Of a stretch of DNA of 33,166 bases, positions 1 to 33,166 are shown piece by piece. The stretch spans positions 4,352 through 37,517 of the forward strand of contig JAMCPG010000024.1 in the NCBI GenBank assembly GCA_023379845.1, in the 5' to 3' direction. Under the pieces are notes generated by a model, which worked only from the letters and a program-made list of their open reading frames with translations, made no database searches and was not told the origin of the DNA. Numbering within the stretch: the stretch's first letter is position 1; each line of letters starts with the position of its first letter. Both the position numbers and the translations under genes were made by a program. Source of the DNA: Thermoplasmatota archaeon (GTDB taxonomy: Archaea; Thermoplasmatota; Thermoplasmata; Thermoplasmatales; Thermoplasmataceae).

Positions 1-49
1 TCTGTAAACCATCGGGAGTCTCGAATTTTACATACGTATTTTTATCCAT
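1..49 (-). CDS. rpl7ae: Probable ribosomal protein L7Ae, N-terminal fragment
   Basis: Only the first 16 codons lie in the window; the gene leaves it at base 1. The peptide begins MDKNTYVKFETPDG, which matches the usual start of archaeal L7Ae (a YVKFxxP block at the very N-terminus). L7Ae is a kink-turn RNA-binding protein of the large ribosomal subunit, of box C/D and H/ACA RNPs and of RNase P. A strong Shine-Dalgarno, AAGGAGG, sits 8 bases before the ATG, as expected for a highly translated gene, with a TATA box further upstream. Identification rests on a short stretch, so another protein with a similar start cannot be excluded. Confidence 0.6.
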   Translation of the reverse strand, partial: MDKNTYVKFETPDGLQ

Positions 50-92
50 GATTAATCCTCCTTCATTAAGGCATTCGGTAAGGTCAAGTCGC

Positions 93-105
93 TATTTATA
101 TTTTT
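93..105 (-). promoter_or_regulatory. TATA box of the L7Ae-like gene
   Basis: Read on the minus strand this is an A/T block (AAATATAAATAG) about 50 bases before the ATG at 49. It predicts a transcript with a 5' UTR of roughly 25 bases, which contains the AAGGAGG ribosome-binding site. Confidence 0.5.
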
Positions 106-399
106 CACGATTATTCTTGATCCTTTGATGCAGCCTTGAGAGGGGAATTTATGGTCTTATTAGGCATATATTGCACTTTAACTCACAGAAAGACCTCTCT
201 TTATTTCAAGAGTCTGTTCCATCGCTTTACTCACAAGAACGAAGCAAGCTGCCAGGCTAATTATTTTAATCCTGGTTGAATAATATAGTGATTCATTACA
301 CCGGCTAACAAATTATTTCGCAAATGCCTTGATCTATTATCCTTGGAAAGAAGGCATTTACTTCTTAGGATCGATGTGATCAGTGCTTTAAGAACAAGC
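106..399. other. Intergenic region between divergent genes
   Basis: About 290 bases between the L7Ae-like promoter and the promoter of the gene at 429. I see no convincing ORF. It contains a perfect 9-bp inverted repeat (322-359, listed separately) and a weaker CCAGG/CCTGG pair near 257-280. Otherwise it is A/T-rich with no recognised element. Confidence 0.4.
322..359. repeat. 9-bp perfect inverted repeat
   Basis: AAATGCCTT at 322-330 is repeated as its reverse complement AAGGCATTT at 351-359, with a 20-base spacer. It lies about 40 bases upstream of the TATA-like box of the gene at 429, so it could be an operator for that gene or a cruciform/hairpin. Chance occurrence in A/T-rich DNA is possible. 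Confidence 0.4.
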
Positions 400-409
400 T
401 TTTTTATCT
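400..409 (+). promoter_or_regulatory. TATA-like box for the gene at 429
   Basis: TTTTTTATCT centred about 24 bases before the ATG at 429. That spacing predicts transcription starting at or next to the start codon (leaderless mRNA), and no Shine-Dalgarno is visible. Confidence 0.4.
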
Positions 410-428
410 AATTGATCGTTTTACTCTT

Positions 429-1958
429 ATGATGAATACGGAAAATGACCCAAGGCACAATCCAGAGGATTACCTTGTAAATCATATTACTGAATATCAA
501 GAGCTTACCGTCTTGTCCTATACGCCGTCATTCCTGCTGAAGAAGGATGCTTCGACAGATATCAAGAAGAGGTATGCTAACGAATTGACCAAGAGAATCA
601 GGAATGCAGGGAGTGAAACCGGAAACCCCGACGAGGCAAAAACTACAACTATTTATTTAGCTGAATCAGGTCTGAAAGAGATTTCCAGGCTTCCCATGAG
701 GGAAAAGGAGGATATTCTCTACACATGGGATGAAGTGATTTCATACGTTAAGAAGTCCAAGGGAAGATTGAATGTTTACGTAATTCCAGATAAGGACCTT
801 CCAACGGTGAGTTTCATACTTGGCAGGGTATCTGGAATATGGGGGAACAGGTCCCCTTGGGACCTGCTTATCGAATATCGTGTAGGAGTGGACAAGGAGA
901 GCCTTTTTTCCATTGCAACAAGTGAGCACCTGGCAAAGTGGTTCCTCAACATGCCTCTTCAGGATCTCCCCAGTGAAATCAAGTGGTTTCTTCAAAGGCT
1001 GAAGGACGAGGCGACAATTATGGAGTTTGAAGAGTGGATCAACAAGAAGGATATACGGTCGACCCTCCCTCCACCTGAGGTCGCAATACTTTCTGCAATG
1101 CCCAGCGAGATCGTATATTATCAGAAGAAGTTTGGAAGTGTTTACAGCAAATATCTCTCTGGCATAAACCGTGGAAGATTCGAATTAGATAGCAAAACCC
1201 AGCTAGAGCTTATTTTTCCGAACACGGGTTATGGGAGGTATAATACTCACCAGTCGGTTACAGAGCTATCTCTTAAATATCCAAGCATTGACTCCTTTTA
1301 TCTGACCGGGGTTGCAGGAGGATCTGAGCTAAAAAACGTAAAGTTGCTGGACGTTGTTGTATCTAGTGAAATAATTGAACTTGTATATGAAAAAATAATT
1401 CCCCGGACATCGCCGGAGCAGCCGAAACTGGGCAGGAAAATACTACCGCTTAATGAATCATTGTCATTCATTTTTGGTGTTGCGAATCATTCTATAGACG
1501 AATCATTCAAGCGTCATGCGCAGAGACTGAGGGAACTAAGCGTAGCTGATCCTGGCAAGTGGGAAGAGTTGCTAAAGGAGTATACAAAAGGTTTGCAGAG
1601 ATCTGAATTTATGGATGAAATTCTATCCGGCAATAGATTGCCTACTATTCACTTTGGCGCAATATTTTCCTCTGATCACAATGTAAATCATAAGGAGTTC
1701 CGGGATCTCATTTCAACTGAATACAACGTTTTTGGCTTTGAAATGGAAGGAGGAGGATTGGCCGGGTCCTGCAAGTCATTCGGGAAGAAGTTTCTGGATG
1801 TAAGGGGAATATCTGATCTCTGCAATGATCCAAATAATGAGCGATCCGTGAGAGATCCAGTATTGCAGCCGCTTGCTTCAGCGGTCGCGAGCGCAGCACT
1901 CGACTGGTTACTGCAGATCAGACTGAAAATGGAATCAAGTGAAAATTCGATCTCTTGA
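429..1958 (+). CDS. Orphan protein with C-terminal nucleoside phosphorylase-like domain; candidate effector
   Basis: 509 residues. The C-terminal domain (about 217-500) is recognisable as the PNP/UDP phosphorylase-MTA/SAH nucleosidase fold: VAILSAMPSE at 218-227, GVAGG at 294-298, a VVVSSEI strand near 309-315, then FEMEGGG at 437-443 and RGISD at 459-463. The EMEG and ISD blocks hold the ribose-binding Glu and the catalytic Asp of the family, so the domain is probably active. The tail after RGISD (a CNDPNN turn and an Ala-rich helix) resembles the phosphorylase domains found in NACHT/STAND and other conflict proteins more than housekeeping PNPs. Residues 1-215 match no family I can name; the stretch 146-180 loosely resembles the end of PLD-like sensor domains. 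It stands alone between convergent and divergent neighbours. Known: related domains in bacterial antiphage systems cleave ATP. Inference: sensor plus nucleosidase effector. Substrate is unknown. Confidence 0.7.
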   Translation: MMNTENDPRHNPEDYLVNHITEYQELTVLSYTPSFLLKKDASTDIKKRYANELTKRIRNAGSETGNPDEAKTTTIYLAESGLKEISRLPMREKEDILYTWDEVISYVKKSKGRLNVYVIPDKDLPTVSFILGRVSGIWGNRSPWDLLIEYRVGVDKESLFSIATSEHLAKWFLNMPLQDLPSEIKWFLQRLKDEATIMEFEEWINKKDIRSTLPPPEVAILSAMPSEIVYYQKKFGSVYSKYLSGINRGRFELDSKTQLELIFPNTGYGRYNTHQSVTELSLKYPSIDSFYLTGVAGGSELKNVKLLDVVVSSEIIELVYEKIIPRTSPEQPKLGRKILPLNESLSFIFGVANHSIDESFKRHAQRLRELSVADPGKWEELLKEYTKGLQRSEFMDEILSGNRLPTIHFGAIFSSDHNVNHKEFRDLISTEYNVFGFEMEGGGLAGSCKSFGKKFLDVRGISDLCNDPNNERSVRDPVLQPLASAVASAALDWLLQIRLKMESSENSIS

Positions 1959-2056
1959 ATAGTTTGAGTTAAAGTCGCTTTTCCTAATAATCACATTTTT
2001 AATTCTTTATAGCAATGTGAAGGACCAAGGAATTATAAGTTCAAACGACCAGCTTT

Positions 2057-2926
2057 CTAGATCGGATCATTCATAGCTGCACGTATAACTTCCTTCGCAG
2101 CCTCTGATGGTTCAAGCATTGGAGTCCTGTATCCTCCCTGAACGCCCATTTTTTGATAGAATGCGTAGTAATAGCCGCTCGGAAAATTCGGGGTGTTTAT
2201 GGCACGCATGAGACTGTTTGCCTTCATCTGGGTCTCCTGAGCCTTCTGTATATCGCCTTTCCTGTATTCCTGATAAACTTTTACAATAAGCGAATTGAAG
2301 TTGGACAGACCGCATACGCCTCCGTCGGCGCCGAGGGCAAGAGAAGGTAGCAGGAGATCATCCTGCCCGTTGAAGATTGAAAAGTTTTTGCCTGACAGTG
2401 GAAGAAGTTTCGAGAAGTATCGCATGTCACCGGAAGATTCCTTGAGCCCGACAACGTGCGAGTACTCCTCCTTCAATCTCTCTATGACATCAACAGGTAT
2501 GAATTCGCCTGAAAGCTGAGGAATATTATAAATGAAGAAATCCTTGTCCACCTTGTCAAGCACCACAGAAAAGTGCCTGTAAATTTCGTCATGAGACGGG
2601 TGGATATAATAGGTCGGCATCAGAACGAGTATATCGCAACCAATATCAGCCGCATTCCTGCCGAACTTCACGCATTCTTCTGTGTTCGACGACCCGATGC
2701 CTGCGAAGACCTTCAGGTCTCCCTTTATATCGTTTACATGTTGCAGGAAATTGACGCGCTCCTCAGAAAAAAGATATGGAAATAGACCTGTTGATCCCAG
2801 TGGAAAGAGACCTGAGACACCGATGCCCTTCAGGTATTCAACAAGTCGATCTGTGGCATCAAGATCGACAGAACCTTCCTGCTTGAAGGGCGTTAGCATT
2901 GGCGTTATGATTCCATCATATTTCAT
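2057..2926 (-). CDS. kdgA: 2-keto-3-deoxygluconate aldolase (DHDPS/NAL family)
   Basis: 289 residues, the usual length for this class I aldolase family. The Schiff-base lysine is K162 in GLKESSGD, the supporting tyrosine is Y133 in FFIYNIPQ, and the substrate loop GSTG is at 44-47 followed by the SEER motif. The GSTGLFPYLF form of the loop is that of archaeal KDG/KDPG aldolases rather than of dihydrodipicolinate synthase (GTTGE). It would cleave 2-keto-3-deoxygluconate to pyruvate and glyceraldehyde, the key step of the non-phosphorylated Entner-Doudoroff pathway; glucose dehydrogenase is encoded at 21847. It lies 55 bases downstream of the unknown gene at 2982 on the same strand and may share its transcript. 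Preference for KDG over KDPG cannot be read from the sequence. Confidence 0.85.
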   Translation of the reverse strand: MKYDGIITPMLTPFKQEGSVDLDATDRLVEYLKGIGVSGLFPLGSTGLFPYLFSEERVNFLQHVNDIKGDLKVFAGIGSSNTEECVKFGRNAADIGCDILVLMPTYYIHPSHDEIYRHFSVVLDKVDKDFFIYNIPQLSGEFIPVDVIERLKEEYSHVVGLKESSGDMRYFSKLLPLSGKNFSIFNGQDDLLLPSLALGADGGVCGLSNFNSLIVKVYQEYRKGDIQKAQETQMKANSLMRAINTPNFPSGYYYAFYQKMGVQGGYRTPMLEPSEAAKEVIRAAMNDPI

Positions 2927-2981
2927 AATAGGAGAGTGCGGAAAGACTGAAATAATTAACTATTCCATGAATCTCGTGCTT

Positions 2982-3599
2982 TCAGTTGGAAGAATCCTTC
3001 TGGAATCCAACGTTTGTTGACTTTATCGCCTTGACATAATCAGCAGGGATGCCCATCATGACGAGCGCATCCCAGTTGGCGAGGCTGCCTCGTGCTATTG
3101 CAAGTTCTATTAGTTCAGAAAGGGAAAAGTATCTTGAACCTGGTGCCATAACCGTTCCCAGAACCCAGGGAGGTGTGTCGAAATAAGACACGAATCTGCC
3201 GGGTATTACATCGATGAGTGCTTTGGAAAGTATCTGGGCAATTCTTTCATTATAGTACCATTTCTTGACGGGACTCATGATGAAACCGCGCTTGGGGGCA
3301 TAAGTTTTCCACGTTATACCGTACTGCTCCTCTTCTCCCAAGTAATCGGCTGTGTCACCGAAGTTATCCACAAATGTCTTGGGAGGAAGTTCCTCGTTCC
3401 CCGTGACTGAATTGATGATCCTGACGCCTATTTTGTAGTTGTTTGCCTGCATGTACCTGGCAATGAGGTGCTCAAGTTCCTCCGCCTCGTCCACGGTAAT
3501 CATCGTATCATTCTCAAGCTGCTCTGAGATTGCGGAATACTCAGACATCGATGCGTTTAGTATCATCTTCAGATAATAGTTGAACCTGTCACCAACCAT
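2982..3599 (-). CDS. Conserved-looking protein of unknown function
   Basis: 205 residues; I do not recognise a family. It starts with an amphipathic helical stretch (MVGDRFNYYLKMILN), then an acidic segment (res 27-50), and a C-terminal half with several aromatic residues. There is no signal peptide, membrane segment or Cys cluster. The start is supported by a TATA box centred about 25 bases upstream (3619-3627), which fits a leaderless mRNA. It precedes the KDG aldolase gene on the same strand, so a role connected with sugar acid metabolism is possible but only by position. Confidence 0.65.
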   Translation of the reverse strand: MVGDRFNYYLKMILNASMSEYSAISEQLENDTMITVDEAEELEHLIARYMQANNYKIGVRIINSVTGNEELPPKTFVDNFGDTADYLGEEEQYGITWKTYAPKRGFIMSPVKKWYYNERIAQILSKALIDVIPGRFVSYFDTPPWVLGTVMAPGSRYFSLSELIELAIARGSLANWDALVMMGIPADYVKAIKSTNVGFQKDSSN

Positions 3600-3618
3600 T
3601 CAAATCGTCTGACAACTA

Positions 3619-3627
3619 ATATATAAA
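3619..3627 (-). promoter_or_regulatory. TATA box for the gene at 3599
   Basis: On the minus strand CTTTATATATTAG, centred about 25 bases before the ATG at 3599, giving a leaderless transcript. A second A/T block (AAATTTAAATA) lies about 20 bases further upstream. Confidence 0.5.
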
Positions 3628-3679
3628 GAGGTATTTAAATTTACGGCTTGATTTCTTTATCCAGGTCTCAGTCGACATC

Positions 3680-3715
3680 TCTTTTTTCGAAATTGTCAGA
3701 AATACGAAAAAAAGA
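3680..3715. repeat. Inverted repeat between divergent promoters
   Basis: TCTTTTTTCG (3680-3689) and CGAAAAAAAGA (3705-3715) form a 10-bp stem, apart from one extra A, around a 15-base loop. It sits in the 295-base gap between the divergent genes at 3599 and 3895. It could be a shared operator or a hairpin; the T/A runs make chance more likely than for mixed sequence. The rest of the gap holds only the two promoters. Confidence 0.35.
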
Positions 3716-3865
3716 TTTCACTGTCCAACTATGCAGATCACCCTGGGCCGATAATCAAAGCAACCCGGAGGAAATGAAATGTGCATTGGAACTATCGGTT
3801 AAGTCAGACAGATAGGTTAGAATCACCTTATATGTAAGAAGATTGCAAAAATCGTTAGACAACAC

Positions 3866-3874
3866 ATTTTTAAC
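3866..3874 (+). promoter_or_regulatory. TATA-like box for the aminotransferase gene
   Basis: ATTTTTAAC centred 25 bases before the ATG at 3895, predicting a leaderless mRNA. Confidence 0.4.
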
Positions 3875-3894
3875 TGGTAGGGCAATATAGTGCT

Positions 3895-4806
3895 ATGGCA
3901 TACAAACCTGAATTTGTCTGGATGGATGGGAAGACCGTTGAGTTTGAGAAAGCCAATGTAAGTATACTTACACATGCGCTCCACTATGGTACTGGGATAT
4001 TCGAAGGCATAAGATCTTACCAGACTGATGATGGTGTTGCCGTTTTCAGGCTCGACGATCATGTTAAAAGGTTCTTCCAGTCTGCAAACATATACAGAAT
4101 GGATCTCGGTTATACCGCGGACCAGCTGAAGGAAGCAATAATTTCAATGATCGTGAAAAACAAGAACACTGACTGCTATATCAGACCGCTTGCTTTTTAT
4201 GCAAATCAGAGGCTTGGGCTGCATCCAAATGAGCCGAAAATTTCAATTGCGATAATTACGACGAAGCTTGATCTCTACCTGGGGAAAACAGAGGAGGGAA
4301 TTAGAGTAAAGATATCCCCTTGGAGAAAGATCGATTCGACAGCAATCCCGTCAATGGCGAAGGGAACGGGACAGTACATTAGCTCATATTTATCTTCACA
4401 TGATGCAAAGATGGATGGCTACAATGAGGCAGTGCTGCTTGACAAGTCAGGATTCGTTGCCGAAGGTCCTGGAGAAAACATATTCTCGGTAAAGGATGGA
4501 AAGATATACACGCCGTCGCTTGAGAGCCCAATCCTGGCAGGCATAACCAGGGATTCGATTATCAAGATGTACGAGCATGAAAACCCCATCATGGAGAAAA
4601 GGGTCGGATTGAGCGAACTGCTTACATCTGATGAAGCTTTCTTTGCCGGGACTGCAGCAGAAATCACTCCGATTTCCGAGATAAGCGGGTATAAGCTTTC
4701 ATCTTCAAAGAAAGGAAGCATTTCCGAAACGGTCAAAGAGAGATATTTCAAGGTTGTCCGCGGAAAGGATTCAAAATACAGGCACTGGTTGACCTTCATT
4801 GACTGA
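3895..4806 (+). CDS. ilvE: Branched-chain amino acid aminotransferase
   Basis: 303 residues, fold type IV PLP enzyme. It transfers amino groups between glutamate and the keto acids of Leu, Ile and Val. Visible family marks are THALHYGTGIFEGIR at 26-40, the PLP lysine K156 in SMAKGTGQY, and E190 in the VAEGPGENIF phosphate-cup motif; AGTAAEITPI near the C-terminus is also typical. The usual AKxxGNY context reads AKGTGQY here, a mild variation. The start is supported by a TATA-like box 25 bases upstream. The last codons overlap the start of the next gene by 8 bases, so the two are probably co-translated. D-amino acid or 4-amino-4-deoxychorismate activity is less likely given the EGIR motif. Confidence 0.88.
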   Translation: MAYKPEFVWMDGKTVEFEKANVSILTHALHYGTGIFEGIRSYQTDDGVAVFRLDDHVKRFFQSANIYRMDLGYTADQLKEAIISMIVKNKNTDCYIRPLAFYANQRLGLHPNEPKISIAIITTKLDLYLGKTEEGIRVKISPWRKIDSTAIPSMAKGTGQYISSYLSSHDAKMDGYNEAVLLDKSGFVAEGPGENIFSVKDGKIYTPSLESPILAGITRDSIIKMYEHENPIMEKRVGLSELLTSDEAFFAGTAAEITPISEISGYKLSSSKKGSISETVKERYFKVVRGKDSKYRHWLTFID

Positions 4807-5746
4807 GTTTCCAATCAAAAAAACCCTTATTTCGAGATACTTTGAAAGCATCAGGGGAATGCCCGATATACTTGATAAAGGAGAGACTTTTTCACTTACT
4901 GACGGTTCGCCCATAGCATATGAAGTTGTTCCTTTTTCCATAGCTCAGATGAAAGCGATGACTGGAAGATCCGATGACTCGATAAATAGTATGTTTCGCG
5001 GCTTGAAAGTTGTCGATCGATCAGGTCGGAGGACCTATGACTTCTCCTCTGTTCCCATGGAAACTGAAATCAGTGAAGCTGTTCCAGATTATATATCGAG
5101 AGAAGACCTGATAAAGCTTACCGTATATGCAATAACCAGAAGCCTCGGCGCCAGCAACAATGGGGCAGCAAAGGTCGATGAAATTGTATTCCAACTTAAG
5201 AATGACGCTGGAATCCCGGATGATTTTATGCCTGCCAGCATGATGGAAATGGTTGAGGGAAGACCGTTGAGCGACCCCCCATCCCTGATCCTAAATCTTC
5301 AACCTTCCTTCTCGGAAGGTGCAATTTTTCCTATATTCAGGATTTCAGGCGAGCTGCCTGTTTCGGTAGGATTTCTCACATGCTATCCAAAAGGCTTCGA
5401 GAACGATGCGAAGCTCGTTCCAGAAGGTCTGATAAAATCTGTAAAAGATGAGTTTTATCTCTTTACGAAGGAACCAGGTTACCAGGATTTTGTTGCCGGA
5501 AGAGTTCTCAGGTCTGTTGTTTTCAATCTGGAAAGGAAAAAGACAAGGAAGCTGTCCAAGCCGCTTTTTGATGATATAAAAATACAGGCACTGAAGAAAA
5601 TAGGCATTGTTGATGAAGTAAATGGATCATATTCCATCGTCGAAGCTTTGTCTCTTGAGAAAATCAAAAAACTCGCATCTGAGCTTGAGTCCAAGAACCA
5701 CCGGATTGCACAGGACTGGAAGGCAAAAATGATCAAACTGCAATGA
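4799..5746 (+). CDS. Unknown protein translationally coupled to ilvE
   Basis: 315 residues from a TTG that overlaps the ilvE stop region by 8 bases; the first in-frame ATG is at 4860, so the protein may be about 20 residues shorter. I do not recognise a family. The sequence alternates predicted helices and strands, lacks membrane segments and Cys motifs, and ends in a basic helical region (Lys-rich, res 240-315). A SIAQMKAMTGRSDDSINSMF stretch (47-66) could be a helix-turn-helix-like element, but this is weak. Its tight overlap with ilvE makes co-expression near certain and a link with branched-chain amino acid metabolism or its control plausible. Confidence 0.65.
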   Translation: MTEFPIKKTLISRYFESIRGMPDILDKGETFSLTDGSPIAYEVVPFSIAQMKAMTGRSDDSINSMFRGLKVVDRSGRRTYDFSSVPMETEISEAVPDYISREDLIKLTVYAITRSLGASNNGAAKVDEIVFQLKNDAGIPDDFMPASMMEMVEGRPLSDPPSLILNLQPSFSEGAIFPIFRISGELPVSVGFLTCYPKGFENDAKLVPEGLIKSVKDEFYLFTKEPGYQDFVAGRVLRSVVFNLERKKTRKLSKPLFDDIKIQALKKIGIVDEVNGSYSIVEALSLEKIKKLASELESKNHRIAQDWKAKMIKLQ

Positions 5747-5798
5747 TTTTATTTAACAACTAAATCTTTGTGACCTGAATGAATTCGTGTTCAGTAAT

Positions 5799-5807
5799 GT
5801 TATATGC
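5799..5807 (+). promoter_or_regulatory. TATA-like box for the TTG-start gene at 5830
   Basis: GTTATATGC centred about 27 bases before the TTG at 5830. It supports a leaderless transcript beginning at this non-ATG codon. Confidence 0.4.
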
Positions 5808-5829
5808 TTTGTTTCACATACTGTATTGA

Positions 5830-6156
5830 TTGAAAAAAATATGTGAGGAATGTGGTGGAAGAAAGATACTTCCCGAAGGCGATTACGTCATCTGTCCCAG
5901 ATGTCTCGGGACCGGTTATCAAACGCGTAGAAGCATTCGTAACACTCAGGTTGCAGGAATAGATAGACTTGTCTTGATTGCAGTGGTCATAGGCATTCTA
6001 ACGGTGTTTGTAGCGAGCGGCCATGCAAGGTTCAAAGCCCTGTTCTTCATGATTCTTCTATCGTGCTGGGGAGGAATCTTCTTCGCATTTTCTAGGTCTC
6101 ACAAGTTTTTCTCCTTCGTATTCAGGAAGTTCTCAGGTTCTCCCAAGGATGCCTGA
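5830..6156 (+). CDS. Small membrane protein with DnaJ-type zinc motif
   Basis: 108 residues from a TTG start placed by the TATA box at 5799-5807. The N-terminus carries two CxxCxG-type knuckles, CEECGGRK (5-12) and CPRCLGTGY (22-30), which together would bind one zinc as in DnaJ-like zinc fingers. Two hydrophobic segments follow (about 44-62 and 68-88) with a basic tail inside the cell (KFFSFVFRKF). The protein is therefore a membrane-anchored small zinc finger. It precedes another small membrane protein gene and faces the zinc-ribbon/SPFH operon. Function unknown. Confidence 0.65.
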   Translation: MKKICEECGGRKILPEGDYVICPRCLGTGYQTRRSIRNTQVAGIDRLVLIAVVIGILTVFVASGHARFKALFFMILLSCWGGIFFAFSRSHKFFSFVFRKFSGSPKDA

Positions 6157-6209
6157 TATTCTAAGGACGAAAAGCATAAAATTATATTCAAATTGTTTTA
6201 TTGTAGAGC

Positions 6210-6449
6210 ATGGAATTTCCTGAATCGTTTGCAAAGGACATCATCAAGCTGGCGCTTGTCGTCATAACTCTATCTGCTTCTATATACCTGTTCAGGTTGG
6301 CAACTTCTGCATATGAGACAAATGCAATAAGCTATTCAGCTGGAGTTCTGGCTCTTGGATCCGTATACTTCGTTTTCGGCGTGGGTTTCATTATTTTTGG
6401 TGTCCTGATAGCCCTGAGCCTTCTGGGCCAGAAATTACGTCTGTCCTGA
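6210..6449 (+). CDS. Small membrane protein, two predicted TM segments
   Basis: 79 residues with hydrophobic segments at about 11-29 and 44-72 and little else. An A/T block AAATTATATTC at 6179-6189 lies 26 bases before the ATG, fitting a leaderless mRNA, which supports this start. No family recognised; possibly an accessory of the neighbouring zinc-motif membrane protein. Confidence 0.55.
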   Translation: MEFPESFAKDIIKLALVVITLSASIYLFRLATSAYETNAISYSAGVLALGSVYFVFGVGFIIFGVLIALSLLGQKLRLS

Positions 6450-6504
6450 TATATGAGCGAAAATATTGATATGCCCCTAATTGCATTTCCTCCTGATAGA
6501 TCAT

Positions 6505-6654
6505 ATGAACATATCATGCACAATCGAACCGGTGACAAATGGAAAAAAGCTCTATAAACAGTATTTCATGTTCATGATCCTTGCCATCATGCTTGTGCTG
6601 AGCGGGTTCAAGAACAGGCATCAGTTTGCTGTCAGGGAAGATGAAAAACCCTGA
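6505..6654 (+). CDS. Possible 49-residue small membrane protein
   Basis: A short ORF starting MNISCTIEPV with one hydrophobic stretch (YFMFMILAIMLVLSGF, about res 20-35) and a charged tail. It ends 9 bases before the convergent stop of the gene at 6663. A second ORF in another frame (6453-6557, 34 codons, MSENIDMPLI...) overlaps it and also reads like real protein, so one protein split by a frameshift is an alternative. No clear Shine-Dalgarno. Low confidence. Confidence 0.35.
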   Translation: MNISCTIEPVTNGKKLYKQYFMFMILAIMLVLSGFKNRHQFAVREDEKP

Positions 6655-6662
6655 ACATTGAC

Positions 6663-7682
6663 CTAATCCAGGCCAAAGCTGTTGATGAGTTTCCCGGAAT
6701 GTCCATCGATCACCAATACAACCTTTTTACCTGACGAGTCAAACTTCGCGAACCAGACTGGAACATGCATCAGTTCAGGATCGGCAATATCTGCTTCTGT
6801 GCTCATGCTCCTTACAGAGTGATGCTGCTGATGGACCTTTTGCGACTGCAACTGGTCAACGTTTGTCTTAGCCTCGTATTTTGCGGAGTCTTCACCGACG
6901 TCACCATTCAGAACCTTAACGCCTTTGGGTAACTTTGAAGCATCAAAGATGACCCGGTCCTGCAGGTTGAAGTCATAATTCCTTGGCTGATAGTCCAGTA
7001 ATCCCTTCACGGCCACCACAGGATAATTGTAGTTCTGGTCAAGTGAGTAGGCGCGAATAGAGCCGCCGCCCCCGCCGCCGAATCCGCCCATCATAACACC
7101 GCCCATTAGCGTGCCGTCAAGGAGTCCAGAACCAAAGCCTCCGCGGCCGCCTCCACCCATCGCACCTCCGAGGATTCCAGCAAGTACCGCTGTACCAGCG
7201 ATCTTTCCAATCTCTGCTCCGGTATCCACCGCGGTGTACTTTGTTCTTGCTGATACTGGAACTATCCAGTATGGAACAATGCTCAGGTAGAGGCCCTCAT
7301 TTTTGGATTTCTCCTCCATATGACGCCGAAGCAGCCCATGATCCATGTACTCTTTTATGATCTGGGTGACCTTGTCCTCGCTCTCAATTGAAAGAGGGAG
7401 CATTGTGTTTGATTCTATACTCTTCCAGCCCTCGTTTGCAAGCGATATGCTTGCGCCACAATACTCGCATGTTATCAGCATCTCACCGATCTGTGGTTTG
7501 ATAGGAGCACCACATCCCGGACATTTCAGCTCAGTGACACCGGATGCAGCTATTACATTCTGCTTTGACTGTGTTCCTGAATTTGGTTGTGCACTGCCTC
7601 CAGAAGTCTCCTGTTTCGCCCCGCATTTGGGGCAGAAGACAGAGTCGTCAGGTATGCTCGCCCCGCATTTGTTGCAATACAT
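6663..7682 (-). CDS. Zinc-ribbon, glycine-rich membrane-associated protein of the SPFH module
   Basis: 339 residues. The N-terminus carries two zinc ribbons: Cys 3, 6, 17, 20 (CNKCG/CPKCG) and Cys 54, 57, 72, 75 (CPGCG/CEYCG). A conserved-looking globular part (90-150) precedes an Ala/Gly segment and a very Gly-rich stretch (about 165-208) that may insert in or lie along the membrane, followed by a C-terminal domain ending DGHSGKLINSFGLD. It is the last gene of a three-gene minus-strand operon, 9 bases after the SPFH gene. Zinc ribbons shared with the SPFH protein suggest they contact a common partner. Exact function unknown. Confidence 0.75.
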   Translation of the reverse strand: MYCNKCGASIPDDSVFCPKCGAKQETSGGSAQPNSGTQSKQNVIAASGVTELKCPGCGAPIKPQIGEMLITCEYCGASISLANEGWKSIESNTMLPLSIESEDKVTQIIKEYMDHGLLRRHMEEKSKNEGLYLSIVPYWIVPVSARTKYTAVDTGAEIGKIAGTAVLAGILGGAMGGGGRGGFGSGLLDGTLMGGVMMGGFGGGGGGSIRAYSLDQNYNYPVVAVKGLLDYQPRNYDFNLQDRVIFDASKLPKGVKVLNGDVGEDSAKYEAKTNVDQLQSQKVHQQHHSVRSMSTEADIADPELMHVPVWFAKFDSSGKKVVLVIDGHSGKLINSFGLD

Positions 7683-7691
7683 ATGAAATCA

Positions 7692-8837
7692 CTAAAGTTG
7701 CTTACCGCAATTCGGACAGAACTTCGCATTAGAAGAAACTTCCGTACCGCATGAGGGACACTTCTTTGTCGCGGGCTGAGACATGTTGTTGCCACAGTTC
7801 GGACAAAACTTAGTTCCCACTGGAACCTGCGTTCCGCACTTCGGGCATGGTATCGTTGCCGGTGACATCGAGGCACCGCAGTTTGGGCAGAAAGCCGCGT
7901 TTGCAGGAACCATCGATCCGCATTTTGGGCAGGCCTTCGTCGGCTGTTGCTGCATACCTGACATCATCTGGCCTGACATTCCATAACCCATACCTGCTCC
8001 AGCTCCCAGCCCAATACCTATCCCGGCTCCAGCGCCTGCAACTCCTGTAGGATTCTTGGCGGCATCAACCATGGCCTGGCCTGCCTGGTACTGGATATAG
8101 TTAACCCCCAGTACTGACATGTCAGATCTTGTATCTATAGCCTTCTGAACTTCATCCGGCAGTGAAATATTGATTCCCTGTATCTTGTTAATTTCGACAC
8201 CATACTGCCGGAAGTGATCAGGGGCAAGTCCCAGAACGGCCTGCTCGATTGTTGTGAGGTTAGCAGCCAGATCGGTTATCTTGAGTCCCTTCGCCTTCAT
8301 CTGACCCAGTACCGTATAGAGAAGGACGACAATCTGCTCCCTGAGCCTGTCCTCGACTTCCTGGGAAGTTTCAACGTTGAATGTACCGACAAATTGTGAA
8401 ATGAAGTTGGATGGATCAGAGATGCGCCACCTGTAGTCACCGAATACCTTCAGGTTGACGACACCAAATGTTGGATCCGCAAACTGGAAGGGTTCCTGAC
8501 TACCGAATTTCCCATCGAGGAACCTGCGCTGCAAATAGTATACCTCGGCCTGCTGCTGTACTCCGGAGAAGAACTTCAGGAGCTTGCCCACAACAGGCGC
8601 ATTGAAATCTGTAAGCGCGTACCTGTTGGGTTGATCGAAGTATGTGAGCACCTTCCCGTCCCTGAAGAAGACCGCAATTTCATCCTCTCTTACAACTATG
8701 TTGTCATTAAGTCGTATAAGTCGGGGAACCTTCCACATTACATTGTCCTGCTTGAACTGTGTTTCCCATGCAATCGTAATTGATCCGACGACGCTTCCGC
8801 CTGAGTAAGGTACCTGACTCGATTTTTTTCCAAACAT
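7692..8837 (-). CDS. SPFH/band 7 domain protein with three C-terminal zinc ribbons (YdjI-like)
   Basis: 381 residues. The SPFH domain spans about 30-265 (DDE-rich strand region, then the LREQIVVLLYTVLGQM helix and the GINISLPDEVQKAI segment). An Ala/Gly-rich hinge (266-295) leads to three tandem zinc ribbons with CxxC pairs at 303/306-317/320, 331/334-345/348 and 360/363-374/377. This layout is that of the 'virion core protein'/YdjI family; in Bacillus ydjI is linked to the PspA envelope-stress locus. SPFH proteins oligomerise on membranes. The ATG overlaps the stop of the upstream coiled-coil gene (TAATG) and has a good Shine-Dalgarno, GGAGGT, inside that gene's end, so translation is coupled. 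Probably a membrane scaffold that recruits partners through its ribbons. Confidence 0.85.
   Translation of the reverse strand: MFGKKSSQVPYSGGSVVGSITIAWETQFKQDNVMWKVPRLIRLNDNIVVREDEIAVFFRDGKVLTYFDQPNRYALTDFNAPVVGKLLKFFSGVQQQAEVYYLQRRFLDGKFGSQEPFQFADPTFGVVNLKVFGDYRWRISDPSNFISQFVGTFNVETSQEVEDRLREQIVVLLYTVLGQMKAKGLKITDLAANLTTIEQAVLGLAPDHFRQYGVEINKIQGINISLPDEVQKAIDTRSDMSVLGVNYIQYQAGQAMVDAAKNPTGVAGAGAGIGIGLGAGAGMGYGMSGQMMSGMQQQPTKACPKCGSMVPANAAFCPNCGASMSPATIPCPKCGTQVPVGTKFCPNCGNNMSQPATKKCPSCGTEVSSNAKFCPNCGKQL
7700..7931 (-). repeat. Tandem zinc-ribbon coding repeat, three units
   Basis: Three repeats of about 28-29 codons within the SPFH gene, each coding a CPxCG-(9 residues)-FCPNCG ribbon joined by short Ser/Pro/Thr-rich linkers. 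The units differ in linker and loop sequence, so they are old duplications rather than a recent expansion. Confidence 0.8.
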
Positions 8838-9391
8838 TATGAACTACCTCCGGGATTTAGCTTGATATCCTCTACCTTCAGCAATCTTTGCTCCCAGCCA
8901 TTCTTCATCATCTTTATAGCAGCCTCGAGGTCTGACAAGCGTTTCGTGAGATCCGCCTGGGACGTAAGATCCACCGACGACATATCGGATAGCTTAACCA
9001 TGTCCGATGCGCCCTGCATAAATGTGTAGTCGTATTCGTAAAGTGAATTCAGCTTCTGCATGTCTATCCTGATGGCAGGCGATATCCCTGAATATCCCTG
9101 CTCTGAATGCAGCAACTCCCCCTGGAACTGCTGCAGTCTTGACAGCTCCGAAGAGAGCTGTACAAGGTACTGATAGTTCCCGCTGGAAACAAGCGAGGAC
9201 CTGAAGTCCTGCAGTTTCGACAAAGAACTTTCAAGGTAAGCGGAAACCTGTTTCCTCAGGAGCGCATCTGCCACCCTGAGGTCCTCCATCTGCCTGTAGC
9301 CCCGGAAGCCCGGGATGAGGAGCTGAAGTTTCTTCAGAACGCCCCTGCTGTCATCCACCTCATTCCTAATGTCAGGATTTGATGCGCCCAT
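8837..9391 (-). CDS. Helical/coiled-coil protein of the SPFH module
   Basis: 184 residues, almost entirely helical with heptad-like stretches (50-100 and 150-175). The N-terminal part, LIPGFRGYRQMEDLRVADALLR, matches the recurring 'GYxxxExxRxAD' opening of an uncharacterised family I recall as encoded next to SPFH-zinc-ribbon proteins. It is the first gene of the minus-strand operon: an ATG preceded by GGTGAAGG as ribosome-binding site and an A/T box (ACTAAATAC) about 45 bases upstream. Its stop overlaps the SPFH start by one base. No membrane segment, so it is probably a soluble partner or adaptor of the SPFH scaffold, similar in idea to PspA but not evidently homologous. Confidence 0.7.
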   Translation of the reverse strand: MGASNPDIRNEVDDSRGVLKKLQLLIPGFRGYRQMEDLRVADALLRKQVSAYLESSLSKLQDFRSSLVSSGNYQYLVQLSSELSRLQQFQGELLHSEQGYSGISPAIRIDMQKLNSLYEYDYTFMQGASDMVKLSDMSSVDLTSQADLTKRLSDLEAAIKMMKNGWEQRLLKVEDIKLNPGGSS

Positions 9392-9532
9392 GTATATTCC
9401 TTCACCCAGAGATTAATAATCCTGTATTTAGTTTTCTCTTACCCTGCCTGTTGATCGAAAATAAAATTGCATTTGTTTATGCTCGCATGATAATGCTGCA
9501 AAGAATTATCTGAGCGCCTTATATAACGAGGG

Positions 9533-10639
9533 GTGAACAGACAGTTCAACAACCCTCTTCTTATAAGTGCTGTGAGTGCGCTGTTCTCAATGGGCTACTT
9601 TACCCTTGCGTTCTCCTTCCCTCTCTATGCGGATCGTCTGCATTACGGCTCAGGATTCATCGGCTTTCTCGGTATATTCGTAGGTATACCGTTCATAGTT
9701 TTTGCCTTTATACTTCTTAACAGGAAGGGTAATCAGCTGTTGACAACACTTCGCTTCTCCTTGATCATGATGGTACCCGTCTCGATACTGTTTCTATTCA
9801 TAAGTGATTATATTTTCGTGATCCTGCTTTTATCTGCGGATATTCTGGGTGCTCTCTTCTATGTATCGGTTGAGTTGGGCATAGGATCGACTGACGCGGA
9901 AAACCTGGCCGAGAGATATTCAACTGCCTGGGGTATCCCAAATCTAGTTGCGCCTATCCTGGCAGGCCTGGTGTTACAATTTTCAGGCTTCGTGCCACTT
10001 TTCCTTGTAGCCACAGGGTTCCTCGTTGTCGCCGTTGCATTTGTTCCAATTGGCGGGATTGGGACCAGGAAACCTGAAAGTAAGAGGAAATCCGGAATTT
10101 CCCTGGTTCTGGTACTTCCAATGCTCTTTGGCGGACTGTCTGCAGGGTTTCTCTTCTATGTTATAGAGCCATATCTAAGAATAATACAGGTTCCGTACCT
10201 GATAATTGGTGTGATCGGCTCTGTTCCTGCTTTCTTCACTGCAGCCTCGTTTATCATCCTTTCCAGGATTAAATCAGAGGAGTGGCATAGATATTCCTTA
10301 ATTTCCGCCCTTCTCCTTGGTGTTCCCATCCTTCTCTTTGCAGTACATTCTGTCCTTGTTATTGCAGTCCTATTCGCAGTCGCGGGTATTGGATCTGCAG
10401 TTGCTTTTTCGAAGATACTTTCCTATATATCCAAAAGTTCTTCATCATCATATGGGGTACTGTACTACGAATCGCTATTTGGTACTGGCTTTATATCAGG
10501 AAGCATATCTGGAGGATACATTTTCCAGTACTTCCACTACCTTTCTGCACTTGTAATATTTTCGCCAGCCCTAATTTATGCGCTTGTAATTATCATACTT
10601 ATGACGTTAAGACACAAAAGTATTATGAGAACTTCTTGA
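9533..10639 (+). CDS. MFS transporter
   Basis: 368 residues from a GTG, with about 11-12 hydrophobic segments; a typical though short major facilitator. There is no strong motif A, and the substrate cannot be predicted. The start is doubtful: a TATA-like box (CTTATATAACG, about 9518-9528) lies only 10 bases before the GTG, so transcription might begin downstream and the protein might start at the ATG at 9588, inside the first membrane segment. The GTG start keeps a complete first helix and is preferred. It is divergent from the SPFH operon with 140 bases between. Confidence 0.7.
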   Translation: MNRQFNNPLLISAVSALFSMGYFTLAFSFPLYADRLHYGSGFIGFLGIFVGIPFIVFAFILLNRKGNQLLTTLRFSLIMMVPVSILFLFISDYIFVILLLSADILGALFYVSVELGIGSTDAENLAERYSTAWGIPNLVAPILAGLVLQFSGFVPLFLVATGFLVVAVAFVPIGGIGTRKPESKRKSGISLVLVLPMLFGGLSAGFLFYVIEPYLRIIQVPYLIIGVIGSVPAFFTAASFIILSRIKSEEWHRYSLISALLLGVPILLFAVHSVLVIAVLFAVAGIGSAVAFSKILSYISKSSSSSYGVLYYESLFGTGFISGSISGGYIFQYFHYLSALVIFSPALIYALVIIILMTLRHKSIMRTS

Positions 10640-10737
10640 CACATTATGACACCATCATGAGATACATTCAAGAAAGTGCGGCAACAATTTAATTAACTAT
10701 CAGATAATCGAAGCAGGGTCCTTCAGGAAATGGTTTG

Positions 10738-12414
10738 ATGCTCAAGCTTATCGAGGTATTAGTCATATTTGTGGTTTCCACCGTTCTGCTTATCAGCAAC
10801 CGCGTAAGATATGACATCATTGGTATTGGGACTGTTGTCATTCTTGTCGTTCTTGGTATAGTGACACCCACTATTGCAATGGCAGAGTTTGCTTCTATTC
10901 CCGTCTTTATTCTTGCCCTTGTAATGATATTGAGCAGAACAATCTCCGGTTCCGGCATCATGGAGAAATTAGGCGAAATGCTGACCCGGAAATTTAAGAA
11001 TGAATATATTGTTCTTGCCGTACTTTTCCTGTCCATCGGCCTGTTATCTGGCTTCATGAGCGATGTCGCCTTAACGCTCATGATGATCCCGATTGCATAT
11101 GTAATTGCGGAGAAGCTCAAGCATTCTCCCACGAAATACCTCATGCCATTTGCCTTCATAGCGGTGCTTGGAGGCAGGTTCACCGTTGCAAGCACCTCTT
11201 CTAATCTTGTCCTCTATGGTCTCTGGTATCAGAAATTCGGTTCTTATCTTCCTTTCTTCACATTCTCGATGCCGGGCCTTATTATCGTTATTGCTGCGGT
11301 TCCAGTTGTTATACTTATAACCCGCCTGCTCCCGGACAGAGTTAAGCCTGTCACGTCGCTGGAAGAGTTCAAAACAGGTGAGTATCTTACGGAGGCGAGC
11401 CTTGAGGATGGAAGCGAGATTCTTGGAAAGACAGTGGGTGAGATCGAGGCATCTTATAACGTTAGGATAGTGGGAGTATATCCCGGGAGGGTCGGCAAGA
11501 AGAACCGGGTGCTCAGGAAGGGTGACGTCATAATAATCAGGGTAAGGCCGGAGACCATTGCAACACTTTCCGGGATAAAGGGGGTCAACATAGCTCCCTC
11601 ACAGTTTTTTGATCAGGAATCTAAACTTACAGAGGTCTTCATAATGCCGGATTCCAAGCTGGTCGGAACGACAATAAGCAACATGGTATCCGCATCAAGG
11701 TACAACATAGCGATTCTCGGAATTTCTGCGTATGGAAAGAGGATATTTGGCCGGCTTCGCACACTCACAGTGCAGTCCGGCGATGTTCTCCTTGTTTCGG
11801 GGCACGAAGGTGACATTGCCGAGTTCATGAGCCGCGAATCACTTGCTCCTCTGCATCAGAGAGACATCAAGATATTGAATGTACGCAGTGGTGTAATAGC
11901 GCTTGGTTCGCTTGCAATTGCAGTTGGACTGGCGAGCGCAGGTGTTAACATTATTCTCGCATACCTTATTGCCGTTATTATATTACTTGCTACAAAGGTT
12001 CTCGATGTTAAGGATATATACCACAGCATAGAGTGGCCGATCATAATTTTCATAGGCACTTATATTGTATTTGGTGATGCCCTTGTTTCAGCGGGTATAA
12101 CGGGATACATATCCGATTTCACTGCCGGGTCGATCCTGATACTTTTCCTCATGTCGCTCTTTTTCGCCAACCTGATTGGAAACGTTGCTTCAGCCGTAAT
12201 AATGGGACCGGTTGCATTCCTCTTTCCGGACCCCCTGAAAGCCGTTGTGGTCGTAGCGATGGCTGCATCATGCACCTTTATTACACCCTGGGGAAACCAG
12301 TCCAATCTCCTCGTTATGTCTCCAGGCGGATACACCGTAAAGGACTATGCGCTATATGGCTCCATGCTTGTAGTGCTTGCGTTCATCATTACCTATCTGT
12401 ATGCGATCCTCTAG
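10738..12414 (+). CDS. SLC13-type permease with two RCK_C domains
   Basis: 558 residues from the ATG; a TTG one codon earlier is also possible. Two membrane halves flank a soluble insert (about 205-385) holding two TrkA-C (RCK_C) domains, recognisable by GKTVGEIEASYNVRIVGVYP and the repeated RxGDVLLV pattern. The membrane halves carry the family substrate motifs TSSNLVLYG (after about 155) and TPWGNQSNLLVMSPGGY near the C-terminus. The form of these motifs groups it with the sulfate/organic anion branch (SAC1-like) rather than ArsB. Likely a Na+- or H+-coupled anion transporter gated by a ligand of the RCK_C domains; the anion is unknown. It ends 7 bases from the convergent MFS gene. Confidence 0.82.
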   Translation: MLKLIEVLVIFVVSTVLLISNRVRYDIIGIGTVVILVVLGIVTPTIAMAEFASIPVFILALVMILSRTISGSGIMEKLGEMLTRKFKNEYIVLAVLFLSIGLLSGFMSDVALTLMMIPIAYVIAEKLKHSPTKYLMPFAFIAVLGGRFTVASTSSNLVLYGLWYQKFGSYLPFFTFSMPGLIIVIAAVPVVILITRLLPDRVKPVTSLEEFKTGEYLTEASLEDGSEILGKTVGEIEASYNVRIVGVYPGRVGKKNRVLRKGDVIIIRVRPETIATLSGIKGVNIAPSQFFDQESKLTEVFIMPDSKLVGTTISNMVSASRYNIAILGISAYGKRIFGRLRTLTVQSGDVLLVSGHEGDIAEFMSRESLAPLHQRDIKILNVRSGVIALGSLAIAVGLASAGVNIILAYLIAVIILLATKVLDVKDIYHSIEWPIIIFIGTYIVFGDALVSAGITGYISDFTAGSILILFLMSLFFANLIGNVASAVIMGPVAFLFPDPLKAVVVVAMAASCTFITPWGNQSNLLVMSPGGYTVKDYALYGSMLVVLAFIITYLYAIL

Positions 12415-12421
12415 GAACAGT

Positions 12422-13612
12422 TCAACTTTCAGCCTGATCTGCATTCATCTTTGAAAAGAAGATGTAGTACAAGATCGGATCCAGCAGTGAAACAATTCCA
12501 GCAAACGAAAACATGACGGTATATGCACCCAGGGCCATGAGATAACTCCCGAATGTGGTCGCCACACCATAAGGAATTCGCCTGGAGATGCCTGTCAGGC
12601 TGTTTCCCCTGGCCCTTTCCGAAGATGTAATCACAGACATCTGGAAGTTCTGTCTTATGGGCAGTGCCATCTGATAGATACCCGTCCTCGTTACATATAC
12701 AACTGCAGCTAAAATAGGAGAGACGAATGGAATGAAAACAAAAAGACCCGATCCAAGAAGTCGAAGGACGACGACAGAATTGATTGAACCGAATGATCGT
12801 TCAAAGAAAGATGCGAATACGATCCCTACGCCGGCCGCAACGTAGGATAGAGTGAATATGTCTGATATTTCTGTGTCAGAAAACCCTATTATTGAGAAAT
12901 ATATCGACATCAACGGTGTAACAACGCCCAGGCCAAGACTGCCCATCATTCCTGCGAGACTTATCATCCCTATGTTCTTGACTGACTTGGTTGGAAGAAC
13001 GCCTCTCTTCTCTTCCCCTGCAGAGGGTTCTTTCTTCTTGAACCTCCCCTCTTCGAGGAACAGCATAAGAAGAATAGAAATTATGGTAAGAACGAATGCA
13101 ATGAGGAAAAGTACGGAGTAGTAAGAAGCAATAGTAACCTCAAGCCTGGAGGCAACGAACCCTCCAAGTATTGCTCCTAGTATTGATATTATCATAAGGT
13201 TCGAGTATGTGCGTGTTCTTTTTGGCCTCTCCACGACATCGGCGACAAGCGCATTCATTACGGGTGCTACAGGACCTCCGCCAGCTCCTCCACCTATTGC
13301 ACTGAATGAAAGCCCGAACAGGGCGGTTGCAAATACGACGTAAAAGTCTCTTGTAAGCAGGAAGGCCAGGAATGCCAGTCCAGGCAGTATTGATACCAGA
13401 ATCAGTGTGTTTCGTTTGCTGTATAAATCGCCGAGGAATCCTGAAAGCAGAAGGAGAAATGAACTCGCTATCGTTGCGACAAACGCATATATCCCAACTT
13501 CAACAATAGAGAAGCCAATATGGTAGAGATAAAGAGGAACCAGGTAGGAAATGTAACCAAATGAGAAGCTTCTCAAGCCGCGTATTGCAGCAAGCAACGG
13601 GATCTGCCGCAT
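12422..13612 (-). CDS. MFS transporter
   Basis: 396 residues with about 12 membrane segments. Motif A between helices 2 and 3 reads GFLGDLYSKRNTL (58-70), and a Gly-rich loop AIGGGAGGGPVAPVMN (about 104-119) is notable. A charged cytoplasmic loop (about 186-206, KKKEPSAGEEKRG) separates the two halves. An A/T box (CTTTAATAATC on the minus strand) about 27 bases upstream supports a leaderless start at 13612. Substrate unknown; drug or metabolite efflux is the usual role for this type. Confidence 0.8.
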   Translation of the reverse strand: MRQIPLLAAIRGLRSFSFGYISYLVPLYLYHIGFSIVEVGIYAFVATIASSFLLLLSGFLGDLYSKRNTLILVSILPGLAFLAFLLTRDFYVVFATALFGLSFSAIGGGAGGGPVAPVMNALVADVVERPKRTRTYSNLMIISILGAILGGFVASRLEVTIASYYSVLFLIAFVLTIISILLMLFLEEGRFKKKEPSAGEEKRGVLPTKSVKNIGMISLAGMMGSLGLGVVTPLMSIYFSIIGFSDTEISDIFTLSYVAAGVGIVFASFFERSFGSINSVVVLRLLGSGLFVFIPFVSPILAAVVYVTRTGIYQMALPIRQNFQMSVITSSERARGNSLTGISRRIPYGVATTFGSYLMALGAYTVMFSFAGIVSLLDPILYYIFFSKMNADQAES

Positions 13613-13734
13613 TCCATCTTAATCACAACAGATTATTAAAGAGAATTGCCGCGGAAGGCGTTAATATTTAACTGTCAGTTAAGCATGAGCAGGACCCATG
13701 TACCAAGTATTATTTCATTCATGAAAAGAAGGGG

Positions 13735-13744
13735 TAAAAACTTA
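13735..13744 (+). promoter_or_regulatory. Candidate TATA box for the riboswitch transcript
   Basis: TAAAAACTTA predicts a transcription start near 13763-13768, just ahead of the conserved GGGG of the TPP riboswitch. A second candidate (GTATTATTTCAT, about 13707-13718) would give a start about 25 bases earlier. Confidence 0.35.
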
Positions 13745-13762
13745 AGTAAGTACCAGCGATAT

Positions 13763-13849
13763 GGAGGTACGGGGAGCTCGTAAAGGGCTGAGAGGGCTTT
13801 AAGCCGACCCGACGAACCTGAACCAGATAATACTGGCGGAGGGAAAAAA
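13763..13849 (+). promoter_or_regulatory. TPP (THI-box) riboswitch
   Basis: All conserved blocks of the thiamine pyrophosphate aptamer are present in order: GGGG (13771-13774), a P3 stem GCTC/GGGC with a 5-base loop, the CTGAGA block (13788-13793), a small variable hairpin (GGCT/AGCC), ACCC pairing back to GGGG, ACCTGA (13816-13821), the CCAG-ATAATA-CTGG P5 hairpin (13823-13836), and GCGGAGGGA (13836-13844). Archaeal TPP riboswitches are known in Thermoplasma ahead of predicted thiamine transporters. The closing P1 stem is unclear: CGATAT (13757-13762) could pair with ATATCG (13860-13865), or GTACC (13750-13754) with GGTAC (13766-13770), if the transcript starts early enough. GGAGGG of the core is also the Shine-Dalgarno of the ORF at 13850. 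Confidence 0.9.
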
Positions 13850-13924
13850 ATGCATAATTATATCGTACGTGAAACGGATAAGACATCGCTGGCTCTCAGG
13901 AGAGGTGCAATAAATGGGTTCTGA
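13850..13924 (+). CDS. 24-codon leader ORF downstream of the TPP riboswitch
   Basis: ATG 6 bases after the GGAGGG Shine-Dalgarno that forms part of the riboswitch core. The peptide begins MHNYIVRETDKTSLALRRGA and stops at 13922-13924, overlapping the first 11 bases of the transporter gene in another frame. Ligand binding would hide its ribosome-binding site. It may act to couple translation to the transporter, or the peptide may be an N-terminal part of the transporter if the sequence carries a one-base error. No family recognised. Confidence 0.5.
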   Translation: MHNYIVRETDKTSLALRRGAINGF

Positions 13925-15197
13925 GGGACATATAACAAAACCTCAGAAGGCACTCATAACATCGGCTTCACTTGGTTACATGATGTGGGGTGTTGTCGCA
14001 TCGATAGGCCCGCTCGCAGCGGCTGGGGAAATTCTATCGTCCAGCCCGGTGCTCGATACTAAAATTTTCTCTCTCATTATACCAACGCTTGCCCTTCTTG
14101 CAGGAAATGTCGCAATGGGTTACTTCAGCGACAGAATAGGAAGAAAGAAAATATTCTTCCTGACTCTTATTCTTTATGGATTTGGCATTATAGCTGTTTA
14201 TCTCTCAACCAACTTTCCAGAGCTCGCAATTGGACTAGCTTTGGCGGAGTTTGGGGCGGGAGGGGAAGAGCCCCCTTCACTCTCCGTGGTGGCAGAGGAC
14301 TTTTCACCGTCCAGAAGAGGGAGATTCCTTACGTTAATACCGAACTTCAACAACATCGGTACCCTCGTTTTCTACCTTGTTCTTATATTGAACATACTGC
14401 CAGGCAGAGCGGACATCCTGGTTTTCGGTTTTGGCATCATAATTATTGCTTTCTTTGCAAGGGTCTCGATTCCTGAGTCTTTCAGGTGGGAAAAATCAAC
14501 TGGAAGAGTAACCGAATCTTCAGAGACATTGAAAACCCTGACTATAGAAGATGAGGGTCAGAAGAGGAAAAAACCGAATTCGCTTGCTGCTTTTTCCATA
14601 CTATCCATGCTCGCTGTTTCACAATACCTGACTTTTGGGTTGATGACGTACGTAATAGGACCATATGAATTTCCAGGGGCTTTCACGGACAACGTCATTG
14701 TTGCTGTCGGAATGGCAGGATCATCAGTCGCAGGCTTTATCGCGCTATTGCTGATAAACAGGAACAGGACAAATTATACACTGTTCGCATTTGGCGGCGG
14801 CTTCCTATCGTTGATAGCGATACTCGCTGTTGCGTTCCTCAGCCAGGGTTTATTCGTGGCCGCCCCGATTCTATATTTCTACCCTCTTCTGTTCATAAGC
14901 ATGATGTTCAGTGAGTTCGCATGGGCTTCCCGCACTACATTGGAGCCTGAGATGTTCTCGACCTCATGGAGAGCCTCGTCTATTGGACTGGTAAGGGTCG
15001 TCCCAATGATTGCCTATGCTCTTTCTATCGTATATACGAGCTCTCTTGGCCTCCTGCAATACATAGAATTCAACGGAGTGCTCTGGTTTATAGGTTTGCT
15101 TGGTGCAATATGGCTGAAGACTATGAAGCTCGATACATCGAAGGTCAGCCTTGACTATGATGATGAATCTCAACCAAAAATGGAGATCTCACCTTGA
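13914..15197 (+). CDS. MFS transporter under TPP riboswitch control, predicted thiamine-related uptake
   Basis: 427 residues with 12 predicted membrane segments in two halves joined by a charged loop (about 196-225). Motif A is GYFSDRIGRKK (about 69-79) and an acidic FGAGGEEPP stretch (about 113-121) sits in helix 4. The start has its own Shine-Dalgarno, GAGGTG (13902-13907), 6 bases upstream. Known: MFS transporters behind archaeal TPP riboswitches were predicted to take up thiamine or its precursors. The riboswitch 65 bases upstream makes that the best call here, although the exact substrate (thiamine, hydroxymethylpyrimidine, or their phosphates) is not shown by the sequence. Confidence 0.8.
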   Translation: MGSEGHITKPQKALITSASLGYMMWGVVASIGPLAAAGEILSSSPVLDTKIFSLIIPTLALLAGNVAMGYFSDRIGRKKIFFLTLILYGFGIIAVYLSTNFPELAIGLALAEFGAGGEEPPSLSVVAEDFSPSRRGRFLTLIPNFNNIGTLVFYLVLILNILPGRADILVFGFGIIIIAFFARVSIPESFRWEKSTGRVTESSETLKTLTIEDEGQKRKKPNSLAAFSILSMLAVSQYLTFGLMTYVIGPYEFPGAFTDNVIVAVGMAGSSVAGFIALLLINRNRTNYTLFAFGGGFLSLIAILAVAFLSQGLFVAAPILYFYPLLFISMMFSEFAWASRTTLEPEMFSTSWRASSIGLVRVVPMIAYALSIVYTSSLGLLQYIEFNGVLWFIGLLGAIWLKTMKLDTSKVSLDYDDESQPKMEISP

Positions 15198-15210
15198 TCT
15201 TTTGGTGATT

Positions 15211-15597
15211 TCAAGTGATCAGCAACAGAAACAGATGATCAGTTGTGACAGAAGTAATGAGTGCGATTCCAAGTACCAAGGCGAGTATTGCTGCTATTAT
15301 CAAGTATATGATTATGGCAATTATAGCTATCAGAATGGCATTAAGATATGTCGTCCTGTAAATACCCGCAATTATCGCTATTGTGAGGAATAACCAGATA
15401 ATCAAACCTATGATTCCTATCAAACTAAGCAGAAAGAAGAATATCACTATCAGGAAAGATGCACCCATTGATTCCAGCAGCGTGGATCTTTTCGTCAATG
15501 CCTTGGCTGATAAATAGAGCGGAATGGAAAGAACAATCCATGAAACGATGAAAGCGACGATCGCAAGAATTCCGGCTCCAAAAATGCCTAGTGACAT
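15211..15597 (-). CDS. Small integral membrane protein
   Basis: 128 residues from the ATG at 15597; a TTG at 15609 would add four residues. The ATG is preferred because the TATA box at 15621-15629 lies 28 bases before it, as for a leaderless mRNA. About four hydrophobic segments, very Ile/Leu/Ala-rich, separated by a short polar loop (AKALTKRSTLLES). No family recognised. It converges on the riboswitch-controlled transporter with a 13-base gap. Confidence 0.6.
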   Translation of the reverse strand: MSLGIFGAGILAIVAFIVSWIVLSIPLYLSAKALTKRSTLLESMGASFLIVIFFFLLSLIGIIGLIIWLFLTIAIIAGIYRTTYLNAILIAIIAIIIYLIIAAILALVLGIALITSVTTDHLFLLLIT

Positions 15598-15620
15598 GTG
15601 ATTGATCAATCCTACCTGTC

Positions 15621-15629
15621 TATAAATTA
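15621..15629 (-). promoter_or_regulatory. TATA box for the membrane protein gene
   Basis: TAATTTATA on the minus strand, centred 28 bases before the ATG at 15597. Confidence 0.45.
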
Positions 15630-15701
15630 CTTCCGAATACTAACTACGGTATAAAAATGAATATTAAATGTAATTTGCTCAATTAGGAGGATATACTGTC
15701 C

Positions 15702-15779
15702 ATGAAACAAGTAGGCAACTCAGAGCGCAGTACAGTATGGTATTGTCTTTCCCAAAGCAGTAGTTTGTTAAGAGTATAA
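15702..15779 (+). CDS. Possible 25-residue small ORF with strong Shine-Dalgarno
   Basis: ATG preceded by a perfect AGGAGG (15685-15690) at 11 bases and by a TATA box TATAAAA (15650-15656) that would start transcription near 15681. The peptide (MKQVGNSERSTVWYCLSQSS...) is like no family I know. It ends 54 bases before the CBS protein start. Could be a real small protein, an upstream ORF of the CBS transcript, or chance. Confidence 0.3.
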   Translation: MKQVGNSERSTVWYCLSQSSSLLRV

Positions 15780-15803
15780 TTTTGTCTGCTTCCCTTCAGC
15801 CTT

Positions 15804-15812
15804 TTTTATATA
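15804..15812 (+). promoter_or_regulatory. TATA box for the CBS protein gene
   Basis: TTTTTATAT centred 25 bases before the ATG at 15833. It argues against any longer N-terminus, which would place coding sequence upstream of the transcript start. Confidence 0.5.
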
Positions 15813-15832
15813 CTGAGATGCAATCTGCTTCC

Positions 15833-16255
15833 ATGGTCATATATGCCCAGGACATAATGAAAAAGGTCAATGTAACGGTTCAGGGCGATCTAACTGTTCG
15901 TCAGGGTGCAAAGCTTATGGCAAATGACCGAGAGGGATTTCTGATCGTTCATAAAGGGAACGGTAAGAGCAGCATTGTAACCGAGTGGGATATAGTGAAC
16001 AAGGTAGTTGCCCAGGACAGGGATCCTGATAGTGTAAGACTGGAGGATATTGCCAGCGGTGAAATTATCGGCGTGGATCCCAAGACGCCCACGGAAAAGG
16101 TGGCTGAAAAAATGAACACCAGCAATATCAGAAGGCTTGCTGTTGTTGAAAACGGGAAGATAGTAGGCGTTGTAACCTCGAAAGACATATTGAGGATTTT
16201 TAACGACTACATGGACAACCTTGCGGAAGTAGTCTCAAAGTTTGGGAAAGCCTAG
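15833..16255 (+). CDS. Stand-alone CBS-pair protein
   Basis: 140 residues consisting of little beyond two CBS motifs (about 5-60 and 70-130), which pair to form a Bateman module binding adenosyl ligands such as AMP, ATP or SAM. Typical marks are VRQGAKLM, IVTEWDIVNKVV, PTEKVAEKMN, IRRLAVVENGKIVGVVTSKDIL. The ATG at 15833 is chosen because the TATA box at 15804-15812 lies 25 bases before it; upstream in-frame TTG (15782) and ATG (15818) codons lie too close to or before that box. It overlaps the end of the convergent exonuclease gene by 21 bases. Role: probably an energy or nucleotide sensor; partner unknown. Confidence 0.82.
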   Translation: MVIYAQDIMKKVNVTVQGDLTVRQGAKLMANDREGFLIVHKGNGKSSIVTEWDIVNKVVAQDRDPDSVRLEDIASGEIIGVDPKTPTEKVAEKMNTSNIRRLAVVENGKIVGVVTSKDILRIFNDYMDNLAEVVSKFGKA

Positions 16256-16924
16256 ACCCAGCATATCCATAAGGATAAGAAGTAAATCTCTCGTGTCGCC
16301 GATACAGTATTTTACGAATTTATCCCGGTCGTTCTTCCAGAGATAATCGATCGCTTCGCCCTTGTCCATACCATCAATGTGAACTAAGCCCTTGGCCCTC
16401 GAGAGTGGTAAATGATCATACTTTTCATGCGTGACAACGTCATCCAGCTTTCTAATATAATTATCGCCATCGTATTTTCCAAGGTCGTCAGAGATGACAT
16501 ACATCATATCCAGGCAGTACGCTGTACCTAGGACTCTCTCTATGTTCCTGAGTCTTCTGGTATATGACATCCCCTTTATCTTCATCTGTATTAGAGGAAT
16601 GTCATAACCAGTGTGATTGTAACCTATCAGGATGTCGGGCGAGAGTTCACCAAGTTTCTGATTCAGGAGTGAAAGTATGTTGTACTCAGAATCGTCGCTG
16701 TCATTTTCTGCAATGTAGACTTTTGATATTATGTCATTTTCAAGCCAGGAGACCGAGATCGCTATTATCCTCTCACCGGAGAGAAATTTCGTTCCACGAG
16801 GCATTAGCGTCTCCAGATCTAAGGAGACAATTGCCAAATCTCTCTTTGCAGAAGCTATGATCCTGGCATTCTCCAGATAGTCCATTTGTAAGGCAAATGC
16901 ATTAATATAGATAAAATCCACCAT
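16235..16924 (-). CDS. DEDD-type 3'-5' exonuclease domain protein
   Basis: 229 residues. It looks like the exonuclease domain of a family B DNA polymerase standing alone: Exo I VSLDLETL (33-40), Exo II IGYNHTGYDIPLIQMK (about 99-114), Exo III YCIGDTRDL (about 206-214) with the Y..xD pattern of the DEDDy group. All four metal-binding acids appear present, so it should be active as a 3'-5' exonuclease on DNA or RNA. The start is ambiguous: A/T boxes lie about 25 bases before both the ATG at 16924 and the internal ATG at 16885, the latter giving 216 residues. Role in proofreading in trans, repair or RNA trimming cannot be decided. Confidence 0.8.
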   Translation of the reverse strand: MVDFIYINAFALQMDYLENARIIASAKRDLAIVSLDLETLMPRGTKFLSGERIIAISVSWLENDIISKVYIAENDSDDSEYNILSLLNQKLGELSPDILIGYNHTGYDIPLIQMKIKGMSYTRRLRNIERVLGTAYCLDMMYVISDDLGKYDGDNYIRKLDDVVTHEKYDHLPLSRAKGLVHIDGMDKGEAIDYLWKNDRDKFVKYCIGDTRDLLLILMDMLGLGFPKL

Positions 16925-17020
16925 TTGTCAGAAAAAGGGAGAATAAAAATTCCCATCATTGCAATTTTTTGAGGGCATGAAGTTCAGTTAATCTTATTTT
17001 TGATATCGTAATTGCAATAA

Positions 17021-17842
17021 ATGGAAACTGACGGAAAGGTAGAGAAGTACGGTACTGGAATATCCATTGATCTCAAGGGAAAAGTGGCACTCGTTACTGG
17101 GTCCAGTTCCGGTCTTGGAATGGAGATGGCGAAGTTGCTTGCAAAGGCAGGTGCGAGTGTTGCAGTGCATTATCGCTCTGAAAAGCAGCAGGCAGACGAT
17201 CTTGCTGCCGAGATAAACAGAAACGGAGGAAAAGCAGCGGTATTCGGCGGGGATGTTTCAAATGCGAATGATGTGACTTCAATGTTCAGCAGCATTGACA
17301 AACAGCTCGGTCCCATAGATATACTTGTTAATAACGCCGGGATTGACGGCAAGAGAGAACTGTGCGGCGACGACAACGCGGAGGATTGGCTCCGCGTTAT
17401 ATCCATAAATCTCATCGGACCATACTACTGTGCTCGAGAAGCAGTGAAGAGGATGAAGAAGAAGGGCAGCGGCGTTATTGTAAATATCACCTCAGTGCAT
17501 GAATTCCTTCCATGGTCAGGGTATACGGCGTACTGCAGTGCCAAGGCAGGACTGTCGATGTTCACGAAAACGCTCGCGCAGGAAGTCTCTGATTTCGGAA
17601 TAAGAGTTGTGGCCCTCGCTCCTGGCGCAATTAAGACTCCAATTAACAAGGATGTCTGGGGAAACCCCGATACCTATAAAGATCTTCTGACCAAGATTTC
17701 AATGCCAAGAATGGGTGAGACCTCCGATGTCGCTAAGGCAGTCACTTTCCTTGCAAGCGACATGGCTTCATATATAACCGGAACTACCTTGGTGGTTGAC
17801 GGAGGAATGCTTCTTTACCCGGCTTTCAAACATGGTGGATGA
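17021..17842 (+). CDS. SDR-family dehydrogenase, glucose/aldose 1-dehydrogenase-like
   Basis: 273 residues, classical short-chain dehydrogenase. Cofactor motif TGSSSGLG at 26-33, NNAG at 104-107, catalytic Ser158, Tyr171 and Lys175 (YCSAK). HYRSE after the second strand (50-54) has an Arg where NAD-specific enzymes have Asp, suggesting NADP. The C-terminus, DGGMLLYPAFKHGG, closely follows that of Bacillus glucose 1-dehydrogenase (DGGMTLYPSF...), and Thermoplasma has SDR-type aldohexose dehydrogenases, so sugar oxidation at C1 is likely. A TATA-like box (CTTATTTTTG, 16993-17002) is 24 bases upstream, fitting a leaderless mRNA. With KDG aldolase it could feed the Entner-Doudoroff route. Sugar specificity is uncertain. 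Confidence 0.8.
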   Translation: METDGKVEKYGTGISIDLKGKVALVTGSSSGLGMEMAKLLAKAGASVAVHYRSEKQQADDLAAEINRNGGKAAVFGGDVSNANDVTSMFSSIDKQLGPIDILVNNAGIDGKRELCGDDNAEDWLRVISINLIGPYYCAREAVKRMKKKGSGVIVNITSVHEFLPWSGYTAYCSAKAGLSMFTKTLAQEVSDFGIRVVALAPGAIKTPINKDVWGNPDTYKDLLTKISMPRMGETSDVAKAVTFLASDMASYITGTTLVVDGGMLLYPAFKHGG

Positions 17843-17874
17843 TTATGGTTGAAGCTTCGATGCGAAATAAGTTT

Positions 17875-17912
17875 TTGGAATACAGAAAATTCAGGTTGAT
17901 GGAGTATTCCAA
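17875..17912. terminator. 9-bp inverted repeat between convergent genes, possible terminator
   Basis: TTGGAATAC (17875-17883) and GTATTCCAA (17904-17912) are perfect reverse complements 20 bases apart, in the gap between the stops of the SDR gene (17842) and of the minus-strand gene (17951). A T5 run precedes it on the plus strand. It may help terminate either transcript or stabilise 3' ends. Confidence 0.35.
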
Positions 17913-17923
17913 TTAATTTTCCT

Positions 17924-17931
17924 AAAAAAAA
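17924..17931 (-). terminator. U-rich terminator of the gene at 17951
   Basis: On the minus strand a run of eight T starts about 20 bases after the stop codon. Archaeal transcription commonly ends at such U-runs without a hairpin. Confidence 0.45.
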
Positions 17932-17950
17932 TTTGGTGTGAAAAGCTAAA

Positions 17951-18484
17951 TCATTCCAGTTTTATCCTGTTCACAAAGCTACATACTTTCAGGACAGTTG
18001 TCTTCTTTACCTGTTTTGAGACAGTCAGATCTTCAACATTGTGAATTCCAACCACGATTGATGAGAACTCTGAATCAGTAATATCACTAATCTTGAGTTG
18101 CTTTACGTGGTTGAAAGATACCTTCCTCTTCAGTTCCTTTAACTCAGACCCTGTTATTTCAAGCTCGGTGATGTTATCTATGCTCTGAACGCTTGCCTGC
18201 TTAGCTCCCTCGACAAAATGCTGTGAAAACTCCTTCGCACCCGATGCTGTCACAAGAAGTGCCTTATATGCGTCGTTTGTAAGTTCGCCAACAGACTTGC
18301 CAGTTTCTCTTCCAAGTTCCAGGATACGCTGATAAAGGCTTTTCTGTACGCCCTTGACAGAAACGTTCTTCTCATCTGATTTCGAGTCCGTTTTCTGCCC
18401 CTCATCAACCTGATCAATAACTTTTTCCTGTTCCCCATCGTCTGTTTCCTTCTTCGTGTCTGTGCCTTTATTCTCCTTTACCAT
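17951..18484 (-). CDS. Unknown protein with acidic N-terminal tail and possible RHH segment
   Basis: 177 residues. The first 45 are low-complexity, charged and probably disordered (Lys, Asp, Glu, Thr). Residues 49-76 (SLYQRILELGRETGKSVGELTNDAYKAL) resemble the strand-helix-turn-helix of ribbon-helix-helix DNA-binding proteins, but the match is loose. The C-terminal 90 residues alternate Ile/Leu/Val-rich strands and polar turns. A TATA box (18504-18513) is centred 24 bases before the ATG, so the mRNA is probably leaderless. Directly upstream of the box lies an array of three alternating half-sites (18516-18537), which would suit autorepression. A DNA-binding role is inference. Confidence 0.55.
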   Translation of the reverse strand: MVKENKGTDTKKETDDGEQEKVIDQVDEGQKTDSKSDEKNVSVKGVQKSLYQRILELGRETGKSVGELTNDAYKALLVTASGAKEFSQHFVEGAKQASVQSIDNITELEITGSELKELKRKVSFNHVKQLKISDITDSEFSSIVVGIHNVEDLTVSKQVKKTTVLKVCSFVNRIKLE

Positions 18485-18503
18485 AGGTTGATATGGTAAT
18501 CCG

Positions 18504-18513
18504 GGATATAAGC
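18504..18513 (-). promoter_or_regulatory. TATA box for the gene at 18484
   Basis: GCTTATATCC on the minus strand, preceded by the purine-rich GAAA expected of a BRE element, 24 bases before the ATG. Confidence 0.5.
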
Positions 18514-18515
18514 TT

Positions 18516-18537
18516 TCTGGATTTCCAGATTTCTGGA
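18516..18537. promoter_or_regulatory. Operator-like array of three alternating half-sites
   Basis: TCTGGA (18516-18521), TCCAGA (18524-18529) and TCTGGA (18532-18537) alternate in orientation, each separated by TT, so that two overlapping 14-bp palindromes share the middle half-site. The array abuts the TATA/BRE region of the gene at 18484. A bound protein there would block or recruit TBP/TFB. The binding protein is unknown. Confidence 0.5.
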
Positions 18538-18653
18538 TATCCTATGAGCCTTTTCTTATATTACCATTACATTTCACAACCTCTAACTCACGTTATTCGA
18601 ATTGCAAAACTCATCATTCTAGAAATTAAATAGTATATGGTAATCTTCTGCCC

Positions 18654-19049
18654 ATGAGATATACCATCAGAGAATATAACGGCAAAAACGTTGATCCACA
18701 GAAGGTTGCCGATCTGGTCGAACAGTTTTTCAGGGAAGAGGGGTTCAAGGTGCAGGCTGGAAAGGGATCTAATGCCTATATAGTACAGGCACAGAAGGGA
18801 GGCTTCTTTCGGACCTTGCTTGCAATGAGCAGGGCATTCACTGCAATAATAAAAGGTGACAAGGACGACTTTACGGTTAAACTCGGCGTCGCTGAGTGGC
18901 TAGCAGACCTTGGAATGGCTGCCATAGAGAGCCTTTTTTTGTCACCGGCAATTGCATTTGTGGAAGTTCCGGAAGCAATGTGGACATTTGAAATAGAGCA
19001 CCAGCTGTGGCATTTTATAGAAAACCAGATTCAGATGGGGATCCAATGA
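18654..19049 (+). CDS. Conserved-looking small protein of unknown function
   Basis: 131 residues. Opens MRYTIREYNGKNVDPQKVAD, followed by an alpha/beta stretch containing VQAQKGGFFRTLLAMSRAF (44-62) and a WLADLGMAAIESL helix (82-94), and ends with WTFEIEHQLWHFIENQI. The pattern (QAQKGG...R then a Trp-rich C-terminal helix) is familiar from uncharacterised archaeal and bacterial proteins, but I cannot name the family. An ATTAAATAGTA box 24 bases upstream suggests a leaderless mRNA. It ends directly against the stop of purC on the other strand. Confidence 0.65.
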   Translation: MRYTIREYNGKNVDPQKVADLVEQFFREEGFKVQAGKGSNAYIVQAQKGGFFRTLLAMSRAFTAIIKGDKDDFTVKLGVAEWLADLGMAAIESLFLSPAIAFVEVPEAMWTFEIEHQLWHFIENQIQMGIQ

Positions 19050-19937
19050 TCACCAGTTCTTTCCTGTTAGACGCTCAAAAATGATTCTGTAAAGAGCCTC
19101 GGTGGCAGTCTTTATGTTTTGAGGAAGGGCCGGAATGTCAGGTTCCTTTTCTCCCTTGGCCCTTGCTTCATAGAGTGCTTTGTGATACCCGGTGGATCGA
19201 TAATACTGCCTGACAGATTCCTTGCTTAGTTCTATGATTTCACCGTTCTGAAGAGCACTCAGCTCCCAGAACCTGTCTTCGTCCGCAGTGCCGAAAGTGT
19301 CAACAATTACCGGCTGCCTGTCTAGTCCAAGAGCAAATTCCTTCTTACCGTCCGCATGCACCAGACCACGCTTTCCAACCTCCCTCTGCATCATCCTGTC
19401 AATAGAAAGAATTTCGTCTCTGATAGAATAAAGTTCCTCTTTTTTGATTCCGCCGACTTCACATGCTTCCTGGATTGTCAATGGACGGTCGAATTTCTCA
19501 AATTTTGTGGTAACTTCGAAGTATGGATCCGGAAGCTCTTCCCCGTGATCTGGCATTTTCCTGAAACCAATTGATCTGTAATCAATTTCTCCAGATTTCA
19601 AGCGATCCATTAACGATCCTGCAACGTAATACCTGACGACAAATTCCAGCGGTATTAGGTAGTTTATTTCAAACTTTGTGGCGCCCGTTTCCAATATCCT
19701 GAATTTTCTGACATCCATCTGGTTCTTTTCCGGCATGGATATGAAATGAGTCTGGAAACCCAATTCTGTAACTTTCTGGAACCAGAAAGCTGACGTTCTG
19801 CAAAGTGATTCTCCCTTCCCGCTTATCAGCGTTGGTATTATCTTGTCAAAGACGGATATTTTGTCTGTAAACTTGAATCGAAGCGTATCGCCAGCGTCGT
19901 AGACCTCTTTCACCTTACCTGTTCTTATGAGTTGCAT
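19050..19937 (-). CDS. purC: SAICAR synthetase (phosphoribosylaminoimidazole-succinocarboxamide synthase)
   Basis: 295 residues from the ATG at 19937. Joins aspartate to CAIR in an ATP-dependent step of purine synthesis. Marks: GKVKEVYD (7-14) as nucleotide-binding start, a KFEINYLIPLEFVVRYYVAGS segment, EVTTKFEKFDRPL, and VHADGKKEFALG with VDTFGTADEDRFW toward the C-terminus. The length is that of the longer (about 300-residue) PurC type. A TTG at 19955 would add six residues, but the TATA block (19954-19964) overlaps it and lies 23 bases before the ATG, so the ATG is chosen (leaderless). It shares a compact divergent promoter region with the methyltransferase at 19993 and is separate from purK-purE. 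Confidence 0.93.
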   Translation of the reverse strand: MQLIRTGKVKEVYDAGDTLRFKFTDKISVFDKIIPTLISGKGESLCRTSAFWFQKVTELGFQTHFISMPEKNQMDVRKFRILETGATKFEINYLIPLEFVVRYYVAGSLMDRLKSGEIDYRSIGFRKMPDHGEELPDPYFEVTTKFEKFDRPLTIQEACEVGGIKKEELYSIRDEILSIDRMMQREVGKRGLVHADGKKEFALGLDRQPVIVDTFGTADEDRFWELSALQNGEIIELSKESVRQYYRSTGYHKALYEARAKGEKEPDIPALPQNIKTATEALYRIIFERLTGKNW

Positions 19938-19953
19938 GCTTGGGTCAGAATTC

Positions 19954-19964
19954 AAATTTAATTA
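19954..19964 (-). promoter_or_regulatory. TATA box of purC
   Basis: TAATTAAATTT on the minus strand, about 23 bases before the ATG at 19937. The divergent gene at 19993 has its own A/T box (TTGCTATACC, about 19970-19979), so the promoters lie back to back within 55 bases. Confidence 0.5.
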
Positions 19965-19992
19965 ACGTTTTGCTATACCTGTTACTTGGAAT

Positions 19993-21195
19993 ATGCTGAC
20001 AGACGAAGTTACCTTAGATTTCACAAATCATCTGCTGAAGGACGATCTCAAGCTGAAGAATGCTAACCGTGAGGTAAACAATTTAGCGGATCAAGCAAGG
20101 AACGGATATAGCATAAAGAATGTCCATATCGACTCAAAATATAATGCTGTCAAGGAATTTCTCTTCTCCGTTGCAAGATCCAGGATAAGGGTAGAGGATA
20201 AGTTCTCTCTCTGCCAAAGCATCTGGTTGGATGATTATTCAGCCTCTTATTCAACACCGGAAATAATCGGGAGATACCGATCAGGACGCGTCAAGTCAAG
20301 AGAGATGATTGATTTTGGAGCCGGTGCATGCATGCAGGCTATAATGTTTTCCGAGCATAATCAAGTAACCGCAATAGAGGAAGATCCAGTTCGGGCAAAT
20401 CTGGGACGCCTGAACGCAAAAGCATACGATACAAGATCACTCACTGTAATGACGGGCGATGCTGAAACATATCTTTCGGGTGCAATTCATGATGATATAA
20501 CAGTATTCACTGATCCCCTGAGGCTTTCCGGAAGAGAGGAAAAGACATTCGAAACACTCATGCCAAATCCAAAATTGATCCTTAACGCGCTAGGAGACAA
20601 GATTTCCGGTTACATCATAGATCTTCCTCCGCTATTTCCTGAGAAGAACATAACTCTTGAAGGCGAAAGAGAATACATATCACTAGATGGCAGGATAAAC
20701 CGCTTTACCTTGTATTCCAAGGAACTCATGAAGTGCGAGCGTTCTGCTGTCATTCTCCCTGTAAACAAGAGAATTGAGGGAACAAAGGACAGGGAAAGTT
20801 ATGAGCATGCGGAGAGAAGCTCTAGGTTTTTACTCATGCCTGATCCTGCGCTTATGTATGCAGAACTGGTCAATAAGGCATTCGATCCGGCAGATTTTAG
20901 GGAATTTGCTAGGGACAATAGAAGATTAGTCCTGACATCGGATGTCGTTCCAAAAGACCCCCATACCTGCGAACTATTCGAGGTGCTGGGTTCCTCGAAG
21001 GAGGATGATATAAGGAATGAACTGGGGAGGTTGAAACCTGGAAAAGTGATACCCAGGTTCAGTGTTGACCCGGAGACGTATTATAACTTTACCAGGTCAC
21101 TCATTGACCCATTGTGGGTAGGGGAATCGATATATCTTTTCAGGAATGGCGATGGAATAGTACTGGCTAAAAAAATAAAAACAAGTTTAAACTAA
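19993..21195 (+). CDS. Class I SAM-dependent methyltransferase with THUMP-like C-terminal domain
   Basis: 400 residues. The Rossmann SAM-binding part has motif I IDFGAGAC (106-113) and an acidic end of strand 2, VTAIEEDP (125-132). The TDPLRLSGRE segment (about 174-183) corresponds to the 'DPxRR' motif of the PG_1098/THUMP-like family. The C-terminal third (about 300-395), including a KPGKVIPRFSVDPETYY stretch, fits the THUMP-like ferredoxin domain of that group. An N-terminal helical extension (1-90) is also typical. The substrate is unknown; an RNA is the likely choice. It is followed after 35 bases by ribA, which has its own A/T box. Confidence 0.75.
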   Translation: MLTDEVTLDFTNHLLKDDLKLKNANREVNNLADQARNGYSIKNVHIDSKYNAVKEFLFSVARSRIRVEDKFSLCQSIWLDDYSASYSTPEIIGRYRSGRVKSREMIDFGAGACMQAIMFSEHNQVTAIEEDPVRANLGRLNAKAYDTRSLTVMTGDAETYLSGAIHDDITVFTDPLRLSGREEKTFETLMPNPKLILNALGDKISGYIIDLPPLFPEKNITLEGEREYISLDGRINRFTLYSKELMKCERSAVILPVNKRIEGTKDRESYEHAERSSRFLLMPDPALMYAELVNKAFDPADFREFARDNRRLVLTSDVVPKDPHTCELFEVLGSSKEDDIRNELGRLKPGKVIPRFSVDPETYYNFTRSLIDPLWVGESIYLFRNGDGIVLAKKIKTSLN

Positions 21196-21230
21196 GTTTT
21201 TATACACATATAATATTATTGCCGATTTGA

Positions 21231-21809
21231 ATGTTTAAAATGTATTCTAAGGCAAATCTGCCAACAAGTTACGGTGATTTTGTAATATATACGTTCATTA
21301 ACGATGAAAGCAAGGATCATGCTGTACTGGTTCGGGGATCGGTAGAAGGGAAAGAGGGCATTCCACTGAGGATACACTCGGAATGCCTCACAGGTGACGT
21401 GTTCTCCTCAAAAAGGTGTGACTGTCATGACCAGCTTGTACAGTCTCTTAAGTATCTGGCAGACTCAGAGTTTGGAATGCTTATTTACCTGAGACAGGAA
21501 GGCCGAGGTATAGGGCTTCTTGACAAGATAAAGGCATATAGTCTGCAGGAACAGGGCCTTGACACCGTGGAGGCAAACCTTGCACTGGGGCTCCCCGTGG
21601 ATGGCAGGGATTATGGATATGTAGTGAATGTTCTCAATTACTTTAAGATAAAGAGCGTGAAACTCATGTCCAACAATCCTGAAAAGTTTGAGTATCTAAG
21701 GGAGAAGGGCATCAATGTTATCGAGAGAATACCGGTTCTGTCTGCGCCAACACTTCATGATGCATTTTACCTCGAAACAAAGAAGATCAAGCTTGGGCAC
21801 CAGATCTAG
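21231..21809 (+). CDS. ribA: GTP cyclohydrolase II
   Basis: 192 residues, the size of stand-alone RibA. Opens the riboflavin route by converting GTP to 2,5-diamino-6-ribosylamino-4(3H)-pyrimidinone 5'-phosphate. Zinc ligands are Cys52, Cys63 and Cys65 ([17 protein letters not shown]), and the catalytic/GTP motif is [11 protein letters not shown] (86-96). NNPEKFEYL and [10 protein letters not shown] complete the signature. A/T boxes at 21197-21205 and 21206-21218 leave a choice between ATG at 21231 and at 21240 (MYSKANL). Many archaea use the unrelated GTP cyclohydrolase III (ArfA), so the bacterial-type enzyme is worth noting. Confidence 0.9.
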
Positions 21810-21846
21810 AAGATACAATATTATACAATTGATCTCTTCCTAAATC

Positions 21847-22932
21847 ATGACCAAAATCAAAGCCGTGATTACCAATGCACCAGATGGTGGTGTGTCGGTA
21901 AAAACGATAGATGCTGAGAGATCCAACTATAAGGTTCTTCTTTCACCAATATACACAGGCGTATGCGGAACGGATCGTGGTATCGTTTCGTCGTCACTGA
22001 AATTTGCCTATAATCCTGAAGGGTATGATTATCTAATTCTTGGACATGAATCAATATGCGAAGTTCTGGACTCGAAAGTTCCGGAGTTTAAAGCAGGAGA
22101 CCTGGTTGTTCCAGTGGTCAGGCGACCCGGTGATTGTGTAAACTGCAGGATAGGACGACAGGACAACTGCAGCGACGGAAAGAAGCATGAGGCTGGAATC
22201 ACGGGAATGCATGGTTTCATGCAGCAGACCTTCGCAGATGATCCAGAATTCCTTGTCAAGGTCGAAGATAAGTCGCTGAAAGAAGTTGGCGTTCTAACAG
22301 AACCTTTAAAGAATGTTTTAAAAGCATTCGAGGTTTTTGATACAGTTTCGAAAAGAGCAGTATTTCATGGGAAAGATTCAACGGTCCTGGGTAAAAACGT
22401 TGTGGTAATAGGCACGGGTTGTGAAGCCTTCCTCTATACCATGATGTCAAGGGAACTTAGCTTTAATGCGCTGATGGTCAACAGGCATCCGCTCTCAGAA
22501 AAAATCATGAAGATATTTGGTGATCTCGGTCTCAGGTTTGTTAACTACGCTGAGGAACCAGAATCCCAGTTTTCAGCAGGTATTGATCTGCTGATCGACA
22601 CAAGCGGGGATCCGACGACGGTCTTCAATTTCCTGAGAAAAGTCAACTATAATGGCGTCGTTATATTATTTGGTACAAACGGCAAGGCGCCACCAGGTGC
22701 ATTCACGGGTGCTGACATAGATTATATCGTGGAGAGAAATATTACCATAGCTGGAACCGTTGATGCCGCCAAGAAGCATTATATCCAGGCAACAGAGTAC
22801 CTGACCAAGTGGCATGCATTGTACGGTGAAAAACTCGAAAACGTAATAACGGAAAAATTCCCACCTGAAAACACCGCTATTTTTACGTCAAGGCAAAAGG
22901 ACGAAATAAAGTCAGTCATAGAATGGAAGTAA
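21847..22932 (+). CDS. gdh: Glucose 1-dehydrogenase, zinc-dependent MDR type
   Basis: 361 residues, closely similar along its whole length to the Thermoplasma acidophilum enzyme as I recall it. Catalytic zinc ligands Cys40 and the His67-Glu68 pair (LGHES), a structural-zinc-like loop with Cys97, Cys100 and Cys108 (GDCVNCRIGRQDNC), and EAGITGMHGF follow the family. The cofactor domain starts at VVVIGTGCEAFLY; the Asn-Arg-His (VNRHP) after strand 2 is the NADP-recognition loop. DTSGDPTTVFNFLRKVNYNG and DYIVERNITIAG are near-identical blocks. It oxidises glucose and galactose to the lactone, first step of the non-phosphorylated Entner-Doudoroff pathway (KDG aldolase at 2057). folD starts 4 bases after its stop. 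Confidence 0.93.
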   Translation: MTKIKAVITNAPDGGVSVKTIDAERSNYKVLLSPIYTGVCGTDRGIVSSSLKFAYNPEGYDYLILGHESICEVLDSKVPEFKAGDLVVPVVRRPGDCVNCRIGRQDNCSDGKKHEAGITGMHGFMQQTFADDPEFLVKVEDKSLKEVGVLTEPLKNVLKAFEVFDTVSKRAVFHGKDSTVLGKNVVVIGTGCEAFLYTMMSRELSFNALMVNRHPLSEKIMKIFGDLGLRFVNYAEEPESQFSAGIDLLIDTSGDPTTVFNFLRKVNYNGVVILFGTNGKAPPGAFTGADIDYIVERNITIAGTVDAAKKHYIQATEYLTKWHALYGEKLENVITEKFPPENTAIFTSRQKDEIKSVIEWK

Positions 22933-22936
22933 TAAA

Positions 22937-23788
22937 TTGCCTGCTGAAATCATTGATGGAAACAAGATCGCCGAAACCATGATGCAGGAGATATCTTCCG
23001 GCTTCAAGGAAAGTCAGGATAAGGCTGGGAAAGATGCAAATCTTGTAATTCTAAGAATAGGTGATGATGAGGGCGCAAGAATATACTCTGCGGCAAAGGT
23101 AAGAAGAGCCAGGAAGCTCGGCGTCAAAAGTAGCGTTATCGAGATATCTTCTGCAACGACGGAGGAAGTATCTGAAAGGATCAAGGCACTTTCCTCCGAT
23201 CCAGACGTAACAGGAATCATGATTGAAAACCCGGTTCCCTCACCTCTTGATTTCACTGAACTGGTAGACCAGATACCATATTACAAGGACGTTGACGGAA
23301 CGTCATCAACCAATCAGGGTAGAATCGTTAACAGAAAGGAATTTCTCACTCCTGCAACACCGTCTGCAGTGGTGGAGATAATGAGCATGTACCCTGAACT
23401 GAAGACTGGCATAGTAACTATAATCAACAGATCACCCGTTGTAGGCAGACCGCTTTCGCAAATGCTCTTGAATCGGGATTATACTATATCAGTTTGTCAT
23501 TCCAAGACACCGGACCTCGTTCAGTATACAAGGCGGTCGGATACCGTTGTAGCTGCCATTGGAAAGGCAAGTTTCTTCACGGACGAGCTATTGAATCCGG
23601 ACTGCACGTTCATAGATGTCGGCATAAACTATGTGAATGGAAAGGTCGTGGGTGACGGTGACTTTGCAAGGCTCTCAAAGTGGATAAAACGTATTACACC
23701 TGTTCCGGGTGGGGTTGGTCCAATTACTGCCACCATGATATTCAGCAATCTGCTTAAGGCATTCAGGTATCAGGAAAAGTTGTCCTAG
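22937..23788 (+). CDS. folD: Methylene-THF dehydrogenase / methenyl-THF cyclohydrolase
   Basis: 283 residues from a TTG 4 bases after the gdh stop; there is no ATG at an equivalent place. Interconverts methylene-, methenyl- and formyl-THF, supplying one-carbon units for purine synthesis. Catalytic Tyr50 and Lys54 (YSAAK), KDVDGTSSTNQG (116-127), the NADP loop NRSPVVGRPLSQMLLNR with CHSKT, and TPVPGGVGPITATM near residue 257. The usual QLPLP reads ENPVP here; I recall the same change in Thermoplasma FolD, so it is probably a lineage feature. Co-transcribed with gdh by position. The 3' end overlaps the convergent GNAT gene by 26 bases. Confidence 0.92.
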   Translation: MPAEIIDGNKIAETMMQEISSGFKESQDKAGKDANLVILRIGDDEGARIYSAAKVRRARKLGVKSSVIEISSATTEEVSERIKALSSDPDVTGIMIENPVPSPLDFTELVDQIPYYKDVDGTSSTNQGRIVNRKEFLTPATPSAVVEIMSMYPELKTGIVTIINRSPVVGRPLSQMLLNRDYTISVCHSKTPDLVQYTRRSDTVVAAIGKASFFTDELLNPDCTFIDVGINYVNGKVVGDGDFARLSKWIKRITPVPGGVGPITATMIFSNLLKAFRYQEKLS

Positions 23789-24410
23789 GATGCTCATCCT
23801 CTAGAGATTTGATCCTGCCTTCTAACCTGGTTTTCAGTTCAGGCCAGTCTTCTTTCGTTACAGAGAACATGGCCGTGTCCCTTATAGTGCCGTCTCTCCT
23901 TATCTTCTGGTTGCGCAGGATTCCCTCGAATCTAGCACCGACTTTCGCAATGGCAGCGATCGAGTGCTGGTTCATGGCATCGGCCTTAATCTGTACCCTG
24001 ATAGCATTCCATTCTTCAAACGCATTTCTCAGCAAAAGATACTTGCATTCAGGGTTGACTACCGTTCCCCAGAAAGCTTTTTCATACCATGTATTGCCTA
24101 TTTCAAGTCCTTTGTGTTCCCAGCGTATATCCATGTACCTGGTACTGCCAATCACCTGGTTTGTTGGTACCCATATCACGATGAAAGGTATCTCCAAATG
24201 TTTTTCTTTGCTATCGATGGCGATTTCGAAGTACTTGTCAAAGCCATCATCTTCCTCTATATTATGGCTGAAGAACCTGGAATCCGTCTTCTTCGCAGAT
24301 TTTCTCAGTTCCTCGACGCGGTTAACGGTTAGGGGCTCCAACCTTACATTTCTTCCTGCCAATTCCTGTCTTCCGACAACGTATGACTGGGAAGGATCAT
24401 GATGCGCCAT
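23763..24410 (-). CDS. GNAT acetyltransferase, RimJ/RimL-like
   Basis: 215 residues from the ATG at 24410, which has the Shine-Dalgarno GAGGTG 5 bases upstream; a GTG at 24425 would add five residues and is less likely. The RimJ/L pattern is visible: an N-terminal LEPLTVNRVEELRK, the IGSTRYMDIRWEHKGLEIGNTWY core (about 87-109), a GTVVNPECKYLLLRNAFE helix with an acetyl-CoA-binding context, and KADAMNQHSIAAIAKVGARFEGILRN (the NxxSxxxxxKxGF-type motif). It acetylates an amino group of a protein N-terminus, antibiotic or metabolite; target unknown. It lies downstream of purK on the same strand. Confidence 0.82.
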   Translation of the reverse strand: MAHHDPSQSYVVGRQELAGRNVRLEPLTVNRVEELRKSAKKTDSRFFSHNIEEDDGFDKYFEIAIDSKEKHLEIPFIVIWVPTNQVIGSTRYMDIRWEHKGLEIGNTWYEKAFWGTVVNPECKYLLLRNAFEEWNAIRVQIKADAMNQHSIAAIAKVGARFEGILRNQKIRRDGTIRDTAMFSVTKEDWPELKTRLEGRIKSLEDEHPRTTFPDT

Positions 24411-24485
24411 CTTACACCTCTTCACTTATCGTTCATAACCGTATCTATTTTCCTGAAGAAAGCGCATGAAAAAAAGAGCTGATTT

Positions 24486-25550
24486 TCAGGCAACCGGGTA
24501 TATTATGCGCTTGATATCAAGCAGCCTGTTAAGCAGCTGCTCACTGGAAGACGCAGTCACGTTAACATGGCCGACCTTTCTTCTGGGAAGTGCTCGCTTA
24601 CCGTAATTATAAAGCAATGTTCCTGGAATTGATAGAATGTCTCTCGTAAGTTTTTCATTAATCTCTAGGCCGAGTATGTTAATGATTCCACTATGCGTCA
24701 GGAGAACCGGTTCATGCATCGGCAGATCGAGGACGCACCTTATGTGCTGTTCAAACTGGGAAATGTTTGATCCAGATAGTGTATGATGCCCGGAATTGTG
24801 CACTCTTGGAGCAAACTCGTTCACTATAGACTTTCCATCCTTGATAAAAAACTCTATTCCCATGACACCAACATAGTCAAGTTCTGCAAGAAGCCGGGAC
24901 GCTTTTTCGCGCATTCCATAATCGTCTGAGGGTGCATAGTTATAGAGAAGGATCCCATTCTCATTATAATTATAGGATGGTTGATTAAAGAATATATGCC
25001 CGTCCTTGGTTCTGGCAGCGATTATAGAAGCTTCAAAATCAAAGGGGATGAATTTTTCAACGACATAGATCTGGTCGCCAGGGAGATCGGGTTTTTCTCC
25101 ATGTTTTACATGAAACTGGCCTTTGCCATCATATCCTCCCTTTGAGGTTTTTATAATGGATTCTTCAAACTTTTCGGAAAGATCCAGGGCACTTTGTGCG
25201 TCTTTGGCAACAAAAAAATCTGCAACGGGTATTCCAATATCCCTGAGATATAGTTTTTCAAGATGCCTTTCAAGCTTGAGATCCAGAGACTTTTTTCCCG
25301 GTGCAAGTTTTCCCTGCATTTCTGCGTACTCGAGGATGCGTCTATCAACGTGCTCAAATTCGGGCGTAATCATGTCACAGTTGTCAACAAATTCCCTGTA
25401 CTGTTCGTTAAAGTAAAATTTATCTGCTATTCTGGAAGCGGGCGCTTCGGGATCGGATCCAATCACGCTGAATTCTATGTTAAGCCTCCTGCCTTCCAGG
25501 ATCATCATCCAGCCCAGCTGTCCAGTTCCAACTATTCCAAGTGACTTCAT
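24486..25550 (-). CDS. purK: N5-carboxyaminoimidazole ribonucleotide synthase
   Basis: 354 residues, ATP-grasp enzyme that carboxylates AIR to N5-CAIR with bicarbonate and [12 protein letters not shown] at 7-15 is the N-terminal signature, [13 protein letters not shown] (134-146) the nucleotide-binding loop, and [14 protein letters not shown] (about 264-277) the metal/phosphate motif. Its ATG overlaps the purE stop by 4 bases (ATGA), so the two are translationally coupled in the order purE-purK. The product goes to PurE. Confidence 0.93.
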
Positions 25551-26017
25551 AATTTATCTTTGAGAACAGAATCTGTCTGATCATTCATGAAGGTCCCCAG
25601 CTTGGACTTGATGTCTTCATGCTTGATTGAAAGTATCCTGATAGCCAGCAGAGCAGCATTTTTAGAATTCCCTATCCCAACTGTGGCGACTGGCACCCCT
25701 GCCGGCATCTGAACTATGGAATAGAGAGAATCGACTCCATTCAGGTGCCTGCTGGGAACTGGAACACCAATAACGGGGAGAGTGGTATAGGATGCAGTCA
25801 TGCCAGGGAGATGCGCAGATCCACCTGCTCCAGCAATAATCACATCGATTCCATCCTTATCGGCATTGCGTGCGAACTGCATCATTAAATCTGGAGTTCT
25901 ATGAGCTGAAACTATCTTGCTGATCACATCTATGCCAAAATCCTGAAGGGTTGTAATGGCATCTTTCATCGTTTCAAAGTCGCTCCGGCTACCCATGATT
26001 ACTGCCACTTTAGGCAT
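25547..26017 (-). CDS. purE: N5-CAIR mutase
   Basis: 156 residues. Converts N5-CAIR to CAIR. The class I signature is complete: GSRSD (9-13), SAHRTP (37-42) with the catalytic His, and [12 protein letters not shown] (62-73). Being class I fits the presence of purK, which makes its substrate. First gene of the purEK unit; a TATA box (26037-26048) 25 bases upstream predicts a leaderless mRNA. Confidence 0.94.
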
Positions 26018-26036
26018 AATACCTTAGCTTGCCACA

Positions 26037-26048
26037 ATATAAAATAAT
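26037..26048 (-). promoter_or_regulatory. TATA box of purEK
   Basis: TTATTTTATATT on the minus strand, centred 25 bases before the purE ATG. Confidence 0.5.
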
Positions 26049-26164
26049 TAGTTTCCCTTGCTTGGTCCGACCCTGCTTAAAATAAATAATACGTTTTGCA
26101 CACAAGCATCAATGCCGAAAGAGTATGGACAAAAAATAAGGTATCGGATTAGTTACGGTGTAAC

Positions 26165-26308
26165 ATGGCAGAGGAAAAAGGTAAAAAGGTAGTTGAAAAA
26201 ACTGGAGAAGTCGCTGGAAAAGCCGCCAAAGATGTTGCGGAAGGAACAAAATCCTTTGTAAAGGGTCTGAAGAAAGGATTCGGTAAAAAGGACGAAGATA
26301 AGAAATAG
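26165..26308 (+). CDS. 47-residue lysine-rich small protein
   Basis: Reads MAEEKGKKVVEKTGEVAGKA and continues as a repetitive amphipathic, Lys/Glu/Ala/Gly-rich helix ending KKDEDKK. The composition and periodic K-x3-A/G spacing resemble small LEA-like or stress proteins, and the biased codon use is that of a translated frame rather than chance. GGTG four bases upstream may serve as Shine-Dalgarno. An overlapping 26-codon ORF (26112-26192) in another frame starts 26 bases after an A/T box (26079-26092). No family named. Confidence 0.55.
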   Translation: MAEEKGKKVVEKTGEVAGKAAKDVAEGTKSFVKGLKKGFGKKDEDKK

Positions 26309-26467
26309 TCTGCAAAGAGTGCTCGGCTGTTTTTCGACCTAATTCACTGTGCTGCATTTCATTACGCAAAAGCGTTTGGGGTCTTTTGTCACTTAATAAT
26401 TTCTCTGCGGCATGTATCCTCATCTGACCGCCGCACTTATTTATTAAATATTAATACTCTCAATGAA

Positions 26468-26887
26468 ATGGACAGTTCGTTTAACAAAGTCTTTGAAGTA
26501 AATACATCTTGCAGTCGAGATTCACTCTGGAAGATTCTCTCAAGAACAGAATCGATCCCGGAATTCTGGCACGGAACGAGATGGATCAAACATATACAGG
26601 GAAACAGTTACCAGATAAGATTTGCTTTCCCAGCAAAGGGTATTGTGGATTTTACATATGACAGTGAACGCAATATTGCAAAGGAACGATACAAGAAGGG
26701 GCCGTTCAAGGGGGAGAAGATCATATCCATCATCGCAGACAATGAAAAAACCATAATAAGGGTTGAATGGAACGTCAGGTTTGCCATTCCATATTCTATT
26801 CTCGCGGGAAAAATGCGTAATCACATGTCACAAGGGACAGATAACGCAATAAACAGGATAATTTCTGCAGCCACAGGCTCGCAATGA
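26468..26887 (+). CDS. SRPBCC/START-like ligand-binding protein
   Basis: 139 residues. The pattern of an N-terminal strand and helix (FEVNTSCSRDSLWKILSRTESIPEFWHG, about 8-36) followed by antiparallel strands and a long C-terminal helix (about 118-135) is that of the SRPBCC (Bet v 1-like) fold, which binds lipids, polyketides or other hydrophobic ligands. No catalytic residues are evident. An A/T box (26436-26446) lies 27 bases before the ATG, fitting a leaderless mRNA. Ligand unknown. Confidence 0.7.
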   Translation: MDSSFNKVFEVNTSCSRDSLWKILSRTESIPEFWHGTRWIKHIQGNSYQIRFAFPAKGIVDFTYDSERNIAKERYKKGPFKGEKIISIIADNEKTIIRVEWNVRFAIPYSILAGKMRNHMSQGTDNAINRIISAATGSQ

Positions 26888-26936
26888 ACGGAGTTCTCAG
26901 TTATAATTTTAATCCAGAACACTTCCAGATTTTTTA

Positions 26937-27671
26937 TTAGATGGTTATTCCCCCATCAGCAACGATTACTTCGCCAGTCATAAACGAGCTGTCATCAGAT
27001 ATCAGGAAACGTGCTATTTTTGCAATTTCCTCAGGCTTCCCAAAACGTTTCAGCGGTGTTCTCTTAATAATGCTGTCGTAAATTTTTTCGTTTTGCCTGA
27101 AGAAGACTGTCATGTCGGTCTCTATGAATCCAGGAGCAACGGCATTTATCCTAATCCGTGGACCAAAATTAAGTGCGAGCGATTTTGTGATGTTTGAAAG
27201 AGCAGCCTTGCTTGCACTGTATGAAATCGAGCTTGCGATTGGCCTCATGGATGCGGATGAGCTCATATTGACAATCGAGGCATTCTCTTCAAGCAGGTCA
27301 AGAAGATTTTTAATTATCAAGAGTGGAGCTTTCGTATTTATAGTCAGGACTGCATCCAAAGCTTCTTCTGTTACCCTGTTTATGTCGTCTCCAGCTCCAT
27401 AACCCGCATTGTTTACGATTCCCTTAAGCTTCAGGTTCAGCTTTCTAACTCGATTGCAAAGATCCTTGATTCCATTAGAAGATGTAAGATCAGCGCCGAT
27501 TAATGCAACATTGGAACCATTTCTTCTGCATTCCTCAGCCACACTCCCTGCCGAAGCTGAACTTTTATTATAATGAAGAATAATGTCATATCCTGATCTT
27601 GATAATTCAAGCGCTATTGCCGCTCCAATACCCTTCGAACCACCAGTGACTAGAATGTATCCATTTCCCAT
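26937..27671 (-). CDS. SDR-family oxidoreductase, FabG-like
   Basis: 244 residues. TGGSKGIG at 9-16, NNAG at 87-90, catalytic Ser near 138-139, Tyr151 and Lys155 (YSASK), and the C-terminal SSFMTGEVIVADGGITI. The length and the motifs PGFIETDM and RFGKPEEIAKIARFL are those of 3-oxoacyl-ACP reductase-like SDRs, but archaea lack standard fatty acid synthesis, so the substrate is probably another ketone or alcohol. HYNKS after strand 2 hints at NADP. Monocistronic by position. Confidence 0.8.
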   Translation of the reverse strand: MGNGYILVTGGSKGIGAAIALELSRSGYDIILHYNKSSASAGSVAEECRRNGSNVALIGADLTSSNGIKDLCNRVRKLNLKLKGIVNNAGYGAGDDINRVTEEALDAVLTINTKAPLLIIKNLLDLLEENASIVNMSSSASMRPIASSISYSASKAALSNITKSLALNFGPRIRINAVAPGFIETDMTVFFRQNEKIYDSIIKRTPLKRFGKPEEIAKIARFLISDDSSFMTGEVIVADGGITI

Positions 27672-27794
27672 TTTAAGTCTAAAACTCAGTTTAATATTTA
27701 ATAGTTCATTCAGGAAAGTTTAGAAAAAATTATACAAGAATTACAAGGGTCAGAGTCACTATCTAAAAAAGTTAGCTTATTCAGTAATGAAGAA

Positions 27795-27897
27795 TCCCGG
27801 CTTCCGGATTCGAACCAGAGACCTGCGGATTACGGCGGCATATCCTTCATGGAAACTCCTCTACAGTCCGCCGCTCTACCAACTGAGCTAAGCCGGG
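27795..27897 (-). tRNA. tRNA-Tyr (GTA) with intron
   Basis: Minus strand. Acceptor CCCGGCT pairs fully with AGCCGGG; D arm GCTC-AGTTGGTA-GAGC; anticodon stem GCGGA/TCCGC with loop CTGTAGA (anticodon GTA); variable AGGTC; T arm with TTCGAAT. The C1-G72 pair is the archaeal/eukaryal tyrosine identity element, and the discriminator is A. CCA is not encoded. Mature length is 73 bases once the 30-base intron is removed. An A/T box at 27922-27932 would start transcription a few bases upstream. Confidence 0.95.
27831..27860 (-). other. 30-base intron in tRNA-Tyr
   Basis: Placed between tRNA positions 37 and 38, the canonical archaeal site, because removal restores a 7-base anticodon loop; the boundary can slide by one base. 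The intron contains CCGCC, which can compete for the GGCGG of the exon. I could not draw a clean bulge-helix-bulge by eye. Confidence 0.8.
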
Positions 27898-28052
27898 TCT
27901 TTCTGGTGAATGATTTTGCCCTTATTAAATTTTCAAGCCTTTGCGCAATTACATTACATCTCTTTATGGCAGCATGAGCGAATAAGATGCTTTATCCCAG
28001 TCTGAGAGACTTTGTATTATATATTTCAAAGGCATCCAGATTATGATCTTAG

Positions 28053-31000
28053 TTGTTTGAGAATATCTTTCAGAAGCTGGGAAGAAAGGTTTCCAAGCAC
28101 AGTGGTAAAGTAATAATAGCTTGGGTTGTGATTCTTGTCATATTTGCCCCGTTTTCGATAGTTTTCTTTCAGAATGTAAACTTCAACATTGCCAGTAACA
28201 TAGTATCCAAAAATTCAATGTCGTATGAGTCACAAAGCCTGCTTTCAAAGGAATTTGGTGGAAACGGCACTTCCGGCTCCTCAGATCAGTTGATCATTTT
28301 TGCAAATAACACAGATCTGACAGATGTGAATGTTAGCAAGATAATGATTCAGCTTCAGGACACGCTCGAAAGTAGTCTTGCAAATCAAAGTGGCTTTACT
28401 GGAGCAACCTCTATATTTACAGAGCTCAAATCAGGTATGCTCCTGCTTTCTAATAGTTCGCAGGACGAATTCAGTGGTGCATTATCGATAGCCGGCTCTG
28501 TGCCTGAAATAAAAGGACTTGTGAACAGCAGTCTGAATATAGAGTATGTACTGCCTTTAGAGTATATTAAGGTTTATCTCGATAAGCTTGCCAACACATC
28601 TGGTAATGTTTCGGCATCCAGTCAAGCTGCTTATAACGCTGTAAAAGGTGCTATATTATCTGGTCCTGCCGGTTCAATTGCGGCTTTCCAGATAGCATAT
28701 CTTAATTCTTTTACGAAGACATGGAATTCTACCCTTTCTTATGACATGAATAAAAATGTCAGCTTGTATTACATGAATGCTTCCATTGTTGATGTGTTTT
28801 CTTCTAGTTTGAATGAAAGCCTCATGGCAATTGCAGCAGCCGGAAACACTACTCTTCTTGCAATATTCAGACAAATGGTAAGCATTAACGGCAATTTTTC
28901 ATTGTTCGATTACCTTCAGCCAGCAGTAGTTTCGATCTTTTTAGAAAAGCAAACTGTAACTACAGAGATAACGGAACTTGCTTCGAATAGCCTAAGTAGT
29001 TCCCTTTTTTCAACTCTTAATACAACCGCCGCATCTTTTACCAGTTCCATCTATAACTTGACAACATATTCAGGAATCAAATCCTATGTTGTTGGACTTA
29101 TATCTGGCTCCTTCGAGAACATTTTTGCGACAAACCCTGCTTACAGGACAAATGAACTGACGCTGTCGGCATTTATAAATCAATCCGTTTATACTGCAAG
29201 CGATCCCATAAATTACAGTGCAAAGTTGCCATTTCAAAGCAGTAAAAGCATTGTATCAGGTTGGATGAATAATAATTCAATCTCCCTTTATCCTTTGATC
29301 CCAACGCCATATCTTAAGAGTAACTTCGTTGGTACAAAGTTCACCTCAATGCTCTTGATCCTGAACTTCAACGAAAAGTTCTCTTCTTCTGTTACTTCCA
29401 TGGTGGATAACCAGACTGATGTTGTGGCCTCGCAAATACCAGGAAGCCAGTTCCTCTTTACATCTTCGTCGTCTCAGTCAACAGAGACAAGCGGCCAGTT
29501 CACAAATGGCCTAATAATTGCTCTTGCCATAGGAATATCGCTTTCTATCCTGTTGATAGGGATATTCTTTAAGTCACCAGTAGCTGCATTTCTTCCACTG
29601 TTGATGTTCATGTTCTCTGCTTCAATTTCTCTAGGTGTAAATGGACTTCTTTACAAGGAGGTTTTCCATGCACAGGTCTCATTCATTACGCCCACGCTTC
29701 TTCTAATTCTTGTTCTTGGACTCACGACGGATTACATGGTATACATAATGTCCAGGTACAGGCGTGAGCTAAAGGCTGGAAATGAAAAAGCCGCCGAGGT
29801 CTCATCCAAGTGGTCTGGTCATGCAGTATTCACATCAGGTCTAACAGTCACCTTATCATACATAGTCCTCTGGCTTTCAAACATACCTATCTTCAGCGAT
29901 TCTGGATTCACAAATGCTATCGGAGTTGCCATCACAATACTAATAGCGAATACATTATTGATAGCACTACTTTCGAAGTACGGAAGGAAGATTTTCTGGC
30001 CTGTCAGGTACTCATTGGAAGGGAACATACCTCTCGAGAATTCAATGAAGAAAGTAGCAAACTTTTCAGTGCACAACAAGAAGAAGATAATGGCAATCCT
30101 CGTTGTTCTCACTCTTGCGTCCCTGTATCTGTATGAAAGTACCGCAACGGGCCTTGACGTCTTCGGGCTTCTTCCAAGCAACCAAGCCACGCAGATAGTG
30201 CAGGGAGTCAACTATACCTTTGGCGGTGATGTCCTGGACAGGAATTATGTCATTATACAGTTCAATTCCCCTATCTACACGGATGCTTCAGGCAATATCA
30301 CCTTCAACTCTCAGGAAATGAACGCCCTGCAGGCAATTGAGTTGAAGGTTGCAGAACAACCTGGGGTGTCATTCATAGATGGACCAACATATCCTTTTGG
30401 ATATAGTGTTCCTTACAATCTTTCGAACATTTCTTCGGTTAATGCCCCGATATATCGTTCCACTATGTTGGGTTATATTGGAAGCAATACTGATTACGCA
30501 CAGATTGAGATAACAATGTCAAGCCTTGCGTGGGATCCTGTGAGCTCTGTCACCACTTCTCATCTTGATTCCAATCTGAGCGCGCTTGAGAACACGTATG
30601 CTTTCCAGTATTACATGGGAGGAACCTCGCAGGGATTGAATGATGTATTCTCCTATGCTTCCTCCACTTTTATGATCTCTTTGCCTATCCTTGTGATAGC
30701 GATATTCATAGTCTTATTTGTACAACTATATGCCGTTTTTACTCCATTAAGGCTCATTATCATGGTATTGATAGCAGTGCTTGTTGCACTTGCAGCCACG
30801 TATATTATAATAAGCGATATACTGCATTATGCGCTTATCATATTCCTTCCCATATTTGTAGTGATAACCCTGCTTGCGGTAGGCCTTGATTATGATATTT
30901 TCATGATAACCCGTGTCAGAGAAGAGATGCTGAAGGGTGAACCCACTGAGGTTGCGATAAAACAGACAATAGAGGAGAATGGGGGCGTTATTATTACTCT

Positions 31001-31190
31001 CGGCCTCTTGCTGTTTGTCACATTCATATCCCTTTCCTTTACTGGCATTCCCATAATGTACGAAATTGGGATGGGGCTTGCCCTTGGTGTCCTCATTGAT
31101 ACGTTTATCAGCTGGCCCTTCTTCGTCCCGGTCGTTATGCTGTACCTGCACAAGTACAACTGGTGGCCTTCGAAGATAACGAAGGAGTGA
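28053..31190 (+). CDS. MMPL-type RND membrane protein
   Basis: 1045 residues from a TTG; a TATTATATATT box at 28013-28024 lies about 35 bases upstream. Organisation: TM1 (about 19-39), a large extracytoplasmic domain (40-485), five membrane segments (about 486-660), TM7 (about 676-693), a second external domain (about 696-865) and a final membrane bundle (about 870-1035). The MMPL/SSD motifs are LGLTTDYMVYIMSRYRRE (about 555-572) and VGLDYDIFMITRVREE (about 940-955), each with the DY/D pair expected for proton coupling. The external domains are rich in Ser, Thr and Asn with many N-x-S/T sites, fitting a glycosylated surface. Likely exports lipids or hydrophobic compounds; cargo unknown. The external part is A/T-richer than neighbouring genes. 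Confidence 0.88.
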   Translation: MFENIFQKLGRKVSKHSGKVIIAWVVILVIFAPFSIVFFQNVNFNIASNIVSKNSMSYESQSLLSKEFGGNGTSGSSDQLIIFANNTDLTDVNVSKIMIQLQDTLESSLANQSGFTGATSIFTELKSGMLLLSNSSQDEFSGALSIAGSVPEIKGLVNSSLNIEYVLPLEYIKVYLDKLANTSGNVSASSQAAYNAVKGAILSGPAGSIAAFQIAYLNSFTKTWNSTLSYDMNKNVSLYYMNASIVDVFSSSLNESLMAIAAAGNTTLLAIFRQMVSINGNFSLFDYLQPAVVSIFLEKQTVTTEITELASNSLSSSLFSTLNTTAASFTSSIYNLTTYSGIKSYVVGLISGSFENIFATNPAYRTNELTLSAFINQSVYTASDPINYSAKLPFQSSKSIVSGWMNNNSISLYPLIPTPYLKSNFVGTKFTSMLLILNFNEKFSSSVTSMVDNQTDVVASQIPGSQFLFTSSSSQSTETSGQFTNGLIIALAIGISLSILLIGIFFKSPVAAFLPLLMFMFSASISLGVNGLLYKEVFHAQVSFITPTLLLILVLGLTTDYMVYIMSRYRRELKAGNEKAAEVSSKWSGHAVFTSGLTVTLSYIVLWLSNIPIFSDSGFTNAIGVAITILIANTLLIALLSKYGRKIFWPVRYSLEGNIPLENSMKKVANFSVHNKKKIMAILVVLTLASLYLYESTATGLDVFGLLPSNQATQIVQGVNYTFGGDVLDRNYVIIQFNSPIYTDASGNITFNSQEMNALQAIELKVAEQPGVSFIDGPTYPFGYSVPYNLSNISSVNAPIYRSTMLGYIGSNTDYAQIEITMSSLAWDPVSSVTTSHLDSNLSALENTYAFQYYMGGTSQGLNDVFSYASSTFMISLPILVIAIFIVLFVQLYAVFTPLRLIIMVLIAVLVALAATYIIISDILHYALIIFLPIFVVITLLAVGLDYDIFMITRVREEMLKGEPTEVAIKQTIEENGGVIITLGLLLFVTFISLSFTGIPIMYEIGMGLALGVLIDTFISWPFFVPVVMLYLHKYNWWPSKITKE

Positions 31191-31278
31191 ATGCAACATT
31201 CAAGCAATTAAAACGATGCTGCTCCTTTATTCCGGGATGATATCACCAGCAAACAACAGGATTGGTCAAGTAAATGTA

Positions 31279-31287
31279 GTTATATTG
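31279..31287 (+). promoter_or_regulatory. TATA box for the GTG-start gene at 31310
   Basis: GTTATATTG centred 27 bases before the GTG at 31310; supports a leaderless start at this codon. Confidence 0.45.
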
Positions 31288-31309
31288 CAATCCGATTACC
31301 CTAACCTAG

Positions 31310-31633
31310 GTGGCGAGTCTGGAGACACAGGGAACAGAGCAGGCCTTTGATAAGTATTACAAGGATAAAATAGTCACGGCGATTGTGGGTATTGAGACGG
31401 ACGTAAACAGGGTCGAGGCAGTAGCTCGAAGCGTGGTAGGACACAGCTATGTTGAGGATACTTTCATAGTAACAGGAGATTTTGACATTGTATTGAAGGT
31501 CAGGTTCCCGGAGTTCTGGACGCTGCAGGAATTCCTTGTGGATGAGTTAAGCAAGGTACCCGGTGTCAGGTCAATCAAGACCATGATGGTTTTGACCACA
31601 ATGAAGGACCAGGGTAAAATAATGATGGAGTGA
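31310..31633 (+). CDS. Stand-alone Lrp/AsnC effector (RAM) domain protein
   Basis: 107 residues from a GTG. It consists of the RAM domain of Lrp/AsnC regulators without the helix-turn-helix: VTAIVGIETDVNRVEAVARSV, then YVEDTFIVTGDFDIVLKVRF with the conserved GxxDxxl, and VPGVRSIKTMMVLTTMK. Such proteins form ring oligomers that bind amino acids or modulate full-length Lrp proteins. Co-transcribed with the UPF0147 gene, whose ATG is 4 bases after its stop. Confidence 0.87.
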   Translation: MASLETQGTEQAFDKYYKDKIVTAIVGIETDVNRVEAVARSVVGHSYVEDTFIVTGDFDIVLKVRFPEFWTLQEFLVDELSKVPGVRSIKTMMVLTTMKDQGKIMME

Positions 31634-31637
31634 GAAA

Positions 31638-31895
31638 ATGGATACCAAACTGTATGATGAGATAGTATATCTGCTGGATGAGTTGGCTCAGGATAACACA
31701 ATACCGAAGAATGTGAGAAAGCATGCCACCGATGCGAAGGCCAGGCTTTCAAACAAGAACGAGAGCCTTGATCTCAGGTGTGCCAAGGTTATGTCTTCTC
31801 TCGACGACCTTACCAATGATCCAAACGTACCTGCGCATGCGCGTACCTTTCTTTATACCTTAATGAGCAAACTCGAAGCCTTTGCAAAATCCTGA
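31638..31895 (+). CDS. UPF0147 family protein
   Basis: 85 residues, all helical. DEIVYLLDELAQDNTIPKNVRKHATDAK and the second half-repeat LDDLTNDPNVPAHARTFLYTLMSKLE are the hallmark of the archaeal UPF0147 family, which looks like an internal duplication of a helical hairpin ('DxxIPxxxRxxA'). Function is unknown. Its Shine-Dalgarno, GGAGTGA, lies in the end of the RAM gene, so the pair is translationally coupled. Confidence 0.93.
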   Translation: MDTKLYDEIVYLLDELAQDNTIPKNVRKHATDAKARLSNKNESLDLRCAKVMSSLDDLTNDPNVPAHARTFLYTLMSKLEAFAKS

Positions 31896-32080
31896 TTTTA
31901 TTTTAACCGAACTAATTCCTGTTGCTCTCATTATCGAATGGCAATAGCTTTGTTGCACTATATCCATTGGCCAAGATCAAAGGATTAAAGATCAGATCGG
32001 TGACAGAAAAGATTTAAACCATATCTCTTTATCATAAATTCGGACAGCACTTCGTATCTGAGGGTACTCCTGCTCCCGCC

Positions 32081-33057
32081 ATGGATCTTGGACAGGAATT
32101 GTGGTCCAGAAGCATGTTATATTCGGACCCGCCTGATCATACGAGGCTAAGATCACTGGTTAACAAGGCCTTCGTCCCAAGAATTGTTGAAAATTTGCGC
32201 CCCAATATAGAGAAGCTTTCTTCATCTCTTCTGGATTCGATAGATAGGTCCGGCCCGTTTGATCTGATGAAAGGATATGCTGCACCCTTTCCTGCTTTAG
32301 TGATAGCAGAACTTTTGGGAGTCGATATTTCATACAGAGAGCGTTTTAAGAACTGGTCAAACGATATAGTTAAGGGTATGGACGCCAGCTTATCGCAGGA
32401 TGATTGGTCAAAGTCAATGAAGGCTACCATGGCTCTTGCATCATATTTCACCGATCTGATAGACGAGAAAAAGAGAAACCCAGGCATTGATCTTGTAAGC
32501 CAGCTCATAGAGGCAGAGGAGAAGGAGGACCGCCTTGGTCCGGATGAGTTATTGGGCATGTGCCTTCTCCTGCTTGTAGCAGGGCATGAAACCACTACCA
32601 ATCTCATAGGAAACGGATTCTATAATCTCCTCAAGCACAGGGGGAAATTCAAGGAGCTCCAGGCAGACAGATCCATAATGCATACTGCGGTGGAAGAGAT
32701 GCTTCGTTTCGAATCTCCCGTCCAGAGGATGGGACGTGTTGCCAAAGAGGATGTCATGCTTTCTGGCACTAAGATACCGAAGGGGTCCATGGTGGCAGGA
32801 GTGATCGGTTCTGCAAACAGGGACCCTGCTGTCTTTCCAGAGCCAGAATCTTTCAATCTGAGGGGAGTGAAGAACCAACACGTGGCATTCGGGAAAGGCA
32901 TCCATTTCTGCCTGGGCTCCCCCTTGCAAGGATGGAGGGTTCTATCGCTTTTAATGGCTTGCTCGACAGTTTTCCAGAGGCGCAATTAAATGGCCCAGTT
33001 GTGTGGGAGCGGAATACTGTGATGCGTGGCTTGAAAAGCCTTGAAGTTACGGCATGA
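32081..33057 (+). pseudogene. Cytochrome P450, frameshifted and N-terminally incomplete
   Basis: The frame from 32081 carries SDPPDHTRLRSLV (15-27), the I-helix AGHETTT (167-173), the K-helix ExxR (E206-R209) and the haem-ligand motif FGKGIHFCLG (270-279, Cys277), then runs into an unrelated tail ending at 32989. In the next frame, from 32926 to 33057, the sequence continues as the expected P450 C-terminus (ARMEGSIAFNGLLDSFPEAQ and on to RGLKSLEVTA). One missing G at the CTTGCAAGG around 32926 explains this. The start is also incomplete: in-frame codons 32018-32080 read like P450 (KFGQHFVS), with a stop at 32015-32017 and no start codon, so about 40-50 N-terminal residues are missing. It may be a pseudogene or contain sequencing errors. 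Confidence 0.82.
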
Positions 33058-33149
33058 AATTGCTGTAATACTAATAAGGCAACCATGATCTTGAGTAGCA
33101 TAGTTTAAGCTAAATATTTATAGAATTATAATATTGCAGTGCGATCAAC

Positions 33150-33166
33150 TTGCCGATATCTGAAGA
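33150..33166 (+). CDS. Possible start of a gene running off the window
   Basis: TTG at 33150 opens a frame (MPISE...) to the window edge. An A/T block (AATTATAATATT, about 33124-33135) centred about 21 bases upstream resembles a leaderless promoter. Only five codons are visible, so this is weak. Confidence 0.2.

What the first reader, a model, noticed from the sequence alone, without database searches (positions are those of the whole stretch)
429..1958. Orphan sensor-plus-nucleosidase protein, candidate archaeal immune effector
A C-terminal nucleoside phosphorylase-like domain retains the EMEG and RGISD active-site blocks, and its tail resembles phosphorylase domains of NACHT/STAND and related conflict proteins. 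Established: PNP-family effectors in several bacterial antiphage systems cleave ATP on infection. Here the domain is fused to a 215-residue N-terminus I cannot assign, with no neighbouring purine-salvage gene, in an archaeon. Inference: the N-terminus senses a trigger and the C-terminus depletes a nucleotide.
Basis: partly seen in the sequence, partly recalled or inferred. Interest (0 to 1): 0.7.

Follow-up and report, generated by a model that had tools for sequence, protein, structure and literature searches.

The report
Orphan nucleosidase gene gained by archaeon
An acid-loving archaeon carries one extra gene, dropped between two housekeeping genes and already broken in its nearest relative, for a nucleotide-cleaving-type enzyme fused to a domain seen nowhere else; it may be a one-gene virus-defence or stress switch, but nothing here proves that.

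Summary
The open reading frame is real (window 429-1958, 509 aa). Residues 218-472 are a PNP/UDP-phosphorylase-superfamily domain keeping the three catalytic residues of MTA/SAH nucleosidases (E227, E440, D463). Residues 1-215 match no family or solved structure. Only one intact homologue was found (Thermoplasmatales archaeon A_EUR_06, 69% identical, strong purifying selection). In the window's genus the gene lies in a ~1.95 kb insert between rpl7ae and a DHDPS-family gene. Three sister genomes have the empty site; the closest sister has a frameshifted remnant with a 1.5 kb deletion. The A_EUR_06 copy abuts a transposase remnant at another locus. So it is a selected but dispensable, mobile single gene. 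The C-terminal domain is not a housekeeping MTA/SAH, DeoD or AMP nucleosidase, but neither does it join the known immune ATP-nucleosidase clade: it scores equally and poorly with both (57-69 bits; true members above 105) and forms its own deep branch. No cyclase, Cas10 or adjacent defence gene accompanies it. Best reading, about 45%: a stand-alone conditional nucleosidase of the conflict/abortive-infection type, trigger and substrate unknown.

The parts
429..1958 (+). whole gene, 509-aa orphan-domain + nucleosidase fusion
   Evidence: homologue 69% identical over the full length
429..1073 (+). N-terminal domain, residues 1-215, no known family; weak alpha/beta prediction
   Evidence: no hits; AF2 mean pLDDT 42, pTM 0.36, Foldseek nothing at E<=0.001
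840..863 (+). most distinctive N-terminal motif WGNRSPWD (residues 138-145)
   Evidence: invariant but for one S/A position in both copies; the pattern WGNRxPWD in GTDB species genomes found only the A_EUR_06 gene as a true relative
1080..1844 (+). PNP/UDP phosphorylase superfamily domain, residues 218-472
   Evidence: PF01048 E=2.7e-7
1107..1109 (+). E227, aligned with catalytic Glu12 of E. coli MtnN
   Evidence: alignment
1740..1751 (+). EMEG block, residues 438-441 (E440 aligned with Glu174 of MtnN)
   Evidence: alignment
1803..1817 (+). RGISD block, residues 459-463 (D463 aligned with Asp197 of MtnN)
   Evidence: alignment
1401..1640 (+). insert between the VYE strand and the HFGAIFSSD block (about residues 325-404), longer than in any of the 32 reference domains
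   Evidence: alignment
113..2102 (.). DNA insert absent from sister genomes G347, G349, G350 (35-54 bp there instead); right edge lies at or inside the last codons of the DHDPS-family gene
541..2066 (.). part of the insert deleted in G348, which keeps a frameshifted remnant of about the first 37 codons
400..410 (+). TATA-like box (TTTTTTATCTA) about 20-29 nt before the ATG, nearly unchanged in the G348 remnant; suggests a leaderless own promoter
   Evidence: read directly from sequence; inference

Best explanation
The gene encodes a stand-alone, single-polypeptide conditional nucleosidase. The orphan N-terminal domain (residues 1-215) recognises a trigger or protein partner and holds or releases the C-terminal PNP-fold enzyme, which then cleaves the base from an adenine nucleoside or nucleotide and so halts growth or kills the infected or stressed cell. 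Shown here: the fusion, the conserved catalytic residues, purifying selection on both halves, narrow patchy distribution, gain at one chromosomal site, decay in a sister, absence of metabolic neighbours. Inferred: hydrolysis rather than phosphorolysis, a nucleotide as substrate, regulation by the N-terminus, and the defence role.
For: Catalytic residues of the hydrolytic MTA/SAH-type nucleosidases kept in both copies. Not a housekeeping enzyme: NCBIfam equivalog 49.6 bits vs cut-off 169, own deep branch, and the genome has its own MTAP-type phosphorylase elsewhere. Domain features shared with immune phosphorylases rather than MTA/SAH enzymes: EMEGxG[LV]A instead of EMEGxA, a YE after the VVSS strand, an insert before the HFGPI block, and a C-terminal Q..A...AA tail. 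Accessory behaviour typical of defence genes: present in 2 of 117 genomes of the order plus 1 remnant, inserted between rpl7ae and a DHDPS-family gene with empty sites in three sisters, transposase remnant overlapping the start of the A_EUR_06 copy, Dam-type methyltransferase about 6 kb from it. Third codon positions 37% identical versus 69% amino-acid identity; dN 0.22 with dS saturated, similar in both halves. Precedent: PNP-domain effectors degrade ATP/dATP in CBASS (Cap17) and Detocs (PMC10952713, PMC12043709, PMC9966839).
Against: No kinship to the immune phosphorylase clade is demonstrated: profile scores are equal for conflict and MTA/SAH sets and the AU test does not separate them. No defence gene next to the window copy, no CD-NTase or Cas10 in the 84%-complete genome. 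The PADLOC hit to the CBASS phosphorylase model covers only 47 residues and that model also rings in ordinary genomes. Two intact sequences are too few for statistics on distribution.
Confidence: 0.45

Rival explanations
1. A divergent metabolic nucleosidase: a lineage-specific MTA/SAH, adenosine or other nucleoside hydrolase whose N-terminus is an allosteric or oligomerisation domain, as in AMP nucleosidase, kept as a niche metabolic accessory gene.
For: Catalytic residues are those of MTA/SAH nucleosidases; best single BLAST partner is an MTA/SAH nucleosidase (E 7e-12); MTA/SAH profile scores as well as the conflict one; sister-to-MTA/SAH not rejected (p-AU 0.46); a regulatory N-terminus plus PNP fold also occurs in AMP nucleosidase.
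Against: Far below MTA/SAH equivalog cut-offs and below every left-out true MTA/SAH member; no similarity to the AMP nucleosidase N-terminus (hhalign 0.1%); own MTAP-type enzyme present and PF01048 proteins in 40 of 41 family genomes; no metabolic operon; presence/absence and decay within one genus.
Confidence: 0.25
2. [quoted passage not shown]
For: Proposed for PNP domains in conflict systems (PMC7159879); single gene with unknown partner.
Against: No linked receiver or effector recognised beside either copy; the PNP effectors that have been tested degrade ATP/dATP (PMC10952713, PMC12043709).
Confidence: 0.12
3. A selfish or cargo gene (toxin-like or addiction function, or part of a decayed mobile element) with no role in defence.
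For: Insert of one gene with no partner; transposase remnant abutting the A_EUR_06 copy; decay in G348.
Against: Purifying selection across two genera; no antitoxin-like ORF beside the window copy, whose upstream insert holds no ORF above 47 aa; no repeats noticed by eye at the insert ends (not tested with a repeat finder).
Confidence: 0.15

Closest known systems
Cap17-type PNP effectors of CBASS (PADLOC PDLC00759; PF18178 SLOG + PF01048), here L176, L178, L179
   Same: about 505-511 aa, C-terminal PNP domain, N-terminal regulatory domain, catalytic Glu/Glu/Asp kept
   Different: N-terminus unrelated (hhalign 0.1%; no PF18178 hit), no CD-NTase beside it or in the genome, outside their clade
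Detocs-like response-regulator-PNP proteins (L201, L202, L203)
   Same: N-terminal input domain followed by a C-terminal PNP domain
   Different: No receiver domain, no kinase gene beside it; outside their clade
NACHT/TPR/SAVED/HNH-fused phosphorylases of plasmids (L173, L175, L198, L200)
   Same: EMEGxG and RGISD-type blocks, YE motif and C-terminal A-rich helix in most
   Different: No NTPase, TPR, SAVED or HNH part; PNP domain only 57-64 bits with their profile versus 106-288 for left-out members
MTA/SAH nucleosidases (MtnN; PDB 4bmx and others)
   Same: Superfamily and catalytic residues; best PDB sequence match E=2.7e-6 over residues 406-470
   Different: Below all equivalog cut-offs, extra 215-aa N-terminus and an ~80-residue insert, own deep branch
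AMP nucleosidase (Amn)
   Same: Regulatory N-terminus plus C-terminal PNP fold, similar length
   Different: No similarity in either half by profile comparison with E. coli Amn; no AMP-nucleosidase N-terminal family hit

Membership tests
PNP/UDP phosphorylase superfamily (PF01048) | score above Pfam gathering cut-off | tested here: met
   30.7 bits vs 25.1; homologue 37.9
MTA/SAH nucleosidase (MtnN) | NCBIfam equivalog cut-off | tested here: not met
   best 49.6 bits vs cut-off 169
MTA/SAH nucleosidase (MtnN) | catalytic Glu12, Glu174, Asp197 | tested here: met
   E227, E440, D463 in both copies
MTA/SAH nucleosidase (MtnN) | groups with MTA/SAH enzymes | tested here: inconclusive
   61.9/69.1 bits vs 148-339 for left-out members; outside the clade in the best tree, joint clade not rejected (p-AU 0.46)
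Immune ATP nucleosidases (Cap17/Detocs/NACHT-PNP) | PNP domain inside the conflict-type clade | tested here: not met
   conflict domains form a group without it (92/93); sister position only 79/46; 56.6/64.3 bits vs 106-288
Immune ATP nucleosidases (Cap17/Detocs/NACHT-PNP) | known input module (SLOG PF18178, receiver, NACHT, SAVED, TPR) | tested here: not met
   no hit for residues 1-215; hhalign against SLOG-, SAVED- and receiver-type partners 0.1-0.3%
Immune ATP nucleosidases (Cap17/Detocs/NACHT-PNP) | linked sensor gene (CD-NTase, kinase, Cas10) | tested here: not met
   neighbours are rpl7ae and a DHDPS-family gene; no SMODS or Cas10 in the genome, 84% complete
Immune ATP nucleosidases (Cap17/Detocs/NACHT-PNP) | cleavage of ATP/dATP on infection | not testable with these tools
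   needs purified protein or infected cells
AMP nucleosidase | AMP-nucleosidase N-terminal domain and Amn-type PNP | tested here: not met
   no Pfam hit; hhalign 0.1% for both halves against E. coli Amn
DeoD/Udp purine or uridine phosphorylase | groups with them / family cut-off | tested here: not met
   DeoD 20.3 bits vs 230; outside their well-supported group

The most novel reading that the evidence does not exclude
A single-gene archaeal immune effector built from a sensor fold not yet described and a third, independent lineage of PNP-fold nucleosidases, distinct from both the housekeeping enzymes and the known immune ATP nucleosidases, and moving as a lone cargo gene among Thermoplasmatales.
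Probability: 0.3. Interest if true: 0.65.

Novelty: new variant of a known kind. Interest (0 to 1): 0.42.

Why it matters
[quoted passage not shown] A lone, movable nucleosidase with a new N-terminal domain is the kind of gene that model-based surveys miss: PADLOC gives it only a 14.8-bit fragment hit. If it depletes a nucleotide on infection, nucleotide depletion as an immune strategy would extend to acidophilic archaea through an enzyme lineage separate from the bacterial one.

Tried and rejected
Homologue searches of GTDB species genomes by 8-mer peptides and by the WGNRxPWD motif (63 places, only A_EUR_06 real); of IMG/VR with five queries; of phage and plasmid records by tblastn; of 390 phylum and 400 class genomes with profiles: the few weak N-terminal hits looked at are unrelated proteins or reading frames with stops. 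One IMG/VR query (A3) was an alignment with masked and altered copies of the window protein, made only to steer which peptide patterns were scanned. AF2 of the whole protein (pLDDT 33.5) and of the N-terminus (pLDDT 42) are too poor to use; Foldseek gave nothing at E<=0.001. A Bro-N hit (E=0.03, only one of the two copies) and ankyrin-design/Hsp60 hits of the N-terminal profile were judged chance. PADLOC PDLC00759 as evidence for CBASS membership was rejected: short match, and the model also rings in B. subtilis, T. maritima and others. My initial impression that the C-terminal domain belongs with conflict phosphorylases was not upheld by leave-one-out profile scores, although hhalign leaned slightly that way (2e-18 vs 7e-15).

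Full report
What is there. The ORF at 429-1958 (+) is intact and 509 codons long. Pfam places PNP_UDP_1 (PF01048) at residues 218-472 with E=2.7e-7, above the curated cut-off, and the best PDB relatives by sequence are MTA/SAH nucleosidases (E=2.7e-6, residues 406-470). Aligned with 32 reference domains, the protein keeps the catalytic residues of E. coli MtnN: E227 (Glu12), E440 (Glu174) and D463 (Asp197) (catalytic roles from established knowledge of MtnN). It has a longer insert than any reference between the VYE strand and the HFGAIFSSD block. Residues 1-215 match nothing: not in Pfam, PHROGs, PADLOC, NCBIfam or PDB sequences.

Homologues. The only intact homologue found is in another genus of the same family (G122; 69% identity over the full length). 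It is the only one of 117 genomes of the order, besides the window's own, with the full gene. No other full-length copy was found in 390 phylum genomes, in 400 class genomes searched with the N-terminus alone, or in IMG/VR, phage and plasmid collections. Between the two copies third codon positions are 37% identical, first and second 78% and 86%, amino acids 69%; dN is 0.22 and dS saturated, with the N-terminal and C-terminal parts alike. Both halves are therefore under purifying selection; it is a functional gene, not a chance ORF.

Genomic history. In the window's genome the gene lies between rpl7ae (its start is at the window's left edge, minus strand) and a DHDPS-family gene (2057-2926, minus). 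Sister genomes G347, G349 and G350 have those two genes with 35-54 bp between the aligned flanks, the rest of the locus being collinear at about 70-85% identity. G348, the closest sister, has the same insert reduced to its left part: about 37 codons of the gene with a one-base frameshift near codon 4 and a deletion equivalent to window 541-2066. The simplest history is one insertion in the G000/G348 ancestor and decay in G348. The insert is unlikely to be an assembly artefact because the remnant in another assembly shares its flanks and upstream part. The A_EUR_06 copy is at another locus, and its ATG overlaps the end of a 92-codon remnant of an IS3/rve_3-type transposase (DYNTVRPHSSINYLPTEEF; E=8.4e-5, below the family cut-off but with the characteristic motif). 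The ATP-sulfurylase gene downstream of it is in pieces and a Dam-type methyltransferase lies about 6 kb away. The gene thus behaves as a mobile, dispensable accessory gene.

What the enzyme part is. It is not a housekeeping enzyme by family cut-offs (MtnN 49.6 of 169 bits; DeoD 20.3 of 230), and the genome has its own MTAP-type phosphorylase. I collected 18 PNP domains from plasmid-borne and archaeal conflict-type proteins (CBASS, SAVED, NACHT, TPR, HNH and response-regulator fusions) and 8 MTA/SAH nucleosidases. In the tree the query pair is a long separate branch, sister to the conflict clade with weak support (79/46), and holding it with MTA/SAH enzymes costs 0.40 log units (p-AU 0.46). Leave-one-out profiles are the clearest test: every true conflict member scores at least 106 bits and every MTA/SAH member at least 148 with its own class, whereas the query scores 57/64 with the conflict set and 62/69 with the MTA/SAH set (own/homologue). 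So it belongs to neither class. Some features (EMEGxG, YE, the insert position, the alanine-rich tail) look like conflict phosphorylases, and hhalign leans that way slightly, but that is resemblance, not membership.

Mechanism. Best reading: one polypeptide in which an unknown N-terminal domain controls a nucleosidase whose activity stops the cell. Fusion, conserved active site, selection and accessory behaviour are shown. Substrate, regulation and defence are inferred from the layout and from PNP effectors that degrade ATP/dATP in CBASS and Detocs (PMC10952713, PMC12043709, PMC9966839). Against a cyclic-nucleotide or CRISPR type III trigger: no SMODS cyclase and no Cas10 in the 84%-complete genome. 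A metabolic role is the main rival and is not excluded. The claim would move most with an assay of the purified protein on ATP, NAD, MTA and SAH, with catalytic mutants.

N-terminal fold. AlphaFold2 with only two rows is unreliable (pLDDT 42, pTM 0.36); the secondary-structure order beta-alpha-beta-alpha-beta-beta-beta-alpha-alpha is the most that can be read, and Foldseek finds no match. Profile comparisons show no similarity to the SLOG, SAVED, receiver and AMP-nucleosidase partner domains tested.

Verdict. What is added: the gene is an accessory single-gene insertion, already decayed in a sister, and its PNP domain is a separate deep lineage. I rate it a new variant of a known kind (orphan input domain plus PNP-fold nucleosidase), interest 0.42.

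Noticed in passing
L005:9964-10242 (G122 contig C10): C-terminal remnant of an IS3/rve_3-type transposase whose stop codon overlaps the start of the homologous gene; the ATP-sulfurylase gene downstream (L005:12231-13739) is in pieces.
   Followed up: partly
window 13760-13861: TPP riboswitch (Rfam RF00059, 65.8 bits, above cut-off) directly upstream of an MFS transporter at 13914-15197: a candidate thiamine-related transporter in this archaeon.
   Followed up: no
window 6663-8837: Two neighbouring genes: an SPFH/Band-7 protein with C-terminal zinc ribbons and a zinc-ribbon protein, a pair of unknown role.
   Followed up: no
L061 (G241 contig C21): 760-aa archaeal protein joining a conflict-type PNP domain to what reads as a methyltransferase-like part (not run through the family libraries); it groups inside the conflict phosphorylase clade.
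   Followed up: partly
L060/L076 (G423 contig C94) and L059 (G214 contig C4): Defence-like loci in related archaea: proteins matching the N-terminal part of PADLOC PDLC00759 with a different C-terminal domain; in L060 beside what reads as a CD-NTase-like gene.
   Followed up: no
window 2057-2102: The last codons of the DHDPS-family gene differ between genomes with and without the insert, so the insertion seems to have replaced that gene's 3' end.
   Followed up: partly

Follow-up and report, generated by a model that had tools for sequence, protein, structure and literature searches.

A TPP riboswitch in Thermoplasmatales whose core precedes a leader reading frame that may relay translational control to a transporter gene

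In direct translation attenuation the purine-rich conserved 3' core of the TPP aptamer serves as the ribosome-binding site (Barrick and Breaker 2007, PMC2258182). In the ppe2 B12 riboswitch of M. tuberculosis the main gene depends on an out-of-frame upstream ORF, uPPE2, which is controlled by the riboswitch (PMC11260477). Termination-reinitiation has been demonstrated for overlapping gene pairs in Haloferax volcanii (PMC6728339), and coupling is strongly distance-dependent, with a typical range of -8 to +6 nt (PMC10666635). Our search for riboswitch-uORF relays in the open-licence literature found one case, the bacterial B12 system, and the archaeal layout described below may have been noticed earlier.

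The window (the whole stretch of 33,166 nucleotides analysed here, from contig JAMCPG010000024.1 of assembly GCA_023379845.1) contains a single TPP riboswitch. It matches RF00059 at 13760-13861 on the + strand (model positions 1-105) with 65.8 bits against a cut-off of 54.3. The conserved core is present (CUGAGA, GAACCUGA and a 3' GGAGGGA), and the gene downstream encodes an MFS transporter with a probable role in thiamine-related uptake. The features of the locus are as follows.

13735-13749, + strand: predicted archaeal promoter, an A-rich BRE-like stretch followed by the TATA-like TTAAGTAA at 13742-13749 (spacing constant within the genus; A+T maximum across the order)
13771-13844, + strand: TPP aptamer core, P2 to P5, with an unconvincing P1 (RF00059, 65.8 bits)
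13838-13843, + strand: GGAGGG, part of aptamer P4 and the 3' core, and Shine-Dalgarno sequence of the leader, 6 bases 5' of the ATG at 13850
13850-13924, + strand: leader ORF of 24 codons plus stop, MHNYIVRETDKTSLALRRGAINGF, with the stop codon TGA at 13922-13924
13902-13907, + strand: GAGGTG, a Shine-Dalgarno-like site of the transporter itself, within the leader (read from the sequence)
13914-13924, + strand: overlap of the leader end (TGA) and the transporter start (ATG), 11 nt including the stop (read from the sequence)
13914-15197, + strand: MFS transporter of 427 aa (PF07690, 1.2e-23)

An earlier note on this DNA had placed GGAGGG in the 3' core, six bases ahead of a 24-codon ORF, and had described this ORF as ending inside the transporter in another frame. 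Both descriptions are correct: the transporter ATG at 13914, 64 bases downstream of the leader start and in a different reading frame, lies 8 bases before the leader stop codon, which brings the overlap to 11 nt when the stop is counted. The transporter's own GAGGTG, also named in that note, is where it was said to be. The 3' end of the 16S rRNA, our source for the anti-Shine-Dalgarno sequence, is GGATCACCTCC in five relatives; the window's own assembly is without 16S rRNA. The AGG of GGAGGG is paired in P4 of the folded aptamer, so that binding of TPP would mask the site.

ThiC was not found in any of six genomes of the window's genus (62-85% complete), which fits a reliance on uptake; the substrate of the transporter is presumed to be thiamine-related. 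Searches for Thi4 yielded nothing beyond short hits towards the N-terminal end of the model, which probably reflect an FAD-binding motif. Elsewhere in the window, a tRNA at 27795-27897 on the - strand scored 57.7 bits with Rfam and was missed by ARAGORN; its anticodon region has 33 additional bases, which probably represent an intron.

TPP riboswitches had been described as rare in archaea, a view that the survey did not support. Within the order 86 of 117 genomes carry one, and they are common in the class, with 192 of 400 genomes in our sample. All eight contigs with a related transporter have one upstream. Among these relatives, the ATG that follows the core starts the transporter itself in L006 (Thermoplasma sp.), L007 and L009, and opens a short ORF in the window's genus and in L008. 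We sorted 120 loci with a TPP riboswitch from the order, the window included, into 53 direct loci, 18 with another platform and 49 with a spacer between core and gene; locus L151 and two further matches in the order (G090 and G042:C50) were outside this set. Three apparently broken spacer loci, all from genome G097, were omitted, leaving 46. At the direct loci the gene starts 4-8 bases past GGAGGG. These 53 loci thus use for the gene's own start the spacing that the leader has in the window, which supports the earlier proposal of a second role for the aptamer core, as ribosome-binding site.

The 18 loci with the other platform (L121, L132, L146, L117, L083, L094 and others, in genera g3, g4, g6-g8, g10, g12 and g19) keep P1 (GCUA..AGC) and have a 45-nt spacer. 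In these the gene's site GGCAGGA stands opposite UCCUGC just past the start codon, and loci with GGUAGGA at the first position have UCCUAC at the second, which suggests a covarying start-codon hairpin. At two other loci, L137 (genome G112) and L139 (genome G039), the riboswitch and the first residues of the gene look identical although the genomes belong to two different families of the order; a binning mix-up is more likely here than transfer.

A leader start codon near the core was present at 44 of the 46 spacer loci, and no standard leader start was found at the other two. Thirty-five ATG and four GTG codons lie 9-14 nt from the first G of GAGGG; the remaining five starts, all in genus g5, are ATG codons at 7 nt. 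Seven loci of g5 (L111, L135, L149, L154, L155, L158 and L159) have ACG in place of the leader ATG of their relatives, 13 nt from the core, and most of them also have ACG in place of the transporter ATG (48 nt); a nearby ATG or GTG could substitute.

Transporter starts were set independently of the leaders, by taking the final start codon that lies 39 nt or more ahead of the recognised first transmembrane motif, except at six loci of a second transporter subfamily, where we assigned the start manually according to the N-terminus. Every one of the 44 leaders ends 0-17 nt into the transporter gene, against 8.5 expected from dinucleotide shuffles. When loci were grouped into clusters the result was 17 of 17 against 2.5 expected from the same kind of shuffle; these clusters group the loci roughly, according to genus and the length of the leader, and correct only partly for kinship. 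Overlaps were 0 nt (1 locus), 1 nt (8), 4 nt (9), 7 nt (6), 8 nt (2), 11 nt (6), 14 nt (5), 16 nt (5) and 17 nt (2). The leader frame is open up to the transporter start in 43 of the 44 loci, L097 having its stop immediately 5' of the ATG, while each of the two other frames is open in just two. For the window locus alone, shuffled leaders gave a 27% chance of an open leader with such a stop, and the case therefore rests on the comparison across loci. The layout is beyond chance for the order-wide set, though not for the window locus alone.

The earlier note had looked to Thermoplasma and Ferroplasma homologues for the leader and its overlap. Both recur in the five species of the window's genus and in many other genera; the Thermoplasma sp. 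locus L006 is without a leader. It had also allowed for a sequence error behind a leader really fused in frame. Five genomes agree on the layout and the relative frames are mixed across loci, so we rejected assembly error and frameshift. The preservation of a leader with overlap or abutment across species excludes sequencing error and fits coupling.

An own Shine-Dalgarno sequence often precedes the transporter, varying among loci. With GAGGTG at the window and a 27% chance for one open leader, the locus could be read as an ordinary switch, in which the transporter uses its own site, the aptamer acts by a P1/anti-P1-like pairing and the leader is incidental. We regard this as improbable, given the stop positions of all 44 leaders, the frame control, and what follows on P1 and the promoter.

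The gene 5' of the riboswitch (12422-13612) runs in the opposite direction, and the promoter is therefore expected in 13613-13770. In the leader-bearing genomes of the genus a TTAAGTAAG block stands at a constant distance from the GGGG of the aptamer. Over 115 distinct loci of the order, the A+T content reaches a maximum of 90-92% at 31 to 28 bases 5' of GGGG, and a stretch rich in A lies between -38 and -35. In archaea the TATA box sits about 26 bases ahead of the transcript start. Applied to the TATA-like element of the window, this rule predicts that the mRNA starts at about 13771, at the aptamer itself, and the position of the promoter signal would leave no room for an upstream switching strand. 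P1 is weak as well: four of its five pairs at the window are non-standard, and about two of four pairs are formed on average across 99 loci, barely above shuffles. At the window we found no stable P1 able to swap with an alternative helix, as a P1/anti-P1 platform would have. The short repeats once put forward for such a choice do exist (CGATAT at 13757-13762 with ATATCG at 13860; GTACC at 13750-13754 with GGTAC at 13766-13770). CGATAT, GTACC and GGTAC fall 5' of the predicted start, and neither pairing is kept in the four further species of the genus that have a leader; these stems were rejected.

The frame of the leader is conserved, and there is some likeness among leaders of close species, as would be expected of a functional or sensing peptide, whether an attenuator-like stalling peptide or a small protein. 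Differences between the leaders of the window and L080 are spread evenly over the three codon positions (7/9/9), compared with 37/10/226 for the transporters of the same pair. Values of pN/pS for leaders were mostly 0.5-1.3, and no shared motif was seen among leaders ranging from 12 to 42 codons. This lack of peptide constraint led us to reject a sensing peptide, and we consider a functional peptide of any kind very unlikely. Because the start, the open frame and the stop site are conserved and the peptide is not, frame and stop position appear to be under selection and the leader peptide does not.

Programmed frameshifting, which would fuse the overlapping leader and transporter frames into a longer protein, is the least credible explanation. 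The transporter frame relative to the leader is +2 in 28 loci, +1 in 15 and 0 in one, so that no single shift would serve, and related direct genes lack such a tail.

Translation of the leader might also merely melt structure over the transporter's Shine-Dalgarno sequence, with ribosomes starting de novo and not by reinitiation. In the window's genus GAGGTG lies within a small predicted hairpin, which is weak evidence, and accessibility of the site is below that of shuffles in all five species (z -1.5 to -2.1). Across the 44 loci of the order, by contrast, the junction shows no excess structure (mean z -0.07), and a leader serving only to melt structure would not need a stop so near. A general hairpin masking the transporter site was rejected on these grounds for the order; only the window's genus and a family outside the order, f15, lean that way. 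We hold structure melting to be a rather unlikely, though sizeable, alternative to reinitiation.

In family f15, of the same class, the riboswitch precedes a different gene, of about 385-413 codons. The leader starts with ATG or GTG at a distance of eleven bases from the reference G in 28 of 29 loci, and the leader ends between 2 nt before and 14 nt inside the first in-frame ATG in 27 of 29. These leaders are G+C-rich and a second frame is likewise open (28 of 28), which weakens the argument from frame in this family; more weight falls on the invariant start position. The leaders tend to have a hairpin over the downstream site (mean z -1.4) with some compensatory change. A structure set by hand showed modest covariation, with a partner slid by one base scoring about equally, and RNAalifold returned no pairs for the f15 leaders, the arms being out of register. 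The f15 proteins seem to resemble the order's second gene family, of which a single member was matched to solute-binding proteins (PF01547). Within families f5 and f14 (L129, L103, L053, L065 and others) TPP riboswitches precede membrane-anchored proteins that resemble extracellular solute-binding proteins (PF01547, 1.4e-7 for one member) and are candidate thiamine-binding proteins.

The state of the locus, direct or with leader, requires no fewer than six changes on a tree built from 81 transporters, and three changes are forced by well-supported branches; this is a quick tree with long-branch warnings, and gives the number of changes but not their direction.

The aptamer, the spacing, the leader, the overlap, the conservation of these features and the lack of peptide constraint can be read from the sequences. 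From them we infer a transcript start, a ligand response and a coupling step that together would form a relay. The mRNA would begin at the aptamer or a few bases away. At low TPP, ribosomes would load on GGAGGG in the core of the aptamer and read the 24 codons of the leader. After stopping 11 nt into the transporter gene, they would either reinitiate at the transporter ATG or make the transporter's site accessible to other ribosomes, and the transporter would be made. With TPP bound, the folded aptamer would hide GGAGGG in P4, the leader would not be translated and the transporter would be off. The leader peptide would be functionless, and its frame and stop position alone would matter. The relay is favoured by the aptamer scoring above cut-off, the core being the gene's own ribosome site in 53 loci, the 44 of 44 stop positions, the frame control, the evenly spread leader substitutions, the repeated changes of state and the similar layout in f15. 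Direct attenuation, the riboswitch-uORF coupling of M. tuberculosis and coupling in archaea are precedents. Against it stand an overlap at the window that exceeds the usual coupling range, the GAGGTG that would permit independent initiation, the chance level of the single locus and the two spacer loci without a standard start. On balance, we think it likely that such a TPP-controlled translational relay operates at the window locus. The chances are about even that it represents a class-wide archaeal design, in which P1-poor aptamers at the mRNA 5' end use the core as primary ribosome entry and a content-free leader ORF relays to a gene tens of bases away, with leaders gained and lost repeatedly and in more than one gene family.

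If true, the relay would be a natural case of selection on translating a short ORF and on its stop, not on its content. Relays of the riboswitch-uORF type would then include archaea and the TPP class, and the system would illustrate how control by a direct switch can be retained over a gene distant from the aptamer. The layout is found in dozens of species of acid-loving archaea, the 44 loci are a ready comparative set, and the system would allow translational coupling in Thermoplasmatales to be studied with a natural ligand.

By analogy, the closest precedent appears to be the B12-uPPE2-PPE2 switch of M. tuberculosis. Both systems combine a riboswitch with a short out-of-frame uORF whose stop overlaps the main start, as at the window; the leader stops overlap or abut it in the 44 loci. 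For ppe2 the main gene needs uORF translation and termination-reinitiation, whereas here such dependence is suggested indirectly by the conservation of frame and stop. The ppe2 switch is of the B12 class, in a bacterium, with a separate expression platform, a 4-nt AUGA overlap and a main gene without its own Shine-Dalgarno sequence. The archaeal loci, unlike it, are numerous, belong to the TPP class, carry the Shine-Dalgarno sequence inside the aptamer core, overlap by 0-17 nt and often have a Shine-Dalgarno sequence before the main gene, such as the GAGGTG in the window. Archaeal coupled pairs (PMC6728339, PMC10666635) share the overlap of stop and start together with coupled translation, which is presumptive in our case, but are ordinary genes with overlaps mostly of -4, -1 and -8, with neither riboswitch nor content-free leader. 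CsrA is reported to control iraD through a short uORF, the effect being handed to the gene through coupling (PMC5574718), as proposed here; that regulator is a protein, in a bacterium, and not an aptamer. With its site in the core at a working distance of 6, the riboswitch of the window would act like direct translation attenuation but is not a plain member of that class: in direct attenuation the core site belongs to the regulated gene, whereas at the window it belongs to a leader that would relay to the gene. The plain form occurs in the 53 related loci.
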